Of a stretch of DNA of 64,000 bases, positions 1 through 64,000 are shown piece by piece. The DNA lies in NCBI RefSeq assembly GCF_000632225.1, contig NZ_JFYV01000054.1:1-64000 (forward strand), written 5' to 3'. Within the stretch, counting starts at the first letter, position 1, and every line of letters starts with the position of its first letter. Both the position numbers and the translations under genes were made by a program. Below the pieces are notes generated by a model that searched no databases, was not told the DNA's origin, and worked only from the letters and a program-made list of their open reading frames with translations. This DNA is from Sphingomonas sp. RIT328. GTDB taxonomy: Bacteria; Pseudomonadota; Alphaproteobacteria; Sphingomonadales; Sphingomonadaceae.

Positions 1-191
1 GTGATCGGCGGGATCGGCGCAACGATCCGTTCCACCGGCGCCCGGGCGGCCGGCGCGGGCGGCTGTGGCAGCTGTGCGACCGGCGGCGGCGGGTCGGCCG
101 GGGCATAGCCTTCGACGCTGGGGATACAGCCGCCCAGCGCAAGGGCGGCAAGCGCCACGCCGCCGGTCCGTCGCGGCCATCGCCCGGCCAT
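1..191 (-). CDS. Putative lipoprotein, N-terminal part (truncated by window edge)
   Basis: This is the first 63 codons of a gene that runs off the left edge. The start ATG is at 191. The N-terminus MAGRWPRR, a short hydrophobic stretch and LALGGC form a lipoprotein signal with the lipidated cysteine at about residue 22. The visible mature part is rich in proline and alanine, which suggests a flexible linker to a domain outside the window. It lies about 100 bp downstream of serS on the same strand. In sphingomonads an M23-type peptidoglycan hydrolase is often found near serS, so an NlpD-like envelope protein is possible, but no catalytic domain is visible here. Confidence 0.6.
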   Translation of the reverse strand, partial: MAGRWPRRTGGVALAALALGGCIPSVEGYAPADPPPPVAQLPQPPAPAARAPVERIVAPIPPI

Positions 192-293
192 GGCCAGCCG
201 ACCCGCTGACGGGCGCCGCCGGCTCAGACCGCGATCGCCCCGCGCCCCGCGCCCCGTGCGATCGTCAGACGGTGCCTCGCCCCCCGGCATCGC

Positions 294-1574
294 TCAGCGC
301 CGGGCGACGAGCCGGTCGAGCCCGCCGAGATACGGCTGCAACACCGTCGGCACCGCGACCGCGCCGTCGTCCTGCTGGTAATTCTCCAGCACCGCGACCA
401 GCGTCCGCCCGACCGCGAGCCCCGATCCGTTGAGCGTATGCGCGAACCGCGGCGCCTTTTCGCCCTCGACGCGATAGCGTGCGTTCATGCGTCGCGCCTG
501 GAAGTCGCCGCAGGTCGAGCAGCTCGAAATCTCGCGATACGTATCCTGCCCGGGCAGCCACACTTCGAGATCGTAGGTCCTTCGCGCGGTGAAGCCCATG
601 TCGCCCGCGCACAGCAGCATCCGCCGATAGGGCAGGCCGAGCGCGTCGAGGATATGTTCGGCGCAGGCGGTCATCCGCTCATGCTCCGCCTCTGATGCGT
701 CGTCGGGGACGATCGACACCATCTCGACCTTGTCGAACTGATGCTGGCGGATATAGCCGCGCGTGTCGCGCCCCGCCGCGCCCGCTTCCGAACGGAAGCA
801 CGGGGTCAGCGCCGCGAAGCGCAGCGGCAGCTCGCGCGCCGGCAGGATGCTCTCGCGGACGATGTTGGTCAGCGACACCTCGGCGGTGGGGATCAGCCAG
901 CGGCCGTCGGTGGTGCGGAACAGATCCTCGGCGAACTTGGGCAGCTGGCCGGTGCCGAACACCGCCTCGTCCTTGACGAGCAGCGGCGGCGCCACTTCCT
1001 CATAGCCATGGTCGCGGGTCAGCGTATCGAGCATGAACTGGCCGAGCGCGCGTTGCAGCCGCGCCGCCTGACCGCGCACCAGGGTGAAGCGCGCGCCGGC
1101 GATCGCCACGCCGGTCTCGAAATCGAGGCCGAGCGCCGGGCCGATCGCGTCATGCTCGCGCGGCGGGAAGGCGAAGGCCGGCGGCTCGCCGCGCCGGTGG
1201 ACGAGGACGTTGCCGCTCTCATCCCCGCCCTCGGGCACGTCGGCGGCGGGCAAATTGGGCAGGGCGGCGAGCGCGGTGGCAAGCGCGGCCTCCGCCTCCG
1301 CCTCCGCCGCTTCCTGCTGCGGCAGCGCGTCCTTGAGCGCGGCGACCTCCGCCATCAGCGCCTGTGCGCGCGCCTCGTCCTTCTGCGCCTTGGCCTGGCC
1401 GATCTGTTTCGACAGGTCGTTGCGGCGGGTCTGCGCCGCCTGCGCTGCGGCGATCGCCGCCCGCCGCGCATCGTCGAGCGACAGCAGCGCGGCGGCCTGC
1501 GGAACGACGCCGCGGCGGGCGAGGGCGGCATCGAAGGCGGCGGGATCGTCGCGGATCAGGCGGATGTCGTGCAT
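294..1574 (-). CDS. serS: Seryl-tRNA synthetase
   Basis: Class II aminoacyl-tRNA synthetase that charges tRNA-Ser (and tRNA-Sec where present) with serine in the cytoplasm. The 426 aa length is normal for the family. Residues about 30-105 are charged and Ala/Gln/Glu-rich and form the N-terminal coiled-coil arm that grips the tRNA variable loop. The catalytic core follows: motif 2 around 259-283 ([15 protein letters not shown], then RQHQFDKVE) and motif 3 around 379-396 ([19 protein letters not shown]). TAEVSLTNI at 230-238 is the conserved serine and ATP pocket strand. The start [11 protein letters not shown] matches the usual SerS N-terminus. It is divergent from the host-attachment gene at 1677. 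Confidence 0.97.
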
Positions 1575-1676
1575 GGTGCGGCGGCTATGCCGAGACGCCC
1601 GCGCCCGCGCAAGTCGGCAACCCCGGCGCCCCCGGCGGCGTTGTCATGCCGATCGCCACGATACAGGAGATAGGTC

Positions 1677-2108
1677 ATGCAGGTTCCCCACAATGCGTTC
1701 GTGCTCGTCGCCGACGGCCGCAAGGCGTTGTTCTTCCGCAACGAGGGCGATGCCGATTATCCCAACCTCCGCGTCGAGCACGCCGAGGAAAAGGTCAATC
1801 CGGCCGACCGCGACCAGAAGACGGACGCCGCCGGCAGCGCCAGCTCGACGCAGATGGGCACGATGGAAGAGGTCGATTTCCATCAGCAGGAGGAAGACCG
1901 CTTCGCCGCCGACACCGCCGACATGCTCAAGCGCCGTGCGCTCGCCAATGATTTCGAGGCGCTGATCATCGTCGCGCCGCCGAAGACGCTCGGCGAATTG
2001 CGCAAACATTATCACAAGGAGGTAAGCAGCCGCCTTGCCGGGGAGCTCGCTAAGGATCTGACGGGTCATCCGGTGCCGGAGATCGAAAAGGCGCTCGGCG
2101 CCGCCTGA
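1677..2108 (+). CDS. Host attachment family protein (PF10116-like)
   Basis: A 143 aa cytosolic protein of the family named after an Agrobacterium gene reported to be required for attachment to host cells. The molecular activity is not settled, and the fold is related to bacterial eRF1-like (baeRF) proteins. Visible family marks are the N-terminal strand FVLVADGRKALFFRNEG, an acidic middle with paired Gln/Glu, and the C-terminal block LIIVAPPKTLGELRKHYH followed by an amphipathic helix and DLTGHPVPEIEKAL. There is no signal peptide or membrane segment. AGGAGATAGGTC precedes the ATG. It is a single gene, divergent from serS and followed by a strong terminator. Most free-living sphingomonads carry one, so the name should not be read as evidence of host association. 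Confidence 0.85.
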   Translation: MQVPHNAFVLVADGRKALFFRNEGDADYPNLRVEHAEEKVNPADRDQKTDAAGSASSTQMGTMEEVDFHQQEEDRFAADTADMLKRRALANDFEALIIVAPPKTLGELRKHYHKEVSSRLAGELAKDLTGHPVPEIEKALGAA

Positions 2109-2124
2109 TCGTCGGATCGAATTA

Positions 2125-2164
2125 GAAAAAGGGGGGGCGGATCACCGTCCGGCACCCCTTTTTC
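2125..2164. terminator. Bidirectional rho-independent terminator
   Basis: A GAAAAAGGGG arm at 2125-2134 pairs with CCCCTTTTTC at 2155-2164. A T-run follows the G+C stem on the plus strand, and a run of T also follows it on the minus strand. It sits between two convergent genes and should serve both. Confidence 0.8.
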
Positions 2165-2180
2165 GTGCTCGGGCGAATGC

Positions 2181-3170
2181 TCAGGCCGCTCGCGGTTTGG
2201 CGAAGCGCTTGCGGGCGACCAGCGCCAGTGCGGCGGCACCGAACAGCAGCACCATCGGCGGGGCGGGCACCGGCGCGGGCGGCCCGCCCGACGACCCCGG
2301 CGGCCCCGGCGGCGGGCCGCCGTGATGGCCGCTCGACGTCCAGCCGCCGTTCGACGACCAACCGCCGCTGCTGCTCCATCCCTTCGAGCTCGACCCATAG
2401 TTGACCTGGCCCTGGCCCTGGCCCTGGTTTTGGCCCTGACCTTGGTTCTGGTTCTGGCCCTGGTTTTGACCCTGGTTCTGGCTCTGGTTGTTATTGTTGT
2501 TGTTGGTGTTCGTGTTGTTGCTCGAATTGTTGTTATTGTTCGTATTGTTGCTCGAGTTGTTGTTGGTGTTGTTGCTGGAATTGCTGTTGTCGATGTCGAC
2601 GGTGGCGCCGCCGGTCGACGAGGAGCTCGAAACATTGCCCGACGAGGAGGACGAGACGTTCCCCGAGGACGAGGACGAGGACGACGAGGAGACGTTGCCC
2701 GAGGACGAGGAGCTGCCCGACGACGAGCTGCTCGTCGATCCGCCGCTCGACGTCGAGGAGATGACGACGCTGCCGCTCGATCCCGACGATCCGCCGCCGA
2801 AGAAGCCGCCGCCAAAGCCACCGCCGAACCCGCCGCTAAAACCGCCGCTGCCGCCGACCACGACCGGCACACCGCCGCCGCCCCCGCCGACGAAGCCCTG
2901 CGCGGCGGGCAGCGGCACCGGGACCGGCGCGGCCTGACTGGCGAGCGTCACCACCGTCGGCGCGCAGCTCGTCGTCGTCGTGGTGACGACGCGGCGGCGC
3001 ACGCCGCGACGCTGCACCGATGCGACCTGCCGCTTGGCGACGACGCGCTTGACCTGCTTGACGTAGACGGGGCGGTTCGGCCGCTCGGCGACGTGCACGG
3101 CCCCGCCGCCGATCAACGCACCGCCGCATGCACAGGCGCATAATTTTGCCAGGGCCATCCTTACGGACAT
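2181..3170 (-). CDS. Low-complexity Ser/Asn/Gln-rich protein with PEP-CTERM-like C-terminal anchor
   Basis: A 329 aa protein. I chose the ATG at 3170 because AAAGAGA lies just upstream and the N-terminus MSVRMALAKLCACACGG begins a hydrophobic export-like segment. The same frame is open to 3356, but that extension has no membrane or domain signal. In order: basic, Val/Arg-rich stretch (31-62); Gly/Phe-rich stretch with GGF repeats (about 93-127); Ser-rich block with repeated GNVSSSSS units (128-186); Asn-rich block (195-228); QNQG and GQGQ repeats (229-255); SSGGW-type repeats (262-281); Pro/Gly linker; and a C-terminal PAPPMVLLFG hydrophobic helix (about 303-320) followed by RKR. The tail resembles PEP-CTERM sorting signals (Pro motif, single helix, basic end). 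I infer a secreted or surface-anchored structural protein. No catalytic domain is visible. Confidence 0.7.
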   Translation of the reverse strand: MSVRMALAKLCACACGGALIGGGAVHVAERPNRPVYVKQVKRVVAKRQVASVQRRGVRRRVVTTTTTSCAPTVVTLASQAAPVPVPLPAAQGFVGGGGGGVPVVVGGSGGFSGGFGGGFGGGFFGGGSSGSSGSVVISSTSSGGSTSSSSSGSSSSSGNVSSSSSSSSSGNVSSSSSGNVSSSSSTGGATVDIDNSNSSNNTNNNSSNNTNNNNNSSNNTNTNNNNNNQSQNQGQNQGQNQNQGQGQNQGQGQGQVNYGSSSKGWSSSGGWSSNGGWTSSGHHGGPPPGPPGSSGGPPAPVPAPPMVLLFGAAALALVARKRFAKPRAA

Positions 3171-3554
3171 AACGTCTCTTTCTCGTTGCCGGCGCGACGG
3201 GCCGGACATTCGCTCGCAACAGGGCGGTGCTGCCATAGGATCAAGCGCCGAACAAAGGATTAAGTGCAAGCGCGTTCGGCACCGGCGGCGTCCCATATCG
3301 CGATTCCGCGGCGGTCGCGCCGCGCCGATCGGCGTTAACGTGCCAGAGTGGAACACATGCCTGCGGTGCCGTTAACCGATCCGGTCGCGGTTCATCCTCG
3401 CGTCATCCTAAGTCCGTTATGGTGCAATAAAATAACGCTTGGACGTACGATTCGGCAACTCTGATCGCTTGTGGTTCGGGTTGGGCGCGATTATAGGCGC
3501 TTCAACCATTTGGGGGCGGCCCCGCGGTCTAGACCGGGCCGGAGGGAGAGTGGT
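3171..3554. other. Non-coding divergent region between the Gln/Asn-rich gene and dksA
   Basis: 384 bp without a supportable gene. It contains the Shine-Dalgarno of the minus-strand gene (near 3171-3185), two GTTAAC hexamers (near 3334 and 3371), an AT-rich patch around 3420-3440 and the putative dksA promoter. I could not identify a specific regulator site. Confidence 0.6.
3469..3496 (+). promoter_or_regulatory. Putative dksA promoter
   Basis: TTGTGG (3469-3474), a 16 bp spacer and TTATAG (3491-3496) fit a sigma-70-type promoter. Transcription would start near 3503, leaving a leader of about 50 nt before the dksA ATG. It is based on consensus matching only. Confidence 0.4.
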
Positions 3555-4016
3555 ATGGCAACGCTAGTGAGTCAGGTTGACGATGTAATGACGCCTCCGC
3601 CGGCCAATGATGCCGACGATGGCTATCGGCCGAGCGCCGACGAACCGTTCATGAGCCTGCGGCAACAGGCCTATTTCCGTAAGAAACTGCTCCGCTGGAA
3701 AGATGCGATCCTGCTCGACGCGGCCGGCACGCTCAACCAGCTCCAGCTTGATTCCTTGCGCGAGTCCGACCTCACCGACCGTGCCTCGAGCGAGACCGAC
3801 TGGTCGATCGAGCTGCGCACCCGTGACCGTCAGCGCAAGCTCGTCTCGAAGATCGAGGCGGCGATCCGCCGCATCGACGAGGGCGAATATGGCTATTGCG
3901 AAGTGACCGGCGAGCCGATCAGCCTCGGCCGTCTCGAAGCACGACCGATCGCGACGATGACGCTGGAGGCGCAGGAGCGGCACGAACGCAACGAGAAGAT
4001 CTCGCGCGAGGATTGA
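3555..4016 (+). CDS. dksA: RNA polymerase-binding transcription factor DksA
   Basis: 153 aa. DksA enters the RNA polymerase secondary channel and works with ppGpp to repress rRNA promoters and activate others. The ATG at 3555 follows GGAGGGAG. The coiled-coil tip motif DxxDxA is intact (D72, D75, A77), so the activity-determining residues are present. The C-terminal globular part keeps only the first zinc-ligand cysteine (C115 in YGYCEVTGEP). The other three positions of the Escherichia coli CxxC...CxxC finger are not cysteine, as in other alphaproteobacterial DksA (LEARPIATMTLEAQERHE matches that subgroup). The fold is therefore likely zinc-independent. The acidic N-terminus (residues 9-30) is not conserved. 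Confidence 0.95.
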   Translation: MATLVSQVDDVMTPPPANDADDGYRPSADEPFMSLRQQAYFRKKLLRWKDAILLDAAGTLNQLQLDSLRESDLTDRASSETDWSIELRTRDRQRKLVSKIEAAIRRIDEGEYGYCEVTGEPISLGRLEARPIATMTLEAQERHERNEKISRED

Positions 4017-4095
4017 CCCGGCCTGCGGTTCGGGCTTTGGTCTCCGCCGGACAGGCGCGCGCGCCTGACTGGTAGCGGCTATACAGGCTTGGTTT

Positions 4096-4434
4096 ATGGA
4101 CAGCTTTTCCCACGACCCGGCAGATCATGCGATGGGCGCCGGCGGATCGCAGCGCAGCGTGGCGCGGGACAGCCTGTTCCTGATGGCGCGGCTGCGCTTC
4201 GCCGAAGAGACGGGGGTCCGCGACGTCAGGGTCCGCAACCTGTCCGAAGGCGGGCTGATGGTCGATTGCGCGCGGGTCAAGGAGCCTGGCACCCCCGTGA
4301 CGCTCGATCTGCGCGGCATCGGCGAAGTCACCGGCAAGGTCGCCTGGTGCACCGAGGGGCGGATCGGCATCGCGCTCGACTCGCCGATCGATCCGATGAA
4401 GGCGCGCAAGCCGGTCGGCGGCACCAAGGCCTGA
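4096..4434 (+). CDS. PilZ domain protein (probable c-di-GMP receptor)
   Basis: 112 aa single-domain PilZ protein. Both c-di-GMP contact motifs are visible: RxxxR at R20-R24 (RSVAR) and the D/NxSxxG motif at 48-53 (NLSEGG). The remainder (TLDLRGIGEVTGKVAWC, then IGIALDSP) follows the PilZ beta-barrel pattern. It should bind c-di-GMP in the cytoplasm and pass the signal to an unknown partner, typically in motility or exopolysaccharide control. It stands alone downstream of dksA and converges on the small YdcH gene. No effector domain is fused to it. Confidence 0.88.
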   Translation: MDSFSHDPADHAMGAGGSQRSVARDSLFLMARLRFAEETGVRDVRVRNLSEGGLMVDCARVKEPGTPVTLDLRGIGEVTGKVAWCTEGRIGIALDSPIDPMKARKPVGGTKA

Positions 4435-4467
4435 CCGCGACTGCGCTGTGCCGCGCGGCCGGATATG

Positions 4468-4494
4468 AAAAGCCCCTCCGCGACGGGAGGGGCT
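4468..4494 (-). terminator. Rho-independent terminator of the YdcH-like gene
   Basis: Perfect arms AGCCCCTCC (4471-4479) and GGAGGGGCT (4486-4494) with a short loop. Read on the minus strand, the stem is followed by TTTT, so it mainly serves the small gene at 4503-4658. It may also stop readthrough from the PilZ gene. Confidence 0.8.
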
Positions 4495-4502
4495 GGCTAA
4501 GC

Positions 4503-4658
4503 CTAGAGGCCGGAAAGCTCTTCCTTGAGCTTCAGCTTCTTGCGTTTCAGGTCGGAAAGGAGCGCGGCGTCGGGCAACGGGCGATGAATTTCGTCGGCGA
4601 TGCGGCGGTCGAGCGCGGCATGCTTGGTCTCCAGAGCCTGTTGGTGCGTCGTCTGCAT
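4503..4658 (-). CDS. YdcH family protein (DUF465), 51 aa
   Basis: A very small protein starting at the ATG at 4658, which has a strong AGGAGG about 8 nt upstream. The longer open frame to 4730 lacks a ribosome site. The C-terminal half (LLSDLKRKKLKLKEEL) is the conserved DUF465 helix, rich in Lys/Leu/Glu, and forms an alpha-helical hairpin. Function is unknown. A second member of the same family (4828-5025) is transcribed divergently from the adjacent 170 bp, so the two form a pair around one promoter region. Confidence 0.85.
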   Translation of the reverse strand: MQTTHQQALETKHAALDRRIADEIHRPLPDAALLSDLKRKKLKLKEELSGL

Positions 4659-4827
4659 TTCGGTGTCCTCCTGATGCATGCGTTGTGGGGGACTGAGTAA
4701 ACCACCGAAGCGCCCGAAAGTCCTCCCCAAAAATCACCGAACGCGACGTGCCGAGCGATTGCGCGCGACGACTTGGTGCCGCATGGCGGCCCGGGTAAAA
4801 GGCGGCGCACCGATGGGGATGTCAGGC

Positions 4828-5025
4828 ATGGACGAAGCACAGATCAGCGCCCGCCTCGACGCGCTGCGCACCGAACATCGCGACCTCGACGCGGCAATCG
4901 CCGCGCTGGCCGGCGCCGGCAATCCCGACCAGCTCCAGCTCGCGCGGCTGAAGAAGCGCAAGCTGCGGCTGCGCGACGAGATCGCAACCTGCGAAGATCA
5001 GCTCATTCCCGATATCATCGCCTGA
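4828..5025 (+). CDS. YdcH family protein (DUF465), 65 aa
   Basis: Second DUF465 member, starting MDEAQISARLDALRTEHRDL. The core QLQLARLKKRKLRLRDEI matches the Lys/Leu/Arg helix of its divergent neighbour. I took the ATG at 4828 because homologues begin close to this point. ATGs at 4813 and 4819 are in frame, so up to five extra residues are possible. The protein is fully helical with no signal or membrane segment. It lies directly upstream of rcdA on the same strand (90 bp gap) and may be cotranscribed with it. Its function is unknown. Confidence 0.85.
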   Translation: MDEAQISARLDALRTEHRDLDAAIAALAGAGNPDQLQLARLKKRKLRLRDEIATCEDQLIPDIIA

Positions 5026-5115
5026 TCCTGTTTCGGGACGGGTGAATCCAAACGGGACGACCCGGGCCGACACGGCATCTGTGCAAGGGGCAAGGCCTGT
5101 GTCACCCAGCCTTTC

Positions 5116-5574
5116 ATGACCGCCGGCCGCCGCGAATCACGCCTCCACGATCGTCTGATCGACTCGCTCTATACCGAGGCGATGCTGCTCGCCGACGAGG
5201 CGCGCGCCTATTTCGACGCCGCCGGGCGCAGCGAGCGTGAGGCGCTCGATCCGCTGATCCGCGTCGGCTTTTCGTGCGAATCGCTCAAGGTGACGACGCG
5301 GCTGATGCACGTCATCGCCTGGCTGCTCACCCAGCGGGCGGTCGACGCGGGCGAGATGAAGCCGCGCGATGCGCTCGATCCGACCTATAGGCTCGGCAAG
5401 GCGCCGCAATTCGACGTCGACCTCGTCCATGCCTTGCCGGTGCGCGCGCAGCGGCTGGTGGTGGCCAGCGCCAATCTGCACCGCCGCGTCGGCCTGCTCG
5501 ACGATGCGCAGGAAGAGGTGCGGACGATCAGCCCGGTCCACCATCTGCACGACCGGCTCGCGCTGGCGTTCTAG
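5116..5574 (+). CDS. rcdA: RcdA-like protein (DUF1465), adaptor of CtrA proteolysis
   Basis: 152 aa helical protein of the DUF1465 family, which includes Caulobacter RcdA. There RcdA, with CpdR and PopA, helps deliver the cell-cycle regulator CtrA to ClpXP at the swarmer-to-stalked transition. Typical features are LIDSLYTEAMLLADEARAYF at the N-terminus and the central CESLKVTTRLMHVIAWLL helix. Members outside Caulobacter may have broader adaptor roles. It follows a YdcH gene on the same strand and converges on a nitronate monooxygenase gene across an inverted-repeat element. Confidence 0.8.
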   Translation: MTAGRRESRLHDRLIDSLYTEAMLLADEARAYFDAAGRSEREALDPLIRVGFSCESLKVTTRLMHVIAWLLTQRAVDAGEMKPRDALDPTYRLGKAPQFDVDLVHALPVRAQRLVVASANLHRRVGLLDDAQEEVRTISPVHHLHDRLALAF

Positions 5575-5609
5575 ATCGTCCGGCGGCGTCTGCATCGACC
5601 GGACATCGA

Positions 5610-5722
5610 TCACGCGGAGGATGCTGTGACTGGGAGGGGCGTAGCCCGAACGATCGATCGAGGGGTGAGGGGCGTTACCGCGGCAGGTGCGACATCTCCG
5701 CGCCTCCGCGCCTCCGCGTGAA
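5610..5722. repeat. GGAGGCGC-type inverted-repeat element, copy 1
   Basis: The left arm TCACGCGGAGG (5610-5620) is the reverse complement of the end of the right arm (CTCCGCGC repeated, ending CCTCCGCGTGA, up to 5722). The right arm consists of three octamer-like CTCCGCGC units. It lies between the convergent genes rcdA and the nitronate monooxygenase. Related elements are at 41984-42177 and 54131-54259. Confidence 0.75.
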
Positions 5723-5730
5723 TGCGCGGA

Positions 5731-6687
5731 TCAGCGCAGCAGCCGCGCCCGTGCCGCGGCATATTGCGAGGCGAAGCGCTCGACGCGATCGGCGACGCTC
5801 TCGACCGCATCGATCACCCCGATCCCCTGGCCCGATCCCCAGATGTCGCGCCACGCCTTGGCCTTGCTGCCGTCGCCGCCCCCGAAGTTCATCGTCTTGA
5901 GATCGCCGTCCGGCAGCGCGTCGGGATCGAGCCCGGAGGCGACGATCGAGCTGCGCAGGTAATTGCCGTGCACGCCGGTGAACAGGTTGGAATAGACGAT
6001 GTCCGACGCCCGGCTGGCGACGATCGAGTCCTTATAGTCCGGCGTCGCATTGGCTTCGCGCGTCGCGATGAACGGCGATCCGATATAGGCGAAGTCGGCG
6101 CCCATCGCCTGCGCGGCGAGGATCGCGCCGCCGGTGGCGATCGACCCCGACAGCGCCAGCGGCCCGTCGAACCATTGCCGGATCTCCTGCACGATGGCGA
6201 ATGGCGACAGCGTGCCGGCATGGCCGCCGGCACCGGCGGCGACCGCGATCAGACCGTCGGCGCCCTTGTCGATCGCCTTGCGCGCGAACCGGTCGTCGAT
6301 CACGTCGTGCAGCGTGATCCCGCCCCAGCCGTGCACCGCGGTGTTGAGATCCTCGCGCGCGCCGAGCGAGGTGATGACGATCGGCACCTTCCACTTGGCG
6401 CAGGTGGAAAGGTCCTGTTCGAGACGGTCGTTCGACTTGTGGACGATCTGATTGACCGCGAACGGCGCGGCAGGGGATTCTGGGTGGTCGCGATCGTGCG
6501 CGGCAAGCTCTTCGGTGATGCGGTGCAGCCACTCGTCGAGCAGCGCCTGCGGCCGCGCATTGAGCGCCGGAAACGAGCCGACGATCCCCGCCTTGCATTG
6601 CGCGATTACCAGCTCCGGCCCGGAAATGATGAACAGCGGCGAGCCGATGACGGGCAGGCGCAGGCGATCGAACAGCGGCGGGTTCAT
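5731..6687 (-). CDS. Nitronate monooxygenase family flavoprotein
   Basis: 318 aa FMN-dependent TIM-barrel enzyme of the 2-nitropropane dioxygenase/NMO family, which oxidises alkyl nitronates with oxygen. The start MNPPLFDRLRLPVIGSP at 6687 has GGAGGAG six bases upstream and is preferred over the in-frame ATG at 6702. Family marks are the N-terminal PVIGSPLFIISGPEL phosphate/flavin strand, AVNQIVHKSNDR, the VAAGAGGHAG loop carrying the putative catalytic His, and the FMN phosphate segment LSGSIATGGAILAAQAMGADFAYIG split over strands 7 and 8. Its true substrate cannot be told from sequence. It is a single gene, divergent from the M1 peptidase. Confidence 0.88.
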   Translation of the reverse strand: MNPPLFDRLRLPVIGSPLFIISGPELVIAQCKAGIVGSFPALNARPQALLDEWLHRITEELAAHDRDHPESPAAPFAVNQIVHKSNDRLEQDLSTCAKWKVPIVITSLGAREDLNTAVHGWGGITLHDVIDDRFARKAIDKGADGLIAVAAGAGGHAGTLSPFAIVQEIRQWFDGPLALSGSIATGGAILAAQAMGADFAYIGSPFIATREANATPDYKDSIVASRASDIVYSNLFTGVHGNYLRSSIVASGLDPDALPDGDLKTMNFGGGDGSKAKAWRDIWGSGQGIGVIDAVESVADRVERFASQYAAARARLLR

Positions 6688-6810
6688 GCGGGGCTCCTCC
6701 ATGAGATCGGTTGTTTAGCGCAACTGATTGACCTGTCCAGCGACGCGGCTTGCCCGCGCCCCGCAAAGGCGTATGGCCGGCGAATCCCGTGTTTCCGGAG
6801 TGTAACATTG

Positions 6811-9396
6811 ATGAAGCTTGCCGCTGCCGCCGCTCTGGCGCTCACCGTCTCCACCCCCGCGCTCGCCGCCGGCAGCCTGCCCGCGACCGTGGTGCCCATC
6901 CTCTACGATATCGCGGTCACCCCCAATGCGCAGGCGATGACCTTCTCCGGCAGCGAGACGGTGCAGATCGACGTCAAGGCGACGACGCCGACGATCACGC
7001 TCAACGCCGCCGATCTCGCCATCGCCTCGGCCCGGTTCGACGGCAAGGCGGTGCCGTTCGCGCTCGACAAGGACAAGCAGCAGCTCGTGCTGACGCTTCC
7101 CGCCGCGGCGGCCGTCGGGCGGCATAGCGTCGCCTTCAGCTGGACTGGCAAGATCAACCAGTCGGCCGCCGGCCTGTTCGCTATCGACTATACCAATCAG
7201 GATGGGTCGAAGGCGCGTATGCTCGCGACGCAGTTCGAGGCGCCCGATGCCCGCCGCTTCGCGCCGATGTGGGACGAGCCCGCGTTCAAGGCGAAGTTCC
7301 GCCTGCGCGCGATCGCGCCGGGCGGCCAGCTCGCTTTCTCCAACATGCCCGCCGCATCGGTGGCCAAACAGCCGGACGGCACGCAGCTCTATACCTTCGC
7401 GGAAACGCCGGTGATGTCGAGCTATCTGCTCTATCTCGGCATGGGTGATCTCGAGCGCAAGACGGTGCAGGCCGGCAACGTCGAGATCGGCGTCATCACC
7501 CGCCGCGGCGTCGTCGACCAGGGCGATTATGCGCTCGCCGAGGCGAAGCGGCTGCTGCCCTATTACAACAGCTATTTCGGTCAGCCCTATCCGCTGCCCA
7601 AGCTCGACATGGTCGCCGGCCCCGGCTCCAGCCAGTTCTTCGGCGCGATGGAGAATTGGGGCGCGATCTTCTATTTCGAACCCGAATTGCTGTTCGACCC
7701 CAAGCGCGCCACCGAAAGCGGGCGCCAGCGCATCTTCACCGTCGTCGCGCATGAGATGGCGCATCAATGGTTCGGCGATCTGGTGACGATGCGCTGGTGG
7801 GACGACCTCTGGCTCAACGAGGGCTTCGCCTCGTGGATGGAGAACAAATCGGCCGCCGATCTCAACCCGAGCTGGAAGGCGGAGGCCGCCGCGGTGTCGA
7901 CCGACCGTGAGGCGGCGATGGGCATCGACGCGACCGCCGCCACCCACCCGATCATCCGCAAGATCGAGACCGTCGACCAGATCGGCGAGGCGTTCGACGG
8001 CATCACCTATTCGAAGGGGCAGGCGGTGATCGGCATGCTCGAGTCGACGCTCGGCCCCGATGTCTTCCGCGACGGCATCCGCCGCTACATGGCCAAGTAC
8101 AAGTTCGGCAATACCGTCACCGATCAGCTCTGGGCCGAATTGTCGGCGGCGGCGGGCAAGCCGGTCGCCGAGATCGCGCACGGCTATACGCTGCAGGGCG
8201 GCGTGCCGCTGGTGACGATGACCGCTGCGCGCTGCACCGGCGGCAACACCGTGGCGACGCTGGCGCAGGGACGGTTCGGGCTCGACGAGGCGTCGAAGGC
8301 GCCGCAGACGTGGCAGGTGCCGCTGGTCGTCGCCACCGTCGGTGGCGGCGAGACGCGCGCCGTCGTCACCGGCCCGTCGACCAACGTCACCGTCAAGGGC
8401 TGCGGCACGTTGCTGCTCAACAAGGGCAAGGGCAGCTATACGCGCGTGCTCTACGACCAGGCGGGGCATGACGGCATCGTCCGCGATTACACCCGCCTGC
8501 CGCTCGCCGACCGGCTCGGCACGCTCGCGGATGATTATGCGCTCGCCGCCGGTGGCTATCAGGACCTGTCGCGCTATTTCGCGGTGATGGGACAAGTCGG
8601 CGCCAACGCCGATCCGCTCGAATGGTCGCTCGTCTCGGCGCGGCTCAGCCGACTCAACGGCCTGTTCGACGGCACGCCGCTCAGTGGGCCGCTGCGCGCG
8701 CGCACGCTGGCGACGCTGAGCCCGGTGCTGCAGCGCATCGGCGCTACCGCCCGTGCCGACGAATCGCCGCTGGTCGGCAATCTGCGCGAGGCCCTGGTCG
8801 GCGAACTCGGCGATCTCGGCGACCCCGAGGTGCTGCGCCTCGCGCGCGGTTATGTCGCCAAGCTCGCCAGCGATCCGACCGCGATCCCGCCGTCGATCCG
8901 CCAGCCGATCCTCGCGACCTTCGCGACCAATGCGACCGCCGCCGACTGGGAGACGCTGCTGCGCCTGACCCAGGCGGAGACCAATCCGGTCGCCAAGAAC
9001 CGGTTCGTCTCGCTGCTCGGCTATGCCAAGGACGATGCGCTCGCGACGCGGGCGCTGGCGCTGCTCAAGACCGATACCTTCACCGCGCCGCAGCGGGCGG
9101 CGCTGCTCCGCGCTATCTCGGGCGAGCATCCCGATATGGCGTTCGACTGGGCGGTGGCGAACCGCGCGCTGGTGGAAAGCTTCATCGAGGACAGCAGCAA
9201 GGCCGGCTTCATCGTCGGCCTCGGCGGCGGTTCGGTCGATCCCGGCATGCCGGCCAAGATCAACGCCTTCGCGGAGACGTTGCCGGAGACCTCGCGCGGC
9301 CCGGCGCGGCGTACCGTATCTGGGATCGCGGTCCGCACTGCGGCGGCGGAGCGGCTGCGTCCGGCGGTGCAGACCTGGCTCGGCACCGGTAAGTAA
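6811..9396 (+). CDS. M1 family zinc aminopeptidase, secreted
   Basis: 861 aa. The ATG at 6811 begins a clean signal peptide (MKLAAAAALALTVSTPALAA). The open frame extends far upstream only because it is antisense to the neighbouring gene. The N-terminal beta domain leads to the exopeptidase motif GAMEN (278-282) and the zinc site HEMAH (H314, E315, H318) with the third ligand E337 in WLNEGFASW. An ERAP1-like C-terminal helical domain follows (about 520-861). It removes N-terminal residues from peptides, here in the periplasm. The architecture is that of PepN/aminopeptidase N relatives found in several paralogues in sphingomonads, where peptide use is common. Confidence 0.95.
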   Translation: MKLAAAAALALTVSTPALAAGSLPATVVPILYDIAVTPNAQAMTFSGSETVQIDVKATTPTITLNAADLAIASARFDGKAVPFALDKDKQQLVLTLPAAAAVGRHSVAFSWTGKINQSAAGLFAIDYTNQDGSKARMLATQFEAPDARRFAPMWDEPAFKAKFRLRAIAPGGQLAFSNMPAASVAKQPDGTQLYTFAETPVMSSYLLYLGMGDLERKTVQAGNVEIGVITRRGVVDQGDYALAEAKRLLPYYNSYFGQPYPLPKLDMVAGPGSSQFFGAMENWGAIFYFEPELLFDPKRATESGRQRIFTVVAHEMAHQWFGDLVTMRWWDDLWLNEGFASWMENKSAADLNPSWKAEAAAVSTDREAAMGIDATAATHPIIRKIETVDQIGEAFDGITYSKGQAVIGMLESTLGPDVFRDGIRRYMAKYKFGNTVTDQLWAELSAAAGKPVAEIAHGYTLQGGVPLVTMTAARCTGGNTVATLAQGRFGLDEASKAPQTWQVPLVVATVGGGETRAVVTGPSTNVTVKGCGTLLLNKGKGSYTRVLYDQAGHDGIVRDYTRLPLADRLGTLADDYALAAGGYQDLSRYFAVMGQVGANADPLEWSLVSARLSRLNGLFDGTPLSGPLRARTLATLSPVLQRIGATARADESPLVGNLREALVGELGDLGDPEVLRLARGYVAKLASDPTAIPPSIRQPILATFATNATAADWETLLRLTQAETNPVAKNRFVSLLGYAKDDALATRALALLKTDTFTAPQRAALLRAISGEHPDMAFDWAVANRALVESFIEDSSKAGFIVGLGGGSVDPGMPAKINAFAETLPETSRGPARRTVSGIAVRTAAAERLRPAVQTWLGTGK

Positions 9397-9405
9397 GGGG
9401 CAGGG

Positions 9406-9428
9406 CGGGGCGGCCGGATGCCGCCCCG
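9406..9428. terminator. GC hairpin between convergent genes
   Basis: Perfect 9 bp arms CGGGGCGGC (9406-9414) and GCCGCCCCG (9420-9428) around a 5 nt loop. There is no T-run, but the position directly after the M1 peptidase stop and before the convergent lipoprotein stop suits a bidirectional transcription stop. Confidence 0.55.
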
Positions 9429-9439
9429 TACCGCATCGA

Positions 9440-9778
9440 TCAGCCGCTGGGCTGGGCCGGGATACCCGTCACCTCGGCCATGCCGTCGTCGCCCAGCGCG
9501 ACGAGCCACGCGCTGCCCTCCAGGCATCGCACCGCCCAGACCGGCTTGCCGTTGCGCGGCTTCTGCCGCTCGACCCCGGCGATGCCCTGGCATTTCTGCT
9601 TGGCGTCATCGATCGCGCGATACAGAACGCCGTTGATCTGCCGCGGCGGCAGCGCCAGCACCTTGGCGATATAGCCGGTCTCGCGCGGGGCGGTGGCGGT
9701 CGGCGTCGGTTGCGGCGACGGCTGCGATCCGCATGCGGTCAGCGCCGCGGCCAGCACCAGCATCAGTCCATTACGCAT
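9440..9778 (-). CDS. Small lipoprotein of unknown function
   Basis: 112 aa. The ATG at 9778 has GAGGGAGA upstream. The N-terminus MRNGLMLVLAAALTACGSQ is a lipoprotein signal with lipobox LTAC (Cys16), followed by a Pro/Thr linker (QPSPQPTPTATAP). The mature domain has two cysteines (KCQGIAGVE, VRCLEG) that could form a disulfide, and WAVRCLEGSAWLVALGDDG looks like a small beta domain. I do not recognise a named family. It is probably anchored in the outer membrane. It shares its strand with the hydrolase-like gene upstream (69 bp gap). Confidence 0.75.
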   Translation of the reverse strand: MRNGLMLVLAAALTACGSQPSPQPTPTATAPRETGYIAKVLALPPRQINGVLYRAIDDAKQKCQGIAGVERQKPRNGKPVWAVRCLEGSAWLVALGDDGMAEVTGIPAQPSG

Positions 9779-9846
9779 AGCGGTCTCCCTCAGATGACGG
9801 GGAGAGATAGGGGTGCCGCCCGGTCGGCGGCAAGTCGCAATGCGGA

Positions 9847-10422
9847 TCAGCGCCAGCCGGTGATCGCACGACCGCGGTCGACCTCGTGATCGACCATCTG
9901 CCGGGTCAGTCGCAGGAACAGCCGCTGCGCCTGTCGCCAGGCGACGCCGCCCGCGTCGCGGTTGCGCAGCCGGTCGCCGACGACCAGCCGGCTGCCCCAA
10001 TCCTCCACCGTCGCGGCGAGATCGTCGGCCATCTCACCCGGACGGATCACCAGCGACGGGAACGGCAGCCGTACCTTCGGCGAGGCATAGAGCGACTGCG
10101 CCGCGGCGGGCGGCGCGAACAGCAGGGCGCCGGCGATCTTGCGCACGTCGTGCGCCGGCGACAGCCGCGCCCACCAGGCGCTCGCCGCGCAGCCGATCCC
10201 CTCGGCAACGAGCAGCACGCGGGCATCGGCCTCGCGCACCGCACGGTCGAGCTTCGCCGCCCAGATCGTCCGCGCCGCCGGCGAGCGCGCGTCGACCGGG
10301 ACCGCACCCGCGCCATCGTCCGCCCAGCCGAACATCCGCTGCCACGCGGGGGTCGGCGCGCCATCGCCGATCGTGACGATCGACAGTCTCTGGTCGGCGA
10401 AGGGCAGCGGGATCGCGGTCAT
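9847..10422 (-). CDS. RBBP9/YdeN-type alpha/beta hydrolase lacking the nucleophile serine
   Basis: 191 aa, the length of RBBP9/YdeN serine hydrolases. The fold is suggested by the early WQRMFGWAD segment, the strand VLLVAEGIGC at 69-78 where the nucleophile elbow should be, and AHDVRKIAGALLFAPP. In active members the elbow reads GHSxG or AHSxG. Here it is AEGIG (73-77), with glycine at the position of the catalytic serine, so hydrolase activity is doubtful. The gene is intact and has normal composition, so this is a changed function, not decay. Its start at 10422 follows GGAGAGACGG. Confidence 0.7.
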   Translation of the reverse strand: MTAIPLPFADQRLSIVTIGDGAPTPAWQRMFGWADDGAGAVPVDARSPAARTIWAAKLDRAVREADARVLLVAEGIGCAASAWWARLSPAHDVRKIAGALLFAPPAAAQSLYASPKVRLPFPSLVIRPGEMADDLAATVEDWGSRLVVGDRLRNRDAGGVAWRQAQRLFLRLTRQMVDHEVDRGRAITGWR

Positions 10423-10654
10423 CCGTCTCTCCTCAGTGCCAAGCGCCCGTGGGCGACTCGCATCGTGGCGGGAAGTATGAACGACGGCTGATCGCTGACC
10501 AGTGCCTTTCGGCCATGGCGCGGCGAAGCGCGCCGGGAACGGGTCATGCCGACGTCCAAGGTCGAGACATCGTCAAGCATCGTCAATTGCTTCGCAGTCG
10601 GCTAGCGAGCCGGCAGGGCGGCCGTGACGGCGGCGATCAGGGAGCGATGCGGCG

Positions 10655-11656
10655 ATGCCGAAGACGTTGGTGACCGGGGTGGCGGGCTTTATCGGCATGT
10701 ATTGCGCGCAGGCGCTGCTCGCCCGCGGCGGCGAGGTGGTCGGGATCGACTCGCTCAACGATTATTACGACCCGGCGCTGAAGCATGCGCGCCTCGCCGA
10801 ACTGACCCGCGACCATGGCGACCGCTTCACCTTCCATGCGGTCGATTTCGCCGATGCCGCCGCGCTGCGCGAGGCGCTGGCGGCGCATGACGTCGATCGC
10901 ATCGTTCACCTCGGCGCGCAGGCCGGGGTGCGCTATTCGATCGATCATCCCGAAGTCTATGGCCAGTCCAACCTGATCGGCCACCTCAACATGCTCGAAC
11001 TGGCGCGGTCGCGCGGCGTTGCGCATCTCGTCTATGCCTCCTCCTCGTCGGTCTATGGCGGCAACACGTCGGTGCCGTTCCGGGTCGAGGATCGCGTCGA
11101 CCGGCCGGTGTCGCTCTACGCCGCGACCAAGCGCGCCAATGAGGTGATGAGCGAAAGCTATGCCCATCTCTACCGCCTGCCGCAGACCGGGCTGCGTTTC
11201 TTCACCGTCTATGGACCGTGGGGCCGGCCGGACATGATGCTGTGGATCTTCACCCGCGCGATGTTCGCCGGCGAGCCGATCCCGGTGTTCAACAACGGTC
11301 TGATGGAGCGCGACTTCACCTATATCGACGATATCATCGCCGGGGTGATCGCCGCGCACGACCAGCCGCCGCCCGACGACGGCGCGGTCAAGGCGGGCGG
11401 CAGCGTCGCGCCGCACCGGCTCTACAATATCGGCAACAATCGCTCCGAACCGCTCGGCCGGGTCATCGGCATCCTGGAACAGGCGACCGGGCGCCAGGCG
11501 ATCCGCCGCGACCTGCCGATCCAGCCCGGCGACGTCGTCCGCACCGCCGCGGACATCAGCGCGATCGCCGGCGACCTCGGCTATCAGCCGACGACGACGA
11601 TCGATGTCGGCGTGCCGCGCTTCGTCGACTGGTATCGCCGCTATCACGGGGTGTGA
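10655..11656 (+). CDS. UDP-glucuronate 4-epimerase family (SDR)
   Basis: 333 aa extended short-chain dehydrogenase. The NAD-binding glycine motif is at G8-G11-G14 (TGVAGFIG). The catalytic residues are the Ser of YASSSSVYG (about 130-132) and Y155/K159 of YAATK. The pattern NDYYDPALKHARL after the first beta-alpha unit and YGPWGRPDMMLWIFTRAM is typical of UDP-GlcA 4-epimerases (LspL/Cap1J type), which make UDP-galacturonate for capsule, LPS or exopolysaccharide. No glycosyltransferases lie next to it, so the polymer is unknown. The ATG at 10655 has a weak ribosome site (GGGAGCG). Confidence 0.88.
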   Translation: MPKTLVTGVAGFIGMYCAQALLARGGEVVGIDSLNDYYDPALKHARLAELTRDHGDRFTFHAVDFADAAALREALAAHDVDRIVHLGAQAGVRYSIDHPEVYGQSNLIGHLNMLELARSRGVAHLVYASSSSVYGGNTSVPFRVEDRVDRPVSLYAATKRANEVMSESYAHLYRLPQTGLRFFTVYGPWGRPDMMLWIFTRAMFAGEPIPVFNNGLMERDFTYIDDIIAGVIAAHDQPPPDDGAVKAGGSVAPHRLYNIGNNRSEPLGRVIGILEQATGRQAIRRDLPIQPGDVVRTAADISAIAGDLGYQPTTTIDVGVPRFVDWYRRYHGV

Positions 11657-11774
11657 GCGCGGGCGGGTGAAATCCGGCAACGCAGCGGTGCCGATCCTGC
11701 TGTTTCGCCGCGCGTCGTCGCCCCCCATCTGAGGCGCAATGAGGAAGCCAGCGCTTCCGGTCGGAGTGACTTAC

Positions 11775-12473
11775 ATGATCGAACGTCGTCCCTTCAGCAG
11801 CCTCGGCGGTGCCAACCACGGCTGGCTCGACGCCAAGCACCATTTCTCCTTCGCCAGTTACTATGATCCCAAGCGGATGGGCTGGGGCCCGATCCGCGTC
11901 TGGAACGACGATGCGATCGCTGCCGGCACCGGCTTTCCGCCGCACCCGCATGCCGACATGGAGATCATCACCTATGTCCGCGACGGCGCGATCACGCATC
12001 AGGACAGCCTCGGCAACACCGGCCGCACCGAAGCGGGCGACGTCCAGGTGATGAGCGCCGGCTCCGGCGTCCGCCATTCGGAATATAATCGCGAAGCCGG
12101 CACGACAACGATCTTCCAGATCTGGATCGAGCCGCGCGCGCGTGGTGGAGCACCGGCCTGGGGCGCCAAGCCCTTTCCGCGCGGCGAGCGGTCCGGCCGG
12201 TTCGTCACGCTGGCGAGCGGCATCGACGGCGACGCCGACGCGCTGCCGATCCGCACCGACGCGCGCGTCGTCGGCGCGACGATCCGCGCCGGCGAGAGCG
12301 CGGACTATGCGCTCGGCGCGGGCCATCATGCCTATCTCGTCCCCGCCACCGGCCGCATCGAGGTCAACGGCGTCGCACTCGACGCGCGCGACGGCGCGGC
12401 GATCCGCGACGAGGCGGTGATCCGCGTCACCGCGCTGGAGGATGCCGAGATCGTGCTGGTCGACGCGGCCTGA
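11775..12473 (+). CDS. Pirin family protein (YhhW-like bicupin)
   Basis: 232 aa. Start MIERRPFSSLGGANHGWLD with GGAG upstream; the in-frame upstream ATG at 11739 is less likely. The N-terminal cupin has the full pirin metal site: H57, H59 (HPHADME), H101 and E103 (RHSEYN). Related proteins such as E. coli YhhW show quercetin 2,3-dioxygenase activity in vitro, and others act as redox-sensitive co-regulators. The C-terminal cupin (about 130-232) lacks the metal ligands. It is a single gene, convergent on glcB across a repeat-bearing gap. Confidence 0.9.
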   Translation: MIERRPFSSLGGANHGWLDAKHHFSFASYYDPKRMGWGPIRVWNDDAIAAGTGFPPHPHADMEIITYVRDGAITHQDSLGNTGRTEAGDVQVMSAGSGVRHSEYNREAGTTTIFQIWIEPRARGGAPAWGAKPFPRGERSGRFVTLASGIDGDADALPIRTDARVVGATIRAGESADYALGAGHHAYLVPATGRIEVNGVALDARDGAAIRDEAVIRVTALEDAEIVLVDAA

Positions 12474-12800
12474 GCTTCGGCGCCGCGCCGGTGGAGGGCT
12501 TCGGCCGCAGCCACCGGCGTGGGAGGCGTTGGTGCTCTGCCTATGCCGTCGAACAGTCGTGCAGGCGATACGACCGCCTAGTGGCGAAACCTCGATAGGA
12601 AATTTCCAGTCGGCCACGAGAAGCCGGTATTCCCGCGCAGGCGGGAATCCAGTGGCCAAGCAGAGCAACGGCTGGTGGCGAAAAGAACACTAGGCTCCCG
12701 CCTGCGCGGGAGCACTTAAGAGGGGGCGGTGCAAGCAACGACCGCGCATTGCCCGCATACCCTTGCCTCGTCAGCGTCGCTCGTCGCGAAAGCAACCCGC
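12474..12800. other. Non-coding gap between convergent pirin and glcB genes
   Basis: 327 bp with no supportable gene. It carries the hairpin repeat at 12606-12714. I see nothing else recognisable in the rest. Confidence 0.7.
12606..12714. repeat. Double-hairpin CCCGCGCAGGCGGG repeat, copy A
   Basis: Two short hairpins in opposite orientation: TTCCCGC-GCAG-GCGGGAA (12630-12647) and GCTCCCGC-CTGC-GCGGGAGC (near 12694-12714), joined by a spacer containing CCAGTGGCCAAGCAG. The layout is that of a REP/BIME-like element. A diverged copy with the same order is at 26794-26883. Confidence 0.75.
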
Positions 12801-14873
12801 TCACCCCCGATCCGCCGCCTTCCGCTCCGCGCGGAAGCGGTGAAGCAGCGGCTCGGTATAGCCGTTCGGCTGGGTCACGCCTTCGAACACCAGCGCGCGG
12901 GCGGCACGCAGCGCGAGGCTGTCGCCGCTTAAAGGCCGGTAGAGGGGATCGCCGGCATTCTGCGCATCGACCTTCGCCGCCATGCGCGTGAACGCCGCCT
13001 CGACCGCCTCGCGCGTCGCGATGCCGTGGAGCAGCCAGTTGGCGATATGCTGCGAGGCGATGCGCAGGGTGGCGCGATCCTCCATCAGGCCGATGTCGTG
13101 GATGTCGGGCACCTTCGAACAGCCGATCCCCTGATCGATCCAGCGCACGACATAGCCGAGGATCCCCTGCGCGTTGTTGTCGAGCTCCGCCGCGACCGCC
13201 GCGGGCGGCCAGTCGCGCTCGGGATCGGCGAGCGGCAGGGTGAGCAGCGCGTCGAGCGGCGCCGATGTCTCGCCCGACCGCTCGCGTTGGCACGCCGCGA
13301 CGTCGACGCGATGATAGTGCGTCGCGTGCAGCGTCGCCGCGGTGGGGGAGGGGACCCAGGCGGTGGTCGCGCCGGTCTGCGGATGCGCGATCTTCTGCGC
13401 GAGCATATCGGCCATCCGGTCGGGCGCCGCCCACATTCCCTTGCCGATCTGCGCCTTGCCGGCGAGCCCGCAGGCAAGGCCGATCTGAACGTTGCGATCC
13501 TCATAGGCGGCGATCCAGCGCGCGCTCTTCATCTCCGCCTTGGGGATCATCGCGCCGGCATGCATCGCGGTATGGATCTCGTCACCGGTGCGGTCGAGGA
13601 AGCCGGTGTTGATGAACATCAGCCGGTGGCGCACCGCGGCGATACAGGCGGCGAGATTGGCGCTGGTCCGCCGCTCCTCGTCCATCAGGCCGAGCCTGAT
13701 CGTATGCCGCGGCACGCCGATCAGATCCTCGACCGCGTCGAACAGCCGGTCGGCGAAGGCCGCCTCGGCGGGGCCGTGCATCTTGGGTTTGACGATATAG
13801 ATCGCGCCGGTGCGGCTGTTGCGGCCGCGATCATGCCGCGCGATCAGGGCGGTGACGATCGCATCGACCATGCCTTCGGGCGCCTCGCTGCCGTCGGGCA
13901 GCCGCACCGCCGGCGTCGTCATCAGATGGCCGACGTTGCGCACGAACACCAGGCTGCGCCCGGGCAAGGTCAGCCTGTCGCCGTCCGTGGTGACGTAGGT
14001 GCGATCCTTCGCGAGCCGCCGCTCGACCGTCCGCCCGCCCTTGGTGAAGCTGGCGGTGAGGTCGCCGCGGATCAGCCCGAGCCAATTGGCATAGGCCGCG
14101 ACCTTGTCCTCGGCATCGATCGCGGCGACCGAATCCTCGAGGTCGCAGATCGTCGTCAGCGCCGATTCGAGGATGATGTCGGCGATGCCGGCGGGATCGG
14201 TCGCGCCGATCGGATGCGCGCGGTCGACGACGATCTCGATATGCAGGCCATGATGCCGCAGCAGCCACGTGTCGCCGGCCCGTCCGATCAACTGCGCGGG
14301 GTCGGCGAGCGTCGGCGTGCCGCCGTGCCAGTCCGCCCATCGTCCCTCCGCCAGCGGCACCGCCTCGTCGAGCAGCGCCTTGGCCCAGGCGATCACCGCC
14401 GCGCCGCGCACCGCATCATAGCCGGTCGTCGCCGGCCCCCTCTCGGGGATCGCATCGCTGCCGTAGAGCGCGTCGTACAGGCTGCCCCAGCGCGCATTGG
14501 CGGCGTTGAGCAGGAAGCGCGCGTTGAGGATCGGCACGACCAGCTGCGGCCCGGCGCGCCCGGCGATCTCGACGTCGATCGCGCCGGGATCGATCGCGAA
14601 CGGCGCCGGCTCGGGGACCAGATAGCCGATGTCGGAGAGCATCGTGCGATACGCCTGCGGCGCATAGGCGTTGCCGCGGTGCCAGTCGTCGATCGCCGTC
14701 TGCAATCGGTCGCGCTCGGCGAGCAAGACGCGGTTCTCGGGCACCAGCTCGGCGAACAGCGCCGCGACGCCGTGCCAGAAGCGGTCGGCATCGAGATCGA
14801 GCCCGGGCAGCACCGCCTCGTCGATGAAGGTGGCGAGTGCGGGGGCGATCGACAGGCCGGCACGCTGGATCAT
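12801..14873 (-). CDS. glcB: Malate synthase G
   Basis: 690 aa, close to the usual 720 of the G isoform. It condenses glyoxylate and acetyl-CoA to malate in the glyoxylate shunt and in growth on glycolate. Family blocks include [22 protein letters not shown]-like insert-free TIM-barrel strands with [13 protein letters not shown], and [15 protein letters not shown] at 14873 with GAGGAG upstream. A LysR gene is transcribed divergently 90 bp away and may control it. No isocitrate lyase gene lies in the window. In the context of the fatty-acid genes elsewhere here, it supports growth on acetyl-CoA. Confidence 0.95.
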
Positions 14874-14962
14874 GGCATCATCTCCTCACCCGATCGCTAG
14901 ACCCGCAGCGATCCCATCGCTAGCCATGACAATCACCAATCACCTTTTCCGAAAGCGAACGA

Positions 14963-15862
14963 ATGGGCTTCGATCCGGATTATGCGCTGTTCGTCGCCAT
15001 CGCCGATGCGGGCAGCCTGTCGGCGGCGGCACGCAGCCTCGGCAGCTCGCCGGCGATGGTGTCGAAGCGGTTGCAACGGCTCGAACATCGCCTCGGCGTC
15101 ACGCTCGTCCAGCGGACGACACGGCGGCTGGTGCTGACCGAAGCCGGCAGCCGCTTTCGCGACGATCTGCGCGCAATCCTCGATATGCTCGGCACGGCGG
15201 AGGCGCGGGTGACGGGCGGGCAGGGCGCGCCGGTCGGACGGCTGCACGTATCGGCGCCGACCTCCTTCGGGCGGCTCCATGTCGCCCCGTACCTCGGCCG
15301 TTTCCTGGCGCGCCATCCGCGGATCGATCTCGCCTTCGATCTGAGCGACGCCTATGTGGATTTGCTCACGGCCCGCGTCGACTGCGCGATCCGCATCGCC
15401 CGCGATATTCCGCCGCCGCTCGTCGGGCATCGGCTGGCGCCGAGCCGCCGTATCCTCTGCGCCGCGCCTGCCTATCTGGCCGAGCATGGTACGCCGGCGA
15501 CGATCGAGGCACTCGACGCGCATCGCCTGATCGCTGCCGATGGGCAGATGCCGTGGCAGCTCGCGACGGCGGGCAGGGCGGTGACGATCGAGCGGCCGAG
15601 CCACGTTCGCACCAATTCGAGCGAGATGGTGCGCGAGCTGGCGGTCGCCGGTGTGGGAGTCGCGCTGCGATCCTGGTGGGATGTCGGTGCGGCGATCCGC
15701 AGCGGGGAATTGGTGCGGGTGCTGCCGGACTGGCACGGATCGGCGGCGGTGGCGATCCACGCGGTGCATCTGCGCCGCCCGGCGACCCCCGCCGCGGTCG
15801 CCGCCTTCGTCGACTTCCTGCGCGAAATGATCGACCCCGCCGTCTGGGAGGCGGAGGCCTGA
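14963..15862 (+). CDS. LysR family transcriptional regulator
   Basis: 299 aa. N-terminal winged helix-turn-helix (about 5-63: FVAIADAGSLSAAARSLGSS, then VSKRLQRLEHRLGVTLVQR), then a type 2 periplasmic-binding-like effector domain (about 90-295: GRLHVSAPTSFGRLHVAPYL, DCAIRIARDIPPPLVGHRLA). It is closest to the broad subgroup containing DsdC/CrgA-like LTTRs. It is divergent from glcB with an 89 bp gap, the standard layout for a LysR target, so regulation of malate synthase by a C2-compound signal is a reasonable inference. The effector is unknown. Confidence 0.92.
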   Translation: MGFDPDYALFVAIADAGSLSAAARSLGSSPAMVSKRLQRLEHRLGVTLVQRTTRRLVLTEAGSRFRDDLRAILDMLGTAEARVTGGQGAPVGRLHVSAPTSFGRLHVAPYLGRFLARHPRIDLAFDLSDAYVDLLTARVDCAIRIARDIPPPLVGHRLAPSRRILCAAPAYLAEHGTPATIEALDAHRLIAADGQMPWQLATAGRAVTIERPSHVRTNSSEMVRELAVAGVGVALRSWWDVGAAIRSGELVRVLPDWHGSAAVAIHAVHLRRPATPAAVAAFVDFLREMIDPAVWEAEA

Positions 15863-15943
15863 CCGCGGGATGACACCGAATTCATGGAACATGACGCTGG
15901 CGTCACGGCTTTGGTCGGGAACGGTTCAATACAGGAGAATGCC

Positions 15944-16159
15944 ATGAAGACGCTCATGATCCTCGCCGCCGCCACCGCCGTGATCGGCGCGCAGCCGGCG
16001 CTGGCGAAGGGCTGCATCCGCGGTGCCGCCGCGGGCGGCGTCGCCGGTCATTATGTCGGCAAGGGCCATGCCGTGATGGGCGCGGCGGCAGGCTGCATCG
16101 CGATGCACCACCATTATGCCAAGCAGGCGCGCGCGCAAAAGGCCGCCGCGAAGCGCTGA
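15944..16159 (+). CDS. Small secreted glycine-zipper-like protein
   Basis: 71 aa. The ATG at 15944 has AGGAG eight bases upstream; the longer frame from 15884 lacks one. A signal peptide (MKTLMILAAATAVIGAQPALA) precedes a mature part of about 50 residues with GCIRGAAAGGVAGHYVGKGH and AVMGAAAGC, a glycine-zipper pattern that can pack into or across membranes. It ends in a His/Lys/Ala-rich helix. Two cysteines may pair. Similar short proteins are common in sphingomonads and have no assigned role. It is followed directly by a terminator. Confidence 0.75.
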   Translation: MKTLMILAAATAVIGAQPALAKGCIRGAAAGGVAGHYVGKGHAVMGAAAGCIAMHHHYAKQARAQKAAAKR

Positions 16160-16186
16160 CCCCGATCACCCGGCGTATCAGGGTGG

Positions 16187-16222
16187 AGACCCGGAGCGGC
16201 CGTCGCCGTCTCCGGGTCTTGT
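16187..16222 (+). terminator. Rho-independent terminator
   Basis: AGACCCGGAG (16187-16196) pairs perfectly with CTCCGGGTCT (16210-16219) and is followed by TTGTTA. It lies 28 bp after the small secreted protein and faces the convergent MFS gene. Confidence 0.75.
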
Positions 16223-16232
16223 TATATGGCGG

Positions 16233-17774
16233 TCAGCCCGTCGCGCGGCCGCTGAGCTCCTCGCCCGCCTTCGGGTCGAAGCGTGCGTTGACGAATACCG
16301 CGGTCAGCGAGATCGCCGTCACCGTCCAGAAGGCGAAGCGGAAGTCGGCGAAGCCGGTGTTCACGCTGCCCCTCCACAGCATCGAGACATGCAGCGCGGT
16401 CGCGCCGATGCAGATGCCGAGCGACAGCATCAATTGCTGGAAGGTCGAATAGAAGCTCGTCGCCGCGCTCATCCGGTCCTTGGCGATCTCGTCATAGGCG
16501 ATGGTGTTATAGGCGGTGAACTGGAACGACATCAGGAAGCCCGACACGACCAGCACCGCGAACACCGCCGGCAGCGGCCAGGCCGGCCCGAACAGCCCGC
16601 AGCAGGCATAGCCCGCGGTCCCGGCCAGTCCCATCACCACCAAAGCGTTGCGGAAGCCGAAGCGCTTGAGGATGCGCCGCGCCACGCCCTTCATCCCGAA
16701 CGAGCCGATCGCCGAGGCGACCGTCATCGCGCCGCTCTGCGCCGCTGACAGGCCTAAGGCGAGCTGCATCATCAGCGGCAGCAGGAAGGGCTGCGCACCC
16801 TGCGTGATCCGGGCCAGCGATCCGCCGAGCACTGACAGGCGGAAGGTCGGCACACGCATCAGCGACAGGTCGAGGATCGGATGCTCGGTCCGCCGCGTAT
16901 GCCGCCAATAGCCGAGGCCGAACGCTGCGCCGATCGCGATCAGCGTCGCCGCCAGCCGTCCCTCGCCGGGACGGCTCGCCATTTCGAAGCCGAACAGCAG
17001 GCAGCCGAGCGCCGCGCCCGACAGCAGGAAGCCGGCCGGATCGAAGCGCGCCGGATGATCCTCGCGCACGTCGGCGATGAAATGGCCGACCAGTACAATG
17101 CCGGCGATGCCGATCGGTAGGTTGAGCCAGAAGATCCACCGCCAGTCGAGATAGGTGACGATCAGACCGCCGACCGGCGGCCCGACGATCGGCCCGATCA
17201 GCGCCGGCATGATCAGCCACGACATCGCCGACACCATGTCGCGCTTGGCGACCGAGCGGAGCAGCACCAGCCGCCCGACCGGCATCATCATCGCGCCGCC
17301 GATCCCCTGGACGAACCGCGCCGCGACCATCGCCTCCAGGTTCGGGGCGAGGCCGCAGGCAAGGCTGCCCGCGACGAACAGGCCGATCGCGGCGCGGAAC
17401 ACGCGGCGCGCACCGAACCGGTCGGCCATCGTTCCCGAGGCAGGGATGAACATCGCCAGCGCAAGCAGGTAGGAGGTGAGCGCAATGCTCATCTCGGGCG
17501 CGCGCACCGCGAAATCGCGGGCCATCGTCGGCAGCGCGGTGGCGAGCACGGTCGCGTCGAGATTCTCCATGAACATCGCGGTGGCGATGATCAGCGCGAC
17601 GGTGCGGTAATTGCGCGTCGGCTCGGCGCCGCCGTGATGATCCGCGGTCTGCGCGATGCCGTCGCCCGCCGGCACAATACCGTCGCGCACCTCGGCATTG
17701 ACCGAGGCGATCCCGCGCCGACGCGGCCTCAAATAGAGACGCGGATCGAGCTTGGCGGGAAGGTGGAGGTGCAT
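16233..17774 (-). CDS. MFS drug exporter, DHA2 (EmrB/QacA) family
   Basis: About 513 aa with roughly 14 hydrophobic segments. Family marks are the first-helix NLDATVLATALPTMARDF, motif A-like MADRFGARRVF after helix 2, and the motif C region GPIVGPPVGGLIV. These proton antiporters export lipophilic drugs. The start is uncertain: the ATG at 17774 gives a long hydrophilic N-terminus (about 60 residues), while a GTG nearer the first helix would give a more typical protein. It is a single gene, divergent from the SRAP gene, with no membrane-fusion partner nearby. Confidence 0.88.
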   Translation of the reverse strand: MHLHLPAKLDPRLYLRPRRRGIASVNAEVRDGIVPAGDGIAQTADHHGGAEPTRNYRTVALIIATAMFMENLDATVLATALPTMARDFAVRAPEMSIALTSYLLALAMFIPASGTMADRFGARRVFRAAIGLFVAGSLACGLAPNLEAMVAARFVQGIGGAMMMPVGRLVLLRSVAKRDMVSAMSWLIMPALIGPIVGPPVGGLIVTYLDWRWIFWLNLPIGIAGIVLVGHFIADVREDHPARFDPAGFLLSGAALGCLLFGFEMASRPGEGRLAATLIAIGAAFGLGYWRHTRRTEHPILDLSLMRVPTFRLSVLGGSLARITQGAQPFLLPLMMQLALGLSAAQSGAMTVASAIGSFGMKGVARRILKRFGFRNALVVMGLAGTAGYACCGLFGPAWPLPAVFAVLVVSGFLMSFQFTAYNTIAYDEIAKDRMSAATSFYSTFQQLMLSLGICIGATALHVSMLWRGSVNTGFADFRFAFWTVTAISLTAVFVNARFDPKAGEELSGRATG

Positions 17775-17979
17775 GCGACGGACGAAGCTTTCTCGCTGGA
17801 ACGGACCTCTCCGACGGTCGCGACCGGCTCGGACGGCTCGGCTCGCGCTGCCGACAATATAGGAACGGTGACGCCGGGATTGAAGTTGCCGTCTACGCCG
17901 ATCCCCCGGCGGCGCCATGGTTATTGCCGCTGCCGAGGGTCGTGGGCATGATCGCGCGGATGATCCGGACCGCCGCCTG

Positions 17980-18606
17980 ATGTGTAACCGCGCCCGCCTG
18001 TCGAGCGAACCCGAAACCTTATGGGGCGCGAGCGCGGCGCTGTTCGACGAGCGCCCGCGCGACAATCGCTTCGACCCGCAGGAACTGCGCCCGCGCAACC
18101 GCAGCTATGTCATCCGCGAGGCGGACGGCACTCGCGGCTGGGACGTGATGGGCTGGGACGTGCTCGGCGGGCAGGCGGCCTATCCGATGACCAACGTGCG
18201 CAACCTCGGGCTCGCGCAGTGGCGGCGGCTGGCGGAACGGCCCGCCAACCGCTGCGTCGTGCCGCTCACCGAATTCTGTGAGTTCACCCCCGAGCGGCAC
18301 GATCTCGGCGACGGCAAGCCGCCGCTCAAGGGCGAGATGTGGTTCGCGGTCACCGACCAGCCGCGCTTCGCCGTCGCCGGTTTCTGGCAGCAGACCGCGG
18401 CCGGCAAGGGCTTTGCGATGGTCACCTGCGACCCCAATGCGCTGGTCGCGCCGATCCACCCCAAGGCGATGATCACCATCCTCGCCGCCGATGACGTCGA
18501 TCTCTGGCTGCGCGGCAGCTATGCGGAGATCGTCGCGCTGCAACGCCCCTATGATGCCGCGCGCATGACGGTGCGTGGGCCGCTGTTCCCGACCCGGCAG
18601 GGGTGA
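17980..18606 (+). CDS. SRAP domain protein (YedK/HMCES family)
   Basis: 208 aa. SRAP proteins form a thiazolidine crosslink with abasic sites in single-stranded DNA and shield them during replication. The start is fixed by chemistry: after removal of Met1 the catalytic Cys2 (MCNRAR) must be N-terminal. Other active-site candidates are N72 (TNVRN), E101 (EFCEF) and H160 (APIHPKAM), matching N75/E105/H160 of YedK in order. It is divergent from an MFS gene and followed by the photolyase gene on the other strand, so two DNA-damage genes are neighbours here. Confidence 0.9.
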   Translation: MCNRARLSSEPETLWGASAALFDERPRDNRFDPQELRPRNRSYVIREADGTRGWDVMGWDVLGGQAAYPMTNVRNLGLAQWRRLAERPANRCVVPLTEFCEFTPERHDLGDGKPPLKGEMWFAVTDQPRFAVAGFWQQTAAGKGFAMVTCDPNALVAPIHPKAMITILAADDVDLWLRGSYAEIVALQRPYDAARMTVRGPLFPTRQG

Positions 18607-18631
18607 TGCCGGGCGGCGCGCGCCCGGCATC
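18605..18631. terminator. GC hairpin after the SRAP gene
   Basis: GATGCCGGGC (18605-18614) pairs with GCCCGGCATC (18622-18631). The first arm overlaps the SRAP stop codon. There is no T-run, but position and stability suit a terminator. The remaining 170 bp to phrB hold nothing recognisable. Confidence 0.55.
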
Positions 18632-18800
18632 GATCAATCAATTGGCCTGCCGCTACGCGCGTAACTGCGCGGCATCGACATCGCTGGCGTAGCACTATCA
18701 TCGGGCAGTGGTGCGGTATAATCCGTCCAGGATTTCCTGATCCCGGCTCGATCGGTATCAGGTTACGGCGCCGTTGTTCATCAATACTGGCGCGTCGGCC

Positions 18801-20159
18801 TCACTTCATCGCCTTCTGCGCGGCCAAGGCGCGCTCACGTGCTTCGCGATGGCCGATGATCTTCGCCGGATAGGACTCGGGGCGGACACCATGCTCGTCC
18901 GGATCGTGGATGGCGTCGTCGGGAACGTCGGCGAGCTCGGGCACCCAGCGGCGGATATAGTCGCCGGCGTCGAACTTCTCCGACTGGCCGAGCGGCGCCA
19001 TGATCCGGCTGAACATATTGGCATCGACGCCGGTGCCGGCGATCCATTGCCAATTGACCGAGTTGTTGCCGTAATCGGCGTCGACCAGACAATCCCAGAA
19101 CCAGCGCTCGCCCGCACGCCAGTCGATCAGCAGATGTTTGACGAGGAAGCTCGCGGTGATCATCCGCACCCGATTGTGCATCCAACCCGATTGCCACAAT
19201 TGCCGCATGCCGGCGTCGACGATCGGATAGCCGGTCTGCCCGCGCTGCCACGCCTTGAGGTCGCGCTTGGCGGCGGCATCGTCGCGCCACGGCAAGGCGT
19301 CGAACTTGGCGCGGCCATTGACCGTGCCGTAATCCGGCAGGGCGAGCAGCACGCCCGAGGTGAAATCGCGCCAGGCGATCTCCCGCACGAAGCCGTCGTC
19401 GGCATGGTCGCCAAGCGCGTGAATCACCTGCCGCGGCGAGATCTCGCCGTGATGGAGGTGCGGCGACAGCCGGGACGTGCCATCCGCCGCGGGCAGGTTG
19501 CGCTGCCTTTCGTAATCGTCGGCCTGTTTGGCGAAGCGCTTCGCCTTGGCCAGCGCCTCGGTCTCGCTCGGTTTCCAGTCGGCAAAACCGCCCGACCAGT
19601 CGGGCTTGCTCGGCAGCAACGCCCAGTCGGCAAGCGAGTCGCTTTTCGGCCAGTGATCGGGCGCGGGACACGTGCGTGGCGCGGCGACCGGCGCATCGGG
19701 GGGCAATTGCGTCTGCAAGGCCTTCCAGAAGGACGAAAAGATGCGGAACGGCGCGCCGCTGCCGGTGGTGATGTCCTCGATCCGCGCGAGGTGATTGCCG
19801 TCGTACAAGGTGATCGCGTCGCCCAGCGCCGCCTCCGCCTTGCGCCACCACGGCTCATAGTGGCGCAACGCATGGATGCGCGCCGCGCCCGTCTCCTGCA
19901 TCAGGTCACGCAGGATCGTCACCGAATCCCCGCGACGCAGGATTAGCCGGCTGTGCTTGGCGTCCAGCGCATCGCCGAGCGCGGCGAGGCTGTGGTGCAG
20001 CCACCAGCGTTGCGCCCCACCGATCGCCCATTCACCCGCGGCATCGTCATCGAGGATATAGACCGGGATCACCGCCCCCGCCTGCGTCGCGGCGACGAGC
20101 GCGGGTTGATCGTGCAGGCGCAGGTCCTGGCGCAGCCAGAGCAGGGAGATATCGGTCAT
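18801..20159 (-). CDS. phrB: Deoxyribodipyrimidine photolyase
   Basis: 452 aa. It repairs cyclobutane pyrimidine dimers using blue light, FADH- and an antenna chromophore. The N-terminal alpha/beta antenna domain starts LLWLRQDLRLHDQPAL. The C-terminal FAD domain shows HHGEISPRQVIHAL, TGYPIVDAGMRQLWQSGWMH, NRVRMITASFLVKHLL and the strongly conserved NNSVNWQWIAGTGVDA block. The latter places it among class I CPD photolyases, not cryptochromes. It is a single gene. Together with the adjacent SRAP gene it suggests a small DNA-repair neighbourhood. Confidence 0.95.
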   Translation of the reverse strand: MTDISLLWLRQDLRLHDQPALVAATQAGAVIPVYILDDDAAGEWAIGGAQRWWLHHSLAALGDALDAKHSRLILRRGDSVTILRDLMQETGAARIHALRHYEPWWRKAEAALGDAITLYDGNHLARIEDITTGSGAPFRIFSSFWKALQTQLPPDAPVAAPRTCPAPDHWPKSDSLADWALLPSKPDWSGGFADWKPSETEALAKAKRFAKQADDYERQRNLPAADGTSRLSPHLHHGEISPRQVIHALGDHADDGFVREIAWRDFTSGVLLALPDYGTVNGRAKFDALPWRDDAAAKRDLKAWQRGQTGYPIVDAGMRQLWQSGWMHNRVRMITASFLVKHLLIDWRAGERWFWDCLVDADYGNNSVNWQWIAGTGVDANMFSRIMAPLGQSEKFDAGDYIRRWVPELADVPDDAIHDPDEHGVRPESYPAKIIGHREARERALAAQKAMK

Positions 20160-20299
20160 CGGCGGTCAAGCGTTTTAGCGGCGAGACGGGTTCCGCGCCG
20201 CATCGGCCTGATGTGCAGCTCTATCATGGGTAAGCACGAGCCGAAGAGCGGGGCAGCGGCCCGATTGTGCTCGGGCAGGCGGTCGGGCACAGGGGAGGG

Positions 20300-20719
20300 A
20301 TGAAGCGGATATCGATCCTCGCGCTGCTGCTCGCCGCCTGCGCCCCGTCCGCGCCCGACCCGGCGCCGCCGCGGCTGCCGGTGCCGATCCGTGGCGCCGA
20401 ACAGATGACGCTGGTGCGCGGCGTGGCGCTCGAACGGCTGGTGCGCGGCAGCGTCCAGACGCGAGACGGCGCGGTGCCGCCGGTCGAGCATTTCGCCGCG
20501 ACCGGCGATGGCTATGAGTTGCGCTATAACGACAAGCCCGATTCCGCCGGCCGCTATCGGATCACCCCCGACCGCGTCTGCCTGCGCTTCGCCGACGATC
20601 GCAGCATCTATTGCCGCTTCTATCTCACCGATCGCGCCGGCAAGACCTGGATGGCGGAGGACGATCGCGACTATCCCCTGCACGTCGCCGGGGTGCGGGT
20701 GACGCACGGCGACCGATAG
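20300..20719 (+). CDS. Small lipoprotein of unknown function
   Basis: 139 aa. MKRISILALLLAACAPS is a lipoprotein signal with lipobox LAAC (Cys14). The ATG at 20300 is preceded by AGGGGAGGG at short spacing. A Pro-rich linker leads to a beta-rich domain with two cysteines (VCLRFADD, YCRFYLTD) likely to be bridged, and the motif YRITPDRVCLRFADDRSIYC. The pattern is seen in several sphingomonad periplasmic lipoproteins without an assigned role. It is convergent on the aldehyde oxidoreductase operon. Confidence 0.75.
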   Translation: MKRISILALLLAACAPSAPDPAPPRLPVPIRGAEQMTLVRGVALERLVRGSVQTRDGAVPPVEHFAATGDGYELRYNDKPDSAGRYRITPDRVCLRFADDRSIYCRFYLTDRAGKTWMAEDDRDYPLHVAGVRVTHGDR

Positions 20720-20735
20720 GGCCCGCCGACGTCGG

Positions 20736-20766
20736 GAGCGGCGGCGATCAGTCGCCGTCCGCCCCC
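20736..20766. terminator. Possible bidirectional hairpin
   Basis: Imperfect stem built on GGCGA / TCGCC with flanking GGCGG / CCGCC pairing, between the convergent lipoprotein and paoC stops. There is no T-run. Confidence 0.35.
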
Positions 20767-20775
20767 GAACCGGAT

Positions 20776-22995
20776 TCAGGCGATCATCGCGCTGCCGGCG
20801 ATCACTTTGTCGAGCGTGACCGGATATTCACGCACGCGCACGCCGCTGGCATTGTACACCGCATTGGCGATCGCCGCGCCGACGCCGCACAGGCCGAGTT
20901 CGCCGACACCCTTGGCCTTCATCGGCGACGACATCGGATCGACCTCGTCGAGGAAGATCACCTCCTGATGCGGGATGTCGGCATGAACCGGCACCTCATA
21001 GCTTGCCAGATCGTGGTTTACGAAGAAGCCGAAGCGCTTGTCGACCGCCAGCTCCTCCATCAGCGCCGCACCGACGCCCATCGTCATCGCCCCGATCACC
21101 TGGCTGCGCGCCGACTTCGGGTTGAGGATGCGTCCGGCCGCGCAGACCGCGAGCATGCGGCGGATGCGGATCTCGCCGGTATAGGCGTGGACGCCGACCT
21201 CGACAAAATGGCCGGCGAAGGTGGATTGCTGTTCCTTCTTCGCCAGGTCACCGAACTCGATACTGTCTTCCGCCGACAGGCCCGAGGTGCCCGCCGCCTG
21301 CGCCAGTGGCACGCTGCGATTCCCTGAGCGGACCTTACCGTCGGCGAAGCTGACGTCGTTCGAGTTGAAGCCGAGCTTTTGCGCCACCGCCTCGCGCAGC
21401 TTCATGCACGCAGCATAGACGCCGGCGGTCGAGCTGTTGGCGCCCCATTGGCCGCCCGATCCGGCGGCAGTCGGGAAGCTGCTGTCGCCGAGCAGCACCG
21501 TCACCTTGTCGAGCGGCACGCCCATCATCTCGGCGGCGGTCTGCGCGATGATCGTATAGCTGCCGGTGCCGATGTCGGTCATGTCGGTGGCGACGGTGAC
21601 CTGACCCTTGCGGTCGATGCCGACCCGCGCGCCCGATTTCATCGTGATGTTGTTGCGGAAGCCGGAGGCGACACCCATGCCGACCAGCCACGCGCCGTCG
21701 CGCTTCGCCCGCGGCGTCGCGCTGCGCTGCGCCCAGCCGAATTTGTCGGCGCCCAGGCGCAGACACTCGACCAGCTGCCGCTGCGAGAATTTGCGGTTGG
21801 GCTTCTCGGGATCGACCTGCGTGTCGTTGATGATGCGGAACTGCACCGGGTCCATGCCCAGCTTCTCCGCCATCTCGTCCATCGCGACTTCGAGCGCCAT
21901 CAACCCGGGCGCCTCGCCCGGTGCGCGCATCGCATTGCCCTCGGGCAGGTCCAGCACGGCGAGCCGCATCGAGGTCAGCCGGTTGGCGCCGGCGTAGAGC
22001 AATTTGGTCTGCGACACCGCCGTCTCCGGCCCGCCGCCGGGCAGATCGCCCGAACCGCTCTCATGCGCGATGGCGACGAGCTTGCCGTCCTTCCCCGCGC
22101 CGAGCCGGATGCGCTGGCGCGTCGCCGGACGGTGCGTGGTGTTGTTGATCATCAGCGGGCGTTGCAGCGTCACCTTGACCGGCCGGCCCGCCTGCCGCGC
22201 GCCGAGCGCCGCGAGCACCGCATCGGCGCGCACGAACAGCTTTCCACCGAAACCGCCACCGATATAGGGCGAGATCAGCCGCACCTTCTCCTTGGGGATG
22301 CCGAGCGTCTTGGCGACGTCGCCCTTGCCCCAGTTGATCATCTGGTTCGAGGTCCACAGCGTCAGCTCGTCGCCCTGCCAGCGGGCGATGCTGGCATGCG
22401 GTTCCATCATCGCATGGCTCTGATCGGGCGTTTCATAGACCGCGTCGAGTTGCACCGGCGCGGCGGCGAACGCCTGTTCGAACTTGCCGACGCGGTCGAC
22501 CGGCGGGGCGGAGCTGCCCTCGCCGCTGCTGTCACCCTTGAGCGGCGCGGTCTTGAGCGCCTCGTCGAGGTCGAACCGGCCTTGTCCGCGCGCATAATCG
22601 ACGCGGATCAGCGCCGCGGCGGCGCGCGCCTGTTCGAACGTCTCGGCGACGACGAGAGCGATCGCCTGGTGGTAATGATCGACCGCCGGGCCGCCGAGCA
22701 GCTTCGCGGTGTTCATGTCACCCTTGCCGAGCGTGCCGGCGGTGTCCGCGGTGACGATCGTCAGCACGCCCGGCGCGGCCTTGGCGGCGGCGAGGTCCAT
22801 GCCGGCGATCCGGCCCTTGGCGATGCCGGCGCCGACGACATAGCCATAGGCCGCATCGGGGGCGACGTCGTGGCGTTCATAGGCATAGGGGGCGGTGCCG
22901 GTCGTCTTGAACTTGCCGTCGATCCGGTCGGTCGGCTTGCCGACCACCTTGAGCTGATCGATCGGATTCTGCCCGGCGGGCGTATCGAACTTCAT
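20776..22995 (-). CDS. paoC: Aldehyde oxidoreductase, molybdopterin-binding subunit (PaoC-like)
   Basis: 739 aa (E. coli PaoC is 732). Large subunit of a periplasmic xanthine-oxidase-family enzyme that oxidises aldehydes to carboxylic acids using a Mo-cytosine-dinucleotide cofactor. The catalytic base is E699 in [10 protein letters not shown] near the C-terminus (E692 in E. coli). Cofactor loops include [22 protein letters not shown] and GGQWGANSS. It has no signal peptide of its own and is expected to ride the Tat signal of the FeS subunit. Its ATG overlaps the paoB stop (ATGA at 22992-22995), so the subunits are translationally coupled. Confidence 0.92.
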
Positions 22996-23948
22996 GCTGC
23001 GTCCTTCGCTTGCGCCAGCACCGCGGCGAGCGTCCGCTCGACCAGCGGCACCTTGAAGCTATTGTCCTTGGTCGGCCGTGCGCCGGCGAGCAGTCGCGGC
23101 GTCACCGCCTTGGCTCCCTGCGGCAGCGCTGCTTCCGCCGCCTCGACCCGCCACGGCTTGGGCGCGATACCGCCGATCGCGACATGGCCGCTGCCGTCGC
23201 GCTGGACGATCGCGGCGACCGAGACGAGCGCATAGGCGTAGGAGGCACGGTCGCGCACCTTGTGGTAGATGTGCGTGCCGCCAACCGGCTTGGGAAGGGT
23301 CACCGCGGTGATCAGCTCGCCCGGTTGCAGGTTGGTGTCGATATGCGGCGTATCGCCCCACAGCCGATGGAAATCGGTGATCGGGATGCGCCGTGTCGCG
23401 CCCGACGGCTGCACCGTCTCGACCGTCGCGTCGAGCACGCGCATCGCCACCGCCATGTCGCCGGGATAGGTGGCGATACAGGCGTCGCTGGTGCCGATGA
23501 TGCCGAGCTGACGGCTGTAGCCGCCGATCGCCGCGCAGCCCGATCCGGGCTTGCGCTTGTTGCACGGCTGGTTGGTGTCGTAGAAATAGGGGCAGCGGGT
23601 GCGCTGGAGCAGATTGCCCGCGGTGGTCGCCTTGTTGCGCAACTGGCCGCTCGCCCCCGCGACGATCGCCCGGGTCAGCACGCCGTAATCGCGGCGCACG
23701 CGCGGGTCGGCGGCGAGGTCGGTGTTACGGACCAGGGCGCCGATGCGCAGTCCGCCGCTGTCAGTCGGTTCGATCTTGTCGAGCGACAGCGTGTTGACGT
23801 CGACCAGATGGACCGGCGCCTCGATCTCCAGCTTCATCAGGTCGAGCAGGTTGGTGCCGCCGGCGATGAACTTGGCGCCGGGACGCGCCGCGACCGCGGC
23901 GGCGGCGGCGGCGGGGCTGGTCGCGCGCTCATAGGTGAAGGCCTTCAT
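22992..23948 (-). CDS. paoB: Aldehyde oxidoreductase, FAD-binding subunit (PaoB-like)
   Basis: 318 aa. It carries FAD between the FeS clusters and the final acceptor. FAD motifs are [13 protein letters not shown] (27-39) and [10 protein letters not shown] (about 107-116). Four cysteines C119, C129, C138 and C157 sit in an insertion after the second motif. In E. coli PaoB an equivalent insertion binds an extra [4Fe-4S] cluster, so this protein probably has one too. The start ATG at 23948 overlaps the paoA stop (23945-23948). Confidence 0.92.
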
Positions 23949-24580
23949 GCCTTGGCTCCCGCGACGTCGCGCATCGCTTCGATGATGTTGGAATAGGCGC
24001 CGCAGCGGCAGATGTTGCCGCTCATCCGCTCGCGGATCTCCATCTCGGTGACGGCCGGCGCGGTGGCGATATCGGCCTGGACGTGGCTCGGCACGCCGCG
24101 TTTGATCTCGTCGAGCACCGCCACCGCCGAACAGATCTGGCCGGGCGTGCAATAGCCGCACTGATAGCCGTCATGCTTGATGAAGGCGGCCTGCATCGGA
24201 TGGAGATCGTCGGGCTTGCCCAAGCCCTCGATCGTCGTGATCGAATCGCCGTCGTGCATCACCGCGAGGCTGAGGCAGGAGTTGATCCGGCGGCCGTCGA
24301 CCAGCACCGTGCACGCGCCGCACTGGCCGTGGTCGCAACCCTTCTTGGTGCCGGTCAGCTTCCAATGCTCGCGCAGCGCATCGAGCAGGGTGGTGCGCGT
24401 GTCGAGATCGAGCCGGTGGGTCGATCCATTGACCTTGAGCGTCACCGGCATCGTCGGCGGCGCGGCGCGCTGGTCGAGCGGCGGCGTCTGTGCTTCGGCC
24501 GGCAGCGCGCTCGCGGCGACGCCGACGGCCCCGCCCGCGATCACGCCGCGGCGGGACATGGTAATTTCGTTCTGGCTCAT
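23945..24580 (-). CDS. paoA: Aldehyde oxidoreductase, 2Fe-2S subunit with Tat signal (PaoA-like)
   Basis: 211 aa. The N-terminus [13 protein letters not shown] is a twin-arginine signal (SRRG at 9-12), which should export the folded heterotrimer. The plant-type [2Fe-2S] cluster uses C82, C87, C90 and C102 ([10 protein letters not shown]). The helical domain binds the second cluster with C141, C144, C191 and C193 ([14 protein letters not shown]). It is first in the operon, 135 bp after the FadL gene. The maturation factor PaoD and the MocA-type cytidylyltransferase found with E. coli paoABC are not in this window. Confidence 0.93.
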
Positions 24581-24675
24581 CGAGGCCCCCGGATGCTGTC
24601 GCAGATCGTCATAGGGCCGGACGGCCCCGCCTAGCTACGGAAAATCGCGTGGACTCACTACGCCGGAAGAGGGCC

Positions 24676-24705
24676 GGGGTTCCGCCGCCGGGACGGCGAA
24701 ACCCC
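24676..24705 (-). terminator. Hairpin after the FadL-type gene
   Basis: GGGGTT...CGCCG and CGGCG...AACCCC arms at 24676-24705, ten bases past the stop of the outer-membrane protein gene. There is no clear T-run. Confidence 0.45.
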
Positions 24706-24715
24706 TGAATTCCCA

Positions 24716-26011
24716 TCAGAAGCCGATATGGGCTCCGGCCGACAGGACGACGGCATGCGCATCCTGCAACGTGCCGTTGGTCAGCACGGTGGTCTGCGCG
24801 ATCGTGCCGGAATAGGCCTGCGTCGCGCGATCGATCGACGCATTCTTGAAGTCGACGTAATTGGCGGCGAGATCGATGCCGAACTTGGGGGTCAGCTGGA
24901 AGGTGCCGCCGGCGCCATAATTCCAGCGGTTGGCATCGGGTACGCGCGCGTCGCGCAGACCGTTCTGCGTCGGCGTGGTGGCGTGCTGGACACCGGCGCG
25001 CAGCGTCACGCGCGGCGAGATCTCATAATCGACACCACCGGCGAGGCTGTAGCTGTCGCGATAATTCTCCGGCAGCGCGGTATTGAGCGGCGCGCCGAGG
25101 CGGATCGCGTCGAACTTGCTCCAATTGTAGCGCACCGCCTGGCCGTTGAGCGTCAGCGCCGGCGTGGCGCGGATGCGGGCGCCGACGATCACCTGCGCGG
25201 GGGTGTAGAAGCGCGCCTCGACCCCCGAGATCGTCGTGTTGCGGGTGGCGAGCGGCCCGGTCAGTCCTTCAACCAGCAGGTCGCCCTTCAGCGTATGCTC
25301 GATCCGCGACTTGTAGCTGACGCCGACCGTCGCCCAGTCGTTGTGCATCTGCGCGCCGGCGGTCCAGCCCACATCCCAGCCGTCGCCTTCGAGCTTCTGG
25401 CGGCCGTCCGTCGTCGTGGTGAGGTTGGGCAGCGCGTTGCCGAGGCTGGCATAGACATGTTCGACATTGGCGCCGCCGCCGACCCGCAGCCAGTCGGTCA
25501 GCGCGACCGCGATCGATGGCTGGATGTCGATCGTCTGGAGCTTGGTGCGGGTGGCGCTGTAGCGCGTCCAGCTCGTCGAATCATAATCGGTGGTGAAGCT
25601 GTACGGCGAGGTCACGGCAAGGCCGATCGCCACCGGTCCGAACGGCACGGCGACGGCGCCCGACGGCAGCAGGCCGTTGTCGATCGGGTTGCGCGCGACC
25701 TGGTCGCCGCCGACCGCGGCGAACTGACCCGCCGGCGTGCGCTGCACCAGCGTGCCGTTGTTGACGACCTTGCCGCGCGGCAGGATGCCCGATGCGTTGA
25801 TCGCCGCCTCGCCGTGATCCATCCCGGCGATCGCGGCGGGGTTCCACCACAGCGACTGCGGCCCGGTGTCGGCGACCTCGCCCGAGAAGGCGCGGCCGGC
25901 GCCGCGTGCCGACTGTTCCTGAAGGTAGAAGGCCTGCGCGTGGGCGACGGTGGCGAAGCCGAACGAGCCGAGCACCGCGGTGGCGAGCAGGGAGGTTTTG
26001 CGGAAGGTCAT
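24716..26011 (-). CDS. FadL/OmpP1/TodX family outer-membrane transporter
   Basis: 431 aa with a signal peptide (MTFRKTSLLATAVLGSFGFA, cleaved after AHA). The mature N-terminus QAFYLQEQSARGAGRAFSG and DTGPQSLWWNPAAIAG are the conserved FadL hatch sequences. The rest alternates as a 14-strand barrel ending in a C-terminal aromatic (HIGF). The family takes up long-chain fatty acids or other hydrophobic compounds such as aromatics. The beta-oxidation genes immediately upstream make fatty acids the likely substrate. It lies 65 bp downstream of the DUF2147 gene and may be cotranscribed with it. Confidence 0.92.
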   Translation of the reverse strand: MTFRKTSLLATAVLGSFGFATVAHAQAFYLQEQSARGAGRAFSGEVADTGPQSLWWNPAAIAGMDHGEAAINASGILPRGKVVNNGTLVQRTPAGQFAAVGGDQVARNPIDNGLLPSGAVAVPFGPVAIGLAVTSPYSFTTDYDSTSWTRYSATRTKLQTIDIQPSIAVALTDWLRVGGGANVEHVYASLGNALPNLTTTTDGRQKLEGDGWDVGWTAGAQMHNDWATVGVSYKSRIEHTLKGDLLVEGLTGPLATRNTTISGVEARFYTPAQVIVGARIRATPALTLNGQAVRYNWSKFDAIRLGAPLNTALPENYRDSYSLAGGVDYEISPRVTLRAGVQHATTPTQNGLRDARVPDANRWNYGAGGTFQLTPKFGIDLAANYVDFKNASIDRATQAYSGTIAQTTVLTNGTLQDAHAVVLSAGAHIGF

Positions 26012-26076
26012 GGCGGGGTTCCTCTGAAAGGGATGGGAAGGGGGCTGGTGCGAGGGATGCGGCGGGCGGCGCCGGA

Positions 26077-26487
26077 TCAGCGGATGCGCGTCCAGGTCTG
26101 CGTCTTGCAGAGCGGCACGAAGACGCAGCCGCGCACCTTGAGCGTGTCGGCGGTGAGCGGCGTCACCGTCGCCTTATAGGTCTTGCCGTCGTCGGCCTTG
26201 TAGATCGATCCGCCGGTCCAGGCGTTGCCGCTGGCGGTGAAGCCGCTGAGGATCAGCAGGCCCTTGAGCGGGCGGTTACGCTGCGCCGGATCGGGGTTCT
26301 TGCTGTCCTTGAGGTCGGGCTGGGTACGCAGCAGCTCCGACGTGACGATGCGGCCGCAGATCGATGCGCCGCAGCGCTGGATCTCGACGATGCCGCCGCG
26401 CGTCTCGGTCTTCCAGCGGCCGATCGCGGCCTCCGCACCGGGGTCTGGCGCCGCGGCGAGCAGGGCACCGAGCAACAGCAGGGACAT
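26077..26487 (-). CDS. DUF2147 family secreted protein
   Basis: 136 aa from the ATG at 26487, chosen because AGGAGA lies seven bases upstream; an ATG at 26493 is also possible. The signal peptide is short (MSLLLLGALLAAAPDPG). The domain shows GRWKTETRGGIVEIQRCG, SICGRIV, NPDPAQRNRPLKGLLIL and DDGKTYKATVTPL, the typical DUF2147 pattern: a small beta-barrel with two disulfide-type cysteines. Family members are periplasmic and often lie near lipid or envelope genes, as here beside a FadL porin. Its activity is unknown. Confidence 0.85.
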   Translation of the reverse strand: MSLLLLGALLAAAPDPGAEAAIGRWKTETRGGIVEIQRCGASICGRIVTSELLRTQPDLKDSKNPDPAQRNRPLKGLLILSGFTASGNAWTGGSIYKADDGKTYKATVTPLTADTLKVRGCVFVPLCKTQTWTRIR

Positions 26488-26793
26488 GGTCATTCTCCTC
26501 TCCATGATGCCCGCGGTCCACCGCGCACATCGGTCTTGCACTGGTCGGACGCCGTATCCGTACGGTCGCCCCGTCATCATCACCGCGTAAAGATGAACGA
26601 TGACCTAATGGCTAAGCAGATGCCGTATACGGCAAGCTGCGGCCCGGTTAACCCGCTGTCGGGGCAAGTCAAGCGCCGCCACGCTGATTGTCCGGCGGGT
26701 GCGGCAGCGGTGCCACGAATGGCCGAATCGCGGCGTGGCGGCGTGCGACTCGGGGGTGGTGGGGCGTCCGCAAAGGGGGCCATCCGCGAGACG

Positions 26794-26883
26794 CCAGTCT
26801 TCCCGCGCGGGCTCGAACCCAGCGGCCAAGCAGGCCGGCGGCCGGTTGCGATGAGAAAACCGGGCGCCGCCTGCGCCGGGGCA
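26794..26883. repeat. Double-hairpin repeat, copy B (degraded)
   Basis: It follows the same order as copy A at 12606-12714: CCAGTC, TTCCCGCGC...GGG, CCCAGCGGCCAAGCAG, GATGAGAAAA and CGCCTGCGCCGGGGCA. It lacks about 18 bp near the left end, and its stems are no longer perfect. Confidence 0.65.
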
Positions 26884-26953
26884 CCGTGGGCTGGCGCACC
26901 GATTCACGCAGGCCAGGAGCCGGCTGGAGCAAGCCTCGCGACGACGCGGTCGC

Positions 26954-26979
26954 CCGACCGTCCCCAGCAGGACGGTCGG
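26954..26979. terminator. Perfect hairpin downstream of the beta-oxidation operon
   Basis: CCGACCGTCC (26954-26963) and GGACGGTCGG (26970-26979) form a 10 bp perfect stem about 60 bp beyond the stop of the HAD/ECH gene. It is a likely transcript end without a T-run. GGTCGG of the right arm can also pair with CCGACC at 26996-27001, so two alternative folds exist. Confidence 0.5.
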
Positions 26980-27038
26980 TTGGTTTGCGGAAGCCCCGAC
27001 CGATCATCAGGACCGCCGAACCACGACACCGCGACGGC

Positions 27039-29360
27039 TCAGTTGCGCAGCGGCTTCCCCGTCGTCAGCATCTGCTGGATGCGCGCCTGCGTCCGGGGAT
27101 CGCGCACCGCCTCCATGAACCCCTCGCGCTCGAGCGCGAGCAGGTCATCCTCGCCAACGACATCGACCAGATCGGCGTCGCCGCCGGTCAGGACGCGCGC
27201 CAGCCGGGCCGAGACGACGACGTCATAGTCGGTCGCCACGCCCTTCTTGTGGAAGCCGTCGACCACGCCGGCGATGCCGACCTGACCGCTTTCGCCGGGC
27301 AGGCGGAACGTCGGCTGCTCGGGCGGCGCATAGCCCGCGACCAGCGACAGCGCCTTGGCCTTGGCGTCGGCGAGCAGCCGGTCGCGGTTCATCGTGATGC
27401 CGTCGCTCGGCCGCAGCAGCAACATCTCCTTGGCGAGCGCCGCCGACTTGGAGACCTGCGCGGTCGAGATCGTCTCGAACGCCTTGGCGACCGCGGGCAT
27501 CGGCCCCTTGGGCAGCATCGGCGCATGCGCGAGCCGGTCGAGCAATTCGCCATTGCCGCCCCAGCCGGGCAACAGGCCAACGCCGCATTCGACCAGGCCG
27601 ATATAGCTTTCGGCATGCGCCTGCACCGCATCGGCGTGGAGCACCACCTCGCAGCCGCCGCCGAGCGCCATGCCCGCGGGCGCGGCCACGACGGGGAAGG
27701 GGGCATATTTCAGCGCCTTCATTGCCTGCTGACCGCCGGCGACGAGCTTTTCGATCTCGCCCCACATGCCGGCGGCGACCGCGAACATCGCCATGCCGAG
27801 ATTGGCGCCCGCCGAGAAGTTCGACCCTTCGTTGTAGATCACCAGCGCCTTGAACCGCTCTGCGACGATCGGAATCGCCTGCTGGATCAGCGCCATGATC
27901 TCGCCGTCGAGCGCGTTCATCTTGGTGGTGAATTCGAGCGCCGCGACGCCGTCGCCGATATCCCACAGCGCGGCCGAGGCATTGCGCAGCACCGGTTCGA
28001 CGCCGAGCTTGATGTCCTCGAGCAGCATCACGCCGTCGCCGCGCACCACGTCGGCATAGTCGCCGTCGCGGCTGAGGAACTGGCGCTTGCCGTCGACGAC
28101 GCGGTAGAAGCTGCGCTCGCCCGCGACGTCGAGGATCGCCGGCACGTCTCGGCCCGCGTCGCGCAGCCGCGCGGCAAAGGGCGCGGCGCCGATCCGGTCG
28201 ATCAGCTCGAACGGCCCGAACTTCCAATTGTAGCCGAGTTTCATCGCATCATCGATCGCGACGATATCGTCGGCAGCCTCCCCGATGAGCATCGCCGCAT
28301 AAGCGAGTGTCTTGCCGAGCACCTCCCAGGCATAGTCGCCGACCTTGCCGGGCGTCGCGATCAGCGCGGCGAGATCCTTCTCGGCCTTGGGCGGCAAGGC
28401 GGCGGGCTTGATCCCCTCGCGATAGTCACCGGTGGCAAGGTCGAGCGCGAGCTTGGTGCGCGTCGCCTTGTCGAAGCGGTAGAAGCCGCCCTTGCCCTTG
28501 CGGCCGGTGAAGCCCTCGGCGATCATCCTGTCGACCAGCGGCATCGGCCGCACCGTCTCGAAATAGGGGTCGCCCTGCGGCAGCGTCGACGACAGGCTCT
28601 TCGACAGCAACGGCATCAGATCGACGCCGACCAGGTCGACCAGCCCGAAGATACCGGTCTTGGGCACGCCCATCGGCCGGCCGCCGATCTGGTCCGCCTC
28701 TTCGACGGTCAGGCCCTGATCCATCGCCGCATTGATCGCGACGGCGAGCCAATAGGTGCCGATGCGGTTGGCGATGAAGCCCGGCGTGTCCTTGGCGCGG
28801 ACGATGCGCTTGCCCATGAAGCGATCGACGAAATCCTCGACCCGTCCCGCCACCGTCGCATCGGTCTGCGCGCCGCGGACGATCTCGATCAGCCGCATGT
28901 AGCGCGGCGGATTGAAGAAGTGGGTGATGAGGAAATCGGCCTTGAACTGGTCCGAGCGCCCGTCGACCAGCGCGCCGAGCGGAATGGTCGAGGTGTTCGA
29001 CGAGACGGCGGTGCCGGGGCGCTTGAGCGTTTCCAGCTTGGCGTAGAGCGACTGCTTGATGTCGAGCCGCTCGACGATCGCCTCGACGATCCAGTCGCAT
29101 TCGGCGACGCGGGCGAGGTGGTCGTCGATATTGCCCGTCTCGACCAGCTTCGCCGCGGCATTCGACATGAACGGCGCGGGGTCGGTCTTGAGCATCTTCG
29201 CCACCGCGCCCTTGGCGACCGCGTCGCGATCGTCGCCGTCCCTGGCCGGAATGTCGAGCAGCAGCACCGACACGCCGGCATTGGCGACCTGCGCGGCGAT
29301 GCCGGCGCCCATCACGCCGGCGCCGATCACGCACACTTTGCGAATGGCGTCAGTCATCAT
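27039..29360 (-). CDS. 3-hydroxyacyl-CoA dehydrogenase / enoyl-CoA hydratase fusion (FadN-type order)
   Basis: 773 aa bifunctional beta-oxidation enzyme. The N-terminal Rossmann domain (VCVIGAGVMGAGIAAQ) and HAD helical domain come first (SSNTSTIPL, FFNPPRYMRLIEI). The crotonase domain follows (about 490-690: NFSAGANLGM, PAGMALGGGCEVVLHADAV, GLVECGVGLLPGWGG with a catalytic Glu). E. coli FadB/FadJ have the opposite order. HAD-first matches Bacillus FadN and many alphaproteobacterial enzymes. It interconverts enoyl-, hydroxyacyl- and ketoacyl-CoA. The start at ATGATG (29360 or 29357) overlaps the thiolase stop, so the two are translationally coupled. Confidence 0.93.
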   Translation of the reverse strand: MMTDAIRKVCVIGAGVMGAGIAAQVANAGVSVLLLDIPARDGDDRDAVAKGAVAKMLKTDPAPFMSNAAAKLVETGNIDDHLARVAECDWIVEAIVERLDIKQSLYAKLETLKRPGTAVSSNTSTIPLGALVDGRSDQFKADFLITHFFNPPRYMRLIEIVRGAQTDATVAGRVEDFVDRFMGKRIVRAKDTPGFIANRIGTYWLAVAINAAMDQGLTVEEADQIGGRPMGVPKTGIFGLVDLVGVDLMPLLSKSLSSTLPQGDPYFETVRPMPLVDRMIAEGFTGRKGKGGFYRFDKATRTKLALDLATGDYREGIKPAALPPKAEKDLAALIATPGKVGDYAWEVLGKTLAYAAMLIGEAADDIVAIDDAMKLGYNWKFGPFELIDRIGAAPFAARLRDAGRDVPAILDVAGERSFYRVVDGKRQFLSRDGDYADVVRGDGVMLLEDIKLGVEPVLRNASAALWDIGDGVAALEFTTKMNALDGEIMALIQQAIPIVAERFKALVIYNEGSNFSAGANLGMAMFAVAAGMWGEIEKLVAGGQQAMKALKYAPFPVVAAPAGMALGGGCEVVLHADAVQAHAESYIGLVECGVGLLPGWGGNGELLDRLAHAPMLPKGPMPAVAKAFETISTAQVSKSAALAKEMLLLRPSDGITMNRDRLLADAKAKALSLVAGYAPPEQPTFRLPGESGQVGIAGVVDGFHKKGVATDYDVVVSARLARVLTGGDADLVDVVGEDDLLALEREGFMEAVRDPRTQARIQQMLTTGKPLRN

Positions 29361-30493
29361 GCGCGCTCCAGCACCGTGGCGATGCCCTGGCCGCCACCGA
29401 TACATTGGGTGGCGAGCGCATAGCGGCCGCCCTCGCGCTCGAGCAGCGCCGCCGCCTTGCCGACGATACGCGCGCCGGTCGCGCCGAGCGGATGGCCGAT
29501 CGCAATCGCGCCGCCGTCCTTGTTGATCGTCTCGTCCTTGAGGCCGAGGTCGCGGATGCAGGCGATCGCCTGGCTGGCGAAGGCCTCGTTGATCTCGACC
29601 ACGTCGAGGTCGGCGACGGCAACGCCCGCCCGCTCCAGCGCCTTGCGCGAGGCGCTGATCGGGCCGAGGCCCATCGTCTCGGGCTCGATCCCCGATACGC
29701 CGACCGCCTTGATCCGGGCGAGGATCTTGAGGCCGTGCTTGACCGCAAAGTCCTCCGACGTGACGAGCACGGCCGAGGCGCCGTCGGTCAGCGGCGACGA
29801 GGTGCCGGCGGTCACCGATCCATCCTGGCTGAACGCGGGCTTGAGCGCGCCGAGCGCCTCGACATTGGTGTCGGGGCGGATCGTGCCGTCCTCGCTGACC
29901 GTGCCCGCCTTGGTGGTGATCGGCACGATCTCGTCGGCAAGGCGGCCGTCGGTGCGCGCCGCGGCGGCCTTCTGCTGGCTCTTCACCGCAAAGGCATCCT
30001 GCTCGCCGCGGGTGATCTGATATTTGGTCGCGACGTTCTCCGCCGTTTCGCCCATGCCCATGTAGGCGCCGGGATTGGCCTTGGCGAGCGCCGGGTTGGG
30101 CAGGGGGTTGTAGCCGCCCATCGGAATGCGGCTCATCGATTCGAGGCCGGCGCAGATGAACGCCTCGCCCGCGCCGATCTGGATCTGGCCCATGGCGATA
30201 TGGATCGCGCTCATCGACGATCCGCAGAAGCGGTTGACCGTCATGCCGCCGACCGACAGCGGCAGATCGGCGAGCAGGCCGATCAGCCGCGCGACGTTGA
30301 GGCCCTGTTCGCCCTCCGGAAAGGCGCAGCCGAGGATGATGTCCTCGATCGCCGCCGCATCGACGCCGGTCTTCTCGATCAGCCCGCGAATCGTCTGCGC
30401 GGCGAGATCGTCGGGGCGGACGCGGGCGAGCGCGCCCTTGCCGGCGAGGTGGAAGGGCGAGCGCGCATAACCGGCGATGACGACGTTGGTCAT
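29357..30493 (-). CDS. fadA: Acetyl-CoA C-acyltransferase (3-ketoacyl-CoA thiolase)
   Basis: 378 aa. It cleaves 3-ketoacyl-CoA with CoA to acetyl-CoA and a shortened acyl-CoA, the last step of beta-oxidation. The nucleophile is C90 in NRFCGSSMSAIHIA. The second-half motifs are EINEAFASQAIACIRDL, GGAIAIGHPLGATGARI (catalytic His) and the C-terminal CIGGGQGIA (acid/base Cys). It is first in the operon with the HAD/ECH gene and divergent from fadD. The shared 122 bp region carries the promoter described at 30534-30571. Confidence 0.95.
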   Translation of the reverse strand: MTNVVIAGYARSPFHLAGKGALARVRPDDLAAQTIRGLIEKTGVDAAAIEDIILGCAFPEGEQGLNVARLIGLLADLPLSVGGMTVNRFCGSSMSAIHIAMGQIQIGAGEAFICAGLESMSRIPMGGYNPLPNPALAKANPGAYMGMGETAENVATKYQITRGEQDAFAVKSQQKAAAARTDGRLADEIVPITTKAGTVSEDGTIRPDTNVEALGALKPAFSQDGSVTAGTSSPLTDGASAVLVTSEDFAVKHGLKILARIKAVGVSGIEPETMGLGPISASRKALERAGVAVADLDVVEINEAFASQAIACIRDLGLKDETINKDGGAIAIGHPLGATGARIVGKAAALLEREGGRYALATQCIGGGQGIATVLERA

Positions 30494-30533
30494 GGAATCC
30501 TCTCTTTGCAGGCATCCGAGACTTGCGGGATGC

Positions 30534-30571
30534 CGTATAGGTGCGATACCTTCCCATTACGTCAAGTGACG
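30534..30571 (-). promoter_or_regulatory. MerR-type elongated promoter of the thiolase operon, with palindrome
   Basis: Read on the minus strand, TTGACG (30565-30560) is followed after 19 or 20 bp by CTATAC or TATACG (ending 30535/30534). A normal sigma-70 spacer is 17 bp; 19-20 bp is the hallmark of promoters activated by MerR-family proteins. The palindrome CGTCA-AG-TGACG (30560-30571) covers the -35. A MerR gene lies at 32329, after fadD. Confidence 0.5.
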
Positions 30572-30615
30572 CGAGCGGACAATATGCTCGGGACAGAAGA
30601 TGAGAGGATAGACGG

Positions 30616-32316
30616 ATGAGCGACACCGCGAGCCGAGAGTCGAGCGCATCGCAGACCCCTTCGCTGGCGATCCGCCATGGCGCGCCGCTCACCGCCCAAC
30701 CCCGCCTGCTCGGCGACCTGCTCGACCGGTCGGTGCAGCGCTTCCACGGTCGGCCCGCGGTCGACTTCATGGGTCGGATCACCAGCTGGGGCGCGCTGGG
30801 CGCCGATGTCGAGCGGGCCGCGGCGGCGCTGCAGGCGCTCGGCGTCGTCAAGGGGACGCGGGTCGCGCTGTGCCTGCCCAACACGCCCTATTATCCGGTG
30901 TTCTTCTTCGCGACGCTCAAGGCGGGCGGCATCGTCGTCAACGTCAACCCGCTCTACGTCGAGCGCGAGCTCACCCATCTGATTGAGGATTCCGGCGCGG
31001 AGATCATCGTCACCTGCGACATCGCCGAAATCCAGGCGCGCGTCCTCAAGGTCGCCGGCGAGACCGGCCTCCGCCACGTCATCACCTGCCCGATCGCCGA
31101 CGTGCTGCCCGGGCTCAAGCGGTTCGGCTACAGACTGGTCAAGCGCAAGGAGATCGGCCACGCTCCGGCGAGCGTGCAGCATCTCTATTACCGCGCCTTC
31201 ATGGCGAAGGGCGGTACGTCGCGCGCCGTCGCGGTCGATCCGCATGAGGTGGCGGTGCTGCAATATACCGGCGGCACCACCGGCGTGCCCAAGGCGGCGA
31301 TGCTCAGCCACGCCAATATCGTCGCCAACACCGACGCGATGCTGGTCCATTGCGGCGGCGAGGTGCCCGAGCAGGACCGCGTGCTCGGCGTGCTGCCGCT
31401 GTTCCACGTCTTCGCGCTGACCAACGTGCTGACCTTCTCGACGCTGGTCGCGGCGGAGATGATCCTGTTGCCGCGCTTCGAGCTCAAGCAGCTGCTGGCG
31501 ACGCTCAAGCGTACCCGGCCGACCTATTTTCCGGCGGTGCCGACGATCTACAACGCACTCGCCAACCTGCCCGCCGGCGAGCGGCCCGATCTGTCGGCGA
31601 TCAAGGTCTGCATCTCGGGCGGTGCGCCGCTGCCGGTCGAGGTGCGCCATGCGTTCGAGGCGCATACCGGCGCCAAGCTGGTTGAGGGATATGGCCTGTC
31701 CGAAGCCTCGCCGATCATCACCTGCAATCCGTTCGTGGGCGTCAACAAGGAAGGCTCGGCCGGTCTGCCCTTTCCGGGCACGACGATCGAGATTCGCGAC
31801 CGCGAGGATCCGACGCGGATCATGCCGGCGGGCGAGAAGGGCGAAATCTGCGCGCGCGGCCCGCAGGTGATGAGCGGCTATTGGCACAAGCCCGCCGAGA
31901 CGCAGGCCGCCTTCGCCGACGGCAGCCTGCGCACCGGCGACGTCGGCTATCTCGACGCCGACGGCTATCTGTTCATCGTCGACCGGATCAAGGACATGAT
32001 CCTGTGCGGCGGCTACAACGTCTATCCGCGCGTCATCGAGGAGGCGCTCTACGAACATCCCGCGGTGGTCGAGGCGGTGGTGATCGGCGTCGCCGATCCG
32101 CATCGCGGCCAGAGCCCCAAGGCGTTCGTCGTGGTCAACGATCCCGCCGTCACCGGCGCGGCCTTGCGCGATTTCCTGCGCGACAAGATCAGCAAGATCG
32201 AGCTTCCCCGCGAGGTGGAAATCCGCGACACTCTGCCCAAGACCTTGATCGGCAAGCTTTCCAAAAAAGAGCTCGTCGCCGAGGAAGAGGCCAAGGCGGC
32301 ACAGCACGCCGGCTGA
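30616..32316 (+). CDS. fadD: Long-chain fatty-acid--CoA ligase
   Basis: 566 aa AMP-forming ligase that activates free fatty acids after uptake. The P-loop-like AMP motif YTGGTTGVPKAAML is at about 217-230. GYGLSEASP, the YxxTGD-like SLRTGDVGYLDADGYLFIVDR hinge (given in two parts: SLRTGDVGYLD and ADGYLFIVDR) and the late lysine GKLSKKELV follow in the usual order. ATG at 30616. It is divergent from the thiolase operon and followed after 12 bp by a MerR regulator, so fadD and the regulator probably share a transcript. Confidence 0.94.
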   Translation: MSDTASRESSASQTPSLAIRHGAPLTAQPRLLGDLLDRSVQRFHGRPAVDFMGRITSWGALGADVERAAAALQALGVVKGTRVALCLPNTPYYPVFFFATLKAGGIVVNVNPLYVERELTHLIEDSGAEIIVTCDIAEIQARVLKVAGETGLRHVITCPIADVLPGLKRFGYRLVKRKEIGHAPASVQHLYYRAFMAKGGTSRAVAVDPHEVAVLQYTGGTTGVPKAAMLSHANIVANTDAMLVHCGGEVPEQDRVLGVLPLFHVFALTNVLTFSTLVAAEMILLPRFELKQLLATLKRTRPTYFPAVPTIYNALANLPAGERPDLSAIKVCISGGAPLPVEVRHAFEAHTGAKLVEGYGLSEASPIITCNPFVGVNKEGSAGLPFPGTTIEIRDREDPTRIMPAGEKGEICARGPQVMSGYWHKPAETQAAFADGSLRTGDVGYLDADGYLFIVDRIKDMILCGGYNVYPRVIEEALYEHPAVVEAVVIGVADPHRGQSPKAFVVVNDPAVTGAALRDFLRDKISKIELPREVEIRDTLPKTLIGKLSKKELVAEEEAKAAQHAG

Positions 32317-32328
32317 TTGGGGGAGTCT

Positions 32329-32784
32329 ATGCACGACGGCGGCGAGCTGCAGGGGATTCAGGAGGTGGCCGACATGCTCGGCGTCACCCCGCGCACCCTG
32401 CGCTTCTACGAGGACAAGGGATTGATCGAACCGTCCCGCATCGGGACGACGCGCGTCTATCGCCGCCGCGAGGTCGCGCGGATGCAGCTGATCCTGCGCG
32501 GCAAGCGGCTCGGCTTTTCGCTGACCGACATCGCCGAATTCCTCGACCTCTACGATGCCGACCCGCAGCATCTCGAACAGATGCGCGCGCTGGCCGAACG
32601 CGTCCGCCAGCGGATCACCGAGCTGGAGCAGCAGCGCGACACGCTCGACCAGACGCTCGCCGATCTCGCCAAGCTGGAAGGCGAGGCGCTCGCCCGCGTC
32701 CATGCCCATGATCCGGGCGGCAAGCTTTCGTCACGCACCATCGCGACCCAGGGAATTGATGTTCGGGCGGAAGGAGGCCTATAG
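32329..32784 (+). CDS. MerR family regulator of acyl-CoA/fatty-acid genes (inferred)
   Basis: 151 aa. N-terminal MerR helix-turn-helix (IQEVADMLGVTPRTLRFYEDKGLIEP) and wing (TRVYRRREVARMQLI), then a long coiled-coil dimer helix (LEQMRALAERVRQRI, TELEQQRDTLDQTL). There is no metal-binding cysteine motif, so it does not belong to the metal-sensing branch. It resembles the LiuR-like branch, which controls acyl-CoA and branched-chain amino acid catabolism. The start at 32329 follows GGGGAG. Its position after fadD, and the long-spacer promoter of the divergent thiolase operon, suggest it controls both. Confidence 0.85.
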   Translation: MHDGGELQGIQEVADMLGVTPRTLRFYEDKGLIEPSRIGTTRVYRRREVARMQLILRGKRLGFSLTDIAEFLDLYDADPQHLEQMRALAERVRQRITELEQQRDTLDQTLADLAKLEGEALARVHAHDPGGKLSSRTIATQGIDVRAEGGL

Positions 32785-32819
32785 GCAGCGCCACATCCCC
32801 AGGACCGTTGAGGTAATCC

Positions 32820-33860
32820 GTGGCCAAATCGCCTGCTCCTCCCGCCGTACCGCTCACCAATCGCGAGCGCCCCGCCGATCCCAAGCCGTTCGAGGCGACG
32901 AAGGAGCAATTGCTCGACTTCTACAAGCACATGCTGCTGATCCGCCGGTTCGAGGAGAAGGCGGGCCAGCTTTATGGTCTCGGCTTCATCGGCGGTTTCT
33001 GCCACCTCTACATCGGCCAGGAAGCGGTTGCGGTCGGCCTCCAGTCGGCGCTCGACGGCGAGAAGGATTCGGTGATCACCGGCTATCGCGATCACGGCCA
33101 TATGCTCGCCTACGGCATCGACCCCAAGGTGATCATGGCCGAGCTGACCGGCCGTGCCGCCGGCATCAGCCGCGGCAAGGGCGGTTCGATGCACATGTTC
33201 TCGACCGAACATAAGTTCTACGGCGGCCACGGCATCGTCGGCGCGCAGGTCAGCCTCGGCACCGGCCTCGCCTTCGGCCACAAGTACAGCAACGACGGCG
33301 GCGTCTGCCTTGCCTATTTCGGCGACGGCGCGGCCAACCAGGGCCAGGTGTACGAGAGCTTCAACATGGCCGAGCTGTGGAAGCTGCCGATCATCTTCGT
33401 GATCGAGAACAACCAGTATGCCATGGGCACCAGCGTCAACCGCGCCTCGGCCGAGGACCAGCTGTATCGCCGCGGCGAAAGCTTCCGCATTCCCGGCATC
33501 CAGGTCGACGGCATGGACGTGCTCGCCTGCCGCGGTGCCGCCGAGGAGGCGCTCGCCTGGGTGCGCGCGGGCAAGGGGCCGGTCATCCTCGAGATGAAGA
33601 CCTATCGCTATCGCGGCCATTCCATGTCCGACCCCGCCAAATACCGCAGCCGCGAGGAGGTGCAGGGGGTGCGCGACAAGTCCGATCCGATCGAGCACGT
33701 CAAGAAGCTGCTCGAAGCGCAAGGGGTGGGCGAGGCCGACCTCAAGACCATCGAACAAGAGATCCGCAAGACCGTGAACGAAGCCGCCGATTTCGCCGAG
33801 AGCACGCCCGAGCCCGATGAGGCCGAACTCTATACCGACGTGCTGGTGGAGACGTACTGA
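32820..33860 (+). CDS. pdhA: Pyruvate dehydrogenase E1 component, alpha subunit
   Basis: 346 aa. Thiamine-diphosphate subunit of the PDH complex, decarboxylating pyruvate and passing the acetyl group to lipoamide. The start is GTG at 32820 with GAGG at good spacing. The ThDP motif begins GDGAANQGQ at about 168 and ends at N197-N198 ([10 protein letters not shown]). The phosphorylation-loop-like region [18 protein letters not shown] and the early [13 protein letters not shown] are typical of alpha2beta2 E1. It is separated from pdhB by one base. Confidence 0.96.
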
Positions 33861-33861
33861 G

Positions 33862-35283
33862 ATGGCGATCGAGATCAAGATGCCCGCGCTCTCCCCGACG
33901 ATGGAGGAAGGCACGCTCGCCAAATGGCTCGTGAAAGAGGGTGACAGCGTCAAGTCCGGCGACATCATGGCCGAGATCGAGACCGACAAGGCGACGATGG
34001 AGTTCGAGGCGGTCGACGAAGGGACGATCGGCAAGATCGTCATCGCCGAAGGCACCGACAATGTGAAGGTCGGCGACGTCATCGCCTTGCTGCTCGAAGA
34101 GGGCGAGAGCGCCGATTCGGTCGCCGCCCCCGCCACCAAGGACGACAGCGCCAAGGGCGACGCCCAGGCGGACGAGCAGAAGCCGGCCGACAAGGTCGAG
34201 GATTCGGCGCACCCGGCGCAGGAGAAGGTCGAGACGGGCGCGCGCCAGCTGTTCGATGCGGCGAGCAACGACGGCAGGCGCGATCCCGAGATCCCCGCCG
34301 GCACCGAAATGGTCCGCACCACCGTCCGCGAAGCGCTGCGCGACGCGATGGCGGAAGAGATGCGCAAGGACGACCGCGTCTTCGTGATGGGCGAGGAGGT
34401 CGCGCAATATCAGGGTGCGTACAAGGTGACGCAGGGCCTGCTCGATGAATTCGGCGACCGCCGCGTCATCGACACGCCGATCACCGAATATGGCTTTGCC
34501 GGCGTCGGCACCGGTGCGGCGATGGGCGGGCTCAAGCCGATCATCGAGTTCATGACGTTCAACTTCGCCATGCAGGCGATCGATCACATCATCAATTCGG
34601 CGGCCAAGACCAACTATATGTCGGGCGGCCAGATGCGCTGCCCGATCGTCTTCCGCGGCCCCAACGGTGCGGCGAGCCGCGTCGGCGCGCAGCACAGCCA
34701 GAATTATGCGCCCTGGTATGCCAGCGTCCCCGGCCTGATCGTCATCGCGCCCTATGACGCGGCGGACGCCAAGGGCCTGCTCAAGGCGGCGATCCGGTCG
34801 GAAGATCCGGTCGTCTTCCTCGAGAACGAGCTGATGTACGGCCGCTCGTTCGAAGTCCCCAAGCTCGACGATTACGTCCTGCCGATCGGCAAGGCGCGGA
34901 TCATGCGCGAGGGCAAGCACGTCACCCTGGTCAGCTATTCGATCGGCGTCGGCCTCGCGCTCGAAGCCGCCGAGACGCTGGCAGGCGAGGGGATCGAGGC
35001 GGAGGTCATCGACCTGCGCACGCTGCGCCCGCTCGACAAGCAGACGGTGCTGAACAGCCTCGCCAAGACCAACCGCCTGGTGGTGGTCGAGGAAGGCTGG
35101 CCGACCTGCTCGATCGCGTCGGAGATCACCGCGATCGTGATGGAAGAGGCGTTCGACGATCTCGACGCGCCGGTGCTGCGCGTCACCAACGAGGACGTGC
35201 CGCTGCCTTATGCCGCCAATCTCGAGAAAAAGGCGCTGATCGACGCTCGGCGCGTCGTCGCCACGGTGAAGAAGATCGTCTGA
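33862..35283 (+). CDS. pdhB: Pyruvate dehydrogenase E1 component, beta subunit with N-terminal lipoyl domain
   Basis: 473 aa. Residues 1-80 are a complete lipoyl domain ([18 protein letters not shown]; lipoylated K43 in [10 protein letters not shown]). An acidic Ala/Lys/Asp linker (about 85-130) leads to the E1 beta domain ([48 protein letters not shown]). Fusion of a lipoyl domain to E1 beta is a known alphaproteobacterial trait. The E2 and E3 genes are not adjacent in the window. ATG at 33862; the gene ends at a strong terminator. Confidence 0.96.
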
Positions 35284-35289
35284 GACAGG

Positions 35290-35322
35290 CGCCCCCTCTC
35301 CCTTGCGGGAGGGGGCGTTTTC
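35290..35322 (+). terminator. Rho-independent terminator of pdhAB
   Basis: CGCCCCCTCTCCC (35290-35302) pairs with GGGAGGGGGCG (35307-35317) around TTGC, followed by TTTTCC. It starts seven bases after the pdhB stop. Confidence 0.85.
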
Positions 35323-35454
35323 CGGCGGGGGCGGCTCGCCGATGCTTTCGCCTGAGAAGTAGGGCTTTGGTGGCAAAAGCCGTTGGATCACTCGGACGGT
35401 GACGTGTCCGGTTGCGTGAGCCTTTGCTCAAGCCTCACCGTCGCCCGACACGCC

Positions 35455-35548
35455 GTCACCCCGGACCTGTTCCGGTGTTCACCGTCCCGCCCAACTACCG
35501 GCTCATGCCCTTGCGGACGGGTGGATGCCGGAACAAGTCCGGCCTGAC
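35455..35548. repeat. Imperfect inverted repeat of the CCGGAACAAGTCCGG type
   Basis: The left arm GTCACCCCGGACCTGTTCCG (35455-35474, continuing to about 35483) is inverted and repeated at 35519-35548 (GTGGATGCCGGAACAAGTCC then GGCCTGAC). The arms are about 30 bp with a few mismatches, around a 35 bp centre. Similar 'accggacttgttccgg' elements are scattered in many alphaproteobacterial genomes. Confidence 0.7.
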
Positions 35549-35643
35549 CTAACCGCTTCGAATGATGGGTCACCCCGGCTGCGGGTCTGCGTCGCGGGAT
35601 GATGATCCCAATGATCTTACCTGCGCCCCACAATCAAATCCGA

Positions 35644-36363
35644 TCAACTCGCCGTATATAGGTCGCAGAAATACTGCGTCGCCGCCGGGCTCGGATTGTA
35701 GATCTGGCTAAAGTCGCGGCGGTCGCGCACCACATAGGATGCGGTGTAGCGGATTCGCGTGGCCGAGGCGCCGCCCGGCACCCAATAGGTGCTGAACACC
35801 GGCTTATAATCGTAGCTCACCTCGATATACATCACGCCCGATCCGACCGGCGCGCTGACCCGCGTCGCGGCGGTGTCGCCCATGCCGTTCGGCATCGCGA
35901 CGCCGGCGCTGGAGGGGGAGGTGCCGACGCCGTCGCCGCGATCCATCGTCCCGTTGCTGCGGTCGTAGTTCGAATCATAGCCGGTGCCGCTGCGCATGCC
36001 GAGGCAGCGCTGCCAGTGGAGATATTGCGAGCCCGCCGTCTGCTGTTCGAGGCTCGATATCGTGATCCGCCCGCGATTGGTCAGATCGAGCGCCGCGCCC
36101 TGCAACCGCGCCGAGGTCAGTACGTCGGCGATATCCGCCTCGCGCAACTGGGTGATGTTCGAAGCGCCGAGCAGCCCGACCCGCGACGCGGTATCGGCGA
36201 GGTTGAGCGCGACCTGGCTGACGCGCAGATGCGTGATCGCCAGCCACGCCATCTCCGTCCCCCACGCGCCGACGCCGAGCACCAGCGGCATGGTCAGCGC
36301 GAACTCGATCAGCGCGACGCCGCGGGTCGCGCGGAGCAGGTGCCGCATTCGCCGGCGCGTCAC
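35644..36363 (-). CDS. TadE/TadG-family pseudopilin-like protein
   Basis: 239 aa. The N-terminal motif RGVALIEFALTMPLVLG is the TadE prepilin-like segment (Glu at +5 of the cleavage region, then a membrane helix). The rest is a periplasmic beta domain with DTASRVGLLG, GVMYIEVSYDYKPVFS and a C-terminal disulfide candidate. I took the GTG at 36363, whose GTGA overlaps the upstream stop; ATG at 36348 is possible. Tad minor pilins prime or tip Flp pili. It is last of three coupled genes. The Tad motor and secretin genes are not in the window. Confidence 0.82.
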   Translation of the reverse strand: MTRRRMRHLLRATRGVALIEFALTMPLVLGVGAWGTEMAWLAITHLRVSQVALNLADTASRVGLLGASNITQLREADIADVLTSARLQGAALDLTNRGRITISSLEQQTAGSQYLHWQRCLGMRSGTGYDSNYDRSNGTMDRGDGVGTSPSSAGVAMPNGMGDTAATRVSAPVGSGVMYIEVSYDYKPVFSTYWVPGGASATRIRYTASYVVRDRRDFSQIYNPSPAATQYFCDLYTAS

Positions 36364-36956
36364 GGGCACACCTGCTGCACGGTGGTGCCGGCCTGCGAGG
36401 CATAAGGCTGGTTCTTGAGGATCGTCGACGCGCTGATCGTCGCGCGCTTCGGCCAGCCGATCAGGCTGGCGATCGGGAAGATGCGGTTGAACTGGACCGT
36501 CATCGTATAGACGACGGCGTCATTCGCACCACCCTGGCCGGTGATACCGGGATCGATGTCGCGGAAGCCGTTACCATTGACGTCGGTGAAACATTCGGTC
36601 GCGGCATCGTAGACGCCGTTCTGATTGTCGTCGGAGAAGGGCTCGGGCGCGATATAGCCGAACTGGCTGAAGCTCTTGCGCGACGAGGTCCCGGTCGCGT
36701 TCTTGGCGATGCGGTTGACCTGGCTCATTACCCGCTGGTCGAGCGTCGTCCCCGCGTCGGTCGAGGCGTTGGTCTGGATCGTGCCGTCGCGTCCGGCCTT
36801 CTGCACCGCGCCGGTCAGCGTCGCCTGCATATAGGCGAAATAGGCGAGGTCACCAAGTCCCATGATGAGCAGCAGCATGACCGGGACGACGAAGGCGAAT
36901 TCGACCAAAGTCGCGCCGCGCCGATCCGCGGCGAGGGGGGGGCGGGGCGACTTCAC
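36360..36956 (-). CDS. TadE family minor pilin
   Basis: 198 aa. GTG start at 36956 overlapping the tadG stop (GTGA at 36953-36956). The N-terminus RRGATLVEFAFVVPVMLLL is a clear TadE prepilin motif, with VEF carrying the Glu. Then comes a single helix and a periplasmic domain with DDNQNGVYDAATECF and DVNGNGFRDIDPG, two Asp/Asn-rich loops that look like calcium-binding sites. It is translationally coupled to both neighbours. Confidence 0.87.
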   Translation of the reverse strand: MKSPRPPLAADRRGATLVEFAFVVPVMLLLIMGLGDLAYFAYMQATLTGAVQKAGRDGTIQTNASTDAGTTLDQRVMSQVNRIAKNATGTSSRKSFSQFGYIAPEPFSDDNQNGVYDAATECFTDVNGNGFRDIDPGITGQGGANDAVVYTMTVQFNRIFPIASLIGWPKRATISASTILKNQPYASQAGTTVQQVCP

Positions 36957-38851
36957 TGGCTGATCCGCAGCATCGCCAGCCGCTGGGCGATCGTCTGGAA
37001 CGCGCTCTTCAGCGCATCGGTGCTGCTCGCCTGGAACGCCTGTCCCGGTGACGCGCAATACGTCAGGTCGCTGGTGATCGACGTGCCGAGCGCGACGACG
37101 AAGATGCTGATCCCGCGCTTCTTCGCCGCATCGCACTCGATGCGGAAACGTGCGGTGTGTGTCGCATAATCGCGCGAGTCGTTGCTCGCCGAGCCGGTCC
37201 GGTTGTCCATGTCCTCGACACCATATTGGCCGTAGATCTGGCCATTCGGCGACATCGTCCCGTCGGTCATGAAGACGATGTTGCGCGACGGCGCCGGCCG
37301 CCCGGGCCACGCCGCGGTATCCGCCGCAAAGACGCCCTTCGGCGCGAGCAGCCGCACGCCCCAGATCATGCCGGTGTCGTGGTAGGTGCCGCCGAACGCC
37401 TTGAAGCTGCTGTCGTAGACGTAATCGTTGACCTGCTGCGCCGTCATCACCGCCAGACGCTGCGCCTTCGGCACGCAGGCGGCATAAGCGTTGTTGGCGA
37501 GCGTGGTCCCGGCGCGGTAATTGAGGTTGTTTTCGTTGATGTTCTCGTCGGCGACGTCGACGTAGGTCCGGTTCGCCCCGCGCCACCATTCGACGTCCGG
37601 CCACATCGGCCGCCACTTGTTGGTCGACAGGCTGGGAATGCTGTCCGGGTTGAGGTCGTCGGGGAGATTGTTGACGTCGAAGCTGCTCGCGGTCGAGGTG
37701 TTGAGTTCCTCGATACACCCCGACCAGGCGCTGGTCGACCCGTCGAACCGGGTCGGATCGGCGACGGTGCCGCCGGTGAGCGTCGTCAGATAGGAGGAGA
37801 CGTCCCATTGCACCGGCTCGAACCGCCAATAGGGGCGCAAGGGTTGTTCGCGACCCGAGCAGGTTCCGCCGGAGGAGGAGGACCAGCTCGTGTTGTAATA
37901 TTTCATCGCCTGCGGATAGCTGGTGCTCCAGTCCGGACCGGTCTTGCTGAAGCCGCTGCTTGGATAACGTTGATCGACGCACATCGCCTTCGGCACGCCA
38001 GTCAGCGAGACCGCTTTCGTATCGCCGGACGCATAGTCGCCGGCCAGCACCCCGCCGGTACCGGTGAGCGGCGACAGATGCCGGCTCTGATAGGTCCAGC
38101 TGCCCTGCATATATTGCGACGGGATCAGCCGGCCGACGTTGACCGACGACGCGTAAGGTACGAACCCGTAGCGGATATGCGTCGAGGGATCGGCGCTCGT
38201 CCGCATCGTCTTGTCGAACAGCAGCACCGACTGGCGCAGCGATTCGATCTTCGAATAGGTCGTCGTGCCATTAGAGGTGGTGGCGGGCTTTTCCGTGCCG
38301 TTGTTGCAGGTCGTCGAATCGTAGGGATAGCAGGTCATCGACCCGGTCACGTCGAGCACGAACATCACGTCGGCATCGCCGACGTCGAAGATCGCCTGGC
38401 AATTGACCGTCAGCGTCTGCGCGCCGATGCCGAAGAATCCCATCAGCGCCATCGGCACCGTCGTCTGCGCGACGCCGCCCATCGCATTGGCGACGCCGGG
38501 GGTGGTGTTGACTGATGCCTTGCTGGTGGTGAAGCTGATGTTGCGGTTCTGGTACCAGCCGGGGCGGAAATTGTTGTAGAAGAAGGCGGAGGCCTGTTTG
38601 CTCGCGGCGTCATCGACCGGCGTCGACATCTGCGTGTCGGTCATCGCCTTGCGCCCGGCGAGCACGCCGGCGTCGCACGCCTGTTGCAGCCGCACCTTGA
38701 CGACGTACAGCCGTGCCATATCGACCGCCGAGCCGGCGAAACCGATCAGCGGAATCATCGCCGCCGCCATGATCGCCAGCGTATTGCCGGCCCGGTCGCG
38801 CCGCAGCCGGGACAGAAATCCTGATCGAGACCGATTGCGAAAGATGCGCAT
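36953..38851 (-). CDS. TadG-like protein with von Willebrand A domain
   Basis: 632 aa. The N-terminal Flp-type segment RAGNTLAIMAAAMIPLIGFA (one membrane helix) leads to a large extracytoplasmic vWA domain with the metal-ion-dependent adhesion motif DVTGSMT (D-x-T-x-S form) near residue 170. Later blocks are RNIVFMTDGTMSPNGQ and KKRGISIFVVALGT. Several cysteines suggest disulfides. TadG proteins are surface or periplasmic parts of Flp/Tad adhesion systems. The ATG at 38851 is preferred to a TTG six bases upstream, but the ribosome site is weak. It is first in the three-gene operon. Confidence 0.88.
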   Translation of the reverse strand: MRIFRNRSRSGFLSRLRRDRAGNTLAIMAAAMIPLIGFAGSAVDMARLYVVKVRLQQACDAGVLAGRKAMTDTQMSTPVDDAASKQASAFFYNNFRPGWYQNRNISFTTSKASVNTTPGVANAMGGVAQTTVPMALMGFFGIGAQTLTVNCQAIFDVGDADVMFVLDVTGSMTCYPYDSTTCNNGTEKPATTSNGTTTYSKIESLRQSVLLFDKTMRTSADPSTHIRYGFVPYASSVNVGRLIPSQYMQGSWTYQSRHLSPLTGTGGVLAGDYASGDTKAVSLTGVPKAMCVDQRYPSSGFSKTGPDWSTSYPQAMKYYNTSWSSSSGGTCSGREQPLRPYWRFEPVQWDVSSYLTTLTGGTVADPTRFDGSTSAWSGCIEELNTSTASSFDVNNLPDDLNPDSIPSLSTNKWRPMWPDVEWWRGANRTYVDVADENINENNLNYRAGTTLANNAYAACVPKAQRLAVMTAQQVNDYVYDSSFKAFGGTYHDTGMIWGVRLLAPKGVFAADTAAWPGRPAPSRNIVFMTDGTMSPNGQIYGQYGVEDMDNRTGSASNDSRDYATHTARFRIECDAAKKRGISIFVVALGTSITSDLTYCASPGQAFQASSTDALKSAFQTIAQRLAMLRISQ

Positions 38852-38926
38852 CGCCAAACACGGCTCACGTTTGTTTACTGGGATAGTCCCGGTTAACCCC
38901 CTGGTATGAAATCACTCTCAAACGGC

Positions 38927-39577
38927 ATGGTTAACGAATCCGATCCGGATGGAACCGCATTGGCGCTGCTCGCCGTGTCGAGGGCGATGCGGCCGGCGAT
39001 GGCCGCGCTGTTCGCGCTCGACGCGCGGCTCGCCGATATCGTCCGCACCACGCGGGAGCCGCTGGTCGGGCAGATGCGGCTGACCTGGTGGCACGACGCG
39101 CTGCCCCGGCTCGACGATGCGCCCGCACCCGCCGAACCGCTGCTCCGCGAGCTGCAACGGCTGTTGCTGCCCCAGGGCGTATCCGGCGCCCTGCTGGCGA
39201 CGATGATCGACGGCTGGGAGGCGCTGATCGTCGCCGACCCGATCGATGCCGCGGCGCTCGACACGCATGCGCGGGCGCGGGGGGAGGGGCTCTTCGCCGC
39301 CGCGGGCAGGCTGCTCGGCGGCGACTCGCCGCTGCTCACGCCGGCGGGGCGGGGGTGGGCGCTGGCCGATCTCGCGGCGCATCTGTCCGACCGCGACAGC
39401 GCGACGCGGGCGGCAGACTCGGCTGGCGAAGCACTTGCCGATGCGTTCTCAGGCACTTGGCCAAGAACGTTGCGTCCGGTCGGTCTATCGGCCCTAATTG
39501 CCAAGCTCGATCGCTCCGATCTTGCGCCTATCGTCAAAGCATTGAAGGTCGGGGCTTTTCGGATGACTGGCCGGTGA
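38927..39577 (+). CDS. Squalene/phytoene synthase-like protein without the Asp-rich motifs (NDUFAF6-like)
   Basis: 216 aa from the ATG at 38927 (an ATG at 38906 is in frame). LIGQMRLTWWHDAL-like sequence (LVGQMRLTWWHDALPRL) is the hallmark of the trans-isoprenyl synthase, head-to-head fold. The two aspartate-rich substrate motifs of true squalene/phytoene synthases are missing: the MIDGWEALIVADP region has no DxxxD, and the second is absent. The mitochondrial complex I assembly factor NDUFAF6 has the same state. A catalytic role in carotenoid synthesis is therefore unlikely. It is divergent from the tad operon. Confidence 0.75.
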   Translation: MVNESDPDGTALALLAVSRAMRPAMAALFALDARLADIVRTTREPLVGQMRLTWWHDALPRLDDAPAPAEPLLRELQRLLLPQGVSGALLATMIDGWEALIVADPIDAAALDTHARARGEGLFAAAGRLLGGDSPLLTPAGRGWALADLAAHLSDRDSATRAADSAGEALADAFSGTWPRTLRPVGLSALIAKLDRSDLAPIVKALKVGAFRMTGR

Positions 39578-39633
39578 AGACTTGATCGTCGCCCCGCCGC
39601 TGCTAGGCTCCCCTATCGCAGGAGGGCTCGACG

Positions 39634-40095
39634 ATGTGGCGATATCTGGCGGCGGGTGTGGCAGTTCTGGCAGCGGCGGGGGGGGGGGCGGTGCTGCTCC
39701 CCCGCCATTCGCCGGCGGCGGCTCTGCCCGCGGCCCCGACGGCGCAGGCGAGCGAGGCGCCGGCCCCGGCGGCTGAGCCGGACGTTCCCGCCGCGGCCGA
39801 GGCGACGCGCGAACAGCGTCGCTTCGCGCGTTACGACAAGGACGAGAATGGCGCGATCAGCCGCGAGGAATATCTCGCCAACCGGCGCAAGAGCTTCGCC
39901 AAGCTCGACAGCAATGGCGACGGCCGGCTCGACTTCGACGAATATGCCGCCCGCGCCGCCGCCAAATTCGTCGCCGCTGATCGCGACAAATCGGGGGCGA
40001 TGGACGCCGCCGAATTCGCCGCCACCGCGGTCAAGCGCAAGCCGGGTCGGGCGAAATGTCCGCCGACTGCGGCGCCGTCGGGTGATGAGAGCTGA
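39634..40095 (+). CDS. EF-hand calcium-binding protein, membrane-anchored or secreted
   Basis: 153 aa, ATG at 39634 after AGGAGG. The N-terminus [21 protein letters not shown] is a signal or single membrane anchor (shown 2-21 in part). An Ala/Pro linker follows, then three EF-hand loops: [12 protein letters not shown] (68-79), [12 protein letters not shown] (92-103) and [12 protein letters not shown] (116-127), each with Asp/Asn at positions 1, 3 and 5 and Glu at 12. It should bind calcium in the periplasm. The gene includes an 11-G run (39678-39688) in the anchor region. Its last 65 bp overlap the 3' end of trmFO on the other strand. Confidence 0.85.
39678..39688 (+). repeat. Homopolymeric G11 tract inside the EF-hand coding region
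   Basis: Eleven consecutive G residues spanning codons 15-19. Loss or gain of one G would shift the frame before the EF-hand domain, so it is a candidate contingency locus. Confidence 0.9.
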
Positions 40096-41395
40096 GCCAG
40101 CCGGCAAAGGCGGCACGACCGCGGTCGGTGTACATCTTCTTGCGGTCGGCCTTCTTGGTGCGACCGGGAATCGGCGGCATCAGCCCGAAGTTGACGTTCA
40201 TCGGCTGATAGGTCTCCGCCTCTGCGCCGCCGGTGATATGGCCGAGCAGGGCGCCGAGCGCGGTCTCGACCGGCGGCGGCGCTAGCGTCGGGCCGGCGAG
40301 CTCCGCCGCGGCGAAGCGTCCGGCGAGCAGGCCGATCGCCGCGCTCTCGATATAGCCCTCACAGCCGGTGATCTGTCCGGCGAAGCGCAGATGCGGCCGG
40401 CTCTTCAATCGCAACGTCGGATCGAGCAATTGCGGCGAGCGGATGAACGTATTGCGATGCAGCCCGCCGAGCCGCGCGAATTCCGCATTCTGCAGGCCGG
40501 GGATGGTGCGGAACAGCCGGACCTGTTCGGCATGTTTGAGCTTGGTCTGAAAGCCGACGATATTCCACAAGGTGCCCTGCGCATTGTCCTGCCGCAGCTG
40601 CACCACCGCATAGGGCCAGCGCCCGGTGCGCGGGTCGTCGAGCCCGACCGGCTTCATCGGCCCGTAGCGCAACGTGTCGAGGCCGCGCTCCGCCATCACC
40701 TCGATCGGCATGCAGCCCTCGAAATAGGGCGTGTCCTTTTCCCACTCCTTGAATTCGCTCTTCTCCCCGGCAAGCAGCGCGGCGTGGAAGGCGAGATAGG
40801 TTTCCTTGTCCATCGGGCAGTTGATGTAATCCGCCTCGCCCTTGTCCCAGCGCGACGCCTTCCACGCGACGTCCATGTCGATCGTGTCGGCGTGGACGAT
40901 CGGCGCCAGCGCGTCGAAGAAGGCGAGCGCCTCCGCCCCCGTCGCGCCGCCGATCGCCTCGGCGAGATGCGCCGCGGTGAGCGGCCCGGTGGCGAGGATC
41001 GCCGGCCCCTCCGGCAGCGTGTCGATCCGCTCGCGCACCAGCGTGACATTGGGATGATCGGCGAGCGCGGCGGTGACGCCCGCGGCATAGCCGTCGCGAT
41101 CGACGGCGAGCGCCGAGCCGGCGGGGACGCGATGCCGGTCCGCCTGCGCCATGATCAGCGATCCGAGCGCGCGCATCTCCTGATGCAGCAACCCGACCGC
41201 ATTCGCCTCGGCATCGTCCGAGCGGAAGCTGTTCGAGCAGACGAGTTCGGCGAGCTGGTCGGTCTGATGCGCCGGCGTGCGCTCACCCGATCCGCGCATC
41301 TCCGACAGGCGGACACGATAGCCCGCCTCGGCGAGCTGCCATGCCGCTTCCGATCCGGCGAGGCCGCCGCCGACGATATGGATGTCATAAGTCAT
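40031..41395 (-). CDS. trmFO: Folate-dependent tRNA (uracil-54-C5)-methyltransferase
   Basis: 454 aa FAD enzyme that makes ribothymidine-54 in tRNA using methylene-tetrahydrofolate as carbon donor; most Gram-positive and many alphaproteobacteria use it in place of TrmA. The N-terminal FAD motif is [19 protein letters not shown]. Other conserved parts are [56 protein letters not shown] and [20 protein letters not shown] (the last exactly 20 residues). The length is typical. Its stop codon lies inside the 3' end of the EF-hand gene on the opposite strand. Confidence 0.95.
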
Positions 41396-41460
41396 GTCAG
41401 GCCATTAGGCCGCGATGCCGGCGCGGGCAACGCGCCGCCCCGCCGATGCGTTGGGGCGGC

Positions 41461-41895
41461 ATGACGACGATCTACACTATCGGGTACGAGGCCACGACGA
41501 TGGCCGACTTCCTCGCCGCGCTGCATCGCGCCGGCGTGACGCAGGTGGTCGACGTGCGCGCATTGCCGCTGTCGCGCCGCCCCGGCTTCTCTAAGTCGTC
41601 GCTTGCCGCCAGTCTCGCCGAGGCGGGCATCGCCTATGTCCACCTCAAGGCGCTGGGCACGCCGAAGCGCGGCCGCGACGCCGCCAAGAAGGGCGACGTC
41701 GCGACGCTGACCGAGGTCTACGACGCGCAGCTCGACCTGCCCGAAGCGCAGGCCGCCGCCGCGCAGATGCTCGACCTCGCCGCGACGCAGCCGAGCGCCT
41801 TGCTCTGCTACGAACGGGACCCGACCCATTGCCACCGCACGCTGCTGCTCGACGCGGTGGCGGAGGGCGCGGAGGTGGTCGATCTTTATACTTGA
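41461..41895 (+). CDS. DUF488 domain protein
   Basis: 144 aa. The start ATG at 41461 begins MTTIYTIGYEATTMADFL, the canonical DUF488 opening (TIGYE or TIGHS). The middle VDVRALPLSRRPGFSK and the C-terminal LLCYERDPTHCHR, with Cys and the CHR motif, are conserved and suggest a nucleotide- or nucleic-acid-linked enzyme. No activity has been firmly assigned. It is a single gene, divergent from trmFO with about 65 bp between them, and convergent on the CPA2 antiporter. Confidence 0.88.
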   Translation: MTTIYTIGYEATTMADFLAALHRAGVTQVVDVRALPLSRRPGFSKSSLAASLAEAGIAYVHLKALGTPKRGRDAAKKGDVATLTEVYDAQLDLPEAQAAAAQMLDLAATQPSALLCYERDPTHCHRTLLLDAVAEGAEVVDLYT

Positions 41896-42206
41896 GGCCG
41901 AGCGCGATGGACTGGTCTTCGTGCGCCATCGGTCTCTTATGGTAGGACTCAGCCTAGTCGCGCGGACGAGCCGGAAAATTAGGTTCACGCGGAGGCGCGG
42001 AGAAGGAGTTTGCGCGCAGAGGCGCAGAGGGCGCGGAGGTATTGCGCCGCGGCGCGCAGCGCCTCCTCTATTCTCATTGGAGATAGCAAGCAGCTTCGCT
42101 GAGTCGCCTGTCGTCGGCTTTTTGACGTGGAACCCTCTTCTTCTCCGCGCCTCCGCGCCTCCGCGCCTCCGCGTGAACCCTCTTCCTGCGTTCCTTGCGC
42201 CCGCAC
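41896..42206. other. Non-coding gap between convergent DUF488 and antiporter genes
   Basis: 311 bp with no supportable gene. About two thirds is the inverted-repeat element at 41984-42177. The flanks show nothing recognisable. Confidence 0.7.
41984..42177. repeat. GGAGGCGC-type inverted-repeat element, copy 2 (longest)
   Basis: The left arm begins TTCACGCGGAGGCGCGGAGA (41984-42003) and continues with degenerate units GCAGAGGCGCAGAGG. The right arm is four CTCCGCGC-type units ending CTCCGCGTGAA at 42177. The outer 20 bp are an exact inverted pair. The internal part differs from copies 1 and 3. Confidence 0.8.
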
Positions 42207-43994
42207 TCAGGCCGACCGCACATCCTCGCTCATCCGCCGCACCCGCCGGATGCGCGGTTCGCGGTCGAGTTCCGCCGCCGCGCGGATCGTCTGGCGCAGC
42301 TCGTCGCGCTTTGCATGGATCGAGGCGATCACCGGCCCCATCGCGACGCCGAGATCGACCAGCACCGCCTCCGACAATTGCAGCGAGCTTTCGAGCGTTT
42401 CCGGCACCGCGTCGGTCACCCCGGCACGATAGAGTTCGGCGGCGTGGTGCGGATCGCGGGCGCGGGCGATGATCGGCAGGTCGGGGGCCAGCGCGCGCAT
42501 CCGCCGCGTCAGCTGCACGGTCAGCACCGGATCGTCCATCGTCAGGATCAGCGCGCGCGCGCGGGCGAGGTCGAGCCGCTCCACCCAGTCACCGCGGGCG
42601 ATATCGCCGAACATCACCGGGTGGCCGCTGCGCCGCGCCTCGGCGACCGCATCGATATCCGCCTCGACCGCGAGATAGCGCTGGCCGTGCACCGCAAGCA
42701 GGTCGGCGACCATCCGGCCGACGCGGCCGAAGCCGATCACCACCGCGCCCGGCCCGTCGCCGCCGTCGTCGGCGGGCAGCGGGTCGTTGGGCGCGAACCG
42801 GTCGATGCCGCGCGACAGCCTCTTGCCCGCCTGCGCGAGCAGCGGCGTCAGCGTCAGCCCGATCGCGGTCACCGTCTGCCAGAAGGCGGCGGTCGACGGC
42901 AGGATCAGCTGCGCCTGCGCCGCGGTGGCGAGGACGATCAGCGTCGTTTCCGACGGGCTGCCCATCAGCAGCCCGGTCTCCGCGGCGACGCCGCGCCCGG
43001 TCTGCGCGACGCGGAGCAGCAGGAAGGTGACGATCGCCTTGATCCCGACAACCGCGGTCACGCCGCCGAGCAGCGACGGCCAATTGGCGAGCACCTCGCC
43101 AAGATTGACGCTCATCCCGACGGTGATCAGGAACACGCCGAGCGCCAGGCCTTTGAACGGCGCGGTGATGACCTCGACCTCGTTATGATATTCGGTCTCG
43201 GCGATCAGCAGCCCGGCGAGCAGTGCGCCGACGATCGGCGACAGCCCCGCCGCGGTGGTCGCGACGCTCGCGGTGATGACGACGAGCAGCGAGGCGGCGA
43301 GGAACAGCTCCGGGCTTTTGGTCCGCGCCGCCTGCGCGAACAGCCGCGGCAGCACCAGCCGTCCGCCCAGATACATCACCACCACCGTCGCCAGGCCGCG
43401 CAGCGCCACTCCGGCGATGCCGACCCAGCCGTCCGGGCTCGCGGTCGGCGCCATCGCGCCCAGCGCGAAGATGATCGGCACCAGCGCGAGATCCTCGAAC
43501 AGCAGCATCGCGAAGGCGGCGCGGCCGACCGGGCTCGTGGTGCCGACCAGCGGCAGCACCAGCGCGGTCGACGACAGCGCGAGCGCAAGCCCGAGCCCCG
43601 CCGAACCGCCCCAATCCTGGCCGAGCAGATGCACCGCCACCGCGATCAGCACCGCCGATCCGATCAGTTCGGCGGGACCGATGCCGAACACCTGCGCCCG
43701 CATCGCCCACAGGCGCTTGAAGGACAGCTCGAGCCCGATCGAGAACAGCAGCAGCACGATGCCGAATTCGGCGAAGGGCTCGATCGAATGCGGGTTGGAG
43801 ATGGTCAGGTAATAGAGCCATGGCGCGCGATCGGTCAGCGCGCCGAGCCCCGCCGGCCCGACCAGCACGCCGACGAGGATGAAGCCGATGATCGGGCTGA
43901 CGCGAAACCGCGCAAAGGCGGGGATCACCAGCCCCGCCGCCCCCAGGATCACCAGCGCATCGCTGAACCCCGTATTATCCAGTCCGATTGCCAT
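42207..43994 (-). CDS. CPA2-type cation:proton antiporter with TrkA-N/RCK domain (Kef-like)
   Basis: 595 aa. About 12 membrane segments (residues 10-400) with the antiporter core ELSFKRLWAMRAQVFG, SSTALVLPLVG and AGLLIAETEY. Then a cytoplasmic Rossmann TrkA-N domain starts GAVVIGFGRVGRMVADLL (about 430) and includes DIARGDWVERLDL and ARARDPHHAAELYRAGV. KefB/KefC and YbaL of E. coli share this build and move K+ out under electrophile or pH stress. No KefF/KefG partner gene is adjacent. ATG at 43994; a GTG six bases upstream is also open. Confidence 0.93.
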   Translation of the reverse strand: MAIGLDNTGFSDALVILGAAGLVIPAFARFRVSPIIGFILVGVLVGPAGLGALTDRAPWLYYLTISNPHSIEPFAEFGIVLLLFSIGLELSFKRLWAMRAQVFGIGPAELIGSAVLIAVAVHLLGQDWGGSAGLGLALALSSTALVLPLVGTTSPVGRAAFAMLLFEDLALVPIIFALGAMAPTASPDGWVGIAGVALRGLATVVVMYLGGRLVLPRLFAQAARTKSPELFLAASLLVVITASVATTAAGLSPIVGALLAGLLIAETEYHNEVEVITAPFKGLALGVFLITVGMSVNLGEVLANWPSLLGGVTAVVGIKAIVTFLLLRVAQTGRGVAAETGLLMGSPSETTLIVLATAAQAQLILPSTAAFWQTVTAIGLTLTPLLAQAGKRLSRGIDRFAPNDPLPADDGGDGPGAVVIGFGRVGRMVADLLAVHGQRYLAVEADIDAVAEARRSGHPVMFGDIARGDWVERLDLARARALILTMDDPVLTVQLTRRMRALAPDLPIIARARDPHHAAELYRAGVTDAVPETLESSLQLSEAVLVDLGVAMGPVIASIHAKRDELRQTIRAAAELDREPRIRRVRRMSEDVRSA

Positions 43995-44179
43995 AGCCAC
44001 TTTGTAGAGGGGGTTCGGCGAAAGTCAGCCCATCATTGGTCGGGGAGGTCAGTCCTCCGGTTCGACGCGGGCCCGAGACCGAGCCATGAGCAAATCTCCG
44101 GACAGACGGGATCAAAGGTTCTTTGTCGCCGGCGCAGCCACGCCATAGACCCGGTGCGTCAGAGACCAGGGAATTTCGC

Positions 44180-45175
44180 ATGACGCCGTTTCGCTTAGCG
44201 TTGCTCACCGCACTGACGATCGGGGCTGCCAGCGGAGCCTGCGGCCGCGCCGGCAAGCCCGATGCGCCGCCCGCGCCTGCTCGAACGAGCGCCCCGTCGA
44301 CGTGGCAGCCGCGCGCGGGTTTGCGGCAGATGCGCATCTGGCCGGGCGCCGCCCCCGATGGCACGTTCCGGCCGCAGCCGCCGGAAAGCGTCCAGAGCTA
44401 TCCCGACCCCGGTGCGACCGGCGGAATATCCGCCGCCGTGCTCAACGTCTCCGTCCCGACGATGACCATCATGCCCGCTCGGGGCCATGCCAATGGCGCC
44501 GCCGTCATCGTCTTTCCGGGCGGCGGTTTCCAGAAGGTCTTCGTCGACCTCGAAGGCGTCGAGATCTGCGACTGGCTGACCGGCAGGGGCATCACCTGCA
44601 TCGTCTCCAAATATCGCGCCCCCGGCGGCAACGACTTCTGGGACGACAAGACGCAGCGTCGCATAATCCCCGCGATCCCGCGCGCGCTGCAGGATGCGCA
44701 GCGGACGATCCGGCTGGTGCGGTCGATGGCGGGGCGGCTCGGCATCGATCCGCATCGCATCGGCGTGCTCGGCATGTCGGCGGGCGGCTATCTCGTCGCC
44801 CAGACCAGCAACATCGTCGAACCCACCTATCGCCCGGTCGATGCCGTCGACGCGGTGAGCAGTCGGCCCGATTTCGCCGTGGCGCTCTATCCGGGGCACA
44901 TCTGCCGCCAACACGGCACGTTCGATCCGAAACTGCCGGTCAGCCGCGCCGCGCCGCCGACCTTCATCGCCCAGGCGTGGAACGATCCGGTCGATCCGAT
45001 CTGCAACAGCCTGATGTACGCGTCGGCGCTCGACAAAGCCGGCGTGTCGACCGAAGTTCACCTCTTCGCCAAAGGCGGACACGCCTTTGCGCTACGCCAC
45101 GGCAGCGAGCCGGTTGGGCAGTGGCCGCGGCTCGTCGAGCTGTGGCTGCGTGCGATCGGAATGGTGAGCGCGTGA
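44180..45175 (+). CDS. Secreted alpha/beta hydrolase (esterase/lipase-like)
   Basis: 331 aa from the ATG at 44180 (AGGGA eight bases upstream). A signal peptide-like start (MTPFRLALLTALTIGAASGA) is followed by a Cys that could be lipidated, though the lipobox is weak. A Pro/Ala linker leads to the fold: oxyanion motif VFPGGGF, nucleophile elbow GMSAGGY with S200, and the catalytic His in KGGHAFALR. This is the BD-FAE/acetylxylan-esterase-like group that de-acylates polysaccharides or small esters. The WPGAAPDGT opening is typical of these enzymes. It is divergent from the antiporter, with no carbohydrate genes nearby. Confidence 0.88.
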   Translation: MTPFRLALLTALTIGAASGACGRAGKPDAPPAPARTSAPSTWQPRAGLRQMRIWPGAAPDGTFRPQPPESVQSYPDPGATGGISAAVLNVSVPTMTIMPARGHANGAAVIVFPGGGFQKVFVDLEGVEICDWLTGRGITCIVSKYRAPGGNDFWDDKTQRRIIPAIPRALQDAQRTIRLVRSMAGRLGIDPHRIGVLGMSAGGYLVAQTSNIVEPTYRPVDAVDAVSSRPDFAVALYPGHICRQHGTFDPKLPVSRAAPPTFIAQAWNDPVDPICNSLMYASALDKAGVSTEVHLFAKGGHAFALRHGSEPVGQWPRLVELWLRAIGMVSA

Positions 45176-45264
45176 ACCTCTCCTGCAATACCGCGGCCGG
45201 TGCCGAGAGGAGATGGATGCCGTGAGGATCGCTGCCGAAGTCCGGCGCTAGCGCACCACCCGCC

Positions 45265-47097
45265 TCAATTCCCCGCCACCGTCGTCCGCGACTGCGGGCT
45301 GACGCTGCCGTTCACCGCGATCGCGGTGTTGCTCGGGCGGCCGGCGATGCGGACCGCGGCGGCGCCGGGCAGGCCGGGGAAGCGCGGCCACATGCCCTGC
45401 GCCAGCGCGGAGCGGCTCGCCGAGGCCTTGCGGCCGCCCTGCGCCTCGTACATCCAATAATTGCGCAGCACCGTCGTGACATAGCCGCGCGTCTCCCAAT
45501 AGGGGATGCTTTCGATGTAGAGCAGAGGGTCGCCATTGTCGTGGACGATCGCGTTCCAGTCGCCGACCGGTCGCGGGCCGGCGTTATAGGCGGCGATCAC
45601 CTTGGGCAGCAGCCCGCCGGTCACGCCCGCCATGTCGCGCAAGCGCTCCAGATGGCGCTGGCCGATGTCCATGTTGGTCGCCGGCTTGGTCAGCGCCGCC
45701 TTGTCGAGCGCCAGGCCGCGTTCGCGCGAATAGTCGGTCGCGGCGGCGGGCATGATCTGCATCAGGCCATAGGCGCCGGCGGGGCTCACCACCTTGTTGC
45801 GGAAGCCGCTTTCCTCGAGCGTATGGGCATAGACCAAGGCCTTGTCGACGCGCCAGCCGCTCGACGGGGTCCAATTGGGCGTCGGATAGCGTGCCTCGGC
45901 GGTGGCGACGACGCCCTGCGGGCAATTGTGCGCGAGCCAGACGGTGGTGGCGGGCAGGCTGAGCGCCTCGGCGACGCGGACCAGGCTGCCGAATTCGGCC
46001 GGGTCGCCGATCCGCGCCTGCTGGCGCACGACGGTGTCGGCAAGGTCGGTCTCGCCGATCTCGGCGAGCGCGGCGGCAACGCGGATGTTCGGCCGCTTGT
46101 CGAGCCGTGCCCAGTCGGCCGCGACGACCTGCGTCGACGGGCGGCTGGTATCGCGGATCAGAAGCGCCTGTCGGGCGAGCTGGCCGTAGAAGCTTTCGGA
46201 GAATTGCGCCGCGGATTGCAGTCGCGCCTGCACGCGGTCGGGGCGGCCGCACATCATATCGGCCCGCGCCGCCCAATAGAGCGCGGCGGCACGCAGATCG
46301 ACGTCGGTGGCGCGCGCAGCGACGCCGGAGAATTCGCCGGCCGCGGCGGCGCAGTCATTCTGCCGCCAGGCGGCGAGCGCACCCATCCAGCGCCCCTGGA
46401 CCGCCCAGTCGCCGTCGCCCGCGGCGGCTTTCGCTGCCATCGCGCGCGTGTTGCGGTCATCGCCGGTGAGATAATACATCCAGGCGACCTTCGCCTGCCA
46501 TTCGCTCAGCGCCTCGGGCGACAGGCCGGGCGTCGATTCGAGCAGCGCCTGCGCCTCGGCGCCCATGTCACCCTTGATATAGGGCTGCATCGCCACGGCG
46601 AGGCCGGCGGCGACCTCGTCGCTGCGTGTCGCCTTGGCACGGACGCGGCGCGGCGCGCCGTCCTGCCAGATCAGCCGCTGCGCCTGCGGTAGCGGCGGCA
46701 GCTCCGCCGCGCCGCGGCTGCGGGCGAGGCGGGCGAGGGTCTCCGCCTCGGGCAGCTCGGGTGCTTCGTTGAGCAAGGCGACGAGCGGTTCCATCTCGAT
46801 CCGCGGCGAGCCCTTGGCGGTATAAAGTTCGGCGCGGGCGATCGCGTGCAGCGGGCCGGGCTTCATCGCGTCGAGCCCGAGCTGCGCATCCTGCCACCGG
46901 CCGTCGCGGATCGCCTGGAACACCGCGCGATAGCCCTCGCGCTGGCTGGCATCGAGCTGATCGGGAATGCGATCGGCGAGCGCGGCGGCGGTGACCGGCC
47001 TCGCATCGCCGGCCGGATCGCCGGGCGCGGCGTCCGCGGCGGCGGGGAAGGTGGCGGGGAGCGCGAGCGCGACGAGCAGGGCGAGCGTGCGGGTCAT
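45265..47097 (-). CDS. slt: Soluble lytic murein transglycosylase
   Basis: 610 aa periplasmic enzyme with a signal peptide (MTRTLALLVALALPATFPAA). The long superhelical U-domain (about 40-400) has TPR-like helices, for example WQAKVAWMYYLTGDDRN. The goose-lysozyme-type catalytic domain follows, with HTLEESGFRNKV (catalytic E429), SPAGAYGLMQIMPAAA, NMDIGQRHLERL and KVIAAYNAGPRPV. It cleaves peptidoglycan with 1,6-anhydro product formation and remodels the wall. Its ATG overlaps the stop of the uracil-DNA-glycosylase-like gene (ATGA at 47094-47097), so they share a transcript. Confidence 0.95.
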   Translation of the reverse strand: MTRTLALLVALALPATFPAAADAAPGDPAGDARPVTAAALADRIPDQLDASQREGYRAVFQAIRDGRWQDAQLGLDAMKPGPLHAIARAELYTAKGSPRIEMEPLVALLNEAPELPEAETLARLARSRGAAELPPLPQAQRLIWQDGAPRRVRAKATRSDEVAAGLAVAMQPYIKGDMGAEAQALLESTPGLSPEALSEWQAKVAWMYYLTGDDRNTRAMAAKAAAGDGDWAVQGRWMGALAAWRQNDCAAAAGEFSGVAARATDVDLRAAALYWAARADMMCGRPDRVQARLQSAAQFSESFYGQLARQALLIRDTSRPSTQVVAADWARLDKRPNIRVAAALAEIGETDLADTVVRQQARIGDPAEFGSLVRVAEALSLPATTVWLAHNCPQGVVATAEARYPTPNWTPSSGWRVDKALVYAHTLEESGFRNKVVSPAGAYGLMQIMPAAATDYSRERGLALDKAALTKPATNMDIGQRHLERLRDMAGVTGGLLPKVIAAYNAGPRPVGDWNAIVHDNGDPLLYIESIPYWETRGYVTTVLRNYWMYEAQGGRKASASRSALAQGMWPRFPGLPGAAAVRIAGRPSNTAIAVNGSVSPQSRTTVAGN

Positions 47098-47822
47098 GCG
47101 GGTCCGATCAGCAATTGCAGGTCCTTCCAGGCCTCCGCCTTGGCCACGGGCTTTTCGAGCAGGAAGCGCGGGTGGAAAGTGGCGACCACCCCGGTCTTTC
47201 CGCTTCTATGGTTAAATGAGTGTAAAGACCCGCGTGCCGCCGGCATTTCCGCCCCCAGAACGGCACGGCTCGCCGCATTGCCGAGCAGCAGCAGCCGTTG
47301 CGGCGCGACCAGCCCGACATGATGCTGCGCGATGGCGGACAAACGCGTCTCGGTATCGGGCGGCATCCGGCCGGCGACCGGCCGCTTCGCGCAGACCGCG
47401 GCGAGGTGGATGGTCTCGCGGCTCAGGCCGATCGCGGCGAGCATCCGGTCGAACAAGGCGCCCGCCTGTCCGCTGAGCAAGCTGCCGGCCTCGCCATCCT
47501 CCTTGTCGGGGCAGTCGACCAGCACCATCACCGCCGCATCGTGCGGGCCGCTCGCCGCGATCGAGATGCCGCGCCAGGAGACTTCCGGCACCGCATCGCC
47601 GGCGCGCCAGGCGATGAAATCGGCGATCCGGTCGGGCATCGTCGCCGCGGCCGGCGCCGCCGCGAGGGCAGGGGCGGGGGCGGGCATCGCCGGCACGACC
47701 ATCGGCTCGGCGAGCCAGTCGCGCGGCGTATCGGCGACGAGCGTGTCGACGCCCGCCTCCTGCCACCAGTCGAGCGCGCTCGCGACGCCCGCCAGCCAGT
47801 CGCTATGTTGATCGGCCCCCAC
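47094..47822 (-). CDS. Uracil-DNA glycosylase superfamily protein, degenerate active site
   Basis: 242 aa, GTG start at 47822 with AAGGAA upstream. The C-terminal half follows family 4 UDG order: motif A region LVDCPDKEDGEAG (about 102-113) in place of GExPGxxED, GQAGALFDRML, then motif B ATFHPRFLL with H217-P218. The iron-sulfur cysteines of family 4/5 enzymes are missing; the only cysteines are C104 and C144. The N-terminal 60 residues are an Ala/Pro linker. Uracil excision is uncertain. It is cotranscribed with the lytic transglycosylase. Confidence 0.75.
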   Translation of the reverse strand: MGADQHSDWLAGVASALDWWQEAGVDTLVADTPRDWLAEPMVVPAMPAPAPALAAAPAAATMPDRIADFIAWRAGDAVPEVSWRGISIAASGPHDAAVMVLVDCPDKEDGEAGSLLSGQAGALFDRMLAAIGLSRETIHLAAVCAKRPVAGRMPPDTETRLSAIAQHHVGLVAPQRLLLLGNAASRAVLGAEMPAARGSLHSFNHRSGKTGVVATFHPRFLLEKPVAKAEAWKDLQLLIGPA

Positions 47823-47857
47823 GCTGTTCCTTTTTGTTTCCCCGAACCTTCCCTAGG

Positions 47858-47873
47858 TTGACGTTTGCGTCAA
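47858..47873. promoter_or_regulatory. Palindrome TTGACG-N4-CGTCAA upstream of ETF-QO
   Basis: A perfect 6 bp inverted pair, 113 bp before the ETF-QO start. Read on the minus strand it is TTGACGCAAACGTCAA. Its left half matches the TTGACGTAA at the thiolase promoter (30565-30557). It may be an operator of the MerR regulator at 32329, but this is inference. Confidence 0.4.
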
Positions 47874-47985
47874 CTTGTCCGATCGCGATCCGGAGACGAG
47901 ACGTTGTCGGGATGCGCCTGAACGCTTTTCATGCCGCCGACAACCGCAAGCACGATGCATCCAGTGGGATGCCGGGAGTGGAATG

Positions 47986-49638
47986 ATGTCGGAACGCGAA
48001 TCGATGCCCTATGACGTGGTGATCGTCGGCGCCGGCCCGGCGGGCCTGTCGGCGGCGATCCGCTTCAAACAGGTCGCTGCCGAACAGGGCGCCGACCTGT
48101 CGGTCTGCGTGCTCGAAAAGGGCTCGGAGGTCGGCGCGCATATCCTGTCGGGCGCGGTGATCGATCCGCGCAGCCTCGACGAGCTGCTGCCCGACTGGCG
48201 CGAGGATTGCCCGCTGGCCGAGGTGCCGGTCACCGACAATCTCCATTGGGTGCTCAGCCCGACGAAGAAGACGGTGCTGCCGCATCTGTGGACGCCGCCC
48301 TTCCTCCACAACAAGGGCACCTATACCGGCAGCCTCGGCAATCTGTGCCGCTGGCTCGCCGGCAAGGCGGAGGAACTCGGCGTCGAGATCTTCCCGGGCT
48401 TCGCCGCCGCCGAGGTGCTGTTCGACGACGGAGGCCGCGTGATCGGTGTCGCCACCGGCGACATGGGCGTGGCGCGCGACGGCACGCACAAGCCCGACTA
48501 TACGCCGGGGCTCGAACTCCACGCCAAATACACCTTTTTCGCCGAAGGCTGCCGCGGTCACCTGAGCAAGGAGGTGATCCGCACCTTCGACCTCGCGCGC
48601 GACGCGCAGCCTCAGGTCTACGGCCTCGGCGTCAAGGAATTGTGGGACATCGATCCGGCGCTGCACCAGCCCGGACGGGTGATCCACACCCAGGGCTGGC
48701 CGCTCGGCGACGACGCCAATGGCGGCGGCTGGCTCTACCATCAGGCGAACGGGCAGGTCAGCCTCGGCTTCGTCACCTGGCTCAACTACACCAATCCCTA
48801 TCTGTCGCCCTTCCAGGAAATGCAGAAGTGGAAGACGCATCCGGAGATCGCCGCGCTGCTCAAGGGCGGCAAGCGGGTCTCCTACGGCGCGCGCGCGATC
48901 AGCGACGGCGGCTTGCAGTCGATCCCCAAGCTCGTCTTCCCCGGCGGCGCGCTGATCGGTGACAGCGCCGGTTTCCTCAACGTGCCGCGGATCAAGGGCA
49001 CGCATACCGCGATGAAGAGCGGCATGATGGCTGCCGAGGCCGCCGCCGCCGCGATCCTGTCGCAGCGCCAGCATGACGAGCTCGTCGCCTATCCGCAGGC
49101 GTTCGAGACGAGCTGGGTCAAAAAGGAGCTGTCGATCGTCCGCAACGTCGTGCCTCTGGTCAAGAAGTTCGGCGATTTCCTCGGCTCCGGCCTTGCCGGC
49201 GTGACGATGTGGCTCGAGCATTTCGGCATCCGCATGCCGTTCACGATGAAGCATCATCCGGATCACGAGAGCCTGTGGCGCAAGGATCTGGTCAAGCCGC
49301 CGGTCTATCCCAAGCCCGACGGCGTGCTGACCTTCGACCGCCTGTCCTCGGTGTTCCTGTCGAACACCAATCACGAGGAGGACCAGCCGGTCCACCTGAC
49401 GCTCAAGGACCCGAACGTGCCGGTCGAATATGACCTGCCGCTCTACGACGAACCGGCGCAACGCTATTGCCCGGCCGGCGTTTACGAGATCGTCGGGCAG
49501 GAGACGGGCGAGCCGAAGTTCGTCATCAACGCGCAGAATTGCGTCCACTGCAAGACGTGCGACATCAAGGACCCGACCCAGAACATCAACTGGGTGGTGC
49601 CGGAGGGTGGTGGAGGCCCGAATTATCCCAACATGTAA
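47986..49638 (+). CDS. Electron-transfer flavoprotein:ubiquinone oxidoreductase
   Basis: 550 aa. It takes electrons from ETF (reduced by acyl-CoA dehydrogenases) to ubiquinone at the inner membrane. FAD motif VVIVGAGPAGLSAAIRFK, GSEVGAHILSGAVIDPRSL, the membrane-associated region around SLGFVTWLNYTNPYLSPF, and the C-terminal [4Fe-4S] site AQNCVHCKTCDIKDP with PEGGGGPNYPNM. ATG at 47986 (a second ATG three bases upstream); GGGAG precedes it. It heads a chain with the TPR gene and ispE. Functionally it completes the beta-oxidation genes at 27-32 kb; ETF itself is not in the window. Confidence 0.95.
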   Translation: MSERESMPYDVVIVGAGPAGLSAAIRFKQVAAEQGADLSVCVLEKGSEVGAHILSGAVIDPRSLDELLPDWREDCPLAEVPVTDNLHWVLSPTKKTVLPHLWTPPFLHNKGTYTGSLGNLCRWLAGKAEELGVEIFPGFAAAEVLFDDGGRVIGVATGDMGVARDGTHKPDYTPGLELHAKYTFFAEGCRGHLSKEVIRTFDLARDAQPQVYGLGVKELWDIDPALHQPGRVIHTQGWPLGDDANGGGWLYHQANGQVSLGFVTWLNYTNPYLSPFQEMQKWKTHPEIAALLKGGKRVSYGARAISDGGLQSIPKLVFPGGALIGDSAGFLNVPRIKGTHTAMKSGMMAAEAAAAAILSQRQHDELVAYPQAFETSWVKKELSIVRNVVPLVKKFGDFLGSGLAGVTMWLEHFGIRMPFTMKHHPDHESLWRKDLVKPPVYPKPDGVLTFDRLSSVFLSNTNHEEDQPVHLTLKDPNVPVEYDLPLYDEPAQRYCPAGVYEIVGQETGEPKFVINAQNCVHCKTCDIKDPTQNINWVVPEGGGGPNYPNM

Positions 49639-51214
49639 GCGCCTGATCCTCGCCGCGGCGGTCGGCTGTGCCACGATCGCGCCGGCGGCGGCGGACACCG
49701 CGCGGCTTGCCGATTACCTGAAGGCCGGGGCGGCGGATGCCGACGGCCGCGTCGACCTCGCCGCCGCAGGCTATGCCCGCGCGCTGGCGGCGGCGCCGAC
49801 CAGTACGGCGGTCGCGGTGCGCGCCTATCGCGAGGCGCTCGCCGCGGGCGACGTCGCGCTCGCCACCCGCGCCGCCGCGGTGCTGCGCGGCCAGCCGGGC
49901 GCCCCCGCCGATCTGCCGCTGTTGCCGCTCGCGCTTGCCGCCGCCCGCGGCGACGCTGCGGGCGCGAGCGCCGCGACCGATGCGCTCGCCACCACCCCGC
50001 TCGGCGTGCTCGCGCCGTCGCTGCGCGCCTGGATCGCCTTCGCGAGCAAGCAGAACCCGGCGCCGGCGATTCTCGCCACCGGCAAGGACCCGGTCGCGCA
50101 GCGGCTTGCCGCCGAGACCGCGGCATTGATCCAGATCGCCCGCGGCGACACCGCAAAGGGTCTGGCCACGGTCCAGGCGCTGCGCGAGACCGGCTCGCCG
50201 ATCGACCTGCGCCTCTCCGCCGGTCAGTTGCTGTTCGGCCTCGGGCAGAAGGATCAGGCCCGCAGCCTGCTCGCCGGCGACGATCCGGTGTTCGCGGCAT
50301 TGCGCGAGGGCGATGCCGCGCAGCCGACGCTCGGCTTCGGCGTATCGCGGCTGCTCGGCCGGATCGCCGGCGACCTTGCCGATCAGGATGCGAGCGAGCT
50401 GTCGATCGCGCTCGCCCGCACCGCGCTGATCGCTTACCCGGCCAATGATCGCGTGCGGCTGCTGCTCGCCGGCGCGCTCGCCAAGGACAAGGCGGTGCCG
50501 CGCGCGCTGACCGCGCTCGACGGGATCGGCGCGGCGAGTCCCTATGCCTCGACCGCGCTGGCGACGCGGATCGCGATCCTCACCGCCGCCGGTCGCCAGG
50601 AGGAAGCGCTCGCCATCGCCCGCACGGGGGCCGAGCGGCCGGGGGCGGGCGAGGGCGACTGGCAGACCTATGCCGACCAGCTCACCGCGCTCGACCGGCA
50701 TCGCGAGGCGGTCGGCTGGTACCGCCGCGTCGTCGATGCCGATCCGACCGCGTGGAGCGCATGGCTGCAATATGGCGGTGCGCTCGAACAGGCGGGCGAC
50801 TGGCCGGCGAGCCGCGCCGCATTGCAGAAGGCGGTGGCGATCGCCCCGGCCGAACCGCTCGCGCTCAACTATCTCGGCTATGCGCAGGCCGAGCGCGGCA
50901 TCGACGTGCCGCAGTCGATCGCGATGCTCGAACGCGCGCATGCGCTCAAGCCCGACGATTCCTCGATCGCCGATTCGCTCGGCTGGGCCTATTTCCTCAG
51001 CGGCGATATTGCGCGGGCGCAGCCATTGATCGAGCGTGCCGCCGCGGTCGACACCGTCAATGCCGAGATCGGCGAGCATCTCGGCGATCTCTACTGGACC
51101 CGCGGCCGGCGCTACGAGGCGCGCTACGCCTGGCGCGCCGCGGCGCTGACCGCGACGCCGGTCGAGGCGCAGCGGCTCGCCGCCAAGGCCGCGAACGGAT
51201 TGCCGCCGCGATGA
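49610..51214 (+). CDS. TPR-repeat protein, secreted
   Basis: About 534 aa. The start is uncertain: GTG at 49610 or 49607, inside the last 30 bases of the ETF-QO gene. The N-terminus CKRLILAAAVGCATIAPAAA is a signal sequence. The rest is helical with a C-terminal run of tetratricopeptide repeats (about 370-510), for example WYRRVVDADPTAWSAWLQYG and NYLGYAQAERGI, SLGWAYFLSGDIARAQPL. It probably scaffolds a periplasmic complex; no partner is visible. It overlaps ETF-QO by 29 bp and ispE by 4 bp (ATGA). Confidence 0.83.
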   Translation: MEARIIPTCKRLILAAAVGCATIAPAAADTARLADYLKAGAADADGRVDLAAAGYARALAAAPTSTAVAVRAYREALAAGDVALATRAAAVLRGQPGAPADLPLLPLALAAARGDAAGASAATDALATTPLGVLAPSLRAWIAFASKQNPAPAILATGKDPVAQRLAAETAALIQIARGDTAKGLATVQALRETGSPIDLRLSAGQLLFGLGQKDQARSLLAGDDPVFAALREGDAAQPTLGFGVSRLLGRIAGDLADQDASELSIALARTALIAYPANDRVRLLLAGALAKDKAVPRALTALDGIGAASPYASTALATRIAILTAAGRQEEALAIARTGAERPGAGEGDWQTYADQLTALDRHREAVGWYRRVVDADPTAWSAWLQYGGALEQAGDWPASRAALQKAVAIAPAEPLALNYLGYAQAERGIDVPQSIAMLERAHALKPDDSSIADSLGWAYFLSGDIARAQPLIERAAAVDTVNAEIGEHLGDLYWTRGRRYEARYAWRAAALTATPVEAQRLAAKAANGLPPR

Positions 51215-52044
51215 TCGTCGAACCCGCCCCCGCCAAGATCAATCTTGCCCTGCACGTGCGGCATCGCCGCGCCGACGGCTATCATGCTCTGGAGACGCTG
51301 TTCGTCTTCGCGGCCGATGGCGATACGATCACCGTCGTTCCCGCCGCGGCGGACAGCTTCACGATCACCGGACCGTTCGCCGATGCGCTCGCGGGCGGCA
51401 ATCCCGCGGACAATCTCGTGCTGCGCGCGGCGCAGGGGTTCGCCGGCGTGTTCGGCATCACCCAGGCGCATGCGATCACGCTCGACAAGCATCTGCCGAT
51501 CGCCTCGGGGATCGGCGGCGGCTCGGCGGATGCCGCGGCGACCCTGCGCGCACTCGCCCGCCTGCACGGCATCGCCACCGACGACCCGCGGCTGTTCGTG
51601 CTCGCCGAGACGCTCGGTGCCGACGTTCCTGCCTGCCTGCTCGGGCGGGCGACGCTGGGTACCGGCAAGGGGGAGGCGCTGCTGCCGGTCGAGGGGCTGG
51701 CGGGTATGCCGGTGCTGCTCGTCAATCCGGGCGTCGCGGTCGGCACCGCCGCGGTCTTCGCGCGCTGGGACGGGATCGATCGCGGCGCGATCGCCGAGGA
51801 CGGGGACCTGCTCGCCCGCGCCCGCGCCGGCCGCAACGACCTCGAACCGCCCGCCCGCGCGATCGCGCCGGTGATCGACGCGGTGCTCGCCCAGCTCGCC
51901 GCCGCGCCTGACGTGCTTCTGGCGCGCATGTCGGGGAGCGGCGCGACCTGCTTCGCGCTGTTCGACGAGCCGGCGGCGCGGGATGCGGCCGCGGAGCGCG
52001 CGCGCGCCTGCGGCTGGTGGACGCTGGCGACGCGGCTGACGTGA
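51211..52044 (+). CDS. ispE: 4-diphosphocytidyl-2-C-methyl-D-erythritol kinase
   Basis: 277 aa GHMP kinase of the non-mevalonate isoprenoid pathway, phosphorylating CDP-ME. N-terminal PAPAKINLALHVRHRRADGY carries the catalytic Lys. The ATP loop is PIASGIGGGSADAAA, and the third motif is ARMSGSGATCFALF near the C-terminus. The ATG at 51211 overlaps the stop of the TPR gene (ATGA), so translation is coupled. The pathway feeds quinone and carotenoid synthesis. Confidence 0.95.
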   Translation: MIVEPAPAKINLALHVRHRRADGYHALETLFVFAADGDTITVVPAAADSFTITGPFADALAGGNPADNLVLRAAQGFAGVFGITQAHAITLDKHLPIASGIGGGSADAAATLRALARLHGIATDDPRLFVLAETLGADVPACLLGRATLGTGKGEALLPVEGLAGMPVLLVNPGVAVGTAAVFARWDGIDRGAIAEDGDLLARARAGRNDLEPPARAIAPVIDAVLAQLAAAPDVLLARMSGSGATCFALFDEPAARDAAAERARACGWWTLATRLT

Positions 52045-52082
52045 TCCGGCACCCTCGAACGGGTAAAATCCGCGTTCCCCTC

Positions 52083-52117
52083 TTGTTCTCACGGAACAAA
52101 CACCGTACATGGTGAAC
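52083..52117 (+). promoter_or_regulatory. Candidate LexA operator region upstream of recA
   Basis: GAAC-N7-GTAC at 52094-52108 matches the alphaproteobacterial SOS box (GTTC/GAAC direct repeat with 7 bp spacing) at seven of eight positions. It overlaps a perfect palindrome TTGTTC-N5-GAACAA (52083-52099), and another GAAC lies at 52114-52117. The site is 50-80 bp before the recA ATG. Confidence 0.45.
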
Positions 52118-52164
52118 AGACGCGTTGCCCCGACGGCGCGCTTGCTCTAGCGAGGACCCTCCCG

Positions 52165-53238
52165 ATGGCCGCCAATCTGAAAGTGATCGACACCGGCATG
52201 GCAACCGCAAATACCGACCGGCAAAAGGCGCTCGACGCCGCGCTGGCGCAGATCGACCGCGCCTTCGGCAAGGGCTCGGCGATGAAGCTCGGCCAGAAGG
52301 AGGCGATGCAGGTCGAGGCGATCTCGACCGGTTCGCTCGGTCTCGACATCGCGCTCGGCGTCGGTGGCCTGCCCCGCGGCCGTGTGATCGAGGTCTATGG
52401 CCCCGAATCGTCGGGCAAGACGACGCTCGCGCTGCACGTCATCGCCGAGGCGCAGAAGGGCGGCGGTACCGCGGCCTTCGTCGACGCCGAACATGCGCTC
52501 GACCCGGTCTATGCCAAGAAGCTCGGCGTCAACATCGACGAGCTGATCGTCTCGCAGCCCGACACCGGCGAACAGGCGCTGGAGATCGTCGACACGCTCG
52601 TCCGCTCCAATGCGATCGACGTGCTGGTCGTCGATTCGGTCGCCGCGCTGGTTCCCCGCGCGGAGATCGAGGGCGAGATGGGCGACAGCCACGTCGGCCT
52701 GCAGGCGCGACTGATGTCGCAGTCGCTGCGCAAGCTGACCGGGTCGATCAGCCGGTCGCGCTGCATGGTGATCTTCATCAACCAGCTGCGCATGAAGATC
52801 GGCGTGATGTACGGCAATCCGGAGACGACGACGGGCGGCAACGCGCTGAAGTTCTACGCCTCGGTCCGCCTCGACATCCGTCGCACCGGCGCGATCAAGG
52901 ACAAGGAAGAGGTCACTGGCAACGCCACCCGCGTCAAGGTCGTCAAGAATAAGGTCGCGCCGCCGTTCAAGCAGGTCGAGTTCGACATCATGTACGGCGA
53001 GGGCATTTCGAAGATCGGCGAGATCCTCGATCTCGGCGTCAAGGCCGGGCTGGTCGAGAAATCGGGCGCGTGGTTCAGCTACGACAGCGTCCGCATCGGT
53101 CAGGGTCGCGAGAATTCGAAGAACTATCTGCGCGAACATCCCGAGATGGCCGACCGGCTCGAAAAAGCGATCCGTCAGCGGACCGAAAAGGTCGCCGAGG
53201 AGATGATGGCCGGACCGGAAGCCGACGACGACATCTGA
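52165..53238 (+). CDS. recA: Recombinase RecA
   Basis: 357 aa. It forms filaments on single-stranded DNA, drives strand exchange and triggers LexA cleavage in the SOS response. Walker A is GPESSGKTT (79-87). The conserved [29 protein letters not shown] (19 residues), [11 protein letters not shown] and [14 protein letters not shown] (loop 2 region) follow. The short acidic C-terminus (GPEADDDI) is present. The ATG at 52165 has GAGGA about nine bases upstream. It is a single gene with its own terminator and a candidate LexA operator. Confidence 0.98.
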
Positions 53239-53265
53239 TGCGCGCCCGGCGCGATGCGACGACAG

Positions 53266-53300
53266 GAGGCTCGCCGGTGACGGCGGGCCTCTTTTGTCTT
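53266..53300 (+). terminator. Rho-independent terminator of recA
   Basis: GAGGCTCGCCG (53266-53276) pairs with CGGCGGGCCTC (53281-53291) around GTGA, followed by TTTTGTCTTT. Confidence 0.85.
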
Positions 53301-53435
53301 TGGGGCGCTCGCGGTGCGCCGTCTAGGCTCGCGATCCGGGTTCGATCGACGGCGTCGCGCGTCAGGCAACGAAATCGCGCTGTCGGGAATTGGCAAGAGG
53401 TGCGCGCGGCCTGAGCCGCGATGAAGGGAAGTCAG

Positions 53436-54071
53436 ATGATCATCGTCCACCATCTCGAGAACAGCCGGTCGCAGCGTATCCTGTGGATGCTCGAGGAGCT
53501 CGGCTTCGACTATCAGGTCAAGCGCTATCAGCGCGACGCCAAGACGATGCTCGCGCCCCCCGAGCTCAAGCGCATCCATCCGCTCGGCAAGTCGCCGGTG
53601 ATCGAGGATCTCGACGCCGACGGCGGCCGCGTCGTCGCAGAGACGGGCGCGATCGTCGAATATCTCGTCGAAAAGGCCGATGGCCGGCTCGGACCGCCGC
53701 CGCACCGCGATTCGGCGCTTCGCTATCGCTTCTGGCTCCATTATGCCGAAGGCTCGATGATGCCGCCGCTGCTGCTCAAGCTGGTGCTCAGCCGTATTCC
53801 GCTGATGGGCAAGCCGGCGATCAAGCGCATCCTGCCGATGATCGACGTCCACCTCGACTATGTCGAGGCGGAGCTGTCGCAGCGGCCGTGGTTCGCGGGC
53901 GACGACCTCACCGCCGCCGACGTGATGATGAGCTTCCCGCTCGAGGCGGCGCGCAGCCGCGCGGGGCTCGACGCGTCGCGCCCCGCGACGATCGCCTGGC
54001 TGAACAAGGTCCACGCCCGTCCGGCCTATCAGGCGGCGTTGGAGAAGGGCGGTCGCTACGCCTACGCCTGA
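53436..54071 (+). CDS. Glutathione S-transferase family protein
   Basis: 211 aa. Start MIIVHHLENSRSQRILWML at 53436 with GGGAAG upstream. The N-terminal thioredoxin-like domain has SRSQR at the usual catalytic Ser/Cys position, the cis-Pro region LGKSPVIED and the glutathione-binding ETGAIVEYL. The C-terminal helical domain contains LDYVEAELSQRPWFAGDDLTA split as a capping box (FAGDDLTAADVMM). It conjugates or reduces using glutathione; the substrate is unknown. It is a single gene, convergent on the symporter across a repeat element. Confidence 0.92.
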   Translation: MIIVHHLENSRSQRILWMLEELGFDYQVKRYQRDAKTMLAPPELKRIHPLGKSPVIEDLDADGGRVVAETGAIVEYLVEKADGRLGPPPHRDSALRYRFWLHYAEGSMMPPLLLKLVLSRIPLMGKPAIKRILPMIDVHLDYVEAELSQRPWFAGDDLTAADVMMSFPLEAARSRAGLDASRPATIAWLNKVHARPAYQAALEKGGRYAYA

Positions 54072-54130
54072 TCGGGGCGATGGGCGGGTGAGGGCGGCGC
54101 CCGAAGACGCGAACCTGTGGCTGGAGCTGA

Positions 54131-54259
54131 TTCGCGCGGAGGCGCGGAGGCGCGGAGGGTTGCGATAGGAGCGTCGTTTCCGCGTACGTCACGGCCGTCA
54201 GGGCAAACTGCCGCGTTCGCGGCAACCCTAATCTCCGCGCCTCCGTGCCTCCGCGTGAA
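54131..54259. repeat. GGAGGCGC-type inverted-repeat element, copy 3
   Basis: The left arm TTCGCGCGGAGGCGCGGAGG (54131-54150, then one more CGCGGAGG unit) is inverted at 54233-54259 (CTCCGCGCCTCCGTGCCTCC, then GCGTGAA). The centre of about 70 bp differs from copies 1 and 2. It lies between the convergent GST and symporter genes. Confidence 0.78.
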
Positions 54260-54330
54260 CCTCCTTTTGGATCACGTCTTCATGCCTTCGCGTGACCTTA
54301 CCCGCCGGCGGCTGGACCCCGGCGAAGCGC

Positions 54331-55644
54331 TCAATCCCGGAACCGCGTCGTCGCCTCCGCCGCCGGTCCGTGCGAGACCAGCGGGTCGATCGTCGCCGGC
54401 TCGCGCGGGTCGAGGCCGCCCTCCCATTTCGCCACCACCGACGCGGCGACGGCATTGCCGATGACGTTGGTCGCGGTGCGGCCCATGTCGAGGAAATGGT
54501 CGATCGCCAGGATCAGCAGCAATCCCGCCTCCGGGATCTTGAACACCGGCAGCACCGCCGCGATCACCACCAGGCTGGCGCGCGGCACCCCGGCGATCCC
54601 CTTGGACGAGATCATCAGGAACAGCAGCATCGCGATCTGCGTGCCGAGCGGCAGCGCGATGCCATAGGCCTGGGCGATGAACAGTGACGCGAAGGTCATG
54701 TAGATCATCGAGCCGTCGAGGTTGAACGAATAGCCGAGCGGCAGCACGAAGCTGGCGATCCGCGGCGGCACCCCGAATTTGTCGAGCGCCTCCAGCATGC
54801 GCGGATAGGCGGCTTCCGACGAGGCGGTGGTGAAGGCGACGAGCAATGGCTCGCGCACATAGCCGATCAGCGCCCGGATGCGCGGTCCGATGAACAGGAA
54901 GCCGAGGCCGAGCAGGATCGCCCACAGGCACAGCAAGGCGAGGTAGAAGCTGCCCATGAAGAAGGCGAGTTGGCCGATCACCCCGGGTCCGCGCTCGGTC
55001 AGCGTCGCCGCGACCGCGCAGAACACCGCAACCGGGGCGACGCGCATGACGTAATCGGTGATCCGCAGCATCACCGCGACCAGCCCGTCGATCGCCCGGG
55101 TCAGCGGCGCGGCACGCTCGCCCACCGCGGTGATCGCGATGCCGACGAAGATCGAGAAGACGACGATCTGGAGGATCTCGTTGGTCGCCATCGCCTCGAC
55201 CATCGATGCCGGGACGATATGGGTGATGAACGTGTCGAGGCTGAACGCTGCGGTGGCGATCCCCGCATCGGCATCGACCGGCGGCAAGGGCAGGTTGATG
55301 CCGACGCCGGGGTGGATCAGATTGACCAGCACCAGCCCGAGGCCCAGCGAGATCAGGCTGGCCGACACGAACCAGCCGATCGCCTTGGCACCGACCCGGC
55401 CGAGCGACGCGGTATCGCCCATCTGGGTGATGCCGCTGACCAGCGTCGCGAACACCAGCGGCGCGATGATCATCTTGATGAGGCGCAGGAAGACGGTGGT
55501 GCCGATGGCGAAATAGCCGGCGATGCCCTTCAGCCGCGCCGCGGCGGCGGGCGTGCCGTCATCGAGCCATCCGTTGATCGCCAACCCGACGACGACGCCA
55601 AGCAGCAGGCCGATCACGATAAACACAGTCAGCCGTTTGGCCAT
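54331..55644 (-). CDS. Dicarboxylate/amino-acid:cation symporter (DAACS family)
   Basis: 437 aa with about eight membrane helices and two re-entrant loops. Diagnostic motifs are FTTASSEAAYPRML (loop HP1 serine motif), PLGYSFNLDGSMIYMTFA (helix 7, NLDG in place of NMDG) and SSKGIAGVPRASLVV (loop HP2). The GYSFNLDG form resembles DctA (C4-dicarboxylates) more than GltP (glutamate), but the substrate cannot be settled by reading. The ATG at 55644 has GGGAGA upstream. It is divergent from the M24 peptidase gene by 75 bp. Confidence 0.93.
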   Translation of the reverse strand: MAKRLTVFIVIGLLLGVVVGLAINGWLDDGTPAAAARLKGIAGYFAIGTTVFLRLIKMIIAPLVFATLVSGITQMGDTASLGRVGAKAIGWFVSASLISLGLGLVLVNLIHPGVGINLPLPPVDADAGIATAAFSLDTFITHIVPASMVEAMATNEILQIVVFSIFVGIAITAVGERAAPLTRAIDGLVAVMLRITDYVMRVAPVAVFCAVAATLTERGPGVIGQLAFFMGSFYLALLCLWAILLGLGFLFIGPRIRALIGYVREPLLVAFTTASSEAAYPRMLEALDKFGVPPRIASFVLPLGYSFNLDGSMIYMTFASLFIAQAYGIALPLGTQIAMLLFLMISSKGIAGVPRASLVVIAAVLPVFKIPEAGLLLILAIDHFLDMGRTATNVIGNAVAASVVAKWEGGLDPREPATIDPLVSHGPAAEATTRFRD

Positions 55645-55719
55645 GCAGCAAGTCTCCCAATATCGCCGGCCACGGAAGGGGATTGCGACCGCCGGGTCAA
55701 GCGCCGTATCGCTGGCATC

Positions 55720-56976
55720 ATGATCGCCACCCCCTCGCGCCGCGCGCTGCTCGCCGCTGCGGCGACGGTGCCCCTGCTTTCCGCCGGGCTGCTCCGCGCC
55801 GCCGAACCCGATCTGTCGGCATTGCGCGACATCACCACGGGCGCGACGCCGATCGGCGCGGACGAGCGGGCGCGCCGCCTCGCCCGGGCGCAGGCGCTGA
55901 TGGCGGCGAACGGCCTCGGCGCGGTGCTGATCGAGCCGGGCTCGTCGATGCTCTATTTCACCGGCGTGCGCTGGGGGCGCAGCGAGCGCCCGACGCTCGC
56001 CATCCTGCCGCGCGAGGGCGCGCCGCTGATCGTCACGCCCTTCTTCGAGGAACCCTCGGTCCGCCAGACGCTCGCCGTGCCTGCCGAGGTCCGCGTCTGG
56101 CAGGAGGACGGCAATGCGCTCGCCGTCGTCGCCGCCTGGCTGCGGGAGCGGCGACTCGACCGGCTGCCGATCGGGATCGAGGAGACGGTGCGCGTCTTCA
56201 TCCCGAGCGATCTCGCCCGCTACGCGCCCGACGCCAGGCAGGTCAGCGCCAATCCGGTGGTGCGCGGCTGCCGGATGATCAAGACCCCGGCCGAACTCAC
56301 GCTGATGGAGACGGCGACCAAGGTGACGCTCGCCGCCTATCACTGGCTCGCGCCGCGGATCGAGGCGGGGGTGACCGGCAGTGCTATCGGCGCGCTGATG
56401 AATGCGGCGACAACCAGGCTCGGCGGCGATCCCGAATTCGCGCTGGCGCTGATCGGCCCGGCGGCGGCGCTGCCGCACGGCAGCCGCGAGGTCCATCGCA
56501 TCGCCGATGGCGCGCTGCTGCTGATGGACTGCGGCTGTACGGTGCAGGGCTATCAATCGGATATCTCGCGCACCTGGGTGCCGCGCGGCACGGCGAGCAC
56601 GGCGCAACGCACCGTCTGGGATCAGGTCGCGCACGGGCAGCAGGTCGCGCTCGACGCGGCGCGGATCGGCGCCACCGCGGGCAGCGTCGATGATGCGGTG
56701 CGGCGCTATTACACCGGCCTCGGCTATGGTCCCGATTACGCGCTGCCGGGCCTGTCGCATCGGACCGGCCATGGCATCGGCATGGACGGGCACGAGCCGG
56801 TCAATCTGGTCCGCGGCGAGACGACGCGGCTGACCGCCGGCATGTGCTTCTCGAACGAGCCGGGCCTCTACCTTCCCGGCCGGTTCGGCGTACGCATCGA
56901 GGATTGCTTCCACATGACCGCTGCCGGCCCGCGCTGGTTCAGCACACCGCCGGCCTCGATCGACACGCCCTTGTGA
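55720..56976 (+). CDS. M24 family metallopeptidase (Xaa-Pro peptidase-like), Tat-type signal
   Basis: 418 aa. The N-terminus has SRRALLAAAATVPLLSAGLL, a twin-arginine-like export signal, so the enzyme should act in the periplasm. A creatinase-N domain (about 45-170) precedes the pita-bread catalytic domain with the full dinuclear metal set: D270, D281, H351 (RTGHGIG), E380 (NEPGLY) and E394 (RIEDC). It likely removes X-Pro from peptides. Its stop codon shares a base with the start of the PhyH gene (TGATG), so the pair is cotranscribed. Confidence 0.92.
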   Translation: MIATPSRRALLAAAATVPLLSAGLLRAAEPDLSALRDITTGATPIGADERARRLARAQALMAANGLGAVLIEPGSSMLYFTGVRWGRSERPTLAILPREGAPLIVTPFFEEPSVRQTLAVPAEVRVWQEDGNALAVVAAWLRERRLDRLPIGIEETVRVFIPSDLARYAPDARQVSANPVVRGCRMIKTPAELTLMETATKVTLAAYHWLAPRIEAGVTGSAIGALMNAATTRLGGDPEFALALIGPAAALPHGSREVHRIADGALLLMDCGCTVQGYQSDISRTWVPRGTASTAQRTVWDQVAHGQQVALDAARIGATAGSVDDAVRRYYTGLGYGPDYALPGLSHRTGHGIGMDGHEPVNLVRGETTRLTAGMCFSNEPGLYLPGRFGVRIEDCFHMTAAGPRWFSTPPASIDTPL

Positions 56977-57644
56977 TGCGGGCGCGGCTGGCGGACCGGG
57001 GCTATGCCAGATGGGATGGCCGCCTCGATGCGGCGGCATGCGACGCGCTCGCCGATCTGTTCGGGCATCTGCCGCCGGACCAGCCGGGACTGCGGATCGA
57101 CCCGACGCGCTGCGCCGCGCTTGCCGCCTATCGCGCGATCGCCCCAACGCTGATCGATCTGCTCGGGCCGCGGGCGCGCCCGGTGCGAGCCCTGCTGTTC
57201 GACAAGCGCGACGGCGCCAATTGGGCGCTCGGCTGGCATCAGGATCGTACCGTCGAGGTCGCCGAGTGGATCGACGTGCCGGGTTTCGGCCCGTGGACGA
57301 GGAAGCAGGACCGGCTGCACGTCGCCCCGCCGATCGCCGTGCTGACGGCTATGGTGACCGTCCGCCTCCATCTCGATCCGGTCGGGCCGGACAATGGCCC
57401 GCTCCACGTCGCGCCGGGCTCGCATCGCCTCGGCGTGATCGCGGAAGCGGCGATCGACGCCGTGGTGGAACGCTGTGGCAGCGCCGTGTGTCTGGCGGAG
57501 GCGGGTGACATATGGTTCTACGCCACGCCGATCCTGCACGGCTCCGCCCGCGCCGCCTCCGGTCGACGCCGTCGGGTGCTCCAGATGGACATAGCGGCGG
57601 CGGACTTGCCCGGCGGGCTGCGCTGGGCCGCCGACGCGCTGTGA
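56976..57644 (+). CDS. Phytanoyl-CoA dioxygenase (PhyH) family protein
   Basis: 222 aa Fe(II)/2-oxoglutarate dioxygenase. The iron triad is H88 and D90 (GWHQDRTVEV) and H188 (ILHGSARA); the 2-oxoglutarate Arg is probably in RRRRVLQMD just after. NGPLHVAPGSHRLG is the conserved strand before the final His. The start at 56976 overlaps the upstream M24 stop. PhyH enzymes hydroxylate many small molecules, and there is no clue to this substrate apart from the linked periplasmic peptidase. Confidence 0.87.
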   Translation: MRARLADRGYARWDGRLDAAACDALADLFGHLPPDQPGLRIDPTRCAALAAYRAIAPTLIDLLGPRARPVRALLFDKRDGANWALGWHQDRTVEVAEWIDVPGFGPWTRKQDRLHVAPPIAVLTAMVTVRLHLDPVGPDNGPLHVAPGSHRLGVIAEAAIDAVVERCGSAVCLAEAGDIWFYATPILHGSARAASGRRRRVLQMDIAAADLPGGLRWAADAL

Positions 57645-57703
57645 TCCGGCGGCGGCGAACGGCGCTTGAGGGCGGGCCGTCTCTCGCCTAAGTCGCTTGG
57701 CCT

Positions 57704-60361
<2,658 letters not shown>

Positions 60362-60370
60362 CGGAAAGGG

Positions 60371-60392
60371 CGGGGGAGGCGAACCTCCCCCG
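60371..60392. terminator. GC hairpin between alaS and the convergent gene
   Basis: CGGGGGAGG (60371-60379), loop CGAA, CCTCCCCCG (60384-60392). It is a very stable tetraloop stem nine bases after the alaS stop, without a T-run. Confidence 0.6.
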
Positions 60393-60398
60393 GCCCGA

Positions 60399-60968
60399 TT
60401 ACTTGGCCGCGCCGGCGGTGGCACCGGCGGTGGCAGCGGCGAGCTGATCGGCGGTGATGCCGACGATGACCTTGCCGCTCGCATCGGCGGTAAAGCCGGT
60501 GATCGGCAGCTTCACATCGCCCTTGGCGGTGGTCACCGTCACGAACTGCGCGTCGGCCGACTTGATCGTGCCGAGATTGGCGCCGTTGAGACCCGACACT
60601 GCGGTGCCCGGGGTCAGCTTCGCCTTCACCGCCTGCTGCGCCTGCGCCTGCGAGCTGGCGACCGCGGCGTCGAGATCGGCCTTGGTCATCGCCATGGCGA
60701 AGCCCTTGTCGGTCTTGCCGATCGACGCCGGCGGCACGGGCACCTGCGCGGTGCCGGTGTTGAGGATCACCGCCTGCGGCGTGATGCTGGCGACGGTGCC
60801 GAGCGCAACGCCGGCGCTGTCATAAATGGTCGCGCCGACGGTGGGCGCGGAGGCGGTCGCGGAACCGGCAGTGGTCGCGGCGGCGCCGGGAGCGGGCTGG
60901 GCTTGCTGTGCCAGAGCCGCGGCGGGCACCATCATCAGGCTGCCGATCGTCAGGGCCAGGGTACGCAT
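60399..60968 (-). CDS. Secreted protein with two tandem beta-barrel-like repeats
   Basis: 189 aa with a signal peptide (MRTLALTIGSLMMVPAAALA). Two repeats of about 60 residues follow: VGATIYDSAGVALGTVASI...GFAMAMTKADLDAAV (about 44-105) and PGTAVSGLNGANLGTIKSA...KVIVGITADQLAAAT (about 118-183). Both read as small PRC-barrel-like beta units, each with a G-x-LGT turn and a following charged helix. Function is unknown; such proteins often carry Ala/Thr linkers and act in the periplasm. It is convergent on alaS. Confidence 0.75.
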   Translation of the reverse strand: MRTLALTIGSLMMVPAAALAQQAQPAPGAAATTAGSATASAPTVGATIYDSAGVALGTVASITPQAVILNTGTAQVPVPPASIGKTDKGFAMAMTKADLDAAVASSQAQAQQAVKAKLTPGTAVSGLNGANLGTIKSADAQFVTVTTAKGDVKLPITGFTADASGKVIVGITADQLAAATAGATAGAAK

Positions 60969-61064
60969 TCGAGATTCTCCATCTTCGTCGTTGTGACTTG
61001 GTAACGATGGGGTTTCGAATGCGGTTCCGCCCGCTTTTCTCGGCGAGCGGAGCCCGGACCGGGA

Positions 61065-61414
61065 TCAACTGGTGGTCGGCAATCGTACCGTCCCGTCTTC
61101 GGCACGGCTCAGCGGACCGAAGGCGACGGCGGTTTCGAGCAGCAGCGGCTCATAGAGATGCGGGAAAAGCTGGCCGCCGCGCGATTCCTCCCAGCGCAAC
61201 GTCTCGCCGAAGCTGCCGAGATCGACCGCGACGACATGCAGATCGTCCTGACCGGCGAAATGCTTGTCGACCGTCTCGGTCAGCTGCGCCTCGGTCGACA
61301 GATGGATATAGCCATCGGCCCGGTCGACCGGCGCACCGTCGAAGCGGCCGTCGCGTTCCAGCGTCGCCATCTGCTCGCCGGTCAGCACCTTATAGGCGAT
61401 GTTCGGCCGTTCGC

Positions 61415-61418
<4 letters not shown>
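61065..61418 (-). CDS. DUF952 domain protein
   Basis: 117 aa. AYKVLTGEQMATLERDG, DGYIHLSTEAQLTETVDKHF and FPHLYEPLLLETAV are the conserved DUF952 blocks. The fold is related to a glutathione-S-transferase-like or ADP-ribosyl-type small enzyme group, with no proven activity. Its ATG overlaps the gyrA stop (ATGA, 61415-61418), so it is translated from the gyrA message. This pairing is not functionally explained. Confidence 0.88.

Positions 61419-64000
<2,582 letters not shown>

Follow-up and report, generated by a model that had tools for sequence, protein, structure and literature searches.

Introduction

In the PEP-CTERM/XrtA (EpsH) system (PMC1569441), a C-terminal tail of defined architecture occurs together with the exosortase XrtA, exopolysaccharide (EPS) genes and PrsK/PrsR, in single gene units, and the protein bodies are rich in Ser, Thr and Asn. 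The same paper names a genome, that of R. rubrum, with one PEP-CTERM gene; of the 167 PEP-CTERM genes from proteobacteria, 99 had a sigma-54 motif upstream, and all 13 species showed it (Haft 2006, PMC1569441). The Aquincola PEP-CTERM protein PepA (NF033554) is tied to EPS and the cell surface, is RpoN-dependent and has a part in forming flocs and in retaining EPS (PMC9850573), and the same floc/EPS role is stated for a Zoogloea PEP-CTERM protein in PMC12188702. Some genomes that encode rhombosortase have a single GlyGly-CTERM gene, and thus one enzyme and one client; 16 of 21 rhombosortase/GlyGly-CTERM pairs lie no more than one gene apart (PMC3237569). Finally, low-complexity N/Q-rich sequence is a feature of Q/N-rich prion domains and of bacterial prion candidates such as Clostridium Rho.

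We analysed a gene of Sphingomonas sp. RIT328 (the source species) that shares features with each of these systems. It resembles the PEP-CTERM/XrtA system in its tail architecture, in the presence of XrtA with EPS genes and of PrsK/PrsR, in being a single gene unit and in the composition of the protein body. It differs from the proteins of PMC1569441 in that its tail reads VPAPP, not Pro-Glu-Pro, and its core is far more repetitive. Unlike the PEP-CTERM genes described there, and unlike the RpoN-dependent Aquincola pepA, it has no enriched sigma-54 site in the 400 nt upstream. Its tail matches that of NF033554 weakly (11.1 bits; cut-off 80) and its body not at all. Whereas rhombosortase and its client are mostly near neighbours, the XrtA gene lies 103 kb from the gene studied here. 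The N/Q-rich low complexity seen in the source species recalls the prion domains, but it is missing from most homologues, and the protein carries a surface-sorting tail. Our search of the open-access literature, with subscription papers outside it, found no description of a PEP-CTERM/exosortase system in Sphingomonas or Sphingomonadaceae.

Architecture of the 329-residue protein

The gene lies in the first 64,000 nucleotides of contig NZ_JFYV01000054.1, the whole stretch of DNA analysed, which we call the window. Its features are as follows.

2181..3170 (-): CDS for a PEP-CTERM protein of low complexity (329 aa) that belongs to a sphingomonad family; ATG start, ORF 3170..2181
3247..3269 (-): upstream box TTGNNCTTAANNNTTTGTTNNGC, located 76 nt ahead of the start codon
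3087..3170 (-): putative N-terminal targeting segment, residues 1–28, MSVRMALAKLCACACGGALIGGGAVHVA; basic residues, then hydrophobic Cys/Ala/Gly with GGxxxGGG
2895..3086 (-): residues 29–92; K/R-rich segment, then VTTTTTSCAPTVVT, then Pro-rich PVPVPLP
2781..2894 (-): Gly/Phe block, residues 93–130; 22 of 38 are Gly
2601..2780 (-): Ser block with SSGNV units, residues 131–190; 37 of 60 are Ser
2409..2600 (-): Asn/Gln block, residues 191–254; 28 N and 13 Q in 64, varying between species
Residues 255–298: linker with three GW motifs
2184..2276 (-): PEP-CTERM-like tail, residues 299–329; APVPAPP, hydrophobic helix and RKR; TIGR02595; low-confidence AlphaFold helix 307–322

An earlier note, made from the DNA alone, had described Gly, Ser and Asn/Gln blocks and an end formed by a Pro motif, a hydrophobic helix and RKR within one 329 aa protein, and all of these are present at the coordinates above. 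The start codon is backed by homologues, in which alignment and codon-level conservation both begin at MSV[RK]. The Gly/Phe block is also supported by alignment A1, an author-chosen set of 28 of the 73 homologues described below. AlphaFold (28 sequences) returned a mean pLDDT of 48.7, with two helices and no strand in the core.

The Asn/Gln block stands apart from the surrounding coding sequence. The best 60-residue segment of the protein contains 41 N+Q, compared with 12 in the next ORF and a median of 6 among 87 ORFs (at least 100 aa, taken longest-first from contig bases 1–120000 with overlap below 30%; six-frame ORFs, not curated genes). The DNA beneath this block had been taken for a triplet repeat. 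That description fits loosely: the repeats found by Tandem Repeats Finder are imperfect, with units of 6–30 bp and 69–86% matches, and both amino acids use more than one codon (AAC 23, AAT 5, CAG 10 and CAA 3), so no uninterrupted triplet tract is present.

The PEP-CTERM-like anchor proposed in the earlier note gained support from TIGR02595, with which a 51-residue tail peptide scored 17.3 bits against a cut-off of 16. The whole-genome scan gave 17.2 bits for the gene, and of the four matches in the genome at E values up to 10 it was alone above the cut-off; in an hmmscan of the full-length protein, TIGR02595 was not among the matches. The match stops at residue 44 of the 51, leaving seven residues, and fewer than 10 residues are left in 87% of PEP-CTERM proteins (PMC1569441). 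With Pfam PF07589 the tail scored 17.0 bits, below the cut-off of 20.7. We did not treat this shortfall as excluding a PEP-CTERM tail, because PF07589 recognised 22% of TIGR02595 matches (PMC1569441).

No NCBIfam whole-protein model exceeded its cut-off for the 329 aa protein. The best was the MHFG family, NF038119, which matched the low-complexity part and the tail weakly (17.4 of the 100 bits needed), so that the protein is not a member; of 28 family members scanned, five touched NF038119, with a best E of 0.00088. A Pfam DDHD match (20.5 bits; cut-off 28.3) was taken as low-complexity noise. The N-terminal 28 residues, a putative targeting segment, are basic and then hydrophobic, and are unusually conserved; cleaved signal peptides are usually less conserved than this region. 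We also considered a lipoprotein reading of the Cys-rich start and set it aside by eye: Cys13 is present in 69 of 73 homologues, and the stretch preceding it seems too short.

Conserved ends and a drifting core

Within the genus, 81 of the 101 genomes, including the source genome, matched the gene. From these we took 73 intact ORFs, omitting those of eight genomes (G017, G025, G046, G061, G064, G082, G087 and G093) that are frameshifted, degraded or cut by contig ends. The 73 were selected by the pattern MSV[RK][ML]A plus VPAPP, so that those letters are invariant by construction; apart from the remnant in G017, the pattern excluded no genus locus for missing letters. A diverged member starting MSIKL was found in G096 by profile search. 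In a sample of 385 genomes from across the class, for which the share of Sphingomonadaceae is not listed, the gene occurred in five, all of them in that family.

Its surroundings are also kept. Among 78 named loci, which come mostly from Sphingomonas, Sphingobium, Sphingopyxis and other sphingomonads and include two unclassified Alphaproteobacteria metagenome-assembled genomes, the neighbours are dksA (76 loci), serS (72), pilZ (69) and baeRF/Host_attach (50), with the same order and strands as judged by eye. In the window, the baeRF family 12/Host_attach gene lies at 1677–2108 (+) and scores 183 bits. The nearest named tail is in a Sphingomonas melonis record, with 95% identity over residues 257–329. 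The records with loci L095 and L130 bear the names Arthrobacter sp. TPD3018 and Microvirga sp. SRT01, which are probably wrong, since each locus is of the sphingomonad type in the usual gene order.

Both ends of the protein vary little. Among the N-terminal 28 positions, 14 have one residue in 72–73 of the 73 homologues and seven more in 64–71; the near-invariant sites use 2–6 synonymous codons each, Met excepted, and K9, L10, A18, G21, G22 and V25, which lie outside the selection pattern, are the same in 73 of 73. In the tail helix, L, F, G and A are likewise identical in all 73, with varied synonymous codons. Since residues remain fixed while synonymous codons vary, these data indicate that selection works at the protein level on both ends.

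The core, in contrast to the ends, drifts in length and repeat type. Homologues range from 262 to 468 aa (n=73). In the K/R-rich segment, residues 29–80 carry a mean of 12.0 K+R against 1.6 D+E. The median Gly+Ser fraction of the core is 0.69, SSGNV, SSSGDV or SSGNI is found in 49 of the 73, and in every homologue at least 70% of the core is G, S, T, N, Q or A. The earlier note had named homologues without a low-complexity core as telling against its reading; there are none among the 73. In four of the 81 genomes (L080, L082, L084 and L085) the gene is frameshifted in the same stretch, codons ~70–95, where C runs measure 5–6 and those of intact copies 3–7; either sequencing error or slippage may account for this.

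An ORF of such extreme low complexity, overlapped by ORFs on the opposite strand, could in principle be a spurious or decaying product of GC-rich repeats. We consider the chance of this negligible in view of the 73 intact homologues, the conservation of both ends despite synonymous change, and the retention of the neighbours and of an upstream box (see below). The gene belongs to a real, conserved PEP-CTERM family that lacks a whole-protein NCBIfam model.

Asn/Gln content among homologues

The earlier note had likened the protein to prions on account of its Asn/Gln content. For the protein itself the composition bears this out: with 41 N+Q in 60 residues it is Q/N-rich, and a PLAAC-style log-odds score reached 51.4 over 60 residues of the Asn/Gln block. 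The PLAAC-style and PAPA-style scores are re-implementations with hand-entered PLAAC frequencies and PAPA values. PAPA-style scores over the Asn/Gln block were 0.046–0.062, which is borderline against the PAPA threshold of 0.05, and the peak (0.184–0.194) fell over the Gly/Ser block near residue 128. PAPA-style maxima were 0.054–0.190 across all 73 homologues, N/Q-rich or not, so this score fails to single out the N/Q block.

Prion-like composition did not hold up as a property that defines the family. A segment with at least 20 N+Q in 60 residues is present in 15 of the 73 homologues, the source protein included, and missing from 58; a prion-like domain is therefore not kept among them. The closest row of a quick tree, G008, has no N/Q-rich segment. 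On this tree, which was built from DksA, PilZ and SerS pieces and has four long end branches and three rows covering less than half the columns, the N/Q label needs nine changes, eight of which are forced by starred branches. The label is nevertheless clustered (0 of 500 shuffles were as low), which suggests that it was inherited for a time and then lost or regained. On the 15 of 73 count and the eight forced changes we reject a prion as the conserved function.

These observations bear on the idea that the protein is a functional amyloid or prion-like adhesin, whose core forms extracellular fibres and whose PEP-CTERM tail merely delivers it. The idea draws on the excess of N+Q over the other 86 ORFs sampled, the PLAAC-style score and the PAPA-style maximum of 0.184 near residue 128. 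We judge it unlikely, given that the N/Q-rich segment is missing from most homologues and from the closest tree row, and that PAPA-style values are borderline over the block and similar throughout the family. The AlphaFold core also lacks strands, although a model of such low pLDDT is uninformative for amyloid. A prion or amyloid role in the source species is possible, but the data do not need it.

The upstream region

The box TTGNNCTTAANNNTTTGTTNNGC was found exactly in 39 of 73 upstream regions, 68–84 nt before the ATG, and 66 of the 73 contain it if up to three mismatches are allowed, whereas no order-0 shuffle gave fewer than four. In the window it has one match at up to two mismatches, against 0 expected, and in the first 120 kb of the contig one exact match. 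These features suggest that it is a probable promoter or operator. In the genus it is often preceded by GTTAA, and it is not sigma-54-like. A CtrA-like reading of its TTAA repeats seems less likely, as the spacing, judged by eye, misfits the CtrA consensus.

We also looked for sigma-54 sites, which are frequent before PEP-CTERM genes without defining them, in the 400 nt upstream of the 73 homologues, using a hand-entered consensus. None had a site with at least 10 of the 12 consensus bases, and two had at least 9, compared with 3.3 in shuffles. Control of the gene by sigma-54 and PrsR was rejected for want of an enriched site in these regions.

Exosortase A in the source genome

A search for an exosortase gene, which had been proposed as a check on the anchor, succeeded. 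A single exosortase gene was identified with TIGR02602, about 106 kb into the contig (G000:C54:106090-107589). It scored 313 bits with TIGR03109 (exosortase A; cut-off 208), and it contains ACSG, NGIR and HIVYG, which correspond to the Cys, N-x-x-R and H-x-x-x-G motif types given in PMC1569441. The XrtA gene is on the same contig as the 329 aa protein gene.

The surroundings of XrtA are of the expected EPS type. Genes matching TIGR03006, TIGR03019, TIGR03087 and TIGR03108 (deacetylase, FemAB, glycosyltransferase and amidotransferase among the XrtA-type EPS genes) were all above their cut-offs. The ATPase, TIGR03015, scored 312.6 bits, slightly below its cut-off of 324.5, and TIGR03016 was far below cut-off in this neighbourhood. 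PrsR (658 bits; cut-off 502.6) and PrsK (434; cut-off 300) adjoin each other on another contig.

Co-occurrence with exosortases A and V

Counted without regard to shared ancestry, the 101 genomes of the genus comprised 78 with the gene and a strong exosortase (by EpsH match), three with the gene only, three with the exosortase only and 17 with neither. The corresponding numbers for 249 genomes of the family, likewise uncorrected for ancestry and with strong XrtA defined as E <1e-57 (164 genomes, 163 of them over cut-off), were 149, 5, 15 and 80.

The exceptions in the genus are partly accounted for. We repeated the search with a profile in eight genomes, namely the three with the exosortase only, G017 and four of the 17 with neither. 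This recovered the diverged member in G096, one of the three exosortase-only genomes; in the other two, G013 and G034, the gene was still absent. The gene-only genomes have the exosortase in broken pieces (G017), in two pieces (G048) or as a fragment at a contig end (G093). At the G017 locus (L087) a C-terminal remnant of the gene stands alone, and with the exosortase also broken, the two may have decayed together.

Across the family, inspection by eye showed that within g22, g36, g44, g51, g54 and g80 the two genes are present together in some species and absent together from another. By the same inspection, other genera are out of step: certain species of g62, g76, g86 and g89 and all four of g6 have XrtA but lack the gene, and g35, g74 and g96 each include one species that has the gene but lacks XrtA. 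Four of the five gene-only genomes (G271, G334, G170 and G216) keep a VPAPP or IPAPP tail; the loci L174, L175 and L176 (G271, G334 and G170) have intact VPAPP tails and no XrtA match. As G271 and G334 are 99–100% complete, they count against strict pairing, and a strict client of XrtA should not keep its tail in such genomes.

A second exosortase, XrtV, is over cut-off in 27 genomes of the genus, each with 8–61 TIGR02595 hits (E up to 0.3). Two more (G065 and G100), with XrtV just below cut-off and five and two hits, were kept apart (27 + 2 + 72). Among the 72 without XrtV, 70 have 0–5 hits, of which 38 have exactly one and 27 have 2–5; the remaining two, with 17 and 23 hits, are 84–85% complete. 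XrtV is over cut-off in each of the 17 genomes that lack both the gene and exosortase A. The genus thus seems to contain two exosortase systems, XrtV with many PEP-CTERM hits and a non-XrtV one with mostly few, and XrtA seems to serve few clients, with one in the source genome. Here "sole client" means sole by TIGR02595, because this 24-residue model gives no match in G010, G049 and G076 though the gene is present.

These distributions also bear on whether the protein leaves the membrane at all. Both ends might be held in the inner membrane by uncleaved helices (GGxxxGGG and VPAPP), so that the protein is never released and acts as a periplasmic loop or an organiser of the EPS machinery. The near-invariant N-terminal segment with clustered glycines, the basic residues adjoining both hydrophobic segments and the five genomes in which the gene occurs but XrtA is not matched would all suit such an arrangement. 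It appears improbable, however, in that the tail resembles those processed by exosortases and the gene follows XrtA in its distribution.

Discussion

We consider it likely that the 329 aa protein is a dedicated XrtA client in sphingomonads, a disordered surface spacer that ties EPS to the cell or builds the matrix. In favour of a dedicated client, the gene tracks XrtA, it alone passes TIGR02595 in the source genome, and its neighbours are kept. Against a strict one stand the 103 kb separation and the 15 XrtA-only and five gene-only genomes of 249. This reading is supported directly by the sequence anatomy, the family, its conservation, the co-occurrence with XrtA and a single above-cut-off match to a PEP-CTERM model; export, cleavage, glycosylation and EPS tethering are the steps that we infer.

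The conserved N-terminal segment would direct the chain into the Sec route, and the VPAPP-helix-RKR tail would halt it in the inner membrane with the motif at the outer face. XrtA may then cut at the motif and hand the protein to a lipid, sugar or EPS acceptor. The released chain, mostly uncharged Ser/Gly (with or without Asn/Gln) and probably glycosylated, would serve as a disordered spacer, either fastening the exopolysaccharide linked with XrtA to the cell or contributing to the matrix. What would count in this scheme are the two ends and the bulk composition, while core repeat type and length drift; the Asn/Gln block of the source species would be one among several interchangeable fillers. 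Sphingomonads probably place this protein on their surface via exosortase A, a sorting enzyme tied to polysaccharide production. The earlier proposal of a surface-exposed, self-assembling matrix or adhesion protein is plausible as regards a surface matrix protein.

Many organisms carry many exosortase clients, which blurs genetics. To our knowledge, the chemistry that exosortases carry out on their clients, and the reason for their tie to exopolysaccharide, are still open. What looks unusual here is that exosortase A seems to be paired with a single client, whose low-complexity core drifts freely. It is conceivable, at somewhat short of even chances in our estimation, that many XrtA-only sphingomonads run such a minimal exosortase A system, with one enzyme, one client in a fixed neighbourhood and a core that behaves as a polymer-like spacer free to evolve. 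In that case one protein could reveal what exosortase A does chemically and what it is for, and the cores (Ser/Gly, SSGNV, Ala/Ser and Asn/Gln) would be low-complexity matrix polymers that nature has exchanged for one another on the same anchor. One recognised XrtA client per genome would permit a direct genetic test. The family also cautions against naming single N/Q-rich bacterial proteins prions: it amounts to a natural experiment in which selection keeps the address labels and the bulk, and not the repeat type or the N/Q content.
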